Assembly: GCA_016873435.1 (NCBI GenBank)
Contig: VGXF01000011.1
Location: 1-57,312 of the forward strand
DNA length: 57,312 nt
Source of the DNA: Nitrospira sp.
GTDB taxonomy: Bacteria; Nitrospirota; Nitrospiria; Nitrospirales; Nitrospiraceae
Direction of reading: 5' to 3'
The notes under the pieces are model-generated. The model worked only from the letters and a program-made list of their open reading frames with translations, did not search any database and was not told the DNA's origin. Both the position numbers and the translations under genes were made by a program. Positions 1 through 57,312 of this stretch are shown here, in pieces; position 1 is the first letter of the stretch; each line of letters begins with the position of its first letter.

Positions 1-70
1 TGCCCCAACAGGGAGACGGCCCCCCGGCAGCGGGGTGGCAGTCCCCCCAACCCTGTGTTAGGCTTCGCCC

Positions 71-1168
71 ATGACCCGCCCGACCCGCCCCCGTGTGGCA
101 TCCACCGACACGCACGTCGATCTGCTCGTGCTCGATCAGTCGGCGCTCGAACAACTAGTGCAGGAATGGGGCTGGCCGAAATTCCGCGCACAGCAAATCC
201 TGCGCTGGCTCTACCAGGAGCGGGCTACCCAGATTGCGCGCATGACGGACCTCTCCAAAGCTGAGCGCGCACAGCTCGAATCCACCGCGTCGATCGGCCG
301 GCTGTCCGACGTCGAGGTGCTCCGCTCGAGCGACGGCACTAGAAAATTTCTCCTGCGCCTCGCCGACGGACTCACGATCGAAAGCGTGCTGATTCCCGAC
401 GCCGACCGGCTGACCCTCTGTCTCTCCACCCAGGTCGGCTGCACGCTGGATTGCGGTTTCTGCCTTACCGGAATGATGGGTTTGAAACGGAATCTCGCGG
501 CGCACGAAATCGTCGAGCAGGCGCTCGCGGTGCAGGACCGGCTGGAATCCGGCGAACGACTCACGAACATTGTCCTCATGGGCATGGGGGAACCCCTCGC
601 CAACATCGAGGCTGTTGCGGATGCGATCACACGCCTGACCAACATGCGCTGGGGCCTCGGTCTTTCAGCGCGACGCATCACCCTGTCCACCGCTGGCCTC
701 GCCACGCGGCTGCAGGACGTTGCCGAACTCGGGGTGAACCTTGCCGTCTCGCTCAACGCCACCACTGAGGCACAGCGCGACCGCCTCATGCCGGCCGTGA
801 ACAAGCTGCACCCGCTCAAACGTCTATTGGCCGCCTGCCGGAGCTATCCCCTCCCGCCGCACCGGAAGCTCACGTTCGAATATGTGCTGCTGGCCGGCGA
901 AAACGACGCAGAAGAAGACGCCAAACGGCTGGTGAAACTGCTGCGCGGCATCCGCTGCAAGGTCAATCTGATTCCCTTCAACCCCTTCCCTGGCAGTCCG
1001 TTCAAACGGCCGGCCGACCGTACCGTGCTGCGCTTTCAATCCGTGCTGCGGCAGGCCGGTTTCGATGCCCTCATACGAAAGAGCAAGGGCCGCGACGTAC
1101 TCGGGGCCTGCGGTCAGTTGGGAGAATTGATCCAGCCGGCCCGCCGGAGCAGCTTGACACTTGTATAA
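71..1168 (+). CDS. rlmN: 23S rRNA (adenine-2503-C2)/tRNA methyltransferase RlmN
   Basis: Radical-SAM methyltransferase that methylates C2 of A2503 in 23S rRNA and, in characterised members, A37 of some tRNAs. The protein is 365 residues, normal for the family. The iron-sulfur motif CTLDCGFC places cluster cysteines at 124, 128 and 131, and the C-terminal GACGQL segment holds the second catalytic cysteine (C347). A GEPLAN motif for SAM binding and an N-terminal helical RNA-binding region are present. The ATG at 71 is chosen because the family N-terminus starts shortly after it. It is followed after 19 bases by a peptidase gene on the same strand, so co-transcription is possible. Confidence 0.95.
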   Translation: MTRPTRPRVASTDTHVDLLVLDQSALEQLVQEWGWPKFRAQQILRWLYQERATQIARMTDLSKAERAQLESTASIGRLSDVEVLRSSDGTRKFLLRLADGLTIESVLIPDADRLTLCLSTQVGCTLDCGFCLTGMMGLKRNLAAHEIVEQALAVQDRLESGERLTNIVLMGMGEPLANIEAVADAITRLTNMRWGLGLSARRITLSTAGLATRLQDVAELGVNLAVSLNATTEAQRDRLMPAVNKLHPLKRLLAACRSYPLPPHRKLTFEYVLLAGENDAEEDAKRLVKLLRGIRCKVNLIPFNPFPGSPFKRPADRTVLRFQSVLRQAGFDALIRKSKGRDVLGACGQLGELIQPARRSSLTLV

Positions 1169-1187
1169 CTGATTGTTAGGGTGACGC

Positions 1188-2540
1188 ATGCGTACTAATC
1201 GGATGTCTTTCGCGATCATTTCCCTTCTCACTGTCATTGGGCTCCTGAGCAGCAGCCCGTCCGCCTTCGCGCTGGAGGTCCAGGAGCATCTCCTCGCCAA
1301 CGGCATGAAGGTGCTGCTGGTCGAATCCCCCAAAGCCCCGGTCGTCACCGTCCAGATCTGGTACAAGGTTGGCTCGCGCAACGAAGTTATGGGCCGCGCC
1401 GGGCTTTCGCATATGCTCGAGCATATGATGTTTAAGGGTACGCCCAAGTATCCAAAAGGAGAGTTCTCACGGCTCGTCAAGAAAAACGGCGGCCACGACA
1501 ACGCCTTCACCGGCCAGGACTTCACCGCCTATTTTGAAAATCTCGCTGCCGACCGCGTCGAACTCGCGCTGGAATTGGAAGCGGACCGGCTGCGCGGCCT
1601 GCTCCTCGATGAGAAAGAATTTCAACTTGAGCGCGAAGTGGTAAAAGAGGAGCGACGCCTGCGGTCTGAGGACGATCCGCAGTCCTACCTGGCCGAGTCG
1701 CTGTTTGCACAGGCGTTTCAGATGCATCCCTATCACTGGCCCATCATCGGCTGGTTTCCCGATCTCAACGCGATGACGCGGGCGGATCTCAAAAAGCACT
1801 ACGACACTTACTATGTTCCGAACAACGCCACGCTGATCGTCGTCGGCGATTTCATATCCGCGAAGCTGCTGCCGTTGATTAAGCACCATTTCGAAGCGAT
1901 CCCAAAACGGCCGCTGCCACCGCAGGCCGCCGTGACCGAGCTAGAGCAGAAGGGTGAGCGCCGCTTTGTTGTCAAACGCGACGCGCAACTGCCTTTCGTC
2001 ATGATCGGCTACAAGGTGCCTAATTACTCAAACGACGACGCCTACGCCCTGACGATTCTGGAATCCATCCTCTCGCACGGCAAGAGTTCACGGCTGTATC
2101 GCAATCTGGTGTATGAGCAGAAACTGGCGCTGGCCATTGGCGCCGACTACAGCCTGCTCCAGACCGATCCCGGCCTCCTCTATGTCTTCGGCACGGCGGC
2201 GCCGGGGCAGACACCTGAGCAGGTCGAGCGCGCCGTCTACGCCGAGATCGAGAAGCTGCAGCAGGCGCCGCCCACCGAGCAGGAATTGCAGCGTGCCCAA
2301 AATCAGGTGGAAGCCACCCACATTTTTGGGCAGGACTCCAACTTTCGGCAGGCGATGCTGATGGGCCAGGCGGAAACCACCGGCGCCGGCTGGAAGCAGA
2401 TCGAGCTCTTTGTAAAAAAACTGCGTGACGTGAAGACGGAAGACGTCCAGCGCGTCGCCAAGAAGTATCTCGTCGAAGATACGCGGACCGTCGGCATTTT
2501 GATCCCCACGCCGATGAGCCGCATGGCGGAGGCAAACTGA
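1188..2540 (+). CDS. M16 family zinc peptidase, catalytic subunit
   Basis: Secreted pitrilysin-family (M16) metallopeptidase of 450 residues. Residues 1-28 form a signal peptide ending SAFA. The inverted zinc motif HMLEH lies at residues 75-79, followed about 75 residues later by the glutamate-rich EREVVKEE segment that supplies the third zinc ligand. The protein is the length of one half of pitrilysin, as in the two-subunit bacterial and mitochondrial processing peptidases. Its stop overlaps the start of the next gene by one base, and that gene encodes a homologue without the zinc motif, so the two are probably made in equal amounts and form a heterodimer. Substrate unknown. Confidence 0.92.
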   Translation: MRTNRMSFAIISLLTVIGLLSSSPSAFALEVQEHLLANGMKVLLVESPKAPVVTVQIWYKVGSRNEVMGRAGLSHMLEHMMFKGTPKYPKGEFSRLVKKNGGHDNAFTGQDFTAYFENLAADRVELALELEADRLRGLLLDEKEFQLEREVVKEERRLRSEDDPQSYLAESLFAQAFQMHPYHWPIIGWFPDLNAMTRADLKKHYDTYYVPNNATLIVVGDFISAKLLPLIKHHFEAIPKRPLPPQAAVTELEQKGERRFVVKRDAQLPFVMIGYKVPNYSNDDAYALTILESILSHGKSSRLYRNLVYEQKLALAIGADYSLLQTDPGLLYVFGTAAPGQTPEQVERAVYAEIEKLQQAPPTEQELQRAQNQVEATHIFGQDSNFRQAMLMGQAETTGAGWKQIELFVKKLRDVKTEDVQRVAKKYLVEDTRTVGILIPTPMSRMAEAN

Positions 2541-3862
2541 TGCGCCACGTGCTTGCCCTTCTTCTGCTGTTCATGATTCCGGCTGCGCCAGGCCACGCCG
2601 CAGATATCAAACCGCACCGTTTCGTGATGCCGAACGGCCTGACTGTCCTCGTCGTCGAGCAGCACGCGCTGCCGATGGTGCACCTCCAGGCGCTCGTCAA
2701 AACCGGCTCGGGACAAGACCAGCCGGACAAGGCCGGGCTGGCCAATCTCGTCGCCAGCCTGCTGGACGAGGGCACGACCACCCGCAGCGCAACCCAACTG
2801 GCTGAGCAGATTGAATTCGTCGGCGGCACCTTGGATGCCAAGGCATCCCACGATTTCACGACGGCCACGTCGCGCGTCCTCGCCAAGGACGCCGACCTCG
2901 GCTTTGAACTGCTGGCCGACATCCTGATCCGTCCGACATTTGCCGAGACCGAACTGGCGCGGGTGAAAAAACTGATCCTCGGAGAAATCACTGCGCAAAA
3001 AGATGACCCGGGCTCGGTGGCCGGCAAGGCTTTCAACCGGCTCGTCTTCAACAGCCATCCTTACAGCTGGCCCGTCAACGGCACGGAAGAGGCGCTGCCG
3101 GCCATCACGCGTGCCGACGTGCAGGCCTTTCATGCAAAGGAGTATTTGCCGAACCGGACAATCGTAGCCGTCGTGGGTGACGTGTCCACGGAGCAGGCCC
3201 GCGCGCTGGTCGACAAGCATTTTGGGGCGTGGCAAAAGGGCCCGGTACCGGAACGGACCCTGCCAGCGCCAGCCCCCATCGACAGGCCGGTCACCGAACT
3301 GATCGACAAGGACCTGACCCAGACGACACTGGTCCTCGGGCACCTCGGCATCAGCCGGACCAATCCCGATTTCTATGCTGTCAGCATCATGAATTACATC
3401 CTGGGCGCGGGGGGATTTTCGTCGCGGCTGATGGATTCCATCCGCGACAAGCAGGGGCTAGCGTACGGCGTGATGAGCCATTTCGACGCCCACGCCATGC
3501 CCGGCGCGTTTCTGGTCAGCCTGCAAACACGCAATGCCACCGCCGCCCAGGCGTTCGAAAGCGTGTTGAAGGAATTGAACGGGATGCAGACCTTGCCGGT
3601 CACGGCAAAGGAACTGGCCGAGGCTAAGGCTTATCTCATCGGAAGCTTTCCCATGCGGTTCGACACGACGAACAAGCTGGCCGAGATCCTCTGCCAGGTC
3701 GAGTTTTATGGATTGGGCCTGGAATATTTTTCGCAATACCCCAAGTGGATCGGCAAGGTGACGGCCGAGGACATCGTACGTATGGCCAAGCAGTACCTGC
3801 ACCCGGACCGCTACGTCCTCGTCGCCGTTGGGAAACTGAGCGAGGCAAAACTTTCAAAATAA
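2540..3862 (+). CDS. M16 family peptidase-like protein, non-catalytic partner
   Basis: Second M16 protein, 440 residues, with a signal peptide (about residues 1-20, ending GHAA). Where the catalytic partner has the HxxEH zinc motif, this one reads NLVASLLDEG, so the zinc ligands are missing and it should not be a peptidase alone. The C-terminal half keeps the R-Y pair region typical of M16 C-terminal domains (segment around SRLMDSIRDKQGLAYGV). This is the usual arrangement of an active and an inactive M16 subunit. It is coupled to the upstream gene through the overlapping TGATG. Confidence 0.9.
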   Translation: MRHVLALLLLFMIPAAPGHAADIKPHRFVMPNGLTVLVVEQHALPMVHLQALVKTGSGQDQPDKAGLANLVASLLDEGTTTRSATQLAEQIEFVGGTLDAKASHDFTTATSRVLAKDADLGFELLADILIRPTFAETELARVKKLILGEITAQKDDPGSVAGKAFNRLVFNSHPYSWPVNGTEEALPAITRADVQAFHAKEYLPNRTIVAVVGDVSTEQARALVDKHFGAWQKGPVPERTLPAPAPIDRPVTELIDKDLTQTTLVLGHLGISRTNPDFYAVSIMNYILGAGGFSSRLMDSIRDKQGLAYGVMSHFDAHAMPGAFLVSLQTRNATAAQAFESVLKELNGMQTLPVTAKELAEAKAYLIGSFPMRFDTTNKLAEILCQVEFYGLGLEYFSQYPKWIGKVTAEDIVRMAKQYLHPDRYVLVAVGKLSEAKLSK

Positions 3863-3939
3863 TCCTGGGCGTTGGATGTTCGAAGTGCAACTAATCGGCC
3901 AGCCATTTACGATTCATCCTTGAAAATGCAAAAATTGAT

Positions 3940-4758
3940 GTGCCTCGCGCAATTGCATTGACCGACAACTACCGGCAGCTGCGCGGCGCGATCGAGGACA
4001 TGGGCTCGGTCCTCGTGGCATTCTCTGGCGGCATCGACAGCACACTTGTGCTCAAAGTCGCGCACGATGTGCTGGGCGACAAGGTATGGGCCGTCACGGC
4101 CGTCTCGCCGACCCTGCCGGCTTTCGAGCTTGAGGACACCAGACGACTCGCCGCCGAAATCGGCGCGCAGCACCGGATCGTCGCAACCGATCAGTTGCGA
4201 ATGCCAGCTTTCGTGCAGAACGACGCGTCCCGCTGTTTTCACTGCAAGACGGACCTCTATCAGGCGCTGGCGCCGATTCAGCAGGAACTCAGGCTAGCTG
4301 CGATCGCGGACGGCACAAACCGCGACGACCTAGGGGACGACCGGCCCGGCTTCGCGGCCGCGCAACAATGGCGTGTGCGGAGTCCGTTGCTGGACGCAGG
4401 GCTGACCAAGCAGGATACGCGAGCGCTGGCGAAGGTGCTGGGCCTCTCCAACTGGGACAAGCCGGCGGCTGCCTGTCTGTCTTCCCGCATCCAGCGGGGC
4501 ACGACGATCACGATCGACAAACTCTCGCGCGTGGAGCGGGCCGAGGCCTTTCTCCTGGCGCAGGGCTTCCGGCAGGTACGCGTGCGCGACACAAACGGTG
4601 CTGCGCGGGTGGAAGTGGAGGCCGTTGAGTTGTCTCGTCTCTTCGAGCCAGCCATGCAGCGGACGGTCAGCGTACGACTGCATGAGCTCGGCTTTGCGAC
4701 CGTCACCCTCGACCCGGCTGGCTATCGCAAGGGCGGCGGGAACCAAATCAAGGAGTAG
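3940..4758 (+). CDS. larE: ATP-dependent sacrificial sulfur transferase LarE-like
   Basis: PP-loop enzyme of the LarE family, 272 residues. LarE adenylates and thiolates the carboxylates of pyridinium bis-adenylates during nickel-pincer cofactor synthesis for lactate racemase. The PP-loop SGGIDS is at residues 29-34, a CFHC pair is at 99-102, and ACLSSR places a cysteine at 179 that matches the sacrificial cysteine of Lactobacillus LarE. The start is GTG at 3940; no stronger start is visible, though TTG at 3958 is possible. No larA, larB or larC is nearby, so the sulfur acceptor is not established here. It is convergent with the ATP synthase block. Confidence 0.85.
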   Translation: MPRAIALTDNYRQLRGAIEDMGSVLVAFSGGIDSTLVLKVAHDVLGDKVWAVTAVSPTLPAFELEDTRRLAAEIGAQHRIVATDQLRMPAFVQNDASRCFHCKTDLYQALAPIQQELRLAAIADGTNRDDLGDDRPGFAAAQQWRVRSPLLDAGLTKQDTRALAKVLGLSNWDKPAAACLSSRIQRGTTITIDKLSRVERAEAFLLAQGFRQVRVRDTNGAARVEVEAVELSRLFEPAMQRTVSVRLHELGFATVTLDPAGYRKGGGNQIKE

Positions 4759-4844
4759 AGGGATAGGGGGAGGGTAACGAGATTAGTGGTGGGAGGCGAG
4801 AGGAGAAACAGCAACGGGGTTCGACGACGACTACCGTTAGCCCG

Positions 4845-5357
4845 TTACCTCTTAACTCCCTGGCCCTCCGCAACGGACGACAGCGCCTCGTCGGCCATCC
4901 GCTTGTGATCGGCGTCAGTGAGGCTCCGGCCCACGACCTTCTCGGCCACCAGCAGGGCCATCTCGGTTGTCTGATTGCGGATGTCCTGTACGGCCCGCCG
5001 GCGTTCTTGCTCGATCTCGCGGGTGGCGTCTTCCTTGGCCCGCTGCGTCTCCGTCTTGAGGCGCTGCTCGTTCTCCTCCATGATGCGCTGGGCCCGTTCC
5101 TTTGCGGCCGCCAGCACCGTCTCCGCCTCCTTTGAGGCGGCCTTGAGCTTGGCCTCGTACTCCCGCATCTTCTGCTCAGCCTCGGCCCGGTGCTTGTCCG
5201 CCTGCTCGAGGCTTTCCCTGATCTTGCGCTCGCGCTCTTCGAGGGTCTGCAGAATTGGCGGGAAGGCGTACTTCCACAGTACGAAGAACAGAATCCCAAA
5301 AGAGACAAACTCCCAGAAGATCAGCGACGAAAAGAAATGCGACTCAAATTGCGGCAT
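4845..5357 (-). CDS. atpF: ATP synthase F0 subunit b
   Basis: Peripheral-stalk subunit b, 170 residues. One N-terminal membrane helix (about residues 8-30, rich in F, W and L) is followed by a long charged coiled coil from about residue 40 to 140, built of K, E, R and A. An RBS-like GAGGTGAGGGG sits just before the ATG. It is the last of four minus-strand F0 genes in the order atpI-atpB-atpE-atpF. The delta, alpha, gamma, beta and epsilon genes do not follow; the next gene, larE, is convergent, so F1 must be encoded elsewhere. Confidence 0.93.
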   Translation of the reverse strand: MPQFESHFFSSLIFWEFVSFGILFFVLWKYAFPPILQTLEERERKIRESLEQADKHRAEAEQKMREYEAKLKAASKEAETVLAAAKERAQRIMEENEQRLKTETQRAKEDATREIEQERRRAVQDIRNQTTEMALLVAEKVVGRSLTDADHKRMADEALSSVAEGQGVKR

Positions 5358-5382
5358 GACCCCTCACCTCTCGGCGCAAGAA

Positions 5383-5613
5383 CTACTTGCGGAGTCCCAT
5401 AATAATGAAGGCAATGACCAGCCCGTACAGTGCGATGGCTTCCACCAAGGCGAAGCCGATCCACATGTACTTGCCGACGCGGCCTTCCGCTTCCGGCTGG
5501 CGGGCCACCGCCTCAATCATCTTGCCAAAAATGTACCCGATCCCGACGCCGGCCCCGGCAAAGCCCGCCGCCGCTAATCCCATGCCCACCAACGCTGCTG
5601 CTCCTGCATCCAT
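5383..5613 (-). CDS. atpE: ATP synthase F0 subunit c
   Basis: Membrane rotor subunit, 76 residues, forming a hairpin of two helices. Helix 1 is glycine- and alanine-rich (GMGLAAAGFAGAG), the polar loop reads ARQPEAEG, and helix 2 carries the ion-binding glutamate in FALVEAIALYG. The residues after this glutamate (A, I) are not the S/T seen in sodium-binding rings, so proton coupling is the simplest reading. The ATG at 5613 is preferred over an in-frame TTG four codons upstream because TTGGAGGAAACG, a strong Shine-Dalgarno, lies directly before it. Confidence 0.95.
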   Translation of the reverse strand: MDAGAAALVGMGLAAAGFAGAGVGIGYIFGKMIEAVARQPEAEGRVGKYMWIGFALVEAIALYGLVIAFIIMGLRK

Positions 5614-5676
5614 CGTTTCCTCCAATTTCTAAATTTTGAACGTGTGCTGCTGAGTTTTTGTTCGGTCCAATGCGCT

Positions 5677-5712
5677 ACTTCGTCACTTCACAATTCTTCA
5701 TTCATTATTTTC
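5677..5712. repeat. Degenerate heptad tract, atpE-atpB spacer
   Basis: Units ACTTCGT, CACTTCA, CAATTCT, TCATTCA and TTATTTT follow one another at an exact 7-base period between atpB and atpE. The bases TTC (or TTT) recur at the same position of each unit. It belongs to the family described in the findings. Confidence 0.7.
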
Positions 5713-5713
5713 G

Positions 5714-6463
5714 TTAATGCGCGTGCGCGTCGTGGCCGTGCAGGTGGAACGCATCCCCCAAATACACGCAGGCCAACGTGGTGAAAATGTACGCTTGAAT
5801 GAACGCGATACCGACTTCCAGGCCGTTCATCGCAATCGTGAATGCGAAGGGCAGCCAGCCGATCAGCAGCCCCCCACCGATCGCCAGCCCGAACAGCACA
5901 CCCAGAATCGTGTGGCCCGCTGTCATGTTTGCAAAAAGCCGCACGGCCAGCGAGATCGGCCGCGCAAGCTGGCTAACCAGCTCGATCGGAATCATCAGCG
6001 GGAGCAGCCAGCCCGGCGTCCCTGGGGGCACCAGGATGCCCAGAAACTTCGCGCCGTGCAGGATGAATCCCATCACGATACTCATCGCGTAAACCGCCAG
6101 CGCGAAGACCGCCGTCACGACGATCTGGCTCGTGACCGTGTAGGTGCCGGGAATCAACCCGAGCAGATTACAAAAGAGAATGAAGACGAAGAGCGTGGCA
6201 ATGAACGGAAAGAACCGCATCCCGTCCTTGCCCATCGTGTCCATGATGATGTCGCGGATGAAGCCCACCAGCAATTCCCCCAGGCTCTGCAGCTTGGTCG
6301 GGACCATCTTGCGTGACCGCCCGGCCGTCACCAGGAGAAACGCCGACAGGCCGACCACCACCCACATCATGATCACGGCCTTGTTGATGGAAATGTCCAT
6401 GCCAAACAGGGTGATCGGAATGTAATTGTGCAACTCGAAGGGATGAAGCGGACTTTCTTCCAC
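5714..6463 (-). CDS. atpB: ATP synthase F0 subunit a
   Basis: Proton-channel subunit a, about 249 residues with five or more hydrophobic helices. The essential arginine of the penultimate helix is in the segment SLAVRLFANMTAGH, and the last helix carries the Q of GIAFIQAYIFTTL. The N-terminus has the expected HPFELHNYIP stretch. I place the start at the GTG at 6463, preceded by AAAGGA at good spacing; an in-frame ATG 14 codons upstream has no matching Shine-Dalgarno and would overlap the atpI stop region. It lies between atpI and atpE on the same strand. Confidence 0.93.
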   Translation of the reverse strand: MEESPLHPFELHNYIPITLFGMDISINKAVIMMWVVVGLSAFLLVTAGRSRKMVPTKLQSLGELLVGFIRDIIMDTMGKDGMRFFPFIATLFVFILFCNLLGLIPGTYTVTSQIVVTAVFALAVYAMSIVMGFILHGAKFLGILVPPGTPGWLLPLMIPIELVSQLARPISLAVRLFANMTAGHTILGVLFGLAIGGGLLIGWLPFAFTIAMNGLEVGIAFIQAYIFTTLACVYLGDAFHLHGHDAHAH

Positions 6464-6508
6464 AGCAGATCCTTTACTCACATGTTTCCGGCAGCCACGT
6501 TGCAAGCT

Positions 6509-6769
6509 TTAGAAATCGGATTCTGACTTGCCGCTTGTCAGCTTGTCAGCCGGACTTATCCACCTTTGTGCCGCGCGCATCGCGTTGCGGATGCCCGCCG
6601 CCACGCCGATCACCAGTCCCATCACCAGGCCCCAAGGGCCGGCATCGAACAGATAGGTGTCGGCAACCCAGCCGAGCCCGCCTCCTACGATTAGAGCCGC
6701 AAGCATCTCGGTCCCAATCCGGACCGCCTGCCCTAAGCCCGCATAAAACGGATCATTTGAGGGAGGCAT
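6509..6769 (-). CDS. atpI: AtpI/AtpZ-like F0 assembly protein
   Basis: Small membrane protein, 86 residues from the ATG at 6769, with two hydrophobic helices separated by a short loop (VADTYLFDAGPWG), as in the AtpI/AtpZ family that precedes atpB in ATP synthase operons. The pattern GGGLGWVADTY is typical of the family. The longer in-frame reading to 6901 adds 44 unconserved-looking residues and is rejected. On the coding strand a TTGACT...TCAAAT pair about 65 bases upstream could be the operon promoter. The last residues are encoded by a short repeated stretch (GCTGACAA twice). Confidence 0.82.
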   Translation of the reverse strand: MPPSNDPFYAGLGQAVRIGTEMLAALIVGGGLGWVADTYLFDAGPWGLVMGLVIGVAAGIRNAMRAAQRWISPADKLTSGKSESDF

Positions 6770-7004
6770 GGTGACAGCGAACCCGGCGCATTTGAGCAAA
6801 ACCCAAGGGAAAAAGTCAACCCTTCGCTCGCCCTCAAGGTTGACACTGCACAAAGTTGAAGCATCAACTGTGCAATGCTCGTGTCTGGATGACGAGAACA
6901 CCTAGGGAACCCTTTGACGGAAACGAGTATGGCACCGGAGCGACCACTTTTGAAGCACCTTCCGGCTTTCGGTTGGGAGTGGACGCCCGCTGGCACCCCC
7001 TCCG

Positions 7005-8507
7005 ATGCTGTGTTACAACATTTCCATGATCCGTCCGTCGCGCGCGCGGTTTTTGATGGCGGCGCAGCCGCTGATCCTGTCTCTGCCCCAGCCGGAGGCC
7101 GACGTTTTTGAACTCTACCGGCGCGCGACCGTCCCCGGCCGGCCGTCGTTTTTGTTCGAAAGCGGCAAAGGCGGGGGGGCAACGGCCCGCTGGTCTTTCT
7201 TCGGCAGTGACCCCTACCTCGAACTCTCCGGCAAGGATGCGTGTTACGAGCTGCGGACACGCGACGGTTCCGTCGTCCACAAGGGCGAACCCTTCGCCGC
7301 GCTGGCCGAGTTGCTGCGCGCCTCCCGCATGTCGCGCCCTGAGAAGGCCCCGCCCTTCATCGGCGGGGCGGTAGGCTATTTTGGCTATGACCTCATCCGG
7401 CGCTTCGAAAACCTGCCCACTCTCGCCACGGATGACCTGCGCCTTCCGGATCTCCTGTTCGCTTTCGTGGATTGCTTTGCAGCACTGGACCACCACACGC
7501 GCACGCTCCATCTGATCTATGCGCCGCCGCTGGACCGGGCGCAGGGCCAGTTGCGCGAGAAGCTCTATCGCGAAGGCTGCGACCGCTTGGCCGAGTTGCA
7601 GGCGCGCCTGCAGGCAAAGCGTAAGGGCGATGAAGGCGCCCTGCACATCGGCCGCCTGACGGTGACGCCCGAGCAGTCCCGGGCTGATTACGTGCAGCGC
7701 GCCGCGCAAGTGCAGGAGTTCATCCGATCCGGCGACATCTATCAGGCCAATCTCTCGCAGCGATTAACGATTGACCGCGCGCCCGGCTGGCCGCTCGAAC
7801 ATTTCCGGCAGCGCGCGGGCGAGGCGCTCTACAGCCGCGTGCGCGCAGTCAACCCCTCGCCCTTCGCCGGCCTGCTGGCCTTCGACAACATGACGCTAGT
7901 CAGTTCCTCGCCTGAGCGGTTAGTACGATTGGACGCCCGCCGCGTGGACACGCGGCCCATCGCCGGCACGCGCCCGCGCGGCGAGACCCCTGCCGACGAC
8001 CGCCGCCTGGCAGAAGAGCTGATCACGAACCCGAAAGAGCGGGCCGAGCATCTGATGCTGGTCGATTTGGAGCGCAATGATCTGGGCCGCGTCTGCAAAT
8101 ACGGCTCGGTCCGCACGGACGAACTCATGGTCGTGGAGCGCTATTCCCACGTTTCGCACATCGTCTCCAACGTCACCGGCGAGCTGCGCGATGGATTGGA
8201 TGGGTTCGACCTCCTCAAAGCCGTCTTTCCCGGAGGCACGATCACCGGCGTCCCGAAGATCCGCTGCATGGAAATTCTGGAAGGGCTCGAACCGGTCCGG
8301 CGCGGGCCGTACACCGGCGCGATGGGCTATCTCAGTTGGAGCGGCGACCTCGATCTGAACATCATCATCCGCACGATGCTCCTGGTCGGCGGACGCGGCT
8401 ATCTTCAGGTCGGTGCTGGAATCGTTGCTGATTCCGAGCCCCTCAAGGAATATGAAGAGACCCTCTTCAAGGCCGAGGCCTTTTTAAAAGCGCTAAGCGA
8501 AACTTAG
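7005..8507 (+). CDS. pabB: Aminodeoxychorismate/anthranilate synthase component I
   Basis: Chorismate-utilising enzyme of the TrpE/PabB family, up to 500 residues. The C-terminal catalytic domain has the motifs PIAGTRPRG, DLERNDLGRV and FPGGTITGVPK with the magnesium-binding glutamates. The lysine that acts as nucleophile in E. coli PabB (PIKGT) is alanine here, as in TrpE, so chemistry alone does not settle the assignment; the class IV aminotransferase gene next downstream favours p-aminobenzoate synthesis. A glutamine amidotransferase partner is not in the window. The start is uncertain: ATGs at 7005, 7026 and 7056 are all possible and none has a good Shine-Dalgarno. Confidence 0.85.
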   Translation: MLCYNISMIRPSRARFLMAAQPLILSLPQPEADVFELYRRATVPGRPSFLFESGKGGGATARWSFFGSDPYLELSGKDACYELRTRDGSVVHKGEPFAALAELLRASRMSRPEKAPPFIGGAVGYFGYDLIRRFENLPTLATDDLRLPDLLFAFVDCFAALDHHTRTLHLIYAPPLDRAQGQLREKLYREGCDRLAELQARLQAKRKGDEGALHIGRLTVTPEQSRADYVQRAAQVQEFIRSGDIYQANLSQRLTIDRAPGWPLEHFRQRAGEALYSRVRAVNPSPFAGLLAFDNMTLVSSSPERLVRLDARRVDTRPIAGTRPRGETPADDRRLAEELITNPKERAEHLMLVDLERNDLGRVCKYGSVRTDELMVVERYSHVSHIVSNVTGELRDGLDGFDLLKAVFPGGTITGVPKIRCMEILEGLEPVRRGPYTGAMGYLSWSGDLDLNIIIRTMLLVGGRGYLQVGAGIVADSEPLKEYEETLFKAEAFLKALSET

Positions 8508-8514
8508 ACTCGTC

Positions 8515-8535
8515 GTCCGTTCTCCGTTTACAGTT
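8515..8535. repeat. Degenerate heptad tract after pabB
   Basis: Units GTCCGTT, CTCCGTT and TACAGTT at an exact 7-base period, just downstream of the pabB stop. Confidence 0.65.
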
Positions 8536-8578
8536 TTCAGGTGGAGGGATTGACAGAAACGTTTCTGTCCTTGACACT

Positions 8579-8613
8579 GATAACTGGCAACTGAAGACTG
8601 AATACAAGATCCT
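8579..8613. repeat. Degenerate heptad tract abutting the aminotransferase start
   Basis: Units GATAACT, GGCAACT, GAAGACT, GAATACA and AGATCCT follow in register and end exactly at the ATG at 8614. The shared core is ACT. There is no purine-rich Shine-Dalgarno between the tract and the start codon. Confidence 0.7.
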
Positions 8614-9474
8614 ATGTGGGTATTCCTCAACGATAAATTCGTCGCGCGCGACGACGCATTAATCTCCGTCTTTGACCACGGGTTCCTCTACGGCGACGGC
8701 ATCTACGAAACATTGCGGGCCTACGACGGTCGTGTCTTCATGCTAGCGCAGCACCTCGCTCGTCTGCAGCGTTCGGCGAAACTGATCGGGCTGGAACTAC
8801 CCCTTCCGGAAAAAGACTGGCCCCATGTCGTCAACGATGCCATCGCGCGGAACAATCTGCGTGATGCTTATCTGCGTATCACCGTCTCACGCGGCACGGG
8901 CGAGATCGGCCTCGACCCGAGCCTCTGCCCAAAGCCGACCGTGGTCGTCATTGCCAAGCCGTTCCAGGCCTATCCGACACATCTATTTACGAAGGGGGTT
9001 AGCCTGATCACAACGACCGTGCGTCGTAACCTGGCCACAGCTCTCTCGCCGCAGATCAAGTCGCTCAACTTTTTGAACAACATTCTGGCCAAGCAGGAGG
9101 CAACGAAGGCCGACGCCTTCGACGGCGTAATGCTCAACGCTGAAGGGCATCTCACGGAATGCACGACGAGCAATATTTTTTTTGTGCAGGGCAAGCGCCT
9201 CTGTACGCCGTCCGTGGCCTGCGGCATCTTGGACGGCATCACGCGTGACGTGATCCTGACACTAGCCCGCGAGCAGGCATTGCTGACGGAGGAGCAGCAC
9301 TATCTGCCGGAGGCCCTGCGGCAGGCTGACGAAGTGTTTCTGACCAACACGACCTTCGAGCTCATGCCCGTCCGCGAGGTGAATGGGCACGCGATCGGCG
9401 GCGGCCAGCCCGGTCCTGTCACCAAATCCCTGCACGAGGCATTCCGCACCAATCTCAGTCGCTTTCTGGCCTGA
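8614..9474 (+). CDS. pabC: Class IV PLP aminotransferase (4-amino-4-deoxychorismate lyase or branched-chain/D-amino-acid type)
   Basis: Fold-type IV PLP enzyme, 286 residues. Signatures are DHGFLYGDGIYETLR at the N-terminus, the PLP lysine in the segment SPQIKSLNFLNN, and EGHLTECTTSNIFFV, whose glutamate binds the pyridine nitrogen. The family includes branched-chain aminotransferase, D-amino-acid transaminase and aminodeoxychorismate lyase, which motifs alone do not separate. Position directly after a PabB-like gene points to the lyase that releases p-aminobenzoate. No Shine-Dalgarno is visible; a heptad-repeat tract runs up to the start codon. Confidence 0.82.
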   Translation: MWVFLNDKFVARDDALISVFDHGFLYGDGIYETLRAYDGRVFMLAQHLARLQRSAKLIGLELPLPEKDWPHVVNDAIARNNLRDAYLRITVSRGTGEIGLDPSLCPKPTVVVIAKPFQAYPTHLFTKGVSLITTTVRRNLATALSPQIKSLNFLNNILAKQEATKADAFDGVMLNAEGHLTECTTSNIFFVQGKRLCTPSVACGILDGITRDVILTLAREQALLTEEQHYLPEALRQADEVFLTNTTFELMPVREVNGHAIGGGQPGPVTKSLHEAFRTNLSRFLA

Positions 9475-9613
9475 GCGCCGACCGGACAATTCCCCCCGCT
9501 CCAATTATTTTTCATCCGTATCTCAAGTGTTTTGATTTAGACCCGCGGGCGCTCCTTGAGAGCGGTTGTGTTCCGTTCGTGCACTGGGCGCCCTGATCAC
9601 CCCGCTGCCCACC

Positions 9614-9637
9614 CTGCTCGGTGCGTCAACCGAGCAG
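9614..9637. terminator. Hairpin between convergent pabC and nadB
   Basis: A perfect 9-bp inverted repeat, CTGCTCGGT and ACCGAGCAG, with a 6-base loop lies between two convergent genes. A second small hairpin (CGCTC/GAGCG, 9550-9564) is nearby. Neither is followed by a long T run on either strand, so it is a candidate for a bidirectional transcript-end structure rather than a textbook terminator. Confidence 0.5.
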
Positions 9638-9660
9638 AGCCGCTAACACGACCACCCTTC

Positions 9661-11283
9661 TCACTGCTTATTTCTTTTTACTTTTACCTTCTTGCTTCCC
9701 AACTGCACCAGGCTGTGCTGGGTCCCGCCGGGACGCTTGGCGGTCGGATAATCCGCGCGGTAGTGCGCACCGACGCTGTGGGTCCGCCAGAGCGCGGCTT
9801 CGGCCACGCAGTGCGCCACCTGCACCATGTTTTTGACTTCGAGCGCGAGGCGCGAGGTGAAGGGACGGTTCACGAGCCGCTCCCAGCGCGAGAGCTGCCC
9901 GAGCGCGGCGGCAAGCGAGTCGCCAGTGCGCGCCAAACCAACCTTCCCCCACATCAGTCGGCGGAGCGAGCTGCGCAGCTTTTCAGCATCTTCCAATGTG
10001 GCCGGATGGCCGCCGTCCAGCTCCTTCACTGATGGCAGCAGACCGGCCGCGCCCCGCTGCTTCCTGGCATAGGCTACGGCCGCCAGAGCCGCGCGTCTTC
10101 CAAAGACTAAGCCTTCGAGCAGCGAATTACTGGCCAGGCGGTTCGCCCCGTGCACGCCGCTGCAGGCCACCTCGCCCGCGGCGAACAGGCCCGGCAGGCT
10201 GGTCGCGCCGTGCGGGTCGGTGCGCACGCCGCCCATCATGTAGTGGGCGCTGGGCGAGACGGGAATCCATTCCTCCGTCATGTCGATGTCGTAACGGAGG
10301 CAGGTCGAATAGATTGTCGGAAACCGCTGCTTGATGAACGAGGCACTCAGGTGCGTTGCGTCCAGATAGACATGCCGCGAGCGCGTAGCCGCCATCTCGG
10401 ACCAGATCGCGCGTGAGACGATGTCGCGCGGGGCCAACTCGGCGTCCGGATGGTAGCGGTTCATGAACAGCTCACCCTTCACATTGCGCAGCCGCCCGCC
10501 CTCGCCACGGATCGCTTCGGACAAGAGAAAGGGGGGACTGTTCGGCAAGTAGAGCGCGGTCGGGTGAAACTGCACGAACTCCATGTCCTCGAGCGCCGCT
10601 CCAGCCCGATAGGCCATGGCCATACCATCCCCGGTCGCATTGGGCGGATTGGTCGTCCGCGCATAGATCTGGCCAGCGCCGCCGGTCGAGAGGATCACGG
10701 CGCGCGCCGGCACCACAAAGCGCTCACCGGTCGCCTCGTCCAGCACGAGCCCGCCTCGGCATCGTCCGCCGGTGACGACCAGATCCACCGTAAAGTGGTG
10801 GCCAAGCCGTTGAATCTGTTTCTGCTTGCGGGCCTGGGCTGTGAGCGCGCGGACCATTTCATTGCCCGTCGCATCGCCACGCGCCCGCAGGATGCGGCTA
10901 CGGCTGTGCGCCGCCTCGTGCGCGAAGGCAAACCGACTGCCGATCTTGTCGAAGCGCGCTCCCCAGCCGATCAGTTCGCGAATGCGCCCCGGCCCCTCCT
11001 CCACCAGTACGCGCACGGCGTCCCGCCGGCAGAAGCCATGGCCGGCCTTGAGCGTGTCGTTCAAATGGATGGAGACATCGTCTTCCTCGCTCAACGCGAC
11101 GGCAACACCGCCCTGTGCGTAGATTGAGCTGCTTTCAAGGGGATGGCCCTTGGTGATGACCAGTACGCGGCCGTGGTGGCTCAATTCGATGGCCGCGCGA
11201 AGGCCCGCGACGCCGCTGCCGATGACGAGAAAATCCGCCTGCGGGATCTGAGGGAACGGGCGGAACCGCTGCGAGGAAGGCAT
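9661..11283 (-). CDS. nadB: L-aspartate oxidase NadB
   Basis: Flavoprotein that oxidises L-aspartate to iminoaspartate, the first step of de novo NAD synthesis, 540 residues. The N-terminal FAD-binding motif is GSGVAGLRAAIE, followed by the SSSIYAQGG segment of the succinate dehydrogenase/aspartate oxidase family. FHPTALY, EAIRGEGG and the late HGANRLASNSLLEGLVF motif are also present, with a helical C-terminal domain ending in a lysine-rich tail. The next enzymes, nadA and nadC, are not in the window. The start overlaps the stop of the upstream lipoprotein gene by one base (TGATG), so the two are translationally coupled. Confidence 0.95.
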   Translation of the reverse strand: MPSSQRFRPFPQIPQADFLVIGSGVAGLRAAIELSHHGRVLVITKGHPLESSSIYAQGGVAVALSEEDDVSIHLNDTLKAGHGFCRRDAVRVLVEEGPGRIRELIGWGARFDKIGSRFAFAHEAAHSRSRILRARGDATGNEMVRALTAQARKQKQIQRLGHHFTVDLVVTGGRCRGGLVLDEATGERFVVPARAVILSTGGAGQIYARTTNPPNATGDGMAMAYRAGAALEDMEFVQFHPTALYLPNSPPFLLSEAIRGEGGRLRNVKGELFMNRYHPDAELAPRDIVSRAIWSEMAATRSRHVYLDATHLSASFIKQRFPTIYSTCLRYDIDMTEEWIPVSPSAHYMMGGVRTDPHGATSLPGLFAAGEVACSGVHGANRLASNSLLEGLVFGRRAALAAVAYARKQRGAAGLLPSVKELDGGHPATLEDAEKLRSSLRRLMWGKVGLARTGDSLAAALGQLSRWERLVNRPFTSRLALEVKNMVQVAHCVAEAALWRTHSVGAHYRADYPTAKRPGGTQHSLVQLGSKKVKVKRNKQ

Positions 11284-11780
11284 CAGGGCTGGCCGGGACG
11301 CGGTGGCTCGGAGCCGGCGCGGCGCGTGGCCATGCCGAAGGGCAGGTCGCCATCCAGACCGTTCAACAGGATGGTCTTTTCACCGGCCAGCTTGAGCACG
11401 CCCTGGCCGCGCTCGTGGAAACCCTGGTCGGCCGGCGTCTTGCGCCACTGGCCGGCCCAGTTAACGACCACGTCGATCGTTTCGGCTTCGATCAGGACGC
11501 GGTCGAGGGTCCAGTCGAGGGAAATCTCCTGAAAGGTCGAAAAATCCTGCTGCATGTCGAGCACAACCTTCTCCAGCGCCTCCTTTGGCAGCATGAGCCC
11601 CTGGATGTCCGACAGATCCTTGCGGACATACGCCGTGCGCAGGGCTTCCACGGTCTTATCAATTTTCACGAACCGAGCGTGGTCTTCAGGATACCGGTTA
11701 TCTTTGGAGGAACAGCCCGGCAGCACCGCGGCCAGCAGGGCGAGCAGGAGGATGAGTCCGCGCACGATGGGGCACCGCAT
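11283..11780 (-). CDS. Putative lipoprotein of unknown function
   Basis: 165-residue protein with a lipoprotein signal peptide: charged start, hydrophobic stretch LILLLALLAAVLPG and a lipobox cysteine in LPGC followed by SSKD. The mature part begins with a helical segment (roughly residues 35-80, with EALRTAYVRKDLSDIQGL) and continues with alternating strands (DVVVNWAGQWRK, GVLKLAGEKTILLNGLDG). It looks like a small SnoaL/NTF2-type fold that senses or binds something, but I do not recognise the family. It is coupled to nadB by a one-base overlap; a functional link to NAD synthesis is not implied by the sequence. Confidence 0.75.
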   Translation of the reverse strand: MRCPIVRGLILLLALLAAVLPGCSSKDNRYPEDHARFVKIDKTVEALRTAYVRKDLSDIQGLMLPKEALEKVVLDMQQDFSTFQEISLDWTLDRVLIEAETIDVVVNWAGQWRKTPADQGFHERGQGVLKLAGEKTILLNGLDGDLPFGMATRRAGSEPPRPGQP

Positions 11781-11872
11781 GAGGCAGTATAGGAAGCGGC
11801 GCCGTGGGGCGTCAAGGCTAACAATGAACGCGGGGCGCGGCAGCAGGAAGTCCTGGCTTTGGCCCGCCTCGG

Positions 11873-11898
11873 TTCATTGTTCATCATTCATAGTTCAT
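11873..11898. repeat. Degenerate heptad tract upstream of the bS22-like gene
   Basis: TTCAT occurs four times with starts at 11873, 11880, 11887 and 11894, an exact 7-base period, with two variable bases between copies. This is the cleanest example of the heptad family in the window. Confidence 0.85.
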
Positions 11899-11967
11899 CG
11901 TTGACATCTGCGGCTTGCTTTTGCAGAAAAAACCCACTACACTCCGCCCCGCACAGGAGACAAAATT

Positions 11968-12069
11968 ATGTCCAGCGTGTTGAAAAAGCGCCGCAAGAAA
12001 ATGCGCAAGCACAAGTTCCGGAAGCTTCGCCGAAAGCAAAAATTTCTGCGTCGCAGAACGCAGGGCTAA
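11968..12069 (+). CDS. bS22/mS38-type (AURKAIP1/COX24 domain) small ribosomal protein
   Basis: A 33-residue, extremely basic protein beginning MSSVLKKRRKKMRKHKFR and ending RTQG, with 19 or more K and R residues. The pattern S-V-L-K-K-R-R-K-K-M-x-K-H-K-x-R-K-L matches the C-terminal AURKAIP1/COX24 domain of mitochondrial ribosomal protein mS38 and the small protein bS22 seen bound to mycobacterial small subunits. AGGAGA lies seven bases before the ATG, an excellent ribosome-binding site. It is too short for most gene callers. The likely role is binding 16S rRNA near the decoding or subunit-interface region, inferred from those homologues. Confidence 0.88.
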   Translation: MSSVLKKRRKKMRKHKFRKLRRKQKFLRRRTQG

Positions 12070-12092
12070 GCTCAGGCCACCGGAAGGCGCCC

Positions 12093-12420
12093 ATGTTCGA
12101 GATAAAGAAAGGCCGCGAACAGATCGCGGCCGTCAACGGCATGTCTATAGGGGGCAGCCGTCAGTCTGCCGATGCGCAACCGCCTGTCGGCTGTGCTCAA
12201 CAAGGCATCGAGGCGGGCCATCAGCCTGCCCGTCGTGTCGATCACCGACCCGACACAGACAGATTGCGTCTCGCTGAACAAGAACCTGATCGCGTCCATC
12301 ATGCAGATCGAGCGCAGCGGCGTCAGTTTGCGGTTGTCCGTCACTAGTTTCCTGTCCAGCCCTTCACCCATCACTGAATACCCCGTGTCTCCGCCCATCC
12401 TGATTACTGTGCACTGTTAA
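12093..12420 (+). pseudogene. Possible small gene with a frameshift; otherwise non-coding spacer
   Basis: The stretch 12070-12435 has no intact recognised gene. An ATG at 12093 has GGAAGG at good spacing and reads MFEIKKGREQIAAVNGMSIGG with coding-like composition. At the run of five G (12150-12154) the coding-like signal moves to the frame that reads LPMRNRLSAVLNKASRRA and continues with high third-position GC to about 12340, then enters repeat-like sequence. Joined across the G run it would be a protein of about 85-100 residues of unknown family. Alternatives are a pseudogene, a sequencing error in the G run, or chance; a 76-residue reverse-strand frame (MDAIRFLF...) is also open. Confidence 0.3.
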
Positions 12421-12435
12421 CAGACAACTTCACTT
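12401..12435. repeat. Degenerate heptad tract abutting the ABC exporter start
   Basis: Units TGATTAC, TGTGCAC, TGTTAAC, AGACAAC and TTCACTT are in exact register and end at the ATG at 12436. The first four units end in AC. No Shine-Dalgarno is present. Confidence 0.75.
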
Positions 12436-14181
12436 ATGTCCTACTACTCACGCTTTCTGCCGTTTCTAAAGCCCTATTTCCCGCGCATGGCCGCGGCCAT
12501 GCTGCTCGTCGCCACCGCGGCCGCGCTGAACCTCGTCCTACTGCGGCTGGCCGGCAATTTGTGGGACGTCATCACGATTCACCGTGACATCCAGGCCATG
12601 ACGACGCTCGTCTGGACCGTCCTTGCTCTAATGGTCGGCCAGGGCCTGCTGGCGATGGGGCACGGCTATCTCGTCGCCTGGGTGTCGCAACGGATCATGG
12701 CGGACTTCCGCACGCACCTCTTCGTGCACCTCCAGACCCTGTCGCTGGGATTTTTCGCAAAGCGCCGCACCGGCGAGATTCTTTCGCGCCTCATGAACGA
12801 TGTCGGCGTGATCCAGACCACGGTAACGGAGACGCCCATCGATTCAGCTAAACACCTCGTCACCTTTGTCGGCGGCGTGGGCTTTCTCCTCATCATGAAC
12901 TGGCGCCTCTGCCTGCTGATTCTGATCCTGCTGCCGTTGCTGGTCGTCGTGGCCAAGTTCTTCGGCCGAAAGCTCAAGGCGCTCTCAACGACGATCCAGG
13001 ACAAGACCGCCAACACAACGACGATTGCGGAAGAAGTCTTCTCCGGCATCCGCGTCGTGAAATCCTTTGTGCAGACGACCCGCGAGGCGGCACGGTTCTC
13101 TTCGCAGATCCAGTCGAACATGGCGACCGCGCTGCGCCGCGCTGCGATCATGGCCGTCTTCGTGCCGGTGATCACAGTGCTGACCTTTGCCTCAGCGGCG
13201 GCGGTTTTGTGGTACGGCGGCCGCCAGGTCATCGAGGGGACGATTTCGCCCGGTGATCTGTTCGCCTTCGTACTCTTTGCCGGCATTCTGATCGGGCCCT
13301 TCGGATCCGCGGCGCGCGTCTTCTCGCAGATCAAGGAAGCGCAGGGCGCAATGCAGCGCGTCTTCGAGATTCTCGACACGCAGCCGGAGGTTCGTGATGC
13401 CCCGGACGCCGTTGAACTCCCGCTGATCAAGGGCGCGGTCACCGTATCACATGCCGGCTTCGCCTACGACCCACGCCAGCCGGTGCTCTCAGACGTGTCG
13501 TTCACGATGCAGCCGGGCCACATGGTTGCGCTCGTCGGACCGACTGGATCGGGCAAGACAACGCTGATTAACCTGCTGCACCGCTTCTACGATCCCGCCG
13601 AAGGTGCGATTGCGATCGACGGGCACGATCTACGCCGGGTTACACTCGACAGCCTCTACCGACAGATCGCGCTGGTACCGCAGGAGACAATTCTCTTTGG
13701 TGGCACCATCGCGGACAACATCCGCTACGGCCGCGACGGCGCGGCCGACGACGAGGTCATTGCCGCCAGCAAGGCCGCTAACGCGCATGAGTTCATCAGC
13801 GCCATGCCGGACGGCTACCGGACGATCGTCGGGGAGAAGGGCGTGAATCTCTCAGGCGGTCAGCGCCAACGGCTGGCCATCGCGCGCGCGGTGCTCAAGA
13901 ATCCGCGCATCCTGATTTTAGACGAGGCGACCTCGGCGCTGGACGCTGAATCGGAGCGGCTGGTGCAGGAGGCGCTGGACCGACTCATGAAGGGGCGGAC
14001 GAGTTTCGTGATTGCCCACCGGCTCACGACCGTGCAGCGGGCCGATCACATTTTGGTGCTGAACAAGGGCCGGATCGTCGAGGAAGGCACGCACGACCAG
14101 TTGATGGACCAGAAGGGACTCTACCAGTACCTCTACACGCTGCGATTGGCAGAAGGCAGGGGGCTGGAGTCGGGGGAGTAG
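12436..14181 (+). CDS. MsbA-like ABC exporter (lipid or drug type)
   Basis: Half-size ABC exporter, 581 residues: six membrane helices in residues 1-310 followed by an ATPase domain. The nucleotide-binding domain is canonical, with Walker A GPTGSGKTT, Q-loop VPQETILF, signature LSGGQRQR, Walker B and D-loop LDEATSALD, and the H-loop histidine in FVIAHRLTTV. The membrane part resembles MsbA/BmrA-type exporters, working as a homodimer to flip lipid A-core or export hydrophobic compounds; the substrate cannot be read from sequence. It contrasts with the degenerate ABC protein at 26530-28206. Confidence 0.9.
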   Translation: MSYYSRFLPFLKPYFPRMAAAMLLVATAAALNLVLLRLAGNLWDVITIHRDIQAMTTLVWTVLALMVGQGLLAMGHGYLVAWVSQRIMADFRTHLFVHLQTLSLGFFAKRRTGEILSRLMNDVGVIQTTVTETPIDSAKHLVTFVGGVGFLLIMNWRLCLLILILLPLLVVVAKFFGRKLKALSTTIQDKTANTTTIAEEVFSGIRVVKSFVQTTREAARFSSQIQSNMATALRRAAIMAVFVPVITVLTFASAAAVLWYGGRQVIEGTISPGDLFAFVLFAGILIGPFGSAARVFSQIKEAQGAMQRVFEILDTQPEVRDAPDAVELPLIKGAVTVSHAGFAYDPRQPVLSDVSFTMQPGHMVALVGPTGSGKTTLINLLHRFYDPAEGAIAIDGHDLRRVTLDSLYRQIALVPQETILFGGTIADNIRYGRDGAADDEVIAASKAANAHEFISAMPDGYRTIVGEKGVNLSGGQRQRLAIARAVLKNPRILILDEATSALDAESERLVQEALDRLMKGRTSFVIAHRLTTVQRADHILVLNKGRIVEEGTHDQLMDQKGLYQYLYTLRLAEGRGLESGE

Positions 14182-14233
14182 ATTTTCGTTTCAAACCTAG
14201 TGCGCCGCTGGCCGCTCGCCCTGGACCTCTCAC

Positions 14234-14890
14234 CTATTTGACGTTCGAGAAATCCGCGTCGAATTCGATCTGCTTACCGTCCATGAAAAAGACGACGACC
14301 TTCGTCTTCCCGTTTGGATCAAAGGTGTCGTAGGCGAACCGGGCGGTGAAGCGGGTGCGGAAGGCCACCCCCCTGTCCGCGATGTCGATCTTACGCCCGC
14401 GGTCAGCGGGACTCACGTCCACCGGCTTGACGGTTTTTGAGCCCTGCTGGAAAGCCACCTGCACACCCTCCGCGAAATACTCGTCCTCGCCGCAGAGCTG
14501 CACTTCGATCTCCAGATTCGGCATGTCGAGGTACTTCTGGATCTTGTCGGCCGGCATGCGGATCTGCTGATTCTGCTTCCTGGACTCGGTGGCTTCCTTG
14601 CGGCCCCAGGACTCCAGCCAGAACCGCTTGGTCCGCAGCACAGCGCTGGTACCGCAAGCATCCTTCTCGGGGTCGGCGCCGATGCGCGTGACCATCGAGG
14701 CCTGCTGCATCAGCTTCTTGATCTCTTCATCCGGCTTGGCAGAATCCGCCGCCTTTTCCATCGGCGCGCGGCCAGCCTCGAGCGACTTCTTGGCCTCCTC
14801 CATCGTCAGCTTCACGTCGATGGCCCAGCCCGGAGCCGCCGCCAGCACTCCGCCGCACACCGCGAGGAATCCGATCATCCCTGCCCGCAT
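14234..14890 (-). CDS. Secreted protein of unknown function
   Basis: 218 residues with a signal peptide (about residues 1-23, ending PGWA). The mature protein starts with a charged helical part (KLTMEEAKKSLEAGRAP) and has only two cysteines, in DACGTSAV and VQLCGEDEYF, that could form a disulfide in the periplasm. The C-terminal half is strand-rich (TRFTARFAYDTFDPNGKTKVVVFF). No enzyme motif is visible and I do not recognise the family. Convergent with the ABC exporter gene. Confidence 0.75.
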   Translation of the reverse strand: MRAGMIGFLAVCGGVLAAAPGWAIDVKLTMEEAKKSLEAGRAPMEKAADSAKPDEEIKKLMQQASMVTRIGADPEKDACGTSAVLRTKRFWLESWGRKEATESRKQNQQIRMPADKIQKYLDMPNLEIEVQLCGEDEYFAEGVQVAFQQGSKTVKPVDVSPADRGRKIDIADRGVAFRTRFTARFAYDTFDPNGKTKVVVFFMDGKQIEFDADFSNVK

Positions 14891-15049
14891 TTGACACTCC
14901 TTCTAAACAAGTCCGTACCGCTGTAAACATATTGTAGGAAAACCTTTGAGGGGAAAGCAACGATTGCAGAAGGCATGGGGGAAAAGGCTATGGGCAACGG
15001 ATGAAAAGGATACCTTGCGACCGCCCCTCTCTCCTCGCGCGGTTTGCCC

Positions 15050-15688
15050 CTAGCCTTCGCGTGAAAATGCGCTCCAATTCGGATAGGGCTTGGTGCAGTA
15101 AAGCTCGTCCACGGAGGCCCCGAGGGGCACCCCGTGGGCGGTCAGCAGCGAGGCGACGGTCTTCAGCGGTAGTCCAACAGCGGCGGTGAAATCGCCATCG
15201 ATCCGTTCGATCAAATTACCGCCCTTTCCCTGGATCGAATAGGCCCCAGCCTTACCCTGCCATTCCCCGCCTTCCAAGTAGGCCACGAGGTCGGCGTCGC
15301 TGAACGATTTCATCCAGACCCGCACAGTATCCACGACCACGTGCTCAACGCACAGCGCAGCGTGGCAGAGCGCCACAGCCGTGAAAATGCGGTGCTCCCG
15401 CCCGCGCAGCTGCCGCAGCATAGTGCCGGCCTGCCCCTGGTCAGCCGGCTTGCCGAGAATCAGACTGCCCACGGCGAGCAGCGTGTCGCTCCCCAGCACC
15501 AGGCTCTCGGTGTGCGATCGTGCGCAGGACTGCGCCTTCCCCAGCGCGAAGGTCCCGGCCTGAGCCTCCGGCGGCACATCCGCCGTGATCTGCTCCTGGA
15601 AGTTGGGGGCGATCACCACGAAGGGAACGTTCAACAGCGCCAGAAGATCCTTGCGGCGCGGTGAAGTCGACGCGAGGATGAGCCGCAT
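15050..15688 (-). CDS. maf: Maf-like nucleotide pyrophosphatase
   Basis: Maf family house-cleaning pyrophosphatase, 212 residues. It has LILASTSPRRKDLL at the N-terminus, the catalytic aspartate region LVLGSDTLL, and GKAGAYSIQGKGG, which is the pattern of the YhdE branch acting on dTTP, UTP and modified relatives. The C-terminal tail beyond the usual LPLKTVASLL helix is about 35 residues longer than the minimal fold. The start ATG overlaps the dus stop (TGATG), so Maf is translated from the MNIO-dus-maf transcript. Confidence 0.9.
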   Translation of the reverse strand: MRLILASTSPRRKDLLALLNVPFVVIAPNFQEQITADVPPEAQAGTFALGKAQSCARSHTESLVLGSDTLLAVGSLILGKPADQGQAGTMLRQLRGREHRIFTAVALCHAALCVEHVVVDTVRVWMKSFSDADLVAYLEGGEWQGKAGAYSIQGKGGNLIERIDGDFTAAVGLPLKTVASLLTAHGVPLGASVDELYCTKPYPNWSAFSREG

Positions 15689-16857
15689 CAGAGGGACGGA
15701 ACAACCGGCTCAAATACCAGCGTGGAAACGCGCGCGGCCTGATGCTCAGCCAGGAACCGCACGACGTCCGCGCTGCTCGAGGCCCGCATCATCGCGGCGC
15801 GTAGCGCGGCGGCACCGGGGAATCCCTTGCAGTACCAGCCCAGATGCTTACGCATGCGCGGAAATTGGCTGGCGTGGAGCAGCGTCTCGACCTGCCGGGC
15901 ATGATCGAGCATGACCCGAAACCGTTCTTCCGGCGAAGGCGCTTCAGGCAGAATGACACTGGCAGGATCACCGACAGCCGCGCGGGCCGCGTCTTTTTGG
16001 CGAAACAGCCAGGGCTCGCCTAGAGCTCCGCGGCCGACCAGCACACCGTTGACACCGTACCGCCGCACGCGCTGCATGACGTCCTCCAACGACCGGACAT
16101 CGCCGTTGCCCAGCAAGAGCGTGCCCGTGCCGCGGGCGAGCTGCACCGCCCGTTCGATCGCCGACCAGTCGGCCTCGCCGCGGTACATCTGCGCGAGCGT
16201 CCGCCCGTGCACCGAAATCGCCACCGGCCGTTCGGCCAGCAGATGCTCGATCCAACGCTCGACAATGACCGCATCATAGCCGATGCGCGTCTTGACCGAG
16301 AGTGGGATCGCGCGACGCACGATGGGCGGCCCGCCGCGGCGGGCGTTCATGGCACGGACGATCTCCGCCCGCGCATCTTTCAATCCGGCATCCGCCAGTG
16401 ATTGTCCCGCCGCCCAGTCGGCGATGCCCTGCCGCGCGGAACGGATAATGTCGTGCGCCAGATCCGGCGTGCGGATCAAGCCCGCACCCGAGCCGGACGA
16501 GGCCACGTTCCGGGAGGGACAGCCCATATTGATGTCCAGTCCGTCAAACCCCAGCTCGCAGACCATCTGCGCGGCCTGATAAAACAGCTCCGGCTGCTTC
16601 CCGTACAACTGTGCGACGATCGGCCGCTCGCACTCGCTGTAGATGAGCGATGCCAGCAGATGGGACGGACCGCGGCAGACGTCCATCACGCTCGTGAACT
16701 CGGTGAACAGGACGTCGGGACGCCCCTGGTTTGCCACGGTCAGGCGGAACGGTGCATCGGTCACGCCGTCCATGGGGGCGAGGCCGATGATCGGACGCGG
16801 CAGGGCTTCCCAAAAGCCGTGATTCGTCAGCCGTGACTCGTCATTTGCAAGAGACAT
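15688..16857 (-). CDS. dus: tRNA-dihydrouridine synthase
   Basis: FMN-dependent enzyme that reduces uridines in tRNA, 389 residues. The TIM-barrel start is IIGLAPMDGVTDAPFR and the catalytic cysteine is in NMGCPSRNVASSGSGAGL. FMN-phosphate motifs follow in LLLGNGDVRS and GVLVGRGALGEPW. The subtype (A, B or C) is not clear. The first 17 or so residues are odd: they are encoded by a heptad-repeat tract (TGACGAG, TCACGGC, TGACGAA...), so part of the N-terminus may derive from spacer sequence; no later in-frame ATG fits. Its 5' end overlaps the MNIO stop by 17 bases. Confidence 0.92.
   Translation of the reverse strand: MSLANDESRLTNHGFWEALPRPIIGLAPMDGVTDAPFRLTVANQGRPDVLFTEFTSVMDVCRGPSHLLASLIYSECERPIVAQLYGKQPELFYQAAQMVCELGFDGLDINMGCPSRNVASSGSGAGLIRTPDLAHDIIRSARQGIADWAAGQSLADAGLKDARAEIVRAMNARRGGPPIVRRAIPLSVKTRIGYDAVIVERWIEHLLAERPVAISVHGRTLAQMYRGEADWSAIERAVQLARGTGTLLLGNGDVRSLEDVMQRVRRYGVNGVLVGRGALGEPWLFRQKDAARAAVGDPASVILPEAPSPEERFRVMLDHARQVETLLHASQFPRMRKHLGWYCKGFPGAAALRAAMMRASSSADVVRFLAEHQAARVSTLVFEPVVPSL
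16819..16843. repeat. Heptad tract inside the dus 5' end
   Basis: GTGATTCGTCA (16819-16829) and GTGACTCGTCA (16833-16843) are 14 bases apart, two heptads, with one mismatch. They encode the first residues of Dus and the last codon region of the upstream MNIO frame. Confidence 0.7.
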
Positions 16858-18319
16858 ATTCGCTCGTTTGCCCGTTGACGGTTGACGTGCCAGTCGGTTG
16901 GCAGGCTGCGTGATACGCGTCGCGCAATTTGGCGGCCTCCCGCTGCACCGTGTCTATGGCCGCAGGCAGCACGTCGCAGACAAATGCGACGAAACGGGTG
17001 ATTTTGAGCAGGAAGAAATCGTAGGACTCCTCCGCCTTGCGCCTGCGCCCTCGCTCGTCGGCGCACGGGTCGCGGAACCAGAACCAGACAAAAGCACGGA
17101 CATCCACGCCCGCCCCATCCAGCAGGCGGCAGGCTTCCGGAAACATATCCTGGACAGCCCCGCCCCACTCCAGAATTTCGTGCGGAAGATAATGGTTCAC
17201 ATACAACGGGAGATTCGCCGCCTCCCCGCCGAGCACCGGCAGGCCAGCGGTCGTCTGTCCCGTTACGATCTGCGCGTACCGCTCGTACTGCTCCGTCAGA
17301 ATCTCCGCGTCCGTGACCAAAGCCATGGTGTGCTGAGAAGGAACTGCACCCGCTGGCTGTTCGTACGGGACAACCCTTTTCCCGAATTGCTCGCGCGTCC
17401 GTGCAAATTCTTCAACAATCGTTGGAATGGGCTTCGTATCCACTTCCAGCGCCACCCCCTTTAGATGCGTTAGCCCCTTGTGATCGAGCACCTGCGCCAG
17501 CATATCCGTGAGTACTTCCGGAATGGGCTCGCCGTGGGCATCGAGCCATAGGGGCAGCTCACCAGCAGCGTGCCGGGCGGGCACGCTTGGGTGGAGCGCC
17601 AGTCCAGCTATGTGGATCTCGATCACCCGCTCGAGCGGTAACGCATCCAGAAACTCGGCCAGGAATTGCTCGACCGAACGGTGTCGCCAGGCCCCCGTGT
17701 AGCGATAGACCGTCCAGACATGGCCGACATCCAGCACGACGCCACAGGGCGTCTGCGCTGTCACCAGGCGAAAATACTCCGGCATGGAAAGATCGCCAAA
17801 TCCAATATAGGTCAGCGGCGGCGTCTCCAACAAAAACAGCGGCCCCATTCCATCGCGTCCATCGCGGTCCAGCCGCTGCTGCGCCCGAGCAATGTTCTCC
17901 GCCGTCACCCCCGCGCTCGCGCGCGTGAAGAGCGCGGGCAGATAGGTCCCGAAGGTGTAGCCCGCCATCTGCTTGGCCGCGCACTCGTGATTGAGCCAGT
18001 GGCTGCCAAGGATGGCGAGCTGGTCGGCCGCGTCGTTGAGATCGGCGGCGAAGGGCGCCACCCGTTCGGGATACGGCTGTGTCACCCAAAGTCCTTCGGC
18101 ATGGTACGCGAACAGCACGTCAGGCAGGCGACGACGGACCGATTCGAGCGCGCCTGGCGCCGCTTTGAAGATTTCGAAATAGCCACCAGGCAGTCCGCGC
18201 CGGTCCAGGGCCTCAACCAGTTCGAAGAGGTCGGGCTGGTAGACGTCTACAGACAGACCGAGTCCGTGATGCGGAATACGTCCAGCCCGCTCATGAAACT
18301 GCTGTGCGATTGTGTTCAT
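16841..18319 (-). CDS. DUF692/MNIO-family iron oxidative enzyme fused to a partner-like domain
   Basis: Protein of 492 residues. The first ~310 carry DUF692 (multinuclear non-heme iron-dependent oxidative enzyme) motifs in order: AYHAEGLW, LNHECAAKQM, LLETPPL, LDVGHVW, IHIAGLAL, LDAHGEPIP and ALEVD, which supply the histidine, glutamate and aspartate iron ligands. Such enzymes, like MbnB and TglH, oxidise cysteines of peptide substrates with a partner protein. The remaining ~170 residues, with YAQIVTG, LPLYVNHYLPH and MFPEACRLLDG, resemble the N-terminal part of DUF2063/HvfC-type partners, so this may be an enzyme-partner fusion (inference). The ATG at 18319 is preferred over a GTG 13 codons earlier. 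No precursor peptide is adjacent; dus and maf follow. Confidence 0.8.
   Translation of the reverse strand: MNTIAQQFHERAGRIPHHGLGLSVDVYQPDLFELVEALDRRGLPGGYFEIFKAAPGALESVRRRLPDVLFAYHAEGLWVTQPYPERVAPFAADLNDAADQLAILGSHWLNHECAAKQMAGYTFGTYLPALFTRASAGVTAENIARAQQRLDRDGRDGMGPLFLLETPPLTYIGFGDLSMPEYFRLVTAQTPCGVVLDVGHVWTVYRYTGAWRHRSVEQFLAEFLDALPLERVIEIHIAGLALHPSVPARHAAGELPLWLDAHGEPIPEVLTDMLAQVLDHKGLTHLKGVALEVDTKPIPTIVEEFARTREQFGKRVVPYEQPAGAVPSQHTMALVTDAEILTEQYERYAQIVTGQTTAGLPVLGGEAANLPLYVNHYLPHEILEWGGAVQDMFPEACRLLDGAGVDVRAFVWFWFRDPCADERGRRRKAEESYDFFLLKITRFVAFVCDVLPAAIDTVQREAAKLRDAYHAACQPTGTSTVNGQTSEYVSCK
16874..16887. repeat. Heptad pair upstream of dus, inside the MNIO 3' end
   Basis: Perfect tandem GTTGACG x2 on the plus strand. 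On the coding strand the units continue as GGGCAAA and CGAGCGA almost to the dus ATG. Confidence 0.65.
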
Positions 18320-18400
18320 GTGTCGTGCTTGCGCAACACCGGTGGAAGAATACGGCACCCTGCGTCACTTTGACAAGCAAACAAGCCCTGTTTTGACCAC

Positions 18401-18415
18401 CTCCATGCAATGGAG
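18401..18415. promoter_or_regulatory. Short palindrome between divergent MNIO and LOG genes
   Basis: CTCCAT and ATGGAG flank a 3-base centre in the 108-base divergent spacer. Two copies of TTTGAC (near 18369 and 18391) also occur. It could be an operator or a small hairpin in the LOG leader; the GGAG is also the nearest Shine-Dalgarno-like sequence to the ATG at 18428, though spaced 12 bases away. Confidence 0.3.
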
Positions 18416-18427
18416 TAAGCTCCGCTC

Positions 18428-19504
18428 ATGACGGGTCCCTCTCCCGCACAAAAATCCTCGCGTGGGCACCCCGCGCTGACCAACGAACAAATTATTGAGC
18501 AGGTCCAGGCGCTGTTGGCGGCGCCCGCGGACGATCTGTCCAAAACACTGGTCCGGGAAATGCTCGCAACCGTGCTCCGCCTAAACGATCCGAGCTTCGA
18601 CACGCTCGACCTGAAAATTCTCAACCGCACGCTGCGCGAGTTGCGCTACGCCTTCAAAGTCTTCGGCCGATACCGCGACCGCCCCAAGGTCAGCATCTTC
18701 GGCTCCGCGCGTACGCGCCCGTGCGAGCCGGACTATCAGCTGGCCACCGAGTTCGGCAAACGAATCGTCGAGGCTGGCTACATGGTCATCACTGGTGCAG
18801 CTGATGGCATCATGGGCGCAGCGCAGGAAGGGGCTGGCCGCGAGCAGAGCTTCGGCGTCAACATCATGCTGCCTTTCGAACAGGGCACCAACGCAACGAT
18901 TACCGACGATCCCAAGCTCGTGACATTTAAATATTTCTTTACGCGCAAACTGATGTTTCTGAAGGAGGCGCAGGCCGTGGCGCTGTTTCCCGGTGGCTTC
19001 GGCACGCACGACGAGGGCTTTGAGGTGCTCACGCTGGTGCAGACCGGCAAGGCGCCGCCGCAGCCCATCGTCTGTCTCCACGTGCCCGGTAGCGACTACT
19101 GGCACGAGTGGAACCGGTTCGTGACCGGCCAGTTGCGTGCGCGCAAGCTGATCAACGACGAGGATACGGCGCTCTACAAAATCTTCACCTCGACCGAAGC
19201 TGCAGTCAACGAGATTGTCACGTTTTATCGCATCTACCATTCGCTCCGGTTCGTGGACCGCCGGCTCGTCCTGAGGCTTAAGCGGCGCTTAACGGACGGA
19301 CAAGTGAGCACGCTCAACACGGAATTCGCCGATCTGCTGGATGCGGGTGCATTTGAACAACGGGCGGCCTTCCCCGACGAGGCCGACGAGCCAGAACTGG
19401 CCGAGCTGCCGCGCCTCGCCTGTCGCTATCACCGCCGTCGCCCCGCTCGGCTCCGGCAGCTTATCGACCGGATCAATGGGTTCCCCGATCAGTCTGACGC
19501 ATGA
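18428..19504 (+). CDS. LOG-family (Rossmann) nucleotide-binding protein, long form
   Basis: Protein of 358 residues with a central LOG/lysine-decarboxylase-like Rossmann domain (about residues 95-270). It has SIFGSARTRP at the start of the fold, GAADGIMGAAQEGA, and the signature PGGFGTHDEGFE. Family members of known function are phosphoribohydrolases that cleave nucleoside monophosphates. The N-terminal ~90 residues (helical) and C-terminal ~90 residues (basic, with YHRRRPARLRQL) make it longer than the ~190-residue cytokinin-type enzymes, so it belongs to a different subgroup whose substrate I cannot name. Divergent from the MNIO gene. Confidence 0.82.
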   Translation: MTGPSPAQKSSRGHPALTNEQIIEQVQALLAAPADDLSKTLVREMLATVLRLNDPSFDTLDLKILNRTLRELRYAFKVFGRYRDRPKVSIFGSARTRPCEPDYQLATEFGKRIVEAGYMVITGAADGIMGAAQEGAGREQSFGVNIMLPFEQGTNATITDDPKLVTFKYFFTRKLMFLKEAQAVALFPGGFGTHDEGFEVLTLVQTGKAPPQPIVCLHVPGSDYWHEWNRFVTGQLRARKLINDEDTALYKIFTSTEAAVNEIVTFYRIYHSLRFVDRRLVLRLKRRLTDGQVSTLNTEFADLLDAGAFEQRAAFPDEADEPELAELPRLACRYHRRRPARLRQLIDRINGFPDQSDA

Positions 19505-19508
19505 ATGA

Positions 19509-19522
19509 TGACCGCTGACCGC
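19509..19522. repeat. Heptad pair after the LOG gene
   Basis: Perfect tandem TGACCGC x2 starting five bases after the LOG stop. Confidence 0.6.
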
Positions 19523-19569
19523 AGGAGGGAACGGCTTGCGCCGTCTCCTGTTATTCACCATTCATAGGT

Positions 19570-19583
19570 CCTCGTTCCTCGTT
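19570..19583. repeat. Heptad pair upstream of the DHH gene
   Basis: Perfect tandem CCTCGTT x2, followed by the related TACCGTC, in the 116-base spacer before 19621. Confidence 0.6.
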
Positions 19584-19620
19584 TACCGTCTCGACAACAA
19601 CGTGTTATGCTGCCTCTCTC

Positions 19621-20517
19621 ATGACGCTTGCTCCACACACCCCCCTCGCGCCCGACGTCGTGCTCTACCATGCCGAGTGCCTTGACGGATTCGGCGCGGC
19701 CTGGGCCATCTGGAAAAAATTTCCCACGGCCACCTTCATACCCGTGAAGCATGGCCTGCCGCCCCCGGACGGACTGGCCGGGAAACAGATCGTCATCGTG
19801 GATTTCAGCTACCCCCGTCCTATTCTCGAGAGTGTGGCCAAGGACGCCGCGAGCTTGCTGGTACTGGACCATCACATCACGGCGGAAAAAGCTCTGGCTG
19901 GCCTGCCTTATGCCCATTTCGATCAAAAAAAATCAGGCGCGGTGCTGGCCTGGGAATGGGCGCATCAGCAACCGGCGCCCCAACTCCTACTCTACGTCCA
20001 AGACAAGGACCTCTGGACCTGGGCGCTGCCGGGCAGCCGCGAGGTCAATGCCGCGCTCGCCGCTCATCCCTATGACTTCCGACTCTGGGACAGCTTTACG
20101 GAGGAGACACTGATCGCGGAAGGTCGCGCCATTTTGCGTTACGAGCACGAGATGATCAGCAAGCTGGTCAAGGGACTGGTGATGGTGAAGTTTCAGGGGA
20201 AGACCGTGCCCGCCGTGCAGAGCGCGATTCTCAGCAGCCAGATTGGCGAGCGGCTGTCAGGCCAGCATCCCTTCGTCATCATCTGGCACGATCGTGACGG
20301 CCGCCGCTACTTCAGCCTGCGCTCGCGCGGGGACGGACCAGATGTCGAGGCCATTGCCAAGCAATACGACGGCGGTGGGCATACGCACGCAGCGGGTTTC
20401 TCCATACCGCTCGGCGCGCACGCTCATGCACCGCTAGCTCCGCTGTCTCGACAACGCGTGCGACGCGGGAAGGCTGCCGTGCGACGTAAAAAGACGGGAG
20501 GGAAAAGAAAACACTAG
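19621..20517 (+). CDS. DHH-family phosphoesterase (NrnB-like)
   Basis: 298-residue phosphoesterase of the DHH superfamily. Metal-binding motifs are HAECLDGFGAAW near the start, VDFSYP, and the family-defining LDHH; the DHHA1-type C-terminal motif is GGGHTHAAGF. NrnB and related enzymes degrade short oligoribonucleotides or pAp; the exact substrate here is open. The C-terminus is a very basic tail (RRGKAAVRRKKTGGKRKH), suggesting nucleic-acid contact. It lies between the LOG and rhomboid genes with spacers of ordinary length. Confidence 0.85.
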   Translation: MTLAPHTPLAPDVVLYHAECLDGFGAAWAIWKKFPTATFIPVKHGLPPPDGLAGKQIVIVDFSYPRPILESVAKDAASLLVLDHHITAEKALAGLPYAHFDQKKSGAVLAWEWAHQQPAPQLLLYVQDKDLWTWALPGSREVNAALAAHPYDFRLWDSFTEETLIAEGRAILRYEHEMISKLVKGLVMVKFQGKTVPAVQSAILSSQIGERLSGQHPFVIIWHDRDGRRYFSLRSRGDGPDVEAIAKQYDGGGHTHAAGFSIPLGAHAHAPLAPLSRQRVRRGKAAVRRKKTGGKRKH

Positions 20518-20535
20518 TACGACACACAACTGTTC

Positions 20536-20563
20536 ACTTCAAACTTCCTGCTTCATGCTTGAT
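20536..20563. repeat. Degenerate heptad tract before the rhomboid gene
   Basis: Units ACTTCAA, ACTTCCT, GCTTCAT and GCTTGAT are in exact register and end two bases before the ATG at 20566. CTT recurs at the same place in each unit. Confidence 0.8.
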
Positions 20564-20565
20564 TT

Positions 20566-21288
20566 ATGATTCCGCTCTACGACGACAACTCGACCGAGAT
20601 CAACCCGATCGTCACGATCGCGCTGATCGTCATGTGCTCCCTGGTCTTTCTCTACCAAGCTGCCTTGCCTGATAAAATCGGCGAAGACTTTGTCTTGCAC
20701 TATGGCGCAATTCCTGCCGCGATCTTTGGGCACGAGAAAACGATGCCGGATATCGATGTTGGATTTCCCGCTTCTCTTGCACTTTTCACGAGCATGTTCC
20801 TGCACGGTGGCTGGATGCACCTGATCGGCAACATGCTCTATCTTTGGATCTTCGGAAACAACATTGAAGACGTGATGGGACACGTGAAATTTGTCATTTT
20901 CTACATCTCCTGCGGCGTGATCGCGGCTATGAGCCACGCGCTGACCGATCCTGCGTCGGGCGTGCCGATGGTTGGCGCGAGCGGCGCCATCTCTGGCGTG
21001 CTCGGCGCCTATCTGTTACTGTTTCCGCGGGCGCAGGTGCTGGTGCTCATTCCCCTGGGCATCTTCACGCGCACGATGTATGTGCCGGCCGGGATCGTGC
21101 TCGGCTTCTGGTTCGTGCTGCAACTGCTGAGCGGCGGGATGAGCCTGGGACAGGGTGGCGGAGGCGTGGCGTGGTTCGCGCACGTGGGCGGCTTCGTCGC
21201 GGGCATGGTATTGATCGGATTGTTCAAGGATCCCTCCGTGCGGTTCTTCGCGCCCGCGCGGCAGCGGGGCTGGCAGCGCTGGGACTGA
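20566..21288 (+). CDS. Rhomboid-family intramembrane serine protease
   Basis: Six-helix membrane protease, 240 residues. The loop and helix motif HGGWMHLIGNMLYLWIFG, the nucleophile serine in GASGAISG and the catalytic histidine in HVGGFVAG are all present, so it should be active. It cleaves membrane-protein substrates inside the bilayer; the substrate is unknown. A loop of about 20 residues after helix 1 (LPDKIGEDFVLHYGAIPAAI) is typical of the bacterial subgroup. No Shine-Dalgarno precedes the ATG; a heptad tract does. Confidence 0.92.
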   Translation: MIPLYDDNSTEINPIVTIALIVMCSLVFLYQAALPDKIGEDFVLHYGAIPAAIFGHEKTMPDIDVGFPASLALFTSMFLHGGWMHLIGNMLYLWIFGNNIEDVMGHVKFVIFYISCGVIAAMSHALTDPASGVPMVGASGAISGVLGAYLLLFPRAQVLVLIPLGIFTRTMYVPAGIVLGFWFVLQLLSGGMSLGQGGGGVAWFAHVGGFVAGMVLIGLFKDPSVRFFAPARQRGWQRWD

Positions 21289-21300
21289 AAAGCGCGCGGG

Positions 21301-21317
21301 GCAAGATGGCCTCTTGC
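21301..21317. terminator. Small hairpin between convergent rhomboid and purK genes
   Basis: Perfect 6-bp inverted repeat GCAAGA/TCTTGC with a 5-base loop in the 75-base convergent spacer; flanking GGG and CCC could lengthen the stem with bulges. No strong T tract follows, so the terminator role is tentative. Confidence 0.4.
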
Positions 21318-21363
21318 TCCTGCCCGCTTGAAGCGATTTGTCCGTATCCGTCGTGCGGCCTTT

Positions 21364-22482
21364 TCAACCAAGCATCTGCGTAAGGGTGTCCGCCGATGTC
21401 CGTGCAGCATCAGCGGTCATCCCCAAGAACGTCACGTGCCCCATTTTTCGACTGGGACGGACGGATTTTTTCCCGTAGATGTGCAGCTTGGCGCCAGCAT
21501 CTCGGAGAAATGTTTTAATCTTTGCGTCGGTCGTGGCTTTTGTAAAATTCTCGCCGATCAAATTCACCATCACAGTCTGATGCGTCAGTTTCGTCTCGCC
21601 CAGCGGCAGACCACAGACCGCTCGCACTTGCTGCTCAAACTGTGAGACGGTGCAGGCATCGAGCGTATAGTGCCCAGAGTTATGTGGGCGCGGGGCCACC
21701 TCATTGACGAACAGCCGGCCATCTTTCATCAGGAACAGCTCCACACAGAAGACGCCAATTCCATTGAGTGCGTCAACGACTGACCCTGCCAGGGCCGCGG
21801 CCCTCGTTGCAGTTTTGTCGTCAATGCCTGCTGGCACGCGGGTCGTTTTTAGAATGCCGTCTTCGTGGACGTTTTCGACGACCGGATAGAGCCGTCGATC
21901 CCCATCTGCTCCCCGCACCACCAGCACCGAGAGTTCTTTTTCGAACGGCAGAAACTGTTCGATGATCCACCGCGGCTGTGGTTGCCCCTTCAGCTCCTGC
22001 TGGACACGGCGGACATCATCCTGAGAGGACAGTCGCCACTGGCCCTTACCGTCATAGCCCAGCGTGGCGGTCTTGCAGAGCGCGGGGAAACCGATAGCAT
22101 CTGGCACGGTCAATTCATCCAGCGACGTCACGGCCTGAAACGGGGCAACGGGAATCTTCTTGCCGGCCAGAAAGGTTTTCTGCTGGAGACGATTTTGGAT
22201 GACCTGCAGAATACGGGCGGATGGATGAACGGGCATCCTCTGCTCCAGCGCCTGCACCGTGGCGATGGGAATGTTTTCCCATTCATAGGTCGCGGCACTG
22301 ATCGCAGCTGAAAATGTGTCGAGTGCGGTTTGATCGGTCAGCGGCGCGGCGAGCGGCAGGTCGCCCAGCTTCAATGCGGGGGCATCGGCGTCCGGGTCCC
22401 AGACAGCTACACGATAGCCAAGCGTTTTGGCCGCCGCCGTGAAGAAAGCCCCAAGCTGGCCGCCGCCGAGGATGCCAAGCAT
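21364..22482 (-). CDS. purK: 5-(carboxyamino)imidazole ribonucleotide synthase PurK
   Basis: ATP-grasp enzyme that carboxylates aminoimidazole ribonucleotide with bicarbonate in purine synthesis, about 372 residues from the ATG at 22482. It starts MLGILGGGQLG, as the family does. It also has the ATP-grasp segments KTATLGYDGKGQ, WIIEQFLPFEKELS and FVNEVAPRPHNSGHYT. An in-frame ATG at 22542 would add 20 residues, but those codons are a heptad-repeat tract like the ones that abut other start codons, so I prefer the shorter form; GGGGGA about 11 bases before 22542 keeps the longer form possible. purE lies directly upstream. Confidence 0.92.
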   Translation of the reverse strand: MLGILGGGQLGAFFTAAAKTLGYRVAVWDPDADAPALKLGDLPLAAPLTDQTALDTFSAAISAATYEWENIPIATVQALEQRMPVHPSARILQVIQNRLQQKTFLAGKKIPVAPFQAVTSLDELTVPDAIGFPALCKTATLGYDGKGQWRLSSQDDVRRVQQELKGQPQPRWIIEQFLPFEKELSVLVVRGADGDRRLYPVVENVHEDGILKTTRVPAGIDDKTATRAAALAGSVVDALNGIGVFCVELFLMKDGRLFVNEVAPRPHNSGHYTLDACTVSQFEQQVRAVCGLPLGETKLTHQTVMVNLIGENFTKATTDAKIKTFLRDAGAKLHIYGKKSVRPSRKMGHVTFLGMTADAARTSADTLTQMLG

Positions 22483-22500
22483 GGCACCGGGGTGTATCGC

Positions 22501-22535
22501 GTGATGCGTGAACCGTGCAGCGTCAGGCGTAGGGG
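22501..22535. repeat. Degenerate heptad tract before purK
   Basis: Units GTGATGC, GTGAACC, GTGCAGC, GTCAGGC and GTAGGGG at an exact 7-base period on the plus strand. On the purK strand they read as units ending in AC and continue to near the ATG at 22482. Confidence 0.8.
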
Positions 22536-22568
22536 AACTCATCGCCGGGTCTTTCCCCCTTTATCCCG

Positions 22569-23084
22569 CTACCCCTTATATTCAGGAGACGATTCGAGGG
22601 CAGCTTTCGTCTGTGCGGCGCGGAACTTGATTAGCCGCTCGCGAATGGTGCGGTTGCGGCCGGCGAGAATCTGCGCCGCCAAGAGACCGGCGTTTTCCGC
22701 ACCTCCGATGGCCACGGTGGCGACAGGAATGCCCTTGGGCATCTGAACAATGGAAAGCAACGAATCCAGGCCACGGAGATTTTCAGTCGGCACCGGCACG
22801 CCGATCACGGGCAGATGCGTCTTGGCCGCCAGCATGCCCGGCAGATGCGCCGCGCCGCCGGCACCGGCGATGATCACGGCGAGACCGCGCCCTTCCGCTT
22901 GTTCCGCATATGTGAAGAGCCGGTCCGGCGTGCGATGGGCGGAGACGACGCGCAGTTCGTTGGGGATGCCCAGTTGGTTGAGGACCGCCACGGCTTTTTC
23001 GAGGACGGGGAAATCCGTCTTACTGCCGCCAACGATGCCAACGACCGGCTTATTCGCCGTCTTGCCCGTCCGCCGTACCGCCAT
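22569..23084 (-). CDS. purE: N5-carboxyaminoimidazole ribonucleotide mutase PurE
   Basis: Class I PurE, 171 residues, which converts N5-CAIR to CAIR after PurK. It has [14 protein letters not shown], the active-site [11 protein letters not shown] and [14 protein letters not shown]. The serine-aspartate of the usual GSxSD motif is replaced by SKTD, which keeps the aspartate. The C-terminal 40 residues are helical, as in bacterial PurE octamers. It precedes purK on the same strand, giving the standard purEK pair. Confidence 0.95.
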
Positions 23085-23112
23085 TGCCTCCCCCTAACGA
23101 GATCCCAAAATG

Positions 23113-23133
23113 GTTAGTGATTTACGATCCATG
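23113..23133. repeat. Short heptad tract upstream of purE
   Basis: GTTAGTG, ATTTACG and ATCCATG in register, in the purE/export-cluster divergent spacer (23085-23362). The rest of this 278-base spacer shows only the promoter listed next. Confidence 0.5.
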
Positions 23134-23289
23134 CCCGACGGTGCCGTGCTCTTTCCTGTCTGCGCCTGCCGTCCCCCATGAACCAGAGCCCATCGTGTTC
23201 GCCGTCTCGGGAGCCCCACCTTATCGTTGTCGCCCTTCGAGGTCAAGTTTGCCGTCAAGCTTTGTGCGCAACCAGAATTTGCCCGCAAT

Positions 23290-23318
23290 TTGACGGACTT
23301 GGGATATTCCCGTATGAT
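23290..23318 (+). promoter_or_regulatory. Sigma-70-type promoter of the export cluster
   Basis: TTGACG (23290-23295), a 17-base spacer and TATGAT (23313-23318), 45 bases before the adaptor-protein ATG. Each box differs from the consensus by one base. Confidence 0.65.
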
Positions 23319-23362
23319 AAAAAGAAATAGGGTTGCGTGGAGACAGGGGCACAGGAACTACC

Positions 23363-24805
23363 ATGCCGTTCTTCATCGAACGATTTGCCGAAACCCTCAA
23401 AGGCAGCAGCGCGGTCGAGTCAACCGGCTTGGAGCCGCTGCTGACCATTGACGATCTGGCGACATCGCGGAAATTGCAGGCTTGGGAGATGGCGCAGATT
23501 CCCGAGTATCTGCGATCCTGGTCCCGCAAGGCCATCCGCATTCTCAGCATCTTTTTCCTCGCCCTCGCGTTCGCGCCTTGGACCCAGACCGTCACGGCCA
23601 GAGGACAACTCTCCGCCTACTCGCCCTACGAGCGTCCGCAGGACATCGAGGCCCAGATCACCGGCCGCATCAAGAAATGGCACGTCCTCGAAGGCGTGCG
23701 CGTCAAGCAGGGCGAGCTGATTCTCGAGTTGGCCGACATCGATCCGAATTTCATGGCGCCGGAACTGCTGGCGCTCATGGAGCAGCAGAAGGTCGCGCTG
23801 GAAACCAAACGCAAGGCGGCGATCGACCGCGCGGCGCAACTCGAAAAACGCATCACCGAAATGGAAAACCTCGTCAAAGCGGCCGTCCCCTCCGCCGAAG
23901 CGCGTGTCGTGGAGGCGGAGAACAAGGTCCGCGCCGCCGAGCAGCGTATCGTCGCCGCCAAGATCGCCTACGACACGGCCGAATTGAACGTGGACCGGCA
24001 CCGACAACTGGTCACGCGGGGGCTGGTGTCCCAACGTGAACTGGAAGTCACGATTCAGGCGGCGATCGCCAGCAAGGCGGAACTCAAGGCCGCCGAAGCG
24101 CAACTCAAGGAAGCGCAGCAGCACATGAAGGCATTGAGCTTCGGCCGCGACCAGATCAGTGCGGAGGTGCTGCAGCAACTGCTGAACGCGGAGGGGCAGC
24201 GCGCCGGCGCCCTCGCCGACGCCAGCCACGCGGCCGACGAACTGGCGCGGGTGAGCCTGAACCTGTCCAATGCGACCCAGCGTCGCCTCTATAGCCGCAT
24301 CACAGCGCCGACCGACGGCACCGTGGTGAAGATGGCGGAGGTCGGTCCGGGCGAAACGATCCGGCAGGGCGACAAGCTGGTCAAGATCTCTCCGATCAGC
24401 TCGGACAAGGCGGTGGAAATGACGGCGGAAGGCCTCGACGCCCCGCTGCTCAACCCCGGCCGAAAAGTCCGCCTGCTCTTTTACGGCATTCCGGCCATTC
24501 CGCTCCCCGCCTGGCCCGAACTGATGGCTGGCACGTTCGGCGGCATCATCAAGGTGGTGGATCAGGTGGACGACGGCAAGGGTAATTTCCGGTTCTGGGT
24601 CGTGCCGGACCCGGACGACCGCCCCTGGCCGGACCAATCCCACGTCCGGCAGGGCACCAAGGTTATGGGCTGGGTGCTCCTAAACCGCGTGCCGCTCTGG
24701 TACGAGCTGTGGCGCCGGTTCAACCTGTTCCCGCCGGACTATCAGGAAGGACCTCCGTCTCTCATGGACACCCTGCTGCCCAAGGCGGGACGGGGCGCGA
24801 AATAG
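23363..24805 (+). CDS. HlyD-like membrane fusion (adaptor) protein
   Basis: Periplasmic adaptor of 480 residues. A cytoplasmic N-terminal part (about 1-58) is followed by one membrane helix around residues 60-77 (ILSIFFLALAFAPW). Next come a lipoyl-like half (TGRIKKWHVLEGVRVKQGELI), a long alpha-helical hairpin of about 180 residues rich in A, E, K and Q, and the second lipoyl half (YSRITAPTDGTVVKM). The C-terminal 60 residues (LNRVPLWYELWRRF) are an unusual extension. AGGA lies seven bases before the ATG at 23363. With the TolC-like and ABC genes downstream it should bridge inner and outer membranes in an export machine. Confidence 0.88.
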   Translation: MPFFIERFAETLKGSSAVESTGLEPLLTIDDLATSRKLQAWEMAQIPEYLRSWSRKAIRILSIFFLALAFAPWTQTVTARGQLSAYSPYERPQDIEAQITGRIKKWHVLEGVRVKQGELILELADIDPNFMAPELLALMEQQKVALETKRKAAIDRAAQLEKRITEMENLVKAAVPSAEARVVEAENKVRAAEQRIVAAKIAYDTAELNVDRHRQLVTRGLVSQRELEVTIQAAIASKAELKAAEAQLKEAQQHMKALSFGRDQISAEVLQQLLNAEGQRAGALADASHAADELARVSLNLSNATQRRLYSRITAPTDGTVVKMAEVGPGETIRQGDKLVKISPISSDKAVEMTAEGLDAPLLNPGRKVRLLFYGIPAIPLPAWPELMAGTFGGIIKVVDQVDDGKGNFRFWVVPDPDDRPWPDQSHVRQGTKVMGWVLLNRVPLWYELWRRFNLFPPDYQEGPPSLMDTLLPKAGRGAK

Positions 24806-24910
24806 CCACGCACACGCCATCGCCACACCGTTGCCGAATCCGCCGATGGCGCACCGCCGTCGGATGCTCGTCATCATCGCAGTTGTCTGACGTCTAGAAT
24901 GGAGCCTGCC

Positions 24911-26422
24911 ATGACACGTCTCGTCCTCATCGTTTTTGTGCTGCTCGGTCTGCTGGTCGGCCAGGCGCCCGTGCCGGCCGGCGCGGCGCCCGACGAGCCC
25001 AAAACGGCCAGGCCGCTGCCGCCGATTCCGCTCAGCCTCAACGAAGTACTGGCCTGGGTGGACCGGTCCCATCCGCTGTTGAAGGGGGCCGGCACGGAAA
25101 AAATCGCCGCCCGCGGCAAGCTGCTCAAAGCCCTCGGTGCGTTCGAACCGGTCCTCGGCAACGCGCTGGAGGTCGAACGGTTCACGCCGTCCGCGCAGGC
25201 CCAGGCCGGCATCAGAAACACGCAGACGGCCGGGTTCAACGATACGTTTCTCGAAATGCTGCACCCCTCCGGCTTCAAGGGCCTCGCCGGTTTCCGTCAG
25301 GGGTTCGGCACCACGGCGATCACGGTTCCCGACTTGAGTCTCGGCAACGGCGGCCAGCTGTTGATGGGCGCCAGCATGCCCCTGCTGCGCGGATTCATGG
25401 TGAACCCCGAAAACGCCGAGCTGCAGCGTTCCGGATTGGCCGATCCACGCGCCGAAATCGAAATCGCGCAGACCCGCCAGGATCTGTTCCTGGCCGCGGC
25501 CGGACAATACTGGGACTGGGTGGCCGCGTGGAAATTGGTGGACGTGCAGCAACGGGCCCTCAAGGTGGCCGAGGACCGCTTCAAGCAGATCGAGGAACGC
25601 GCCAAGACGGGTCTTTCCGCCCCGCTGGACGCCGTCGAGGCGAACCAGGAAGTGCAGCGCCGGCGGGAAATCCTCATCGCCGCGACGCGCGGCGTTGAAC
25701 AGGAACAATATAAATTGTCGCTCTTCCTCTGGGAGAACGGCGCGCCGATGGCGCCGGCGGGCAGGCGCGTGCCGGACTTCCAGAAACCGGTCCCGCTCCC
25801 GATGCCTGAAGCCGTCAAGGCCGACAGGCTGGCCGCACGGGCGCGCCGGCCGGAAGTGCTGGCCGTGGGCGTCGAAGCCAAGATCAACAACATCGATCTT
25901 GAATTGGCGAAGAACAATCTGCTGCCCAGCCTGGATCTGACGGCACAGCCGGTCCGGCAGCCCCAGCAATACGTGCTCGGATTGGGCTACTCGGGAGAAG
26001 CGGTCCTGCGGATTCCGTTCCTGCAACGCAAGGCCCGCGGCGAGGTGCTCGAGGCGCAGGGCAAGGCCGACCGGCTGGTGCTGACCCAGTTGTTTCGCGA
26101 ACAACAAGTACTCGTGGACGTAGACAACGCGCTCTCCGCCGTGGAACGCGCCAAGCAGCGCATTGATGCCGCGCAGCAGTCGTTGCAACTGGCAAAAACG
26201 CTGGAGGAGGGCGAGCGGTTCCGGTTCGGCCTCGGCGCCACCAGCGTGCTGTTCGTGAATTTGCGTGAGCGGCTGGCGGTGGATTCTGAAAACCAGTATC
26301 TCCGCGCACTGGCCGATTACCAGAAGGCCCTGGCCCTGTATCAGTGGGCCATCGGCGCCTGGAGCCCGGTGAATGCCTCGGCTACCATGCCGGTCACGTA
26401 TCGGCCGATGTCGCAGCCCTAA
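24911..26422 (+). CDS. TolC-like outer-membrane channel protein
   Basis: Outer-membrane efflux protein of 503 residues with a signal peptide (LVLIVFVLLGLLVGQAPVPAGAA). Repeated long helices with heptad-like A, Q, E and L (for example around QRALKVAEDRFKQIEERAKTG and AKQRIDAAQQSLQLAKTLEEG) are the OEP/TolC pattern, with strand segments between. The ATG at 24911 has GGAG six bases before it and is preferred to the ATG at 24899. It is gene two of the export cluster; three subunits would form the channel that the adaptor contacts. Confidence 0.85.
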   Translation: MTRLVLIVFVLLGLLVGQAPVPAGAAPDEPKTARPLPPIPLSLNEVLAWVDRSHPLLKGAGTEKIAARGKLLKALGAFEPVLGNALEVERFTPSAQAQAGIRNTQTAGFNDTFLEMLHPSGFKGLAGFRQGFGTTAITVPDLSLGNGGQLLMGASMPLLRGFMVNPENAELQRSGLADPRAEIEIAQTRQDLFLAAAGQYWDWVAAWKLVDVQQRALKVAEDRFKQIEERAKTGLSAPLDAVEANQEVQRRREILIAATRGVEQEQYKLSLFLWENGAPMAPAGRRVPDFQKPVPLPMPEAVKADRLAARARRPEVLAVGVEAKINNIDLELAKNNLLPSLDLTAQPVRQPQQYVLGLGYSGEAVLRIPFLQRKARGEVLEAQGKADRLVLTQLFREQQVLVDVDNALSAVERAKQRIDAAQQSLQLAKTLEEGERFRFGLGATSVLFVNLRERLAVDSENQYLRALADYQKALALYQWAIGAWSPVNASATMPVTYRPMSQP

Positions 26423-26474
26423 CGGTCGCGCATGGAATTTTCTTGGTCGGTTTGCTAGGCTACGGGCCCGTCGG

Positions 26475-26497
26475 CGCCGTTTCACGCGGAAACGGCG
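26475..26497 (+). promoter_or_regulatory. Perfect hairpin before the ABC gene of the export cluster
   Basis: CGCCGTTTC and GAAACGGCG form a perfect 9-bp stem around a 5-base loop, 32 bases before the ATG at 26530 and after the TolC-like stop. With no T tract it may be an mRNA stability or translation-control element. Confidence 0.5.
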
Positions 26498-26529
26498 GCC
26501 GGGCGTTGCTCACCTAGGTGGAGAATTCG

Positions 26530-28206
26530 ATGGAATCATCGGACGCGCACACGCCGCTTACCGCCCGCGGGCTGTTTCAGTCGACGCTGTCCCGCGTGTG
26601 GTTTTATTACGGGATCGAGCGGAAATTTCTGGTCCTGCTCTTCACCTACGCCCTGGCCATCGGCATCTTCAACCTGATCGTGCCCCTGACGGTCCAGGAA
26701 CTGGTCAACACCTTCGCCTATGCCGTCCAGCCTCTCATGGCCTTGACGCTGGCAACGGTCATGGTCGTGACCCTCCTGTTCATCGGCATGTTCCGTGTCC
26801 GGCAGACCGACGCGTTGGAGAACCACGGGCAGCGCCTGTTCAGCCGCACGATGCTGGCGCTGGCGAAGGAACTGCCGTACCTCCGCGACACCAACCGCAT
26901 CTCGAAATCCGTGAACTACCTGCTGGAAGCCGAATATTTCGACCGGGCGTTGTACGCCTTTCTGATCGACTTCATGAACATGGTGGTGGGCGGATTCGTC
27001 GGCGTGGCGTTGTTGACCACCTATCACCCCTTCTTTCTCCTGTACAGCATGATCGTCATCGCCGGATTCACCGGCGTGCTGACGATCATGACGCGCGGGG
27101 GGCTGCGCGTCACGCTGGCCATGTCCGATCACAAATACGAGGTGCTCCACTGGTTCCAGGACCTGGCCCGGAACATTCTCCACCTCAGAAGTTCCGCGAG
27201 CCCGACGTTCCTCGCGCAGCGCGCGAACGAGCTGCTCGTCCCCTACCTACACGCCCGCAAGATGCGGACCAACATCCTCACCTACACGCAGTTCAAGTCG
27301 GCCGTCATCTGGCAGGCCGTCGTCCACAGCGGCATGATCGCCCTCGGCGGCTACCTGCTGTCCTCCGGCCAGATCACGCTCGGACAATTCGTCGCCTCGG
27401 AAGTCATCATCACGGGCATGGTCAACAATTCCGAAACGGTCGCCCGGCGGATGTATTCCGTGTTCTACGCGTTCACTGCGCTCCACAAACTGGGAGCCCT
27501 CTTCTCCACCCCGCGGGACACGCATTTCGAACAGGCGCATCTCAGCCTGCCGGACGTCGGGATCCACGGCATCCGGCTGACGTGCAAGGGCGTGGGCTTC
27601 GCCTACCCGAATTCGCCGCCGGTCTTCCGGGACTTCACCCTGGAGGTGGCGCCGGGAGAAAAGGTGGCCGTCATCGCCGCCAACAGCGTCGGGAAAACCA
27701 CGCTGGCCTGCGTGCTGGCCGGCTTGCACACGCCGACCAGTGGATTCATCCAGTACAACGGCGTGGACTTGCGCGACTTGGACATCCACGCCCTGAACAA
27801 CTGCCGCGGCCTGATTCTGGATTCGCAGCTCACCCTGTTGGACGGCACGCTGGAGGATAACATCGCCATGGGCCGCCCGGTGTCCTACGACGACATCAAA
27901 TGGGCGCTGCGATTCGTCGACATGGAGGACGAAGTGGAAGCCCTTCCGCTGGCGCTGCGCACGCCGACCCACGGAGGGGGCAAGGAATTCACGAGCAGCC
28001 AGATGCTGCGCCTGCTCGTCGCGCGCGCGATCGTGACGCGGCCTCAGTTGCTGATCCTCGACGGCACCCTGCACAACATGCTTCCCGTGCTTCGTGAAAC
28101 CATTTTGCGCCGTCTCTGCAGCAAGGAAGAGCCCTGGTCGGTGATCTTCGTCTCCAACGATCCGACGCTTTCGGCCCACGTGGACCGGCGGATCGTCATG
28201 GAGTGA
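26530..28206 (+). CDS. ABC exporter-like protein with degenerate ATPase domain
   Basis: 558 residues: a membrane domain of about six helices (residues ~25-310) followed by an ABC fold (~345-558). The ATPase motifs are strongly altered. Walker A reads AANSVGKTT (383-391), keeping GKT but losing two glycines. The signature LSGGQ is FTSSQ (487-491). Walker B is LLILD with glycine at 512 instead of the catalytic glutamate. The switch histidine is asparagine at 543. The Q-loop glutamine (LDSQLTLLDGT) remains. ATP might still bind, but normal hydrolysis is unlikely. The ATG at 26530 is preferred to GTG at 26518 because GGTGGAG precedes it. It sits with adaptor and TolC-like genes. Confidence 0.85.
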   Translation: MESSDAHTPLTARGLFQSTLSRVWFYYGIERKFLVLLFTYALAIGIFNLIVPLTVQELVNTFAYAVQPLMALTLATVMVVTLLFIGMFRVRQTDALENHGQRLFSRTMLALAKELPYLRDTNRISKSVNYLLEAEYFDRALYAFLIDFMNMVVGGFVGVALLTTYHPFFLLYSMIVIAGFTGVLTIMTRGGLRVTLAMSDHKYEVLHWFQDLARNILHLRSSASPTFLAQRANELLVPYLHARKMRTNILTYTQFKSAVIWQAVVHSGMIALGGYLLSSGQITLGQFVASEVIITGMVNNSETVARRMYSVFYAFTALHKLGALFSTPRDTHFEQAHLSLPDVGIHGIRLTCKGVGFAYPNSPPVFRDFTLEVAPGEKVAVIAANSVGKTTLACVLAGLHTPTSGFIQYNGVDLRDLDIHALNNCRGLILDSQLTLLDGTLEDNIAMGRPVSYDDIKWALRFVDMEDEVEALPLALRTPTHGGGKEFTSSQMLRLLVARAIVTRPQLLILDGTLHNMLPVLRETILRRLCSKEEPWSVIFVSNDPTLSAHVDRRIVME

Positions 28207-28304
28207 CCCATGGGCCTCCATTGCGCCAATCGCTTCTTCTCCGCGCCGCAATCTGGTATAGTCAACGCGAACATAATGGGAAGAGGGTCGTGGAAGCCAC
28301 ACGC

Positions 28305-29090
28305 ATGAAAGGGTTCCCCCGTCCATCCTGGAAACAGCTCGCGGTCAGCATCCTGATCGCGAGCCTGGGCCTGCTGAGCGGCCGCGCCCTCAGCCAGGTC
28401 AATCAGGACATCACGCTGATGTACACCGAGTACACGCTGGGCGCCACCGAGGTGGCCCATATCTCTGCGGACGTCATTCGCTACCGCGTCACTATCATCC
28501 GCTCCCTCGAAGCCCAGACACGGCAGGACTTCGAGCGAATCATAGCGCCTCTGGCCGAGCAGCGCGCCGCCATCCAGCATGCCGTGGACCGCTATGCCGC
28601 CGCGAGCCTGCGGGTCTCCCGCAGCGGCCGCAGCGAGGCCGACGATCTCCGTGCGGTCAAGGACAGCCTCGACGCTTATTTCCAGGCCGCCAGCAAAACC
28701 ATCAGTTTGATGACGCAGGCCTGGGTGGTGGGCACACCGAAGGAAGCGGCGGCGCTCCGGCGGCAGGCGGAACTGCACGCCGCCGACAACGCGGGTCCCA
28801 AGTTGGTCCAGATCAGTCTGGCGCTCGACCGGCTGGTCGACACCATCGCCGATGTTGCCAAGGATATGCGCAACGACGGCACCGCGGAGCTGCGCGCAAC
28901 CAGCAGCCTGCTGGTCTTCGGCAGCTTGTTCGTCGCGATAGTGAATTTGTTCAGCGGCCGCGCGGCCGCACCGTCGCCAGAGCCACGCCCGGCCGACATC
29001 CCCACCTTGGACGGCGACAACGGCCCTGCCAAGGTCCACCCGTCCCGACGTCAAGAAACCTACGCCGATCCGGCGCTCCGCCGCGGCTGA
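28305..29090 (+). CDS. Membrane-anchored helical-bundle protein of unknown function
   Basis: About 261 residues. An N-terminal hydrophobic helix (LAVSILIASLGLLSG) may be a signal or anchor. It is followed by a long mostly helical region with charged repeats (residues ~30-205), and a second hydrophobic helix around 206-222 (SSLLVFGSLFVAIVNLFSG). A proline-rich tail ends the protein. The two-helix layout with an extracytoplasmic helical bundle recalls four-helix-bundle sensory modules of chemoreceptors, but no signalling domain follows. It is the last gene of the export cluster on the same strand. The start is uncertain (GTG at 28290 or ATG at 28305). Confidence 0.65.
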   Translation: MKGFPRPSWKQLAVSILIASLGLLSGRALSQVNQDITLMYTEYTLGATEVAHISADVIRYRVTIIRSLEAQTRQDFERIIAPLAEQRAAIQHAVDRYAAASLRVSRSGRSEADDLRAVKDSLDAYFQAASKTISLMTQAWVVGTPKEAAALRRQAELHAADNAGPKLVQISLALDRLVDTIADVAKDMRNDGTAELRATSSLLVFGSLFVAIVNLFSGRAAAPSPEPRPADIPTLDGDNGPAKVHPSRRQETYADPALRRG

Positions 29091-29124
29091 CCCACTTCAA
29101 TTATGTCGCTGTGCGCGGGCGGGG

Positions 29125-29619
29125 TTACTGAGAACTCCGGCAGGACGGCTTGCCCGTTGGAAGCAGCGGCAGGCAGCCGTCTTTTTTGAGAGGCACCCGG
29201 AACGTCCCGACGGGTGTCTCGATGAGCAGCGAAAGCGCCAGCGTGTAGGCGGCGGCGCCGCGGCCCGTGAGCCGCGCCAGCGTGTTCTGCAGATCGGCCC
29301 AGACCAGTTCGACAGGGACCACCACGCGCGCGGTGCCCCGCGGGCGCAGCTCGACCCGCTCGTGGGATTGGCCTGAGACAAACGGCTGGCCTTCGAGCTG
29401 CACGGCGTACTCATAGCCGTCGATCGTGAGCTCGCCCTCGCCAGGATTCTTCAGGGCGACATCGAGGCGCAGGGTCATCCCGCGCAGATCGACTCCGGTG
29501 ACGACGACGGTCACCGATTGCACCTCCGGCTTCGTCGTCAGGCCTTCCACCGTCCGGCAACCGGATACCAGCGCCAGGGCGAGCAGCGCCGTGGTCGTGC
29601 AACGAACGAGTCGCCTCAT
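29125..29619 (-). CDS. LEA14/WHy-domain lipoprotein
   Basis: 164 residues with a lipoprotein signal peptide ending in the lipobox VSGC. The mature domain (QSVTVVVTGVDLRGMTLRLDVALKNPGEGELTIDGYEYAVQ in pattern) is an immunoglobulin-like WHy/LEA14 fold: alternating strands, a conserved N-P turn, and a VELVWADLQ stretch. The family is linked to desiccation and stress in plants and is common as bacterial lipoproteins, whose function is unknown. The ATG at 29619 overlaps the rluF stop (ATGA), so it is translationally coupled to rluF. Confidence 0.8.
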   Translation of the reverse strand: MRRLVRCTTTALLALALVSGCRTVEGLTTKPEVQSVTVVVTGVDLRGMTLRLDVALKNPGEGELTIDGYEYAVQLEGQPFVSGQSHERVELRPRGTARVVVPVELVWADLQNTLARLTGRGAAAYTLALSLLIETPVGTFRVPLKKDGCLPLLPTGKPSCRSSQ

Positions 29620-30446
29620 GCGTCGTCCTTCCGGACGGCCGTCTTCTTCAATGTCAGGGATAGCTCCTGCCACTCGCGCTCGCTGAGATTTTTCCATTGC
29701 CCAACGGCCAACCCCTCGATCGTGATGTTCATGACACGGATGCGATGCAGTGCTGTGACGCGATAGCCCAGCGCCTCGCACATGCGGCGGATCTGCCGGT
29801 TGCGCCCCTCCGTAAGAATGATGCGGAACTCCCGCGGCCCACGCCGGGTGATCGTACAGGGTTTGGTCTTTTTATCCAGGATCACCACGCCCGCGGCCAT
29901 GCGCGCGAGCAATGTCTGATCGAACGGCCGGTCGACCTGCACGAGGTATTCCTTCTCATGCCCGTGCTCGGCCCGGAGGATTTGATTGACGATCTGGCCG
30001 TCGTTCGTGAGTAGAATGAGCCCGGAGGAATCTTTGTCGAGCCGCCCGATGGGGAAAATCCGCTGCACGTGCCCAATGTAGGCGATGATGTTATCCGGCA
30101 CGTCTCGCTCGCAGGTGGTAGTCACGCCAAGGGGCTTGTGGAATTTGATGTAGACCGGTTTGTTGCCCCACGGGATGACCGTGCCGTCTCGGAGAACAGT
30201 GTCCCCGGGCTGGACGCGGTCGCCGAGTTTGGCCACACGGCCGTTGATCGTGACGCGCCCCGATTCGATCCACTGGTCGGCCTCGCGCCGCGAGGCGATG
30301 CCCTGTTGCGTGAAGAACTTGTTGATCCGGCAGCTGGCTTCGTCGGCGCGGGGCGAAGCAGAAGATTGCGACGTGGTAGGAACGGCCACGCCGGAGGATG
30401 ACGGGTGTTTCTTCCTGACGAATATCGGTTTGCGGTCACCCGTCAC
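29616..30446 (-). CDS. rluF: 23S rRNA pseudouridine synthase, RluF-like
   Basis: RsuA/RluB/RluF-family pseudouridine synthase, 276 residues. After a ~40-residue leader, an S4 domain starts at CRINKFFTQQGIASRRE. The catalytic aspartate is in FPIGRLDKDSSGLILLTNDG, and the late NRQIRRMCEALGYRV motif is typical of the family. Segments such as HEKEYLVQVD and RIRVMN agree well with E. coli RluF (U2604 of 23S rRNA), but RluB-type specificity is not excluded. The start is GTG at 30446, inside a heptad repeat; no better start exists downstream. Confidence 0.88.
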   Translation of the reverse strand: MTGDRKPIFVRKKHPSSSGVAVPTTSQSSASPRADEASCRINKFFTQQGIASRREADQWIESGRVTINGRVAKLGDRVQPGDTVLRDGTVIPWGNKPVYIKFHKPLGVTTTCERDVPDNIIAYIGHVQRIFPIGRLDKDSSGLILLTNDGQIVNQILRAEHGHEKEYLVQVDRPFDQTLLARMAAGVVILDKKTKPCTITRRGPREFRIILTEGRNRQIRRMCEALGYRVTALHRIRVMNITIEGLAVGQWKNLSEREWQELSLTLKKTAVRKDDA

Positions 30447-30453
30447 GCGTCAC
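30435..30453. repeat. Heptad tract at the speB stop and rluF start
   Basis: GTCAC occurs three times with starts at 30435, 30442 and 30449, an exact 7-base period. On the minus strand the units are GTGACGC, GTGACGG, GTGACCG; one supplies the speB stop TGA and another the rluF start GTG. Confidence 0.85.
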
Positions 30454-31406
30454 CGCGCGCGCTTGGCGCCCCGCGTCCGCTGCTGGCCGGCACGAATGCG
30501 GCCGAGGATGCGATAGATCAGCCGCGCGATGGCGAACTGCGGCGCGGCGAAGCCGTCGATCGGCGCGATCTCGCTGACATCCATACCGACGATGCCAGGC
30601 CCCTCGGCCAATGCTGTTACTAGCGCCAGCGTCTCGTACCACCCGAGGCCGCCTGGCTCCGGCGTGCCCAGCGCGGGAATCAGCGAGGCGTCGAGCCCGT
30701 CGCAGTCGAAGGTGAGATAGACTGGCCGCCCCTGGCAAGCCTTGACGACCGCTGGCACCCATCTCGCCGCCTGCCCCTTGTACGGCCCGCCCGGATCACA
30801 AATCTGCCAGGCGAAAAACGTGCTGATGGTTTTGGTGTGGCGGATGGTCTGCATTTCCTCTGGCGAAATGGAGCGGATGCCGACCTGCACAAGCGGCAAG
30901 CCATCCTGCACGACACGGGCCATCACGCTCGCGTGGCTGTAGGGATTGTCCTGGTAGGCCTTGCGCAGATCGCCGTGCGCGTCGATTTGCACGACACAGA
31001 GATCCGGCCACTGTTTCGCGTGCGCACGGATTGCGCCGAGCGCGCCGGTGTGCTCGCCCGTGAGCGTGACGAGCAGTCGGCCCGGCTTTACGTGTGGCGC
31101 AACGTAGGCCTCAATGGCGTCCACCGCCGCCTTGTCCACCTTGCCCGCGAGATCGAGCGGCGCCTTTGTCGCAACGCCACCCCACTTCTGATAGATCTCC
31201 GTGTCGAGGATTTCATCATAGAGCTCGACCTGCTGGGAGGCTTCGATGATCGCGGAGGGGCCTTTGTCCGATCCGAGAATGTAGCTGGACGTGTGTTCGT
31301 AGGGCGCCGGCAGCACGTAGACCCCGGCCTGCGCGGGATCGCACCAGGGGTCGCCGATGCCGAGAAAGTTCCGATCCTGGCCAAGCCAGCCAGCCGGCAC
31401 CGACAT
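30450..31406 (-). CDS. speB: Agmatinase SpeB
   Basis: Ureohydrolase (arginase/agmatinase fold), 318 residues, expected to hydrolyse agmatine to putrescine and urea. The binuclear manganese ligands are visible: histidine in TLTGEHTG, DAHGDLR, and DCDGLD. The second glycine-aspartate of the usual GGDH motif is changed to GE, which keeps the histidine. AGAGGTAACTGC gives a good Shine-Dalgarno. The pyruvoyl arginine decarboxylase that makes agmatine is directly upstream, four bases away, which makes agmatinase the best assignment over arginase. Confidence 0.92.
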   Translation of the reverse strand: MSVPAGWLGQDRNFLGIGDPWCDPAQAGVYVLPAPYEHTSSYILGSDKGPSAIIEASQQVELYDEILDTEIYQKWGGVATKAPLDLAGKVDKAAVDAIEAYVAPHVKPGRLLVTLTGEHTGALGAIRAHAKQWPDLCVVQIDAHGDLRKAYQDNPYSHASVMARVVQDGLPLVQVGIRSISPEEMQTIRHTKTISTFFAWQICDPGGPYKGQAARWVPAVVKACQGRPVYLTFDCDGLDASLIPALGTPEPGGLGWYETLALVTALAEGPGIVGMDVSEIAPIDGFAAPQFAIARLIYRILGRIRAGQQRTRGAKRAR

Positions 31407-31410
31407 GCAG

Positions 31411-31983
31411 TTACCTCTTGCGCGCGGTCTGCGGAAGATTCTCCAGCGGAATGAACACAGCCAGCGCGACGACGGTCGTCCACCGGTTGGCCTTGCCGAT
31501 CGCGGACTGGGTAATGTTCACCGAGCGCACGATCTTGCCGCCCATCTTGAACACCTGCTCGCGTTCCTTCCAGGCGATGTCGGGATCGAACTCGATGCCT
31601 AGCGTGGTCGCCAGCATCTGTGCGGCCAGGTCTTCCGTGTACTCGCCCGACTCCTCGTCCGTCTCACCGTAGGCGTGATGCTCCGACAGATAGCCGTAGG
31701 TGCGTCGGTCGGTCGGAATGGCCAGACCGATGGAGGCGGAGATGAGCCGGTTGCGTTCGTTGGTTTCCGAGCGCGCCATCACGCAATGCGTGATTTCGCC
31801 GGGGTTGAGCAATTTTTCGCCTCGGCTGCGCGGAATGATTTTGCAATTGGGCGGATAAATGGAGGACACGCTGACGAGGTTGCAGTAGGCCACACCCGCG
31901 CTGCGCAACGCTTCCTCGAATGACGCCAACTTTTCCCGGTGGACGCCCACCCCTCTGGTCAGGAACATATGCGTAGGAACCAT
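31411..31983 (-). CDS. pdaD: Pyruvoyl-dependent arginine decarboxylase
   Basis: 190-residue proenzyme that self-cleaves to form a pyruvoyl cofactor and decarboxylates arginine to agmatine. The cleavage site is in [10 protein letters not shown], where Ser-Ser splits to give the beta chain and a pyruvoyl-blocked alpha chain. [18 protein letters not shown] and [12 protein letters not shown] are family segments. AGGAGGAGAG precedes the ATG. With speB it makes a two-step arginine to putrescine route without ornithine. The length and motifs match the archaeal and bacterial PvlArgDC family. Confidence 0.93.
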
Positions 31984-32008
31984 CTCTCCTCCTCTAACTT
32001 TGGTGCCG

Positions 32009-32029
32009 GGTGATCAGTGATACAGACTG
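32009..32029. repeat. Heptad tract upstream of pdaD (first)
   Basis: GGTGATC, AGTGATA, CAGACTG in register in the spacer between pdaD and the aldehyde dehydrogenase gene. Confidence 0.5.
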
Positions 32030-32070
32030 AGCCGAAGCACGCCGCGGCTCACGCTTAGCACGAATCGGCC

Positions 32071-32091
32071 AGTCACTCATCACTATCACGT
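32071..32091. repeat. Heptad tract upstream of pdaD (second)
   Basis: AGTCACT and CATCACT in exact register, then ATCACGT shifted by one base, in the same 176-base spacer. Confidence 0.55.
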
Positions 32092-32159
32092 CAGGGTCGC
32101 AGTTGTATCAAGTTATGGACTTTTCTGCAATATGCTCGGAGTTTTGGCCAGGCTGTCGG

Positions 32160-33590
32160 TCAGACATCCCGCAGATTCAGTACCAGCATTTTCAGCTCCG
32201 TCATTTCCTCGATCGCGTAGCGAACGCCCTCGCGCCCCAGCCCGGAGTTCTTCACGCCGCCATAGGGCATGTGGTCGGCGCGGAAGGTCGGAATTTCGTT
32301 CGCCAGCACCGCGCCGACCTCCAGGTCGCAGTAGGCACGGAAGATCCGATCGACATTGTGCGTGAACACGCCGGCCTGGAGTCCGTAGTCCGAGTCGTTG
32401 AGGGAGGCCAGCGCGGACGCAAACGTCTTGTAGCGCGACACGGTGACCACCGGCCCGAACACTTCCCGGCAGGACACCTTCATCGCTGGCGTCACGTCTA
32501 CGAGCACCGTCGCCTCGACAACGCTGCCGGCCCGCCGCCCGCCCGTGAGCAAGCGCGCCCCCTGCGCCACCGCTTCCTGAATCCACTGCTCCACGCGCTT
32601 GGCAGCCGCCTCGTCGATCAACGGTCCAATCACCGTTGCCTCCTGCGCCGGATCGCCGGATGGCAGCGCCTGGACCTTTGCCACCAACGAGTCGACGAAT
32701 CGGTCATAGACCGATTCGTGCGCGAAGATGCGCTGGACGGAAATGCAGGTCTGGCCCGAATAGGCGTAGCCACCGACGGCGCACCGGGCCGCCGCGAGTT
32801 CGACGTCCGCATCCGGCTCCACGATCACGCCGGCGTTGCCGCCCAGCTCAAGCAGCACGCGCTTCTTACCACTCTTCGCCTTGAGCATCCAGCCGACCGC
32901 TGCGCTGCCGGTGAAACTGACAACCTTGAACCGCTCATCCGCCACCATCTGCTCGGCCACCGCATTCTCGCAGGGCACGACGCTCAATACGCCCGGCGGC
33001 AAGTCCGTTTCCAGAACGATCTCGGCCAGCAGCAGCGCCGTGAGCGGCGTCTGCGGAGCCGGCTTGAGCACCATCGGATTGCCAGCGGCGAAACAGGGCG
33101 CAATTTTGTGCGCGACGAGATTGAGCGGAAAATTAAACGGCGTGATGCCGAGCACCGGGCCGATGGGCACACGGCGGCTGATGCCTACATGCCGCTCCAT
33201 CCCGGGCGTCAGATCCATTGGGATCACATCGCCCGACAGCCGCTTGGCCTCCTCCGCAGCGATCGTAAAGGTCTGCCCCGCGCGGCCCACTTCGCGTCGC
33301 GCGTCGGTGATCGGCTTGCCGGATTCTGCTGTCATCGTGCGCGCAATCTCCTCCTGACGAGCGGTCAGCAACTGGGCAATTTTCAGCAACGCGGCCGCAC
33401 GCACGTGCGCCGGCAGCGCGCGCATCACCGGCGCGGCGGCCGCGGCCGCGGCAATGGCGTCGTCCGCCTCAGTCTTGCCGGCCAGGCAGATGTCGGCGAT
33501 CGCCTGTCCATGATACGGATTGCGGATGGTGGCAGTAGTTGCCGTGCTGCGCCACTGGGCGCCGATTAGAAAGGGGCGTGCAGATCCCAC
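32160..33590 (-). CDS. NAD(P)-dependent aldehyde dehydrogenase
   Basis: ALDH-superfamily enzyme of 476 residues. The cofactor site is in PFNFPLNLVAHKIAP and KPAPQTPLTA, the general-base glutamate in LLELGGNAG, and the nucleophile cysteine in YSGQTCISVQR; the late GGVKNSGLGREG motif is present. The type resembles lactaldehyde/glyceraldehyde-3-phosphate-like members, but the substrate is not readable. Its place just upstream of pdaD-speB makes a role in aminoaldehyde oxidation from polyamine breakdown possible (inference only). The start is a GTG at 33590 with a weak ribosome site. Confidence 0.88.
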   Translation of the reverse strand: MGSARPFLIGAQWRSTATTATIRNPYHGQAIADICLAGKTEADDAIAAAAAAAPVMRALPAHVRAAALLKIAQLLTARQEEIARTMTAESGKPITDARREVGRAGQTFTIAAEEAKRLSGDVIPMDLTPGMERHVGISRRVPIGPVLGITPFNFPLNLVAHKIAPCFAAGNPMVLKPAPQTPLTALLLAEIVLETDLPPGVLSVVPCENAVAEQMVADERFKVVSFTGSAAVGWMLKAKSGKKRVLLELGGNAGVIVEPDADVELAAARCAVGGYAYSGQTCISVQRIFAHESVYDRFVDSLVAKVQALPSGDPAQEATVIGPLIDEAAAKRVEQWIQEAVAQGARLLTGGRRAGSVVEATVLVDVTPAMKVSCREVFGPVVTVSRYKTFASALASLNDSDYGLQAGVFTHNVDRIFRAYCDLEVGAVLANEIPTFRADHMPYGGVKNSGLGREGVRYAIEEMTELKMLVLNLRDV

Positions 33591-33615
33591 GGGAATCGGC
33601 CTCTGCGGAGAGTGA

Positions 33616-33894
33616 TTATTCGGTGGACAGTTGGACGCGAGCGGCCAGCGCGGACGCGACCGGCTGGTCAGCCTCGGCGGAGGCGCGCTGGGCTTGCTCG
33701 ATCAACTGCTCGGTGCCCCAGTCGCGGATCGCCTCCAGCGTGAAGGCCTCGTAGGTCGAGACGCCGTGGCACGTAGGGCAGTCCGGCATCGGCACCTTGC
33801 GCTTGTAGACTTCGCCGAGACAGGACATGCAGACAAACAGATCGGGCTCGCCCGCTTCGCAGTCAACCGGCCAGAACGTTTGTGGCTTCGACAT
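33616..33894 (-). CDS. Small zinc-ribbon protein of unknown function
   Basis: 92 residues starting MSKPQTFWPVDCEAGEPD. Two CxxC pairs, CMSC and CPTC, separated by a short basic stretch (LGEVYKRKVPMPD), form a zinc-ribbon. The C-terminal half is acidic and helical (EAIRDWGTEQLIEQAQRAS). AAAGGA lies seven bases before the ATG at 33894, which is why the longer in-frame reading is rejected. It sits between the aldehyde dehydrogenase and DsbA-like genes. No function can be assigned. Confidence 0.75.
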   Translation of the reverse strand: MSKPQTFWPVDCEAGEPDLFVCMSCLGEVYKRKVPMPDCPTCHGVSTYEAFTLEAIRDWGTEQLIEQAQRASAEADQPVASALAARVQLSTE

Positions 33895-33955
33895 GATAAT
33901 TCCTTTTGCTAGCAAGACGTGTACGGCCAAGAATAGGCTTTCTCGGCAGTGGAAT

Positions 33956-34693
33956 TCAACCCTTCGCTGCGGCACCAGACGGTTGCAGGAGTTTCTCAAT
34001 TTCCTCTTCAAACACGGCGGCGGGAAATGCGCCGGGCAGGCCAATGGGTTTTTCCTTCCCCCCCTGTGCCGTTCGCAGCAGGATGAACCCAGGCGTGCCG
34101 ACGAAGCCGAGTGTCATGCCGTCTTCTTTCTCGCGCAGGATCGCCTGCCGAAAGGTTGCGTCGCGCAGGCACGCGTCGAACTTCGCGCGGTCGAGACCGA
34201 GCGCCTTAGCATGCTCCGACAGCGGCGCCGTATCCATGCCCTGGGCAAAGAGCCGGTCATGCATCGGCCAGTATTGGCCCTGGGCGCCCGCACAGCGCGC
34301 GGCGATGGCGCCGGCCATGCCCGCCCCCTCGGGATCACGCGGGTAGTCGCGATAGAGAAAGCGGAGCTTCCCTGTCTCCACGTATTTCTTCGATAGGATC
34401 GGCCAGGTTTCCCTGAAAAACTTCCCGCAATAGCCACACGTAAAATCCGAATATTCGATCAGCGTCACGGGCGCGGTGACATCGCCACGGAGCCGGTTGT
34501 CGGCCTGCCAGAGACGGTCCGGCAACGGCTCCCGCTGGGCGGCCTCCGGATTCAAATCCATGATGGACGTCTCGTGTCCACGCAGCGACAGCCATGCCGC
34601 GGCCGCCAGCCCCAGCACGATGACCACGCTGATTGCGGTCGGGACCAGGCGGGACGGAGGCGATGACGACGAGGTCTGGATCTTGGATTCCAT
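33956..34693 (-). CDS. DsbA-like periplasmic thiol-disulfide oxidoreductase
   Basis: 245 residues from the ATG at 34693. One N-terminal helix (ISVVIVLGLAAAAWLS) is a membrane anchor or signal, and the thioredoxin fold follows with the active site CGYC in YSDFTCGYCGKFFRE. The insertion of helices (ARCAGAQGQYWPMHDRLFAQ) and the cis-proline loop GFVGTPGFIL are typical of the DsbA/DsbG/BdbD group. It likely makes or isomerises disulfides in exported proteins. An in-frame TTG start at 34711 is less likely. Confidence 0.88.
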   Translation of the reverse strand: MESKIQTSSSSPPSRLVPTAISVVIVLGLAAAAWLSLRGHETSIMDLNPEAAQREPLPDRLWQADNRLRGDVTAPVTLIEYSDFTCGYCGKFFRETWPILSKKYVETGKLRFLYRDYPRDPEGAGMAGAIAARCAGAQGQYWPMHDRLFAQGMDTAPLSEHAKALGLDRAKFDACLRDATFRQAILREKEDGMTLGFVGTPGFILLRTAQGGKEKPIGLPGAFPAAVFEEEIEKLLQPSGAAAKG

Positions 34694-34718
34694 GGGTGCG
34701 TAGGTGGGCAAAAAAAAC

Positions 34719-35822
34719 TTAGGAGGGTTTACGCTTCGTGCCGAATTTTTCCAGCAGGCCCATCAACAGCAGCGGCCAGACCACCGTGGCGTCGCTCAGC
34801 ACTTCCGCAAAGCGGCCGCCTTCCTCTGCAGGAATGAATTTGCCCCAGGAGATGCCTTCTTTATACGTGCAGCCGCTCAGCCCGCCCCAATAGTCTGGCT
34901 CGGGGCAGATGCGTACGCAGTACTGGAAGCGCGGTGGCTTGACGTCCAGGCCAAGTCGCAGATTGCCGATCTCCACGTAGGGGGCCACCTGCTGCGCCCA
35001 GTTGCGCGGCACGCCGCCGCCGATCGTGAAAATCCCAAGCCGCTTTGCAGAAAGCAGTTTCTCCGTGTAGCTGTTGAGGTCGAGGAACGGATTGAACTGC
35101 GGCCGGTGGGTATGCAGCGCGCGTAGCACGCCGAGGTCACCGCCCGTCTTACTCTCGCTACGAGCCCGATCGAGATTCTGTTGCATGGCCCAGGTCGCCA
35201 CATCGAGCCCCATCTCAGAGTCGGTGAAAGCCGGGATGTAGACAGGCACTTTCTTCTGATACGCGCTCTTGAGAATCCCAATGCCCTCGAACTCATCCAC
35301 CAGCGTCTTGCCGACTTCGCGCGTGAGCAGTTCCGAGGACATGGGCTGGGTCGTGTCGATGCGCTTGAGTGTCTGCCCAACGACGTGCTCGACATAGTTG
35401 AGATTTGCTTCCATCTCGAGCGTGTCGTAGACGCGGTTGTAGCCTTTCTCAAACAGCTCTTCGTCGCTGACGTCCGGATCGTAGCGGTAATGCGTTTTCC
35501 CCACCGATTCGCTGAGCCCGTGGGCGATGAGCGCGCCGGTGGAGACGATCACGTGCACCATGCCGCGGTCGATCATCGTGGCGATGATCCGGCCCATCTT
35601 GGCGATGGTCATCGCGCCAGACAGCGTCATGACAACGGTGCAGTCCGGATCCTCGATCATCGCGCTGAGCACCTCGTAGGCCTCGCCCACGCGGCGGCCG
35701 CCAAACGCGGTCTTGCGCATCGCGCCCAGCAGATCGGCAAAGGTTTTGATGTTGTCTGGGTTGAGCGGTTCGAGGGCTTCGAGGCCATCCTCGGCGCCGT
35801 CATGAAACTCACGTGGCTTCAT
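34719..35822 (-). CDS. Deoxyhypusine synthase-like protein
   Basis: Deoxyhypusine synthase-family protein, 367 residues from the ATG at 35822. The NAD-binding elements VVMTLSGAMT, VSTGALIAHG, PAFTDSEMG and IGGGVPRNW are present. The catalytic lysine that carries the aminobutyl group in the human enzyme is kept in EGISWGKFIP (K328 here). Bacteria have no eIF5A, so the acceptor is not the archaeal/eukaryotic protein; related bacterial enzymes make homospermidine from putrescine or spermidine. The putrescine genes 3-4 kb away fit that reading (inference). 17 extra codons upstream are rejected. Confidence 0.88.
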   Translation of the reverse strand: MKPREFHDGAEDGLEALEPLNPDNIKTFADLLGAMRKTAFGGRRVGEAYEVLSAMIEDPDCTVVMTLSGAMTIAKMGRIIATMIDRGMVHVIVSTGALIAHGLSESVGKTHYRYDPDVSDEELFEKGYNRVYDTLEMEANLNYVEHVVGQTLKRIDTTQPMSSELLTREVGKTLVDEFEGIGILKSAYQKKVPVYIPAFTDSEMGLDVATWAMQQNLDRARSESKTGGDLGVLRALHTHRPQFNPFLDLNSYTEKLLSAKRLGIFTIGGGVPRNWAQQVAPYVEIGNLRLGLDVKPPRFQYCVRICPEPDYWGGLSGCTYKEGISWGKFIPAEEGGRFAEVLSDATVVWPLLLMGLLEKFGTKRKPS

Positions 35823-36024
35823 TGCCCACCGATGTGCAAGTGATGTGTCAAACGATGTGCCCGTTATACACAAACTAGCGGAGACGCGTCAATCACGAGG
35901 AGGCACATGGGGAGGAACGTGACCCCGCGGTACGCACGCATGAGGATTGGATGACCCCAAATAACTGGAGGGGCTTCGCCCGTCATGCCAAGCACTAGCA
36001 CGACGCACTACAGCAAGCTGGGGG

Positions 36025-36102
36025 TGGTGGTCCCAACGGGATTCGAACCCGTGTTTAAGCCTTGAGAGGGCTCCGTCCTGGGCCGGGCTAGACGATGGGA
36101 CC
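36025..36102 (-). tRNA. tRNA-Glu (anticodon CTC)
   Basis: Cloverleaf on the minus strand: acceptor GGTCCCA pairing with TGGGACC, D-stem GTCT/GGAC, anticodon stem GAGCC/GGCTT with loop CTCTCAA, and T-arm with GGGTTCGAATCCC. The discriminator A and an encoded CCA (36025-36027) follow. It reads GAG codons. Confidence 0.93.
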
Positions 36103-36131
36103 ATCCATGCAGCACTTGAGAAGCGCGGCAG

Positions 36132-36160
36132 ACTCTAACACAGGGCGCCGGCGTTTTCAA
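36132..36160 (-). promoter_or_regulatory. Promoter of tRNA-Glu
   Basis: On the minus strand TTGAAA (36155-36160), a 17-base spacer and TAGAGT (36132-36137), ending 29 bases before the mature tRNA 5' end. Confidence 0.6.
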
Positions 36161-36223
36161 AGCGACGCGTTTCGTTTCCCCGTCTATTCCTGTCCGCCTT
36201 ATTTATGCTAGATTTCCTGTGCG

Positions 36224-37915
36224 ATGACGACGCCCGACTCCACCGCACCGACGAATTTCATCCGCGAGATCGTCGCGCAGGACCTCGCATCCGGCCGGTG
36301 CACGCGCGTCGTCACGCGCTTTCCGCCGGAGCCGAACGGTTATCTGCACATCGGCCACGCGAAGTCCATCTGCCTGAACTTCGGCCTCGCGATCGAGTAC
36401 AAGGGCATCTGCTATCTGCGCTTCGACGACACGAATCCCGAAACCGAAGATCCGGAATACGTGCAGGCCATTCAGGACGACGTGCGCTGGCTGGGTTTCG
36501 CCTGGCCCGGCAAGATGCTTTACGCCTCAAACTACTTCGACACGCTCTACGCGTTTGCCGTCACGCTGATCAACAAGGGCAAGGCTTACGTGGACAGCTC
36601 ATCGGCGGAGGATATTCGCACGCACCGGGGCACGCTCACCGAGCCGGGCCAGGACAGCCCGCACCGCACCCGCTCGGTCGAGGAAAACCTGGACTTGTTC
36701 CAGCGTATGAAGGCCGGCGAATTCGTTGACGGCGCCCACGTCCTGCGCGCGAAAATCGACATGGCCTCACCGAACATCAACCTGCGCGATCCGGTGCTGT
36801 ACCGCATCCGCAAGGCCGTACATTACCGGACCGGTAATCAATGGTGCATCTATCCGTCCTATGATTTTGCGCATCCGCTCTCGGATGCGCTGGAAGGGAT
36901 CACCCATTCCATTTGCACGCTAGAGTTCGAGGATCACCGGCCGCTCTACAACTGGGTGGTGGCTGAATGCGAGGCGCCGAGCTGCCCGCAGCAAATCGAG
37001 TTCGCGCGACTGAATCTCCCCGGCACCGTCATGAGCAAACGGCGGCTGCTGGAACTGGTTGGCAAGAAACTGGTCAGCGGGTGGGATGATCCGCGCCTGC
37101 CCACGATCAAGGGTCTGCGCCGGCGCGGCTACACGCCAGAAGCCCTCCGGACGTTTTGCGAGCATATCGGCGTGGCCAAACGCGATGCGACCATCGAGAT
37201 GGCCCTGCTCGAACATTTTATCCGCACAGACCTCAATAAGCGCGCCCTGCGCGTCATGGCCGTGCTCAAACCGCTGAAAATCGTGATTGAAAATTACCCC
37301 GAAGGTCAAGTCGAGGAGCTGGAGGCAGTGAACAACCCGGAAGATGCACGCGCCGGCACGCGAAAGGTCCCCTTCGCCCGCACCATTTACATTGAGCAGG
37401 AGGATTTCCGAGAAGTCCCGCCACCGAAATATTTTCGTCTATCCCCCGGCACAGAAGTGCGTCTCCGTTACGCTTACATTATTAAATGCGAGAGCCTGGT
37501 GACGAACGAGCGCGGCGAGGTCATCGAAGTTCGGTGCACCTACGATCCAGGCACGAGGAGCGGAGGCCCACAGGCGAACCGCAAGGTCAAGGCGACCATT
37601 CACTGGGTATCGGCCAAGCATGCACTCGACGCTGAGATTCGGCTCTACGACACGCTGCTCAAGACCGATCTCGCCAAGGTCCCGCCAGACCATGATTTGA
37701 CGCTCTATCTTAATCCCCAATCATTAGAGAAACTGACCGGCTGCAAAGTCGAACCAAGTCTCTTGAATGGAAAAATCGGCGACCGGTATCAGTTTGAACG
37801 GCAGGGGTACTTTTGTGTGGATTCAGATACGACAAAAGGCCTGCTCACCTTCAACCGCACCGTGCCCCTCCGCGATACCTGGGCAAAAATCGAAAAGACG
37901 CAGCAGGACGGCTGA
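36224..37915 (+). CDS. glnS: Glutaminyl-tRNA synthetase
   Basis: Class I synthetase that charges tRNA-Gln directly, 563 residues. HIGH is at residues 42-45 ([15 protein letters not shown]), and the KMSKS-type loop reads VMSKRRLL. The C-terminal half has the two beta-barrel anticodon-binding domains, for example around [21 protein letters not shown] and the late [15 protein letters not shown]. GlnRS is limited to some bacteria, and its presence together with gltX suggests direct glutamine charging rather than transamidation, although gatCAB may be elsewhere. The ATG at 36224 has a weak ribosome site. It is next to the tRNA-Glu gene and convergent with the phosphatase gene with no gap. Confidence 0.95.
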
Positions 37916-38383
37916 TCACCGTCTGGGGAGCCTCGCCAACAGAGCGGGCGCCGAATCCCAAATGTGATCAACGACTGATTTCACGTAGGCTCGGGCCGCG
38001 GCCATGTCCTCCAGCCAGTTTGGCAGCACCTCGTGCACATCCAACACCGGCTCTTCTTTTTCAAAACAGACCTGATTAAAGAGCGGCACGGCGCGGCCGA
38101 ATTGCTCACGGATGAAGTCACGGTGGTCGAACCCCATGGCAACGGCCAGATCGGCGCTTTCCAATAATTCGCGTGTGAGTTTCCGTTGAATGTGAGCCGA
38201 GGGATCAGTCCCCTTGGCGCGCAGATACTCGATGATCATGGGATGCACCGGCTGCGGCTTGGCCTCAATGCCGGCTGAGCCAACAATGAGTTTGGTCCCG
38301 GGGCCAAGTCTGGCCTTCAGTGCATACTCTGCCGTCACACTGCGAAAGACGTTACCAGTGCAGATAAACAAGATGGTCGGCAT
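37916..38383 (-). CDS. Low-molecular-weight protein tyrosine phosphatase-like protein
   Basis: 155 residues. The P-loop CTGNVFRS (CX5R-S) is at residues 8-15, as in low-molecular-weight tyrosine phosphatases and ArsC-type reductases. The general-acid DP of the phosphatase is not conserved as such; [12 protein letters not shown] occupies that region and keeps an aspartate. The arsenate-reductase cysteine pair is not evident. Targets are unknown; such proteins act in capsule and arsenate pathways. Its stop codon starts on the base after the glnS stop, giving two convergent genes in a TGATCA palindrome. Confidence 0.82.
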
Positions 38384-38430
38384 GCTCCCATATTACCAAG
38401 ACCTCCCTTTTTGTAGCGACTCTAGGTAGA

Positions 38431-39294
38431 ATGCCCACCATGAAACTGCCCCCCGCGCTGGAGAAACTCCAGACACGCCTCTGCCGGCTGGTTGGCCAGG
38501 CCATCGCTGACTATCGCATGATTGAAGACGGCGACACGGTCATGGTCTGCCTCTCCGGGGGCAAGGACAGTTACGGCCTGCTAGACATCCTCATGATCCT
38601 GCAGCAGCGCGCGCCGATCCGGTTCGAATTGGTTGCGGTAAATCTTGATCAGAAGCAGCCGGGATTTCCCGCCCACGTGCTGCCAGATTATCTGACGAAG
38701 CGCGGGGTCCCCTTTCATATTGAAACGCGCGATACCTATTCCGTCGTCAAACGATTGATTCCGGAAGGCCAGACCACCTGCTCGCTCTGCTCACGGCTCC
38801 GGCGGGGGCACCTCTACCGCGTGGCCGCGGACCTGGGGGCGACCAAGATCGCGCTCGGCCACCATCGCGATGACATCATCGAAACGCTGTTTTTAAATTT
38901 GTTCTATACCGGCAAGCTCAAGACCATGCCGCCGAAGCTGCGCTCAAAGGACGGACGGCATTTGGTGATTCGTCCGCTGGCGGCCGTGCCGGAGGCAGAT
39001 CTGGCCCGCTACGCGGACCTGCGGGAGTTTCCGATTATCCCCTGCGATCTCTGCGGCTCACAGGAGAATCTCAAGCGAAAAGAAGTCAAGGCGATGGTCC
39101 GCAAGTGGGAACAGACGATGCCCGGTTCTACCGACAGCATCTTCGCCGCACTCTCGAATGTCGCCCCGTCGCTGCTGATGGATCGCAAGCTGTTTGATTT
39201 CTCGAATCTGCGGCCAGGCGGAACGACCAATGCGTCCATACACACCCTCGGCCATCCCGCCTTTGCCGAAGAGGAACTGGAAGGGGTTCCCTAG
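38431..39294 (+). CDS. ttcA: tRNA 2-thiocytidine biosynthesis protein TtcA
   Basis: PP-loop ATP pyrophosphatase that thiolates C32 of certain tRNAs, 287 residues. The PP-loop is [13 protein letters not shown], and the iron-sulfur cysteines are in [12 protein letters not shown] and [12 protein letters not shown]. The C-terminal DFSNLRPGG segment is typical. It needs an iron-sulfur cluster and so depends on the ISC system 3-8 kb away. Near tRNA genes and synthetases, consistent with a translation-related neighbourhood. Confidence 0.94.
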
Positions 39295-39295
39295 C

Positions 39296-39928
39296 CTACG
39301 GCTTCCCCCACAACAGCTCTAAGCGATTCACACGCCCGCAGCTGGTCTTGTAGAACTTGTAGCGGATGGGATTCTTCTTATAGAAGTCCTGGTGGTACTC
39401 CTCCGCCGGGTAGAACTGCGCCGCCATCGCGACTTCGGTCACGATCGGCTCCTGGAACCGTTTGGACTGTACGAGCGCCTGTTTGGACGCCGCGGCCTGC
39501 TGTTTCTCCTGATCGTTGCCATAGAAAATCACCGCCCGGTACTGTGAACCGTGATCGCAGAACTGCGCATTCGATGTGATGGGATCCACGTTCTTCCAAA
39601 AATGGTCGAGCAGTTTCTGATAGGTGACTTTCGACGGATCGTAGAGGACTTCCACCGACTCGGCATGGCCGGTGCCCCCGGCTGAGACTTCCTCATAGGT
39701 CGGGGCTGCCGTTTTCCCGCCCATGTAGCCGGACGTGACGGAGACCACGCCCTCGACCTTCTCGAAGGCCTCCTCCATGCACCAAAAGCAGCCGCCGGCG
39801 AAGACAGCCTTGGCCGGCTCAGCTGAATGCCCGCTGCTTCCAGCAGCCACCAGCAAAATCGTCACCAGCGCGCGCAGTGCGATAGCGTGCATAGGCCGCG
39901 CCGGGGATCTTTCAGTAAGAAAATTCAT
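39296..39928 (-). CDS. msrA: Peptide methionine sulfoxide reductase MsrA (exported form)
   Basis: 210 residues; the active-site motif GGCFWCMEEAF holds the catalytic cysteine near residue 46, and GYMGG and YDPSKVTYQKLLDHFW are family segments. The N-terminus has a hydrophobic stretch (AIALRALVTILLVAAGS) ending near HSA, so the enzyme is probably exported to the periplasm. The start may be the second methionine (about residue 13) rather than the ATG at 39928. It lies just after the tRNA-Gln(TTG) gene and one base from the convergent ttcA stop. Confidence 0.93.
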   Translation of the reverse strand: MNFLTERSPARPMHAIALRALVTILLVAAGSSGHSAEPAKAVFAGGCFWCMEEAFEKVEGVVSVTSGYMGGKTAAPTYEEVSAGGTGHAESVEVLYDPSKVTYQKLLDHFWKNVDPITSNAQFCDHGSQYRAVIFYGNDQEKQQAAASKQALVQSKRFQEPIVTEVAMAAQFYPAEEYHQDFYKKNPIRYKFYKTSCGRVNRLELLWGKP

Positions 39929-39946
39929 TGTCGCGCCGAAGGTAGT

Positions 39947-40020
39947 TGGCTGGGGGACTAGGATTCGAACCTAGGTAGCCGGCTCCAAAGGCCGGCGTCC
40001 TGCCACTAGACGATCCCCCA
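39947..40020 (-). tRNA. tRNA-Gln (anticodon TTG)
   Basis: Acceptor TGGGGGA pairs with TCCCCCA; D-arm GTCTAG...GGAC; anticodon stem CCGGC/GCCGG with loop CTTTGGA (anticodon TTG, reads CAA); T-arm GGTTCGAATCC; discriminator G and encoded CCA. On the minus strand TATAAA with an upstream TTGTGA lies in the spacer before it. Confidence 0.94.
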
Positions 40021-40167
40021 GCGCGACCGGACCCGGGATCTAAAGACAGGCTACTTTATAATGAGAACTGACGAATCACAAGGAAAGCCGTCCGAACACG
40101 GGGACCCAAGCCAACTGGACCGGCCCTTGCACAGGCGTCAGTCCTGGTGAAACCGGAAAGCAAAAGT

Positions 40168-40241
40168 TGGCTGGGGGACTAGGAATCGAACCTAGGTAGT
40201 CAGATCCAGAGACTGACGTCCTACCGCTAGACGATCCCCCA
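40168..40241 (-). tRNA. tRNA-Gln (anticodon CTG)
   Basis: Same architecture as its neighbour: TGGGGGA acceptor, discriminator G, encoded CCA. The anticodon loop is CTCTGGA (anticodon CTG, reads CAG). The anticodon stem TCAGT/TCTGA has a T-T mismatch at its last pair. It begins 36 bases after the gltX stop on the same strand. Confidence 0.93.
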
Positions 40242-40277
40242 ACCGAGGGTAAGCCTAATATATGGATGCGGCGGAGG

Positions 40278-41744
40278 TCAAGCCGAGCCCTGCGCCCGCG
40301 CGAGACCTTTTTTGAGGCGCGCGAGCGTCCGGTCGCGCCCCAATACGTCCATCACATCGAAAAGGCCTGGGCTGGCCGTGCGGCCGGTGAGTGCGACACG
40401 AACCGGCTGGGCAAGCTGGCCCATCTTCATCCCCTGTTCTTCCACCACCTGCTTGAAGATCGTCTCCCACTGCGCCTTGTGAAAGGTCGGCTCGGCTTCG
40501 AACCGGGCGATCAAGACGGCGAGGGCCGGTACGATGGTGGGCGTGAGCTGCTTTTTCACCGCCTCCTCGTCCATCGCCGCGTCCGGACCGAAATAGGGCG
40601 TGACCCACGTGACCATTTCAGTAAGCGTTTTTGTCCGCTCCCGCACCATCACAACCAGTTTGGCCAGCCAGTCGGCTGGAGCTGCTCTCGCCTGCTCTTT
40701 GAATCCGGCCTGCTCCAGAAACGGAACCAGCAATGTAGCCACATGCGCCGGATCGTTTTGCTTGAGGTACTGCTCGTTCACCCAGAGCATCTTCTCCGGA
40801 TTGAACACGGCTGAGGAGGCCTGCACATGCTCGAAGTTGAATTTTTCGATCAGCTCCTGGCGCGTGAAGAGCTCCTGATCACCATACGACCAGCCGAGCC
40901 GCACCAGATAGTTGACCACCGCCTCAGACAAATACCCCATGTCGCGATAGGCCAGCACGGAGGTAGCGCCGTGCCGCTTGGAGAGGCGCGTCTTGTCGGA
41001 ACCGAGAATCATTGACAGATGCCCGAAGATCGGTACGGCAAATCCCAGCGCCTGAAACATGGGAATCTGGCGCGGCGTGTTGGTCAGGTGGTCGTCCCCC
41101 CGAATGACGTGGGTGATGCCCATGAGCGCGTCGTCCACGACGACGGAAAAGTTGTAGGTCGGATAGCCGTTGGAGCGGAGAATAATCAGATCGTCCACCG
41201 CGCTGTTGTCAAAGACGACCCGACCCTTCACGAGATCGTCAATAACGATCTCTCCCTCCTGCGGCGCCTTGAACCGCAGCGCCGCGTCGCCCGACGGTTT
41301 CCTGAGGCCCTTGTTGCGGCAGCGGCCGTCGTATTTCTGGCTGAGCCCCTTTGCCAATTGTTCCTTGCGACGCGCCTCCAGTTCGTCGGGCGTGCAGACG
41401 CACCAGTACGCCTGGCCCTGATCGAGCAGCTTCGTCGCATGCTCCCGATAGAGGTCCATACGCTCGGTCTGGCGGAAGGGGCCTTCATCCCAGTCCAATC
41501 CAACCCATTTCATGCCCTTGAGAATAGCGGTAATGGCCTCGTCGGTGGAGCGGTCCTGGTCCGTGTCTTCAATGCGGAGGATAAAGGCGCCGCCATGGCG
41601 CCGCGCGAAGAGCCAGTTGAAGAGGGCCGTACGGACGCCGCCGATGTGGAGATAGCCGGTCGGACTCGGCGCAAACCGCACGCGGACTTTCCCCGCTGGC
41701 CCGCCTGCACCGGACTTACTCACCGCATCTGAATCGCGAAACAT
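40278..41744 (-). CDS. gltX: Glutamyl-tRNA synthetase
   Basis: Class I synthetase for tRNA-Glu, 488 residues. The HIGH-type motif is PSPTGYLHIGG near residues 28-37, and the KMSKS-type loop is KTRLSKRHGA. A zinc-site remnant is seen in WCVCTPDELEARR and YDGRCRN, where the last histidine of the E. coli C-x-C-C-x-H site is asparagine. The C-terminal helical cage domain is complete. Downstream on the same strand are two tRNA-Gln genes and msrA, so read-through transcription is possible. With glnS present, a discriminating enzyme is expected. Confidence 0.94.
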   Translation of the reverse strand: MFRDSDAVSKSGAGGPAGKVRVRFAPSPTGYLHIGGVRTALFNWLFARRHGGAFILRIEDTDQDRSTDEAITAILKGMKWVGLDWDEGPFRQTERMDLYREHATKLLDQGQAYWCVCTPDELEARRKEQLAKGLSQKYDGRCRNKGLRKPSGDAALRFKAPQEGEIVIDDLVKGRVVFDNSAVDDLIILRSNGYPTYNFSVVVDDALMGITHVIRGDDHLTNTPRQIPMFQALGFAVPIFGHLSMILGSDKTRLSKRHGATSVLAYRDMGYLSEAVVNYLVRLGWSYGDQELFTRQELIEKFNFEHVQASSAVFNPEKMLWVNEQYLKQNDPAHVATLLVPFLEQAGFKEQARAAPADWLAKLVVMVRERTKTLTEMVTWVTPYFGPDAAMDEEAVKKQLTPTIVPALAVLIARFEAEPTFHKAQWETIFKQVVEEQGMKMGQLAQPVRVALTGRTASPGLFDVMDVLGRDRTLARLKKGLARAQGSA

Positions 41745-41842
41745 GAGCGGTATCTATAGCATGCGATCTGGGGGATGTATAGGGAGCGGACCCTAAACCA
41801 TGCATGAAGGAGGAACGCGGCACGATGATCTGAAGATCGATC

Positions 41843-41877
41843 AGTTCATCAATTAGCGTTCATCGTTTATAGGTTTG
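41843..41877. repeat. Degenerate heptad tract between gltX and fdx
   Basis: Units AGTTCAT, CAATTAG, CGTTCAT, CGTTTAT and AGGTTTG in exact register, ending just before the fdx stop at 41881. Confidence 0.75.
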
Positions 41878-41880
41878 CAG

Positions 41881-42297
41881 TCAGTGGCTTTCCTTGACCC
41901 GGTTGATGTTCACGGTGGGGATTTCGACGAGGATGTCCTTCGTTCCGTTCGGCACGCACTGGCAGCCGAGCCGTGAATTCAGCGTCACGGCCGGCGCCTC
42001 CTCAAGCTGGTCGAACTCGTCGTCCGTGCCGTCGCTGCAGGTGTCCAAGCCCTGCTTGACGATCACGTGGCAGGTCGAGCAGGCGCAAACGCCGCCGCAG
42101 ACATGCTCCAGCTCGATGCCGTTGCCCATCGCGATGTCGAGGATGCTGCCCGGCTGGCCAGTTTCGCCATAGGGAATCTTCGCCGGGTCGACCTGCACTC
42201 TGTGCTCGGTCTTGTCCGGCATAATGAATGTGACCGTGAAGGACTTGGTTGGCCGTTCAAAGCCCGCTTTTTCGATGTAAGGGTTCGTTCCACCCAT
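41881..42297 (-). CDS. fdx: ISC-type [2Fe-2S] ferredoxin
   Basis: Adrenodoxin-like ferredoxin of 138 residues. The cluster cysteines are in VCGGVCACSTCHVIV and in LNSRLGCQC; the acidic helix CSDGTDDEFDQLEEAP is where partners bind. It supplies electrons to IscS/IscU-driven cluster assembly in the ISC pathway. It is divergent from iscR, sharing the AT-rich regulatory spacer 42298-42502, so it probably responds to the same iron-sulfur signal. A TTAATG...TAAAAT pair upstream on its strand is a possible promoter. Confidence 0.92.
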   Translation of the reverse strand: MGGTNPYIEKAGFERPTKSFTVTFIMPDKTEHRVQVDPAKIPYGETGQPGSILDIAMGNGIELEHVCGGVCACSTCHVIVKQGLDTCSDGTDDEFDQLEEAPAVTLNSRLGCQCVPNGTKDILVEIPTVNINRVKESH

Positions 42298-42350
42298 CGC
42301 TATCCACAGATTATTTTACGCTAGAGGTGGCTAACATTAACACAGCGACA

Positions 42351-42381
42351 TGCGTTTTTTCATCACTTATTTTTTAACGCA
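42351..42381. promoter_or_regulatory. AT-rich inverted repeat in the fdx-iscR divergent region
   Basis: TGCGTT (42351-42356) and AACGCA (42376-42381) flank 19 mostly T-rich bases in a spacer that is visibly more AT-rich than the rest of the window. It could bind IscR or another regulator; binding is not established. Confidence 0.4.
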
Positions 42382-42411
42382 ATATATTGTTTTCTAAAGA
42401 CTTATTATCTG

Positions 42412-42440
42412 TTGACAATACGCGAGATCTGCTTATATCA
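42412..42440 (+). promoter_or_regulatory. Promoter of the isc operon
   Basis: TTGACA (42412-42417), 17-base spacer, TATATC (42435-42440), 63 bases before the iscR ATG. The -35 box is perfect. Confidence 0.65.
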
Positions 42441-42456
42441 TGTGTCCGACCAGAAT

Positions 42457-42483
42457 GATCGGAGATTAAAAGAGTCTCCGATC
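42457..42483 (+). promoter_or_regulatory. Perfect hairpin in the iscR leader
   Basis: GATCGGAGA (42457-42465) and TCTCCGATC (42475-42483) form a perfect 9-bp stem with a 9-base loop, ending 19 bases before the iscR ATG and just ahead of its GGAG ribosome site. It may be an operator or an mRNA structure controlling translation. Confidence 0.6.
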
Positions 42484-42502
42484 CCCCTTGTTGGAGAATG
42501 CC

Positions 42503-42988
42503 ATGTTGAAGCTTTCGAAAAAAGCGGACTATGGGTTGATGGCCCTGCAGTACATCGCCTCCGTGCAGTTCGGCGACCTGCACAAGGCGCGTGTTGTCAA
42601 CACCAAGGAGATCGCGGAGGAGTACCACATCCCCGCCGAACTGCTCGCCAAGGTACTGCAGACGCTGGCCAAGCAGGGCCTTGTCGAAAGTCAGAACGGG
42701 CCAAAAGGCGGCTATCTGCTGGCCCGCAATGCCCGCGAGATTACGATCGCGCAGGTGCTGGAAGCCATCGAGGGCCCGCTCGGCATCACCGACTGCCACC
42801 AGGAACAGGACGACAAGTCCCCCTCCTGTTCCTGCTTCAATCACTGCAACATTCGCACGCCCCTCCTGAAAGTACAGGACAGCATTTATCAACTGTTGAA
42901 CAACATGACCGTCGCCGACATGCTGGGCGGCACGCCGCTAATCACCGTGCAATCGCTCTCGACAGCCGGAGAAGGAGTGTCCTCATGA
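42503..42988 (+). CDS. iscR: IscR, Rrf2-family iron-sulfur regulator
   Basis: 161-residue transcription factor from the ATG at 42503 (GGAG seven bases before it). The winged helix starts [29 protein letters not shown] is the wing. Three ligand cysteines for a [2Fe-2S] cluster are in [20 protein letters not shown], with one extra cysteine compared with the E. coli C-X5-C-X5-C spacing. It probably represses its own operon when the cluster is bound. Its stop overlaps the iscS start (ATGA). Confidence 0.92.
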
Positions 42989-44202
42989 AGTTTCCGATCT
43001 TTCTCGACAACCATTCGACCACGCCGATGGACCCACGCGTCCTGGAGGCGATGCTACCCTATTTCTGCGAAAAGTTCGGCAACGCGGCCAGCCGCAACCA
43101 CGCCTTCGGCTGGGAGGCCGAGGAGGCTGTTGAGACCGCCCGCAAGCAGATCGCCAAGCTGATCCATGCCGACGCGAAGGAAATTGTCTTCACCAGCGGC
43201 GCCACAGAATCCAACAACCTGGCCCTTAAGGGCGTCATTGAGATGTATCACGAGAAGGGCAACCACATCATCACGTCCTCAACCGAGCACCGGGCCGTGC
43301 TGGACACCGCCAAGGCGCTGGAAGCCAAGGGCAAGGCCACGGTGACCTATCTCCCCGTGGACAAGCACGGCATGGTGAACCCGGAGGATGTACGCAACGC
43401 CCTCACTGACAAAACCGTCCTGATCTCGATCATGCAAGCCAACAACGAGATCGGCACGATCAACCCGGTTGCAGAGATCGGCAAAATCGCCAAGGAAAAG
43501 GGCGTCCTGTTCCACTGCGATGCCACGCAGGGCGTCGGCAAGATTCCGGTGAACGTACAGGAGATGGGCGTCGATCTCCTGTCCTTCACAGGGCATAAAA
43601 TTTACGGCCCGAAGGGCATCGGCGCGCTCTACGTGCGCAAGAAGGCCCCGCGCGTCCGCATCACCGCACAGATGGACGGCGGCGGGCACGAGCGCGGCAT
43701 GCGCTCCGGCACGCTGGCCGTGCCGCTGATCGTGGGCTTCGGCAAGGCCTGCGAGCTGGGCGGGCAGGAAATGGAAGCCGAAGGCCGGAGACTTTCGGCC
43801 ATGCGGGACCGGATGCAGAACAGCATTATGAAAGCGCTGGAGGAGACCTATCTCAACGGGCATCCGACCAAGCGGCTGCCGGGCAATCTGAACATTTCCT
43901 TCGCCTACGTCGAGGGCGAGTCCATGTTGATGGGGTTGAAGGAAATTGCGCTGTCGTCCGGCTCGGCCTGCACTTCGGCCACGCTGGAGCCGTCGTACGT
44001 ATTGCGGGCACTGGGTGTGGGCTCGGACTTGGCTCACTCCTCGCTCCGGTTCGGTCTGGGCCGGTTCACCACGGACGAGCAGGTGGACTATACGATCAAG
44101 CGCATTGTCGAAATCGTGACCAAGCTCCGGGAGATGTCCCCCCTTTACGAAATGGCAAAGGAAGGCATTGATTTGAAATCCGTTCAATGGGCTGCACACT
44201 GA
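42985..44202 (+). CDS. iscS: Cysteine desulfurase IscS
   Basis: PLP enzyme that takes sulfur from cysteine, 405 residues from ATG 42985. The N-terminus [14 protein letters not shown], the PLP lysine in [12 protein letters not shown] and the persulfide cysteine in [16 protein letters not shown] are all present. The catalytic loop is the long, flexible type of group I (IscS/NifS) rather than SufS. It is translationally coupled to iscR by ATGA overlap. The open frame extends upstream past 42412 but that part is iscR in another frame. Confidence 0.95.
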
Positions 44203-44274
44203 GCGCGTGCCTCGCCGAAGGGGCGGGGCCCCCTGCAGCAGCGGACAACGTGCAACGAAGGCAAGGAGGAAGTC

Positions 44275-44658
44275 ATGGCATACAGCGATAAGGTCGTCGA
44301 TCATTTCAATAATCCGCGCAACATGGGCAGCCTGCCCAAGGACGACAAGCACGTGGGTACCGGCATTGTCGGCGCGCCCGAGTGCGGCGACGTCATGAAG
44401 CTGCAGATCAAGGTCGAAGGCGAGAAGATCGTGGACGCGAAGTTCAAGACCTTCGGCTGCGGCTCGGCGATCGCCAGCTCGAGCCTCGCGACCGAATGGC
44501 TCAAGGGTAAGACGATCGACGAGGCCCAGCAGATCAAGAACACGGACATCGTGCAGGAGCTCAACCTGCCGCCCGTGAAGATTCACTGCTCCGTCCTGGC
44601 CGAGGACGCCATCAAGGCGGCGCTGGCCGATTACAAGAAGAAGGGCGACGGCAAGTAA
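44275..44658 (+). CDS. iscU: Iron-sulfur cluster scaffold IscU
   Basis: 127 residues. Cluster ligands are C37, C62 and C105, with D39 in PECGDVMKL modulating cluster stability. LPPVK at 98-102 is the HscA recognition motif, which matches the presence of hscA and hscB downstream. GGAGG lies just before the ATG. Sulfur comes from IscS and electrons from Fdx. Confidence 0.96.
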   Translation: MAYSDKVVDHFNNPRNMGSLPKDDKHVGTGIVGAPECGDVMKLQIKVEGEKIVDAKFKTFGCGSAIASSSLATEWLKGKTIDEAQQIKNTDIVQELNLPPVKIHCSVLAEDAIKAALADYKKKGDGK

Positions 44659-44669
44659 GGAGACCTGTC

Positions 44670-45023
44670 ATGGAGACGACACAGACTCCGCAGACCCCGG
44701 CCATCACGCTGACCGACGCGGCGCTCACGGAACTCAAGCGCCTGATAAACGTGCAGGGCCTCACCGAGGGCGGCCTGCGGGTGGGCGTCAAGGGCGGTGG
44801 CTGCTCGGGGCTCAGCTATACGATCAATTTTGACGAGAAGATCGGCCCGCACGACACCGTCTGCGAGTTCGACGGCGTCAAGGTGATCGTGGACATGAAG
44901 AGCGCCATCTATCTGCAGGGTACGCAGCTCGACTTCCAGAAGGACCTGATGAGTGGCTCGTTCAAGTTCATCAATCCAAACGCGCAGAAAACCTGCGGCT
45001 GCGGGGAGTCCTTTTCAGCCTGA
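44670..45023 (+). CDS. iscA: A-type iron-sulfur carrier IscA
   Basis: 117 residues; the three conserved cysteines are in KGGGCSGLSY and the C-terminal TCGCGESFS. It carries clusters or iron from IscU to target proteins. The N-terminal ten residues (METTQTPQTP) are an added tail. A second A-type protein, the ErpA-like one at 55187-55507, is in the same window. Confidence 0.93.
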   Translation: METTQTPQTPAITLTDAALTELKRLINVQGLTEGGLRVGVKGGGCSGLSYTINFDEKIGPHDTVCEFDGVKVIVDMKSAIYLQGTQLDFQKDLMSGSFKFINPNAQKTCGCGESFSA

Positions 45024-45038
45024 ATCGGAGGCCGGCCG

Positions 45039-45845
45039 ATGACGACGCGTACGGCGGCTGCCTCAGTTGCCCTGCCCGTCGTATCAAAAACCATAACCAT
45101 GGAACACCCTCCGTCACAAACATCTAAACACACCGAACTGCCGATGGCTCGCAGCATGTGCTGGCACTGCCAGTCGGAAATCACGGGCGAGTACTACTGC
45201 GGCCAATGCGTGAAGGTGCAGCCCCTGTCGAAGGACATGGATTACTTCTCCTGCCTGGGTCTGCCACCCCGACTCCATCTCAATCCGAAGGCGCTGGAAG
45301 AAACCTATTACGAGTTGAGCCGGGCGTTTCATCCGGACTTTTTCCAGACCAAGACTGAGACGGAGAAACAGATCAGCCTGAATAATTCGGCCCTGCTCAA
45401 CACGGCCTACCGCACGCTAAAAGATCCCGTGCAGCGAGCCGAGTATCTGTTGAAGCTTCAAGCCGGCGCGGCCAAGGACATCCGCAACTCCCCGCCGGCG
45501 GATCTCTTTGAGGAAATTCTCGAATTACAGGAAGACCTCGACGCCTATCGCGAGGCGGACGCTGCGCACGATCCAAAAGGTCTCGAGATCCAGAAGGCCA
45601 AGCTCCAGAAGGACCGCATCCATCTGGAAGAACGGTTTGTCGGCATGGACGCGTGGCTGTCGGACCTCTTCACCAAGTGGGACGCCCTTCAAGTGCGGGC
45701 TCCGCAGGCGGACGCGCTGAGGGCTGAGAAGGACGCGGCGCTCAAGGAGCTGCGCGAGCTGCTCTCGAACCGGACCTACCTGCGCAATATTTTAAACGAT
45801 GTCGTGGCGACCATCGAAGGCGAGCATGCGGATCGTCGGCATTGA
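45039..45845 (+). CDS. hscB: Co-chaperone HscB with N-terminal zinc ribbon
   Basis: 268 residues from the ATG at 45039, which has GGAGG before it. Residues 41-57 hold two CxxC pairs (CWHC, CGQC), a zinc ribbon like that of human HSC20 and absent from E. coli HscB. The J domain follows with HPD at 98-100 (SRAFHPDFF) and a helical C-terminal IscU-binding domain. It delivers IscU to HscA and stimulates its ATPase. The hscA start lies inside its last 20 bases. Confidence 0.92.
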   Translation: MTTRTAAASVALPVVSKTITMEHPPSQTSKHTELPMARSMCWHCQSEITGEYYCGQCVKVQPLSKDMDYFSCLGLPPRLHLNPKALEETYYELSRAFHPDFFQTKTETEKQISLNNSALLNTAYRTLKDPVQRAEYLLKLQAGAAKDIRNSPPADLFEEILELQEDLDAYREADAAHDPKGLEIQKAKLQKDRIHLEERFVGMDAWLSDLFTKWDALQVRAPQADALRAEKDAALKELRELLSNRTYLRNILNDVVATIEGEHADRRH

Positions 45846-47646
45846 CCTCGGCACCACCAACTCCCTGATCGCCTACATGGAGCGCGGCGCTCCACGCGTC
45901 ATCGCCGGCGCCAACGAACGCACAATGGTGCCCTCCGTCGTCGCCATGACGGACAATGGTCTGATCGTCGGCGATCCGGCCAAAGCACATCTCCTCCACG
46001 ATCCGGCGCGCACGGTCTATTCCGTCAAGCGCTTCATGGGCAAGGGCCTGGCCGACGTGGCCGCGGAACTAAACTATTTCCCGTACACTCTGTCCGAACA
46101 GGGCGGCGTGATCCGCATCAAGGTTGGTGAGAAGACCTATTCGCCGCCGCAAATCTCGGCCATGATCCTCAAGGAACTCAAGCGCCGCGCTGAGGAAGTT
46201 CTGCGCGAGGATATCGCCCAGGCCGTCATCACCGTCCCGGCCTATTTCAACGACAGCCAGCGGCAGGCCACGAAGGACGCGGGCACGATCGCGGGGCTGG
46301 ACGTCGTCCGCATCATCAACGAGCCGACGGCCGCTGCGCTCGCCTACGGCCTGCAGCAGCGCACGCAGGGCACGATCGCCGTGTACGACCTGGGAGGCGG
46401 CACTTTCGACATTTCCATTTTGAAACTCAAAGACGGCATCTTCGAGGTGCTATCCACCAACGGGAACACCCACCTTGGTGGCGACGACTTTGACCGGACG
46501 GTGGCGGACGTGCTGCTTGAGGAAGTGCGCGCGCGGCACAGCCTTGATCTCGCGAAACACCCGGACGCGATGCAGGCACTGCGGCTGGAAGCGGAACAGG
46601 TAAAAATCCGCCTCTCCAACAGCACCAGCACCACGGCCACGCTGACGCTGCCGGGCGGCGAGGGCACCTTTACGCGTGATTTCACCCGTGCGCAACTGGA
46701 AACGCTGACGAAGGCCCTCGTGGAACGCACGATCGCGCCCTGCCGCCAGGCGCTCAAGGATGCCGGCCTGCAAGCCAGCGAGATTGACGAGGTGGTGCTG
46801 GTGGGCGGCTCTACGCGCATGCCGCTCGTGCGCCGCCGCGTTGAGGAGCTCTTCGGCAAGGCTCCACACAGCCATTTGAATCCTGACGAAGTTGTCGCGC
46901 TTGGGGCCGCCGTGCAGGCGGATATCCTAAGCGGCGGCACACAGGGCATGTTGCTCCTGGACGTGACGCCCCTCTCGCTGGGGATTGAAACGATGGGCGG
47001 CGTCATGAGCCCGCTCATCCGACGCAACACGACCATTCCGGCAAGCGCCAAGGAAATGTTCACAACCTACGTGGACGGCCAGACCGGCGTGGACATCCAC
47101 ATTCTTCAGGGTGAGCGCGAGCTGGGGCGGGACAACCGGAGCCTCGCGCGGTTCCGGCTCAGGATGCTGCCCCTGCCCGCCGGCGTGCCACGCATCGAGG
47201 TGACGTTTTTGATCGATGCGAACGGCATCTTAAACGTGACCGCCAGAGACATGCGGACCGGCCAGAGCCAGTCCATTGAGGTGAAGCCCTCCTACGGCCT
47301 GTCGGACGAGGAAGTCGAACGGATGATCGGTGATTCATTCAAGTTCGCCGTTGAGGACATCACCGCCCGCCGTTTGATCGAAGCACGGCTGGATGCGGGG
47401 GCGCTGATCACGGCCACGGAAAAAACGCTGTCGCAGGGCGGCCATCTCATCCCGTCTGAAGAAGTCGCCGCAATCCGCACGGCGCTGACCGCCCTGGCGG
47501 CCGCTAAGGACGGGAACGATCCCAAGGGCATTCGCGCCTGCATGACCAACATCGAACAGGCCGCACACCATCTGACTGCCAGCCTGATGGATGACTCGCT
47601 TAAGCAGGCGTTGCAGAACAAAACTGTCTCAGACGTACTGAAATAG
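45826..47646 (+). CDS. hscA: Hsp70-type chaperone HscA
   Basis: 606 residues from the ATG at 45826. It has the DnaK ATPase motifs VGIDLGTTNS, YDLGGGTFDIS and VVLVGGSTRMP and a substrate-binding domain with VTPLSLGIETMGG. The C-terminal EEVD tail of cytosolic Hsp70 is absent (ends KTVSDVLK), as in HscA. It uses ATP to release the cluster from IscU. Its first codons overlap hscB by 20 bases. Confidence 0.95.
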   Translation: MRIVGIDLGTTNSLIAYMERGAPRVIAGANERTMVPSVVAMTDNGLIVGDPAKAHLLHDPARTVYSVKRFMGKGLADVAAELNYFPYTLSEQGGVIRIKVGEKTYSPPQISAMILKELKRRAEEVLREDIAQAVITVPAYFNDSQRQATKDAGTIAGLDVVRIINEPTAAALAYGLQQRTQGTIAVYDLGGGTFDISILKLKDGIFEVLSTNGNTHLGGDDFDRTVADVLLEEVRARHSLDLAKHPDAMQALRLEAEQVKIRLSNSTSTTATLTLPGGEGTFTRDFTRAQLETLTKALVERTIAPCRQALKDAGLQASEIDEVVLVGGSTRMPLVRRRVEELFGKAPHSHLNPDEVVALGAAVQADILSGGTQGMLLLDVTPLSLGIETMGGVMSPLIRRNTTIPASAKEMFTTYVDGQTGVDIHILQGERELGRDNRSLARFRLRMLPLPAGVPRIEVTFLIDANGILNVTARDMRTGQSQSIEVKPSYGLSDEEVERMIGDSFKFAVEDITARRLIEARLDAGALITATEKTLSQGGHLIPSEEVAAIRTALTALAAAKDGNDPKGIRACMTNIEQAAHHLTASLMDDSLKQALQNKTVSDVLK

Positions 47647-47655
47647 GAGCCGTTG

Positions 47656-47868
47656 ATGAATCTGACGTGGCAGGATGCAGAAGAAATTGCGCTCAGGCTG
47701 GTGGAGACTCATCCCGAAACCGACCCGCTGACCGTCCGCTTCACCGACATGCACGCCTGGATCACCGCGCTGCCTGAATTCAAGGACGATCCCAAGAAGT
47801 CCAATGAAAAACTCCTTGAAGTCATCCAGATGGCCTGGCACGAGGAATACCAGGATGCGAAGGGCTAA
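47656..47868 (+). CDS. iscX: IscX iron-binding regulator of the ISC system
   Basis: 70 residues, acidic; motifs TWQDAEEIALRL, VRFTDMHAWI and PEFKDDPKKS match IscX, which binds IscS and modulates its activity with iron. AGGAGC is seven bases before the ATG at 47656. It ends the operon; its stop overlaps the convergent pbp1A stop by a few bases. Confidence 0.95.
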   Translation: MNLTWQDAEEIALRLVETHPETDPLTVRFTDMHAWITALPEFKDDPKKSNEKLLEVIQMAWHEEYQDAKG

Positions 47869-50318
47869 CGCGTCGTCGCCGGTTGGCGCACAGGTGCTGA
47901 GGATGGCGAGGGGATCGGAGCTGCAGGTGCCGGGAGCGGCGCCGCATAGGCCTCCGGAATCTGATCTAACCGATAGAAATCCGCCGGGCTCACGGTCTCC
48001 GGAGCCGTCTCGGTCGGCTCCATTCCCTTGTTGAACACTTCCACCATGCCCAGGTCACTCGGCTCCGGCGCCAGCAGGCCGGTCTTCGGGTCCACCCGCA
48101 CGTAGCGGATGTCCTCCGGAATCTCGAACGGCATGGCTGGCAGCAGCGGCAGGGCCGCCTGCATGAACTTCAGCCAGATCGGCAGCGCCGCATGCGCGCC
48201 CGATTCCGTCTCCCCCAGCGTCCGAATGTCGTCGAAGCCAACCCAGACGGCCGCGACTAGGTTGGGCGTATAGCCGATGAACCAGGCGTCCGTGAAATCG
48301 TTGGTGGTCCCGGTCTTGCCCGCCACGGACCGCTCAATGGATTTGGCCAGCTGCCCAGTCCCCTTCTGGATCACGTCCTCGAGCACGTTCGTGATGAGAT
48401 AGGCCGTCTCCTTCTGAATCACCTGCTGCGGCTCGAAGAGAATTTGCTCCAACACCTCGCCCGTGGCATTCTGCACGGTCGAGACCGCATAGGGCTGGAG
48501 TTTGTAGCCCTGGTTGGCGAAGACCGCATAGGCCGTGACCATCTCGAGCGGCGTGATCCCGGAAGAGCCCAGCGCGAGCGACAGGTCCTGGTTGATCGGA
48601 CTGGTGATACCGAGAATCCGCGCGAACTCGACCACGGGCTTGATGCCGACCCGTTCCAGTAGCTTGACCGTGGCGACATTGTGCGAATGGATGAGGGCCT
48701 CGCGCAGACTGACCGGCCCATAGAAGCGGTGGCCGTAGTTCTCCGGTTTCCAGGTCTTTTCTGGGTCCTCCTCGTTTTCGTAGATGATGGGCGCATCGAT
48801 GACCACCGTGGCGGGGCTCAACCCCTCGTTGAAGGCCGTGGCATAGATGATCGGCTTGAAGGCCGAGCCGGGCTGGCGGCGCGCCGTGAGCACGCGGTTG
48901 TATTCGCTGCGGGCGAAGTCGTAGCCGCCGACCATGGCCCGGATTGACCCGTTGCGCGGGTCGAGCGCAATGAGCCCACCTTCGACGATAGGCGTCTGTT
49001 CGAGCTGAAACCAGATCGCGTTTTTCTCGACCTTCTTGAGGCTGACCTCGATCACGTCGCCCTGCTTCAGCAAATTCTTCACTGTGGGCAGTGTGACGGC
49101 GTCCTTCACTGGATCGCGCCCCTTCAGTCGGCGCTTGGCCCAGTTCATGTCCTCGAAGAGCATCAGTCCGACCACCGATCCCACCTGCACGTGCACGGCG
49201 TCGCGCCCGAGTTTCATAACGACCCCTCGGACGATTTCACCGGGCACGAGCGGCTTGTCCTGCGGCAGGGCCACCCCTGGCGGCGGGAGCGTCGTGATGT
49301 CCTGTGTGCCGATTGGCCCGCGCCAGCCCTGCCGTTTGTCCAGCTCGCGCAGGCCGTGGTTGAGCGCCTGCTCCGCCGCCTGCTGTATGGTGACATTGAG
49401 CGTGGTGAAAATTTCCAGCCCGCCCTTGTAGACCATCGTCTCGCCGTATTTGTTCACCACGTGCTGCCGGACGGTTTCGATGAAGTAGGGCCCCACGTGC
49501 TCAGCCCCCGCCCGCTTAAGGAGCAGCGGCTTGGTGAGCGCGGCCAAACGGTCCTCTACTTTGATGAAGCCCACTTCCTCCATCCGTGTCAGCACGTGCT
49601 CCTGGCGCTTTTTGGCTTTGTCGAGATTTTTATAGGGTGAGTAATTGGTGGGCGACTTGGGGAGGCCGGCTAGGATGGCCGCCTCGCCAAGGGTCACCTC
49701 CGAGAGGTTTTTGCCAAAATAGGTCTGGGCCGCCGCCGCCACGCCGTAGGCGCCCTGCCCGAAGTAAATCTGATTGAGATAGAGCTCAAGGATCTCCTCC
49801 TTGCTGAGGATCAGCTCCATTTGATAAGCCAGAATCAGTTCGCGGACTTTCCTCATGTACGTCCGCTCGGTGGACAGAAACAACGACCGAGCGAGTTGCT
49901 GTGTAATGGTGCTGGCGCCCTCAACCTTGCCGCCGCGCCGCAGGTTGGTCCAGACGGCACGCCCGATGCCGATGATGTCCAGCCCGGGATGCTCGAAGAA
50001 GCGCGCATCCTCGACGGCGATGACGGCATTGATCAGATCTTGCGGCACGTCGGCCAGCTGCACCTTGAGCCGCCGCTCGATGTAGAATTGCCCGACGACC
50101 TGGCGGTCGTCCGAATAGACGCGACTCACCTGGCTGGGCTGGTACTCGGACAGCTGGTCCAGCGGTGGCAACTCCTGCGAGGCCCACCAGAAGATGGCAC
50201 TGACCATAACGATGCCCAGCACGGCCAACGCCCCGGTGGCAGCGAGCAGAGTTTTCCATCGGGGCCAACGGGCCAGGTCCGGCGCGCGCAATTCCGTGAA
50301 GCGGTCATTAAAGGCCAT
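47865..50318 (-). CDS. Penicillin-binding protein 1A (bifunctional)
   Basis: Class A PBP of 817 residues that makes peptidoglycan. One membrane anchor near residues 24-45, then the glycosyltransferase domain (VEDARFFEHPGLD, EGASTITQQLARS, LILAYQMELILSKEEILELYLNQIYFG in pattern) with its catalytic glutamate. An OB-like insert of the PBP1A type (~340-420) precedes the transpeptidase domain, which has SxxK in GSAFKP, SHN in SHNVATVK and KTG in AGKTGTTND. The C-terminal proline- and alanine-rich tail is low complexity. No partner genes nearby. Confidence 0.94.
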   Translation of the reverse strand: MAFNDRFTELRAPDLARWPRWKTLLAATGALAVLGIVMVSAIFWWASQELPPLDQLSEYQPSQVSRVYSDDRQVVGQFYIERRLKVQLADVPQDLINAVIAVEDARFFEHPGLDIIGIGRAVWTNLRRGGKVEGASTITQQLARSLFLSTERTYMRKVRELILAYQMELILSKEEILELYLNQIYFGQGAYGVAAAAQTYFGKNLSEVTLGEAAILAGLPKSPTNYSPYKNLDKAKKRQEHVLTRMEEVGFIKVEDRLAALTKPLLLKRAGAEHVGPYFIETVRQHVVNKYGETMVYKGGLEIFTTLNVTIQQAAEQALNHGLRELDKRQGWRGPIGTQDITTLPPPGVALPQDKPLVPGEIVRGVVMKLGRDAVHVQVGSVVGLMLFEDMNWAKRRLKGRDPVKDAVTLPTVKNLLKQGDVIEVSLKKVEKNAIWFQLEQTPIVEGGLIALDPRNGSIRAMVGGYDFARSEYNRVLTARRQPGSAFKPIIYATAFNEGLSPATVVIDAPIIYENEEDPEKTWKPENYGHRFYGPVSLREALIHSHNVATVKLLERVGIKPVVEFARILGITSPINQDLSLALGSSGITPLEMVTAYAVFANQGYKLQPYAVSTVQNATGEVLEQILFEPQQVIQKETAYLITNVLEDVIQKGTGQLAKSIERSVAGKTGTTNDFTDAWFIGYTPNLVAAVWVGFDDIRTLGETESGAHAALPIWLKFMQAALPLLPAMPFEIPEDIRYVRVDPKTGLLAPEPSDLGMVEVFNKGMEPTETAPETVSPADFYRLDQIPEAYAAPLPAPAAPIPSPSSAPVRQPATTR

Positions 50319-50485
50319 CGCCGATGCGTCTTATCCGGGTGGGCTGCACAGAGAGCACCTTACCGCGCACCCTTTCCAAACACAAGAGCAGAAGATGGAG
50401 ACGAAGGCCCGGTGTGCGCAGAAAATTTGGCTCCTTGCCCAGCGTGGCCAGAACCGCAGCCTCGACCTAGTTTTTTGCGCAGTCC

Positions 50486-50515
50486 TTGTCTTTTCGGCCG
50501 GCGCTCCGTTATACT
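50486..50515 (+). promoter_or_regulatory. Promoter of typA
   Basis: TTGTCT (50486-50491), 18-base spacer, TATACT (50510-50515). Transcription would start around 50522, at the first base of the following hairpin. Confidence 0.5.
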
Positions 50516-50521
50516 GGCTCC

Positions 50522-50550
50522 GACGCTGATTTGACGGCGTCTTTTTTTTT
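50522..50550 (+). terminator. Attenuator-like hairpin with T9 run in the typA leader
   Basis: GACGC/GCGTC form a 5-bp stem with a 10-base loop (50522-50541), followed directly by nine T (50542-50550), 22 bases before the typA ATG. It has the form of an intrinsic terminator placed in the 5' leader, although the stem is short. Confidence 0.5.
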
Positions 50551-50571
50551 GGCCGTATAAAGAACAATCTC

Positions 50572-52434
50572 ATGAGCGGCACGACATTGAAAGCCCCGTC
50601 CGCACGACGGACGAATATCCGGAATATCGCCATCATCGCGCACGTGGACCACGGCAAGACCACGCTCGTGGACGCGCTGCTGCGCCAGACACACGTCCAT
50701 CGCAAGATCAACGACATGGGCGAGCGCATCATGGACTCGATGGACCAGGAGCGCGAGCGGGGCATCACGATCCGCGCGAAGAATGCGAGCATCACCTACC
50801 AGGACGTCAAGATCAACATCGTGGACACGCCGGGGCACGCCGACTTCGGCGGCGAGGTCGAACGCACGCTGCGTATGGTCGATGGCGTGCTGCTGCTGGT
50901 GGACGCCAAAGAAGGCCCCATGCCGCAGACAACTTTCGTGCTCCGCAAGGCCCTGGCGCTGGGCCTCAAGGCCATCGTCGTGATCAACAAGATCGACCGG
51001 CCGGATGCCGTAATCGACGACGTCGTGAACCGGACCTTCGATCTCTTCGTCGCGCTGGGTGCAACCGACGAGCAGCTTGATTTTCCCATTGTCTATGCGT
51101 CGGCCCTCAACGGAGTGGCCACCCTTGACATCAACAAGCCCGGCACCGAGATCACGCCCCTGCTGGACACGATCCTGACCCATGTGCCGGCACCAGCCAT
51201 TCTGAAGGACGCGCCGCTCCAGATTCTGGTCCTAGCCCTCACCTATGATTCCTACAAGGGCAAGCAGGGCATTGGCAAAATTCACGCTGGCGCGATCGCA
51301 CGTCGCCAGAACGTCGTGCGGATTGCCCGGGACGGCGCGCCCGCGGGTGGAAAAGTCTCCGACCTCTCGGTGTTTTCGGGTCTGGAACGGATGGATGTCG
51401 AACAGGCCGAGGCAGGTGAAATCGTCGTCGTCTCCGGGCTGCCCGACATCGGCATCGGAGAAACAATCGCTGACGCCACCGAACCAATCGCGCTGCCGCC
51501 GGTCACGATCGACGAGCCGACCGTCCAGATGACCTTTGCCGTGAACACAAGCCCCTTCGCCGGACGCGAGGGCAAGTTCCTCACCTCCCGCCATCTGCGC
51601 GAGCGACTTTTTAAAGAACTGGAAACGAACGTCTCGCTGCGCGCGGAAGAGACCGACAGCCCCGACCGCTTTCTCGTCGCGGGCCGTGGTGAGCTACACC
51701 TGGCCGTGTTGATTGAGCAGATGCGGCGCGAGGGCTACGAGTTGCAAGTCTCGCAGCCGGAGGTGATTCTGCACCGCGAGGGCAGTGTGGTTACGGAACC
51801 CTACGAAGAGCTCACGATTACCGTGCCGACCGAGTACCAGGGCGTGGTGATCGAAGAAATCGGAGGCCGGCGCGGCGAGCTGCGGCACATGAAGCTCGTG
51901 CATGCTGACGCGGGCTCAGGCGAAATTCATCTCGAGTATCACATTCCGACGCGCGGCGTGATCGGCCTGAAGGGGATCTTGCTCACGAAGACCCGCGGCA
52001 CCGTCATCATGCACCACGTCTTTAAGGAATACGGCCCTTGCGACGAGCGGACGCTTGTCACCGCGCCGCACGGCTCGCTGGTCGCCCACGAGGACGGCAC
52101 GAGCAACGCCTACGGCCTCTTCATGATGCAGGAACGCGGGGCGCTGTTCCTTGCTCCCGGCGTCGAGGTCTACCGGGGCATGGTTGTCGGGCAGAACAGT
52201 CGCGACGAGGATCTGGACGTGAATGTCTGCAAGGCCAAGCAACTGACAAACATGCGCGCCTCTGGATCCGACGAGGCGCTGACGCTCACGCCGCCCCGGC
52301 AGATGACGCTCGAGTTTGCGTTGGAATACATCGGCGCCGATGAGCTGGTGGAGGTCACGCCCTCCAGCATCCGTATCCGCAAGCGCATGCTAAATCCGGA
52401 AGATCGCCGCAAGGCCCGCAAGCACAAGGCCTGA
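50572..52434 (+). CDS. typA: Translational GTPase TypA/BipA
   Basis: Ribosome-associated GTPase of 620 residues. G motifs: G1 [10 protein letters not shown]3 [11 protein letters not shown]4 NKIDRPDA; domains II, III, V and the BipA-specific C-terminal domain follow, with [12 protein letters not shown]-like and [16 protein letters not shown] segments. In other bacteria it supports growth in cold and stress and 50S assembly. The leader contains a hairpin with a T run. A gene of unknown function follows 19 bases downstream. Confidence 0.95.
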
Positions 52435-52453
52435 GACCCCTCCGGTTTCCTCG

Positions 52454-53200
52454 ATGAAAATCCGAAAGAAGCGTCCGAAACCCTCCGGTGGCGGGTTGCC
52501 GTTCTATGTCGTCGGTTATTCCCCACCGGCGCCTTCGCTCACCGAGCTACAACTCTGGTTCGATCTAGAATATGGCGGGCCGCTCAAAGTCACCGGCTCA
52601 GAGCCGACCCTGTTGACGCACGGTCCGTGGACTGCCTGGGCAAAGATTCCACTGCCCGAAGCCGCGGCGGAGGATTGGGCGATGCAATTGGACTGGCGCC
52701 ATCGGGCGGCGGCGCTCATCCTGCGCCCCGCCGTCACCCCGCAACAGGCCTGCGATACAATCTTGCATTCAGCCCGCCTTGCCCGCGGCCTCGGCCTGCT
52801 CACGCAGGGTACGGCCTACGATCTGGGCACCCACACGTTCCTCAATCCGTCCGACTGGCAGGACCGCCCGCTTGACCGATTTTGCCCGTCCCATCACATC
52901 CTGACGATGCAGAGCGAATCGCCCGATCCGATGACCGGCTGGTTTCACACGCTTGGCCTGAGCAAGTTCGGGCTGGACGAACTGGAGACCTTCCGGCCGA
53001 CCGGGCTGCCGGCGCAACCGGTGTTGGACACGTTGCATGAAATTGCTGGCGAGCTGCTGCGGATCGGCCGCTCGCCGTCTGTCGGCACGACGCTTTCCTT
53101 GCCGCTTCAGGGGCTCATTGTCTCCGTTATCCGCCATCGGACTGCTGCTCCGGCTGGCCGCTCCATGCCGTTTCGAGAAATTACCTGGCCGTCAAAATAG
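52454..53200 (+). CDS. Protein of unknown function
   Basis: 248 residues starting with a basic tail (MKIRKKRPKPSGGG). The rest has strand-like stretches (LPFYVVGYSPP, LQLWFDLEYGG, WAKIPLP) and helices (CDTILHSARLARGLGLL), only two cysteines, no membrane segment and no recognisable catalytic motif. It lies 19 bases after typA on the same strand, so it is likely co-transcribed with it. I do not recognise the family; codon use and GC match the neighbours, so it is a real gene. Confidence 0.75.
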   Translation: MKIRKKRPKPSGGGLPFYVVGYSPPAPSLTELQLWFDLEYGGPLKVTGSEPTLLTHGPWTAWAKIPLPEAAAEDWAMQLDWRHRAAALILRPAVTPQQACDTILHSARLARGLGLLTQGTAYDLGTHTFLNPSDWQDRPLDRFCPSHHILTMQSESPDPMTGWFHTLGLSKFGLDELETFRPTGLPAQPVLDTLHEIAGELLRIGRSPSVGTTLSLPLQGLIVSVIRHRTAAPAGRSMPFREITWPSK

Positions 53201-53338
53201 TCAGTCGTTTCAACATTTTGCGTATGGGCCAAGAGGGCACTGGTTAGGCCTTCTGTCCAATTGACAAGCTTTCCGGCACCGTGTTACCACACTGGCCGAC
53301 CCGGATTTCGATCCCAATCTATCCTAAGGAGGCCGGAC

Positions 53339-53809
53339 ATGTCTGATGTGAAACCCGAAGTCAAAGTGGGAGATGCGGCGCCAGATTTTACGCTGAAGGA
53401 TCAAGATCAGAAGGACGTCAAGCTCAGCGACTACCAGGGCAAGAAGAACGTCGTCCTCTGTTTCTATCCGCTGGACTGGAGTCCCGTTTGCCAGGGCGAG
53501 AACAAGTGCCTGACGGACGACTTCCCCAGCTTCCAGGGCGCCAATGCCGAGGTCTTCGGCATCAGCTGCGACAGTTTCTTCTCGCACAAGGCCTGGGCCG
53601 ATTCGCTGGACCTCAAGCACCGCCTGCTGGCCGACATGCACCGGACGGTGTCCAAATCCTACGGCCTCTATTTCGAGCCGCTGAACTGCTCCAAGCGCGC
53701 CACGGTCATTGTGGACAAGCAGGGCAAGGTGGCCTACGCCAAGGTGCAGGAGATCAAGGTCGCGCGGGATGACAAAGAGATCCTCGCCGCGCTGAAGAAG
53801 TTGAGCTAA
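53339..53809 (+). CDS. Peroxiredoxin (AhpE/BCP-type)
   Basis: 156 residues. The peroxidatic cysteine is in [16 protein letters not shown], where the usual T or F-T before V-C is S-P, and the arginine is in the C-terminal half (SKRATVIVD). A second cysteine five residues later (CQGENKC) and one in ISCDSF could resolve the sulfenate. AAGGAGG precedes the ATG. It reduces peroxides using thiols; the thioredoxin-like gene downstream is a candidate partner. Confidence 0.92.
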
Positions 53810-53821
53810 GTTTCCCTTCGC

Positions 53822-53850
53822 GACCGGGGACCGGCAACGGCTCCCCGGTC
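53822..53850. promoter_or_regulatory. Strong hairpin between the peroxiredoxin and thioredoxin-like genes
   Basis: GACCGGGGA and TCCCCGGTC form a perfect 9-bp stem, with CCG-GCAA-CGG as an inner stem capped by a GCAA tetraloop. No T run follows. It may weaken read-through or protect the upstream mRNA. Confidence 0.6.
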
Positions 53851-53867
53851 ACGTTGCGAGTCCCGCC

Positions 53868-54203
53868 ATGAGCGCACAGGTCCTCGACGTCAGCGATGCC
53901 AACTACAGGGAGTTTACGGACGCCCCGGCGGCCGTTGTCGCCTACGGGCTAGCCACCTGTGAGCCCTGCAAGCAATACGATGCGATTCTGGAGGCAACGG
54001 CGGCGAAGTTCGCAGGCGTGAAAGTCGGCAAGGCCAAAATGCACGTCCCCGGCCGGTGCCGCGAGATCAAGCGGACCCACACGTTCGAGACTTATCCAAC
54101 CACCCACCTGTTTTCGAAGGGACAGCTGCTGCTGACGCGGGAAGGCGTGATTGATGCGGCCGAATTAGCCGCGCTGATCAACGATCATCTGCTGAAGGGC
54201 TAG
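53868..54203 (+). CDS. Thioredoxin-like protein with CEPC site
   Basis: 111-residue thioredoxin fold. The active site reads TCEPCKQY instead of WCGPC, without the tryptophan, and the cis-proline is in ETYPTTHLF. The first ~20 residues are strand and helix as in thioredoxin. It is likely a thiol reductant for the peroxiredoxin just upstream (inference from position). Its stop overlaps the convergent PTPS-like gene stop in a CTAG. Confidence 0.85.
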   Translation: MSAQVLDVSDANYREFTDAPAAVVAYGLATCEPCKQYDAILEATAAKFAGVKVGKAKMHVPGRCREIKRTHTFETYPTTHLFSKGQLLLTREGVIDAAELAALINDHLLKG

Positions 54204-54982
54204 TGCTCAGCGTATTCGTAGAAACAGTTGTCTGATTCGACCAGCCTGAGTTTTTGCAACCGTCCAGTGGGAATGGCTTTGGCCAGCAGCGACCAGAGCA
54301 AGCGCGCGAAGGTGGCGCCCGTGAGGGGCTGGGCGGCAAAGGCTGGATCCTTGTCCAAGTTCCGGTCGGCAAACCGGGCGACGACGAGTTCCTGGATGGT
54401 TTTATCCAGTGTGACCAGATCGGTGACCATTCCCGTCTCCGGATGGATGTCTCCCTCAATTGTGACTTCCACCGCGTAGTTGTGCCCAGTATAGCCCTGC
54501 CCGCGTGAAGCTGCGGGTAGCGCGGCAGCAAATCCAGCGCGTCGCGTGAGGCGCGCTCGATTGGCCTTGTAATCGTTTGCCGTGAGATCTACCCAGAGCG
54601 TTTCGTCTTCATGAAGCCGGATGCGTTCGAGCCGGCCGATGGACGATTGCCCGGCCAGCTTTGCCCACAGCAGGCGCGCGATGTTTTCGGTTGTTGGAAT
54701 GGTCTGTTTGAAATAGGGCGTATCTAGATTGAGATGCTTGTGGTCGAACTCCTCCAGCATCTTCACCAGTACACCCTTTAGCTCGAACAGATTGACGACC
54801 ATGCCGATGCGGCGATCCACTGGCCCGGCCACCGTCACCTCGAGCAGGTAGTTGTGTCCGTGGCCCGGCTCGTTGTTGCAGGCGCCGAACACCCGCCGGT
54901 TGGTCGCGGCATCCCAGGCAGCATGGTGATAGCGGTGCGCCGCTGCAAATTCGATCAGTTTGGTCAGGAGGGGTTCGGGCAT
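54200..54982 (-). CDS. Tandem 6-pyruvoyltetrahydropterin synthase-like protein
   Basis: 260 residues containing two PTPS/QueD domains. The first keeps the zinc histidines, FAAAHRYHH and GHGHNYLLEV, and an acidic and cysteine region (VFGACNNE). The second (residues ~140-260) reads RGQGYTGHNYAVEV and lacks the first histidine and one of the HGH pair, so it probably does not bind zinc. The family acts in 7-deazaguanine (QueD) or pterin synthesis. Which product is made is unclear. The ATG at 54982 with AGGA before it is preferred over a GTG at 55003. Confidence 0.88.
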   Translation of the reverse strand: MPEPLLTKLIEFAAAHRYHHAAWDAATNRRVFGACNNEPGHGHNYLLEVTVAGPVDRRIGMVVNLFELKGVLVKMLEEFDHKHLNLDTPYFKQTIPTTENIARLLWAKLAGQSSIGRLERIRLHEDETLWVDLTANDYKANRARLTRRAGFAAALPAASRGQGYTGHNYAVEVTIEGDIHPETGMVTDLVTLDKTIQELVVARFADRNLDKDPAFAAQPLTGATFARLLWSLLAKAIPTGRLQKLRLVESDNCFYEYAEH

Positions 54983-54994
54983 GGAGCAGTCCTG

Positions 54995-55030
54995 AAAAAA
55001 CACGAGGCCGGGATCATGATGACCCCGGCC
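54995..55030 (-). terminator. Intrinsic terminator upstream of the PTPS-like gene
   Basis: On the minus strand GGCCGGG and CCCGGCC form a 7-bp stem (55006-55030) followed by TCGTG and six T (54995-55000). It would end transcription coming from erpA or farther upstream before the PTPS gene. Confidence 0.55.
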
Positions 55031-55186
55031 CCCTTAACTGTGCAAGCCAGCGGCCCGTTCTCAGAACATTCACAAAGGCTGTTTCACTAGACCGCAGCGA
55101 GCATGCAGGCGACGGCGTACACGGTGCGGTACGGTGAGCCTTCGCGCGATGCCAGAACGAGGCAGGGAGCCTTTTGCAACGTTCGG

Positions 55187-55507
55187 CTAGGCGCTGAAGG
55201 AGCTGCCGCAGCCGCACGTCGTCTTCGCCTGCGGATTTTTGATCGCGAAGCCGGAGCCCTGCAGACTGTCCACGTAATCCACTTCGGCGCCCTGGAGCAA
55301 CGGCGCACTCTGAGAATCCATAATGACCTGGACGCCACCCTTCTCGATCACTGTGTCGTCGTCGGCGACCTTGGATTCGAAGGCCATCCCGTACTGATAG
55401 CCATGGCAGCCTCCGCCCTTGACGTAGATCCGGAGCCCGACCGCGTCCTTTTCCTCGACGATGAGTTCTTTGATCTTCTTTTCCGCGCCTTCCGAAATCG
55501 TTACCAT
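55187..55507 (-). CDS. erpA: ErpA-like A-type iron-sulfur carrier
   Basis: 106 residues. The three conserved cysteines are in KGGGCHGYQYG and TTCGCGSSFS. The GGGCHGYQYG pattern, with H-G after the cysteine, is closer to ErpA than to IscA, which has CSGLSY here. It donates clusters to late-acting targets. It is outside the isc operon but in the same window; no binding site was detected upstream. Confidence 0.88.
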   Translation of the reverse strand: MVTISEGAEKKIKELIVEEKDAVGLRIYVKGGGCHGYQYGMAFESKVADDDTVIEKGGVQVIMDSQSAPLLQGAEVDYVDSLQGSGFAIKNPQAKTTCGCGSSFSA

Positions 55508-55665
55508 GTCATCCTCCCTTTGGTCTTTCTCGGCACCCCTGGCACGAGGCCGCCCAACTGATGGCCTCCACTATACGACCCCCGTTGGCCGAAGTCAACG
55601 AAGGTCAGAGAAATACTCCTTAATTGTTGAGGGGATAAGCCCTTTGCTCACTCTGCTGATGCAGC

Positions 55666-56268
55666 TTACTTTTTGAGGGCTTCCGCCACACGCCCCACCA
55701 TGCTCGCGCCAGGTTTCAGAGCCTTCTTCCCCTGGCTCCAATTAGCCGGACAGGCCTCGTCCGGATGCGCCGCGCAGTGAATGCTGGCCGTGACCTTCCG
55801 GACCATTTCAGCCGCGCTCCGGCCGACGTTGTAGAAGTTGACCTCCGAGCAGACCAACTTGCCCTCGGGATTGATGATGAAGGTCCCGCGAAGGGCCAGC
55901 CCGGTGGCCTCGTCATAGACCCCGAACAGTCGCGACACCTTGCCTGTTGGGTCCGCACCCATCGAGTAGGTCACGTCCTTCATCAGCTTCTCTTCGCGAT
56001 GCCAGGCCAGATGGACAAACTTGGTGTCCGTGGAGACGGAGATCACTTCGACTCCGGACTTGGCCAGGTCCTTGTACTGGTCGGCCACGTCGGCCAGTTC
56101 CGTCGGGCAGACGAAGGTGTAGTCAGCCGGATAGAACACCAGCACCGTCCACTTCTTCGCCTTCTTCAGCGCCTCTAGGGAAATGGCCCCAAACTCCCCC
56201 TTCTGGGGATCGAAAGTATCCATTTCGAAATTGGGCACAATCTCGCCGACCCGTACCGTGTCCCCCAT
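55666..56268 (-). CDS. ahpC: Typical 2-Cys peroxiredoxin (AhpC family)
   Basis: 200 residues. The peroxidatic cysteine is in YTFVCPTELAD near residue 52, and the resolving cysteine is in DEACPANWSQG. It reduces hydrogen peroxide and organic peroxides as a decamer. AhpF is not nearby, so the electron donor is unknown. A second, one- or atypical 2-Cys peroxiredoxin is at 53339-53809, so this segment is rich in peroxide defence. Confidence 0.95.
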   Translation of the reverse strand: MGDTVRVGEIVPNFEMDTFDPQKGEFGAISLEALKKAKKWTVLVFYPADYTFVCPTELADVADQYKDLAKSGVEVISVSTDTKFVHLAWHREEKLMKDVTYSMGADPTGKVSRLFGVYDEATGLALRGTFIINPEGKLVCSEVNFYNVGRSAAEMVRKVTASIHCAAHPDEACPANWSQGKKALKPGASMVGRVAEALKK

Positions 56269-56376
56269 GATCGAATCTCCTCTCGTCTCTGTCAGGATTT
56301 AGTTAGCTGCGGCGGCGGCCAGCCCGACCCGCACGGGCAATTTCATACCATGGCCCCTTGGATGCGGTCAACGTGC

Positions 56377-56958
56377 CTAGCGGGAGCCCGCCTGACGTTT
56401 TCGCAGCGGTCGGTACACCGGAAGCTCCCCGTCCATCTCGGCCAGACGAGGGTAGGCCTCATCTTTGTTCGACAATACGGGATGGGTCACCGGCCAGGGG
56501 ATCGCCACCGTCGGATCGTTCCAGATGATGCCGCGTTCGTCGTTCGTGGAATAGAGGTCCGTGCACTTGTAGAGCACGTCCGCCGTCTCGCTCACCACGC
56601 AGAATCCATGGGCAAAGCCCGGCGGAATATAGAGCTGCCGCCTGTTCTCGCCGGAGAGCTCGACCCCGACCCACTGACCGAAGGTCGGCGAGCCTTTGCG
56701 GATGTCCACGGCCACGTCAAAGATGCGCCCGGTCAGCGCCAGGACCAGCTTCCCCTGCGCATGGTGCAACTGATAATGGAGACCGCGCAGTACCCCTCGG
56801 ATGGAATGGGACAGATTGTCCTGGACAAAGGGACCGGGGATCCCGCCCTTTTTGTAGCGCTGCGCATGATGGATTTCCAGAAACTGCCCGCGCTTATCCG
56901 TGAACACGTCCGGTTCGATGAGGAGCACGCCCGGCAATGTGGTAGCGGTGATCTTCAT
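56377..56958 (-). CDS. rfbC: dTDP-4-dehydrorhamnose 3,5-epimerase
   Basis: 193 residues of the RmlC cupin family that epimerises C3 and C5 in dTDP-rhamnose synthesis. Motifs VLRGLHYQLHHAQGKLV, GVELSGENRRQLYIPPGFAHGF, and the catalytic histidine-aspartate pair region are all kept. rfbA, rfbB and rfbD are not in the window, so it is either the end of a larger cluster past 57.3 kb or a lone copy. Rhamnose is used for LPS or capsule. Confidence 0.93.
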   Translation of the reverse strand: MKITATTLPGVLLIEPDVFTDKRGQFLEIHHAQRYKKGGIPGPFVQDNLSHSIRGVLRGLHYQLHHAQGKLVLALTGRIFDVAVDIRKGSPTFGQWVGVELSGENRRQLYIPPGFAHGFCVVSETADVLYKCTDLYSTNDERGIIWNDPTVAIPWPVTHPVLSNKDEAYPRLAEMDGELPVYRPLRKRQAGSR

Positions 56959-57058
56959 GATAGCAGGCGGTATCTTACGTCGTCTCCGGTCGCAAAGGAA
57001 AGCACGGTTGCGCGCCGTCGGGGGCTCCTGTTAGGGTACCGCGAGTTCCGGAGCGCCG

Positions 57059-57312
57059 ATGGTCACTATTACGTTGATGGGCCAGTTGCAAACCGACGAT
57101 GGGGAGCGGGATCTTGCCTGCGAGGTCACGGAGCCGGTCATGGTCCGGCAGTTGATCCTCCGTCAGGCCCGCCTGCGGCAGCACGTCGGACAACTGATGC
57201 GAGAAAAAAAGCTGATGATCACGATCAATAAGCGGATCGCCAGCGAGGACTCCCTCGTACATGACGGCGACGCGCTCAAGCTGGTTGCCCATGACGGGAT
57301 GGGCGGCACCGG
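57059..57312 (+). CDS. MoaD/ThiS-like ubiquitin-fold protein, partial
   Basis: The reading frame starts at the ATG at 57059 with GGAG before it and runs off the window end; 84 codons are visible. The pattern MVTITLMGQL, then a helix (VRQLILRQARLRQ), then DGDALKLVAHDGMGG agrees with the beta-grasp fold of MoaD and ThiS sulfur carriers, but the diglycine seems to be followed by more residues. Confidence in family is moderate, and the C-terminus is not seen. Confidence 0.55.
   Translation, partial: MVTITLMGQLQTDDGERDLACEVTEPVMVRQLILRQARLRQHVGQLMREKKLMITINKRIASEDSLVHDGDALKLVAHDGMGGT

Follow-up and report, generated by a model that had tools for sequence, protein, structure and literature searches.

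A degenerate ABC exporter encoded with HlyD- and TolC-like proteins in Nitrospira as a putative member of a pseudo-ATPase exporter family

A four-gene cluster of Nitrospira encodes an ABC exporter-like protein that we strongly infer not to hydrolyse ATP, and our best reading is that it belongs to a family of pseudo-ATPase ABC exporters that is old and occurs widely. An intact Walker A motif, LSGGQ signature, catalytic glutamate or switch histidine was found in none of 139 Nitrospirota homologues. Whether wholly ATPase-dead ABC exporters of Nitrospirota, Bacteroidota and Alphaproteobacteria indeed form trans-envelope complexes with HlyD and TolC in which transport or sensing proceeds without hydrolysis of ATP is a proposition to which we give an even chance.

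The gene cluster and its products

The window, i.e. the whole stretch of 57,312 nucleotides that was analysed, is a single contig of a genome of 1.72 Mb (98.5% complete). It contains HlyD-like, TolC-like, ABC exporter-like and four-helix-bundle (4HB) genes as four intact open reading frames on one strand (23363-29090, +), the Pfam domains of which agree with the gene types assigned in the earlier note, and the observation on the cluster as a whole is confirmed. The note had also called the cluster promoter-led. A sigma-70-like match upstream of the cluster (TTGACG-17-TATGAT; 23290..23318, +) is real, with 10/12 matching positions, and its place would suit the start of a putative single transcription unit, whereas its promoter function is plausible but not shown, one match being found in the region and 0.7 being expected by chance. 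A terminator-like hairpin with a T run located 3' of the last gene (29166..29180, +) is weak, and the 8 terminators found by scanning the region are not beyond chance (5.0 ± 2.3 expected).

The first gene (23363..24805, +) encodes a HlyD-like periplasmic adaptor of 480 aa (Pfam HlyD_3, 3.4e-10), in which a single transmembrane helix is preceded by an N-terminal stretch of about 55 residues, and the second (24899..26422, +; start at 24899 or 24911) a TolC-like outer-membrane channel of 507 aa (Pfam OEP, 2.4e-32). These two proteins are the best conserved parts of the cluster in genomes of the same family, with identities of 69-80% for the adaptor and, in most relatives, 63-74% for the channel.

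The third gene (26530..28206, +) encodes the ABC exporter-like protein of 558 aa, comprising a transmembrane domain (TMD; about residues 15-335), which was not recognised by Pfam, and a nucleotide-binding domain (NBD; residues 345-558; Pfam ABC_tran, 1e-14). The expectation of an exporter fold is met by an AF2 model (pLDDT 81), whose predicted TMD and NBD superpose on solved exporters; the best Foldseek match was the HlyB/HlyD complex 8dck (TM 0.86; best matches 0.86-0.88). To read its motifs, we aligned the protein with ten canonical ABC exporters encoded in the same genome or in related ones. Walker A reads AANSVGKT (A383-A-N-S386-V-G-K389-T; 27676..27699, +) compared with GxxGxGK[ST], i.e. 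two of its three glycines are gone and GKT is retained, and the signature is FTSSQ for LSGGQ (residues 487-491; 27988..28002, +). Furthermore, Gly512 replaces the catalytic glutamate in Walker B (LLILDG for LLILDE; 28048..28065, +) and Asn543 replaces the switch histidine (28156..28158, +; VSNDP for IAHRL). All of these replacements are as previously described from the sequence. Two changes were absent from that description, namely a one-residue insertion in the Q-loop, which blurs its glutamine, and a D-loop reading TLHNM where canonical exporters have TSALD, with loss of SALD.

The last gene (28290..29090, +; start probably GTG at 28290 or ATG at 28305, not 28203) encodes a periplasmic 4HB protein of about 261-266 aa with two transmembrane helices. 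The receptor-like two-helix layout that had been ascribed to it is supported by its profile match (Pfam 4HB_MCP_1, 1.2e-11) and by an AF2 model (pLDDT 80), a long two-TM bundle for which chemoreceptor ligand-binding domains such as Vc1313 were the best Foldseek matches, albeit with an E-value of only 0.004 (TM score by target about 0.8). Like the 4HB domains of chemoreceptors (Vc1313, Tar), the protein is predicted to place a periplasmic four-helix bundle between two transmembrane helices; unlike chemoreceptors, it lacks a HAMP or cytoplasmic signalling domain, and its C-terminus comprises only about 40 low-confidence residues.

Conservation of the degenerate state in Nitrospirota

Motif columns were counted in 139 distinct Nitrospirota homologues, some columns being scored in 136 or 135 of them. 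The first Walker A glycine is absent from all 139 sequences, the column of the catalytic glutamate holds glycine in 134 and serine in two (n = 136, no glutamate), and that of the switch histidine holds asparagine in 122, threonine in 11 and isoleucine in two (n = 135, no histidine). Canonical motifs in homologues, which would have refuted the earlier note, are thus lacking, and its core inference that ATP is not hydrolysed normally gains support from a motif loss that is fixed among homologues, although it is drawn from sequence and without biochemistry. A joint loss of the glutamate, the histidine, LSGGQ and the P-loop glycines leaves no route for a normal ABC cycle (PMC7756269).

The P-loop lysine (K389) is retained in 130 of the 139 homologues, in most Nitrospira copies as Lys-Thr/Ser, and the Walker B aspartate in 97 of 136 (glutamate in 24, asparagine in 14). 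Both would fit a residual use of nucleotide, which counts against our best reading; the retention of K389 is only suggestive of a SUR-like nucleotide binding without hydrolysis. In the sister family, f3, this lysine is lost. From the motif loss in 139 homologues and the additional loss of the lysine in f3 we conclude that the degenerate state is old and graded and is not due to sequencing error.

As judged from substitution patterns, the degenerate NBD is under purifying selection. The median dN/dS of 54 independent close pairs was 0.077 for the NBD and 0.065 for the TMD, and the canonical control MsbA gave 0.062 and 0.067, respectively, in the same family of genomes (14 pairs). Identity to the ABC copy of the window was 0.59 for the NBD and 0.44 for the TMD. 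The low dN/dS of the NBD and its higher identity compared to the TMD argue that the dead domain is maintained and not decaying. A sequence error or a decaying pseudogene, which finds support only in the unusual motifs and in the long branch of the window's TMD, is excluded by the same losses in 138 other sequences, by open frames and by the dN/dS of the NBD; we attribute practically no likelihood to it.

Regarding the TMD of the window's copy (26572-27534), identity to relatives is 0.45-0.49 compared with 0.61-0.72 among the relatives, an excess divergence that is not seen for the NBD, HlyD and TolC of the same copy.

Distribution, relatives and solo paralogues

Of 120 genomes that belong to the family of the window and are at least 90% complete, 105 have the ABC family. 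Among 396 genomes sampled across the phylum, it was confined to this family and one sister family. Homologues in named records belong to Nitrospira, with Ca. N. defluvii and N. moscoviensis among them, from which we infer that the organism of the window is a Nitrospirota relative of Nitrospira. The gene order of the window recurs in relatives as HlyD-TolC-ABC(-ABC)-4HB at a fixed chromosomal locus, in many genomes flanked by purE-purK and a pseudouridine synthase-speB group, and this conserved neighbourhood argues for vertical descent of the cluster. Some genera carry two tandem ABC genes, both copies of which are degenerate. The 4HB gene, previously counted as a member of the cluster, is one in so far as this order recurs, but it is missing in f3 and at two loci of genus g6 (L067, L068), where the same chromosomal site is occupied by three TolC genes followed by ABC and HlyD. 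A LysR regulator is also present at the latter site. In one genome only, the ABC gene is separated from a fragment of a 4HB gene by an open reading frame for a 2401-residue RHS/Kelch-repeat protein (L051:1459-8661), which could possibly represent a substrate or a chance insertion. Nitrospira-like copies in an Acidimicrobiia and an Armatimonadetes bin (L079 and L087; 57% and 52%) are probably misbinned.

A single-protein query against genome contigs gave no match, and the best 80 of 535 matches in a profile search of genome contigs were all or nearly all from Nitrospira; the spread to other phyla is therefore known only from plasmid records. Searching these with the HlyD-like protein yielded only 20 records, all from Bacteroidota or sphingomonads, and the top matches of the ABC protein were from the same organisms. 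The Riemerella record L200 (NZ_CP081938.1) is labelled as a plasmid and carries murB, rsmI and a thymidine kinase gene beside the cluster; it is probably a piece of a chromosome.

The ABC proteins read from 15 plasmid records, 11 of them sphingomonad, are degenerate without exception, none having LSGGQ or the switch histidine; those of the 15 records that are annotated all show the gene order ABC-HlyD-TolC. The P-loop lysine is missing in all 11 sphingomonad proteins, and two proteins (L200, L202) have a glutamate in the Walker B glutamate column but miss the aspartate. Constraint on the sphingomonad NBD is weaker with selection still present (dN/dS 0.10-0.28). In a tree inferred from TMD columns only, in which the catalytic motifs cannot drive the grouping, 32 degenerate proteins split from 13 canonical exporters (SH-aLRT 100) and each phylum group formed one clade. 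The tree was made quickly (LG+G4) and rooted on the canonical exporters, of which it includes few, and its branches are long; a single loss of the catalytic motifs across the family is the simplest reading of it, not proof.

These relatives also bear on the idea that the NBD still hydrolyses ATP at an alternative active site formed by family-specific residues, e.g. H515 in the old D-loop and D544 beside the old switch histidine. Both are invariant in the Nitrospirota homologues (135/135), which are also those that mostly keep K389. However, the loss of LSGGQ and the Walker A glycines removes the nucleotide-sandwich contacts, f3 has H515 and D544 without the P-loop lysine, and the Bacteroidota and sphingomonad relatives lack the equivalents of both residues, so that we regard hydrolysis by this route as improbable.

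Solo pseudo-ABC paralogues without HlyD/TolC occur elsewhere in Nitrospira genomes, from which we conclude that this type of ABC protein serves further functions as well. At 12 loci (L044, L048, L049, L053, L088, L104, L106, L110, L113, L117, L119, L123) the paralogue is followed by an NtrC-type sigma-54 regulator and a PAS-HisKA kinase, the two transmembrane helices of which are only about 33 residues apart. At 15 loci (L065, L066, L077, L129, L133, L134, L137, L138, L140, L144, L147, L148, L151-L153) it adjoins a GT2 glycosyltransferase and/or a PMT/ArnT-like protein. A few loci are counted twice in each set.

Possible roles and comparison with known systems

We propose, with a confidence that does not go beyond the evenly balanced, that the cluster encodes an envelope-spanning complex similar to type I secretion systems, with a pseudo-ATPase ABC exporter as docking, gating or sensing module. 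As in type I secretion (HlyB-HlyD-TolC), the three component types are encoded together, and the model of the ABC protein is closest in fold to HlyD-bound HlyB. The cluster differs from type I secretion in that its ABC protein has lost the catalytic motifs and, by sequence, does not qualify as a competent ATPase, lacks a C39-like N-terminal domain and is accompanied by the extra 4HB protein. Scores against the NCBIfam models of the HlyD and HlyB families were far below the cutoffs (TIGR01843, 68/209 bits; TIGR01846, 101/726 bits), and no conserved extra substrate-like gene was found beside the cluster in the compared neighbourhoods.

According to the proposed mechanism, the ABC-like protein would keep the exporter fold and dock to the HlyD-like adaptor and the TolC-like channel, which is inferred from gene order and analogy. 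It would run no hydrolytic transport cycle and would most likely act as a gate or sensor, the state of which may be set by a ligand or a non-hydrolysed nucleotide, and the 4HB protein may provide a periplasmic sensing or accessory surface. Conservation of the NBD means that it must have some function, which could lie in holding the dimer together, in passing on a state or in ligand binding. The gating or sensing role and the assembly with HlyD/TolC are inferred, and export itself is not shown. What counts against this reading is that a gate without an energy source would allow export only down a gradient.

Catalytic residues are also lost from a conserved NBD in exporters of which one site is degenerate (TM287/288, TmrAB, TAP, CFTR, SUR), for which a structural or sensing role of that site has been proposed (PMC7756269). 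These exporters keep one competent site each, in which the family described here differs: the genome of the window has no second ABC protein of the family, and the tandem pairs of other genomes are dead in both copies, so that no competent site would remain. A heterodimer with a canonical second copy is excluded for the tandem arrangement, as the partners are also degenerate. The suggestion of a partner ATPase is weakened in the same way, none being conserved in the cluster.

A real pump might still draw on proton-motive force, or on an ATPase that is encoded elsewhere and attaches to the pseudo-ABC protein or the adaptor. The high conservation of HlyD and TolC compared with the rest of the cluster speaks for this, as does the fact that in other bacteria SecA_DEAD proteins occur with HlyD-type proteins where an ABC transporter is missing (Kamneva et al. 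2015, PMC4452313). Those clusters resemble the one of Nitrospira in that their HlyD-type proteins are not accompanied by a canonical ABC motor and differ from it in that the latter has an ABC-like protein and neither SecA_DEAD nor M50. We reject a SecA-type replacement motor, because nothing of this kind recurs beside the cluster. With no conserved ATPase or ion-coupled transporter next to the cluster and no second ABC of the family in the genome of the window, we consider such a pump unlikely, if still worth keeping in mind.

Alternatively, the complex could serve signalling and not transport, the pseudo-ABC protein sensing envelope stress or lipid state and passing this on to a regulator in a Bce-like manner and HlyD/TolC being structural. 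The solo paralogues beside kinases or glycosyltransferases and the 4HB partner point in this direction, and as in Bce modules (BceAB-BceRS), the kinase-linked paralogues pair an ABC protein with a histidine kinase that has a short extracytoplasmic loop. BceAB has a different type of ABC fold and an ATPase subunit that is competent, whereas the paralogue is exporter-type and degenerate. Moreover, no kinase or response regulator adjoins the cluster of the window, which accordingly does not qualify as a Bce-type module, and if the complex were not a conduit, the conservation of the TolC channel would be difficult to account for. We therefore rate pure signalling as unlikely. For the gating or sensing module that we prefer, the kinase- and glycosyltransferase-linked paralogues together with the 4HB partner lead us, as an inference, to lean towards envelope sensing.

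Degeneracy of one site is a familiar feature of ABC exporters; a conserved exporter family without any competent site would be the new aspect. Our literature search for inactive or pseudo-ATPase ABC exporters, whose scope excluded most subscription journals, retrieved no family in which all sites are dead. If confirmed, the finding would separate the job of the ABC scaffold, i.e. docking, gating or sensing, from that of ATP, and would imply that tripartite conduits can exist without a motor. Since sphingomonads carrying the cluster can be grown and manipulated, these predictions are testable. The cluster is kept by most Nitrospira, which are key nitrifiers with a little-known envelope biology.
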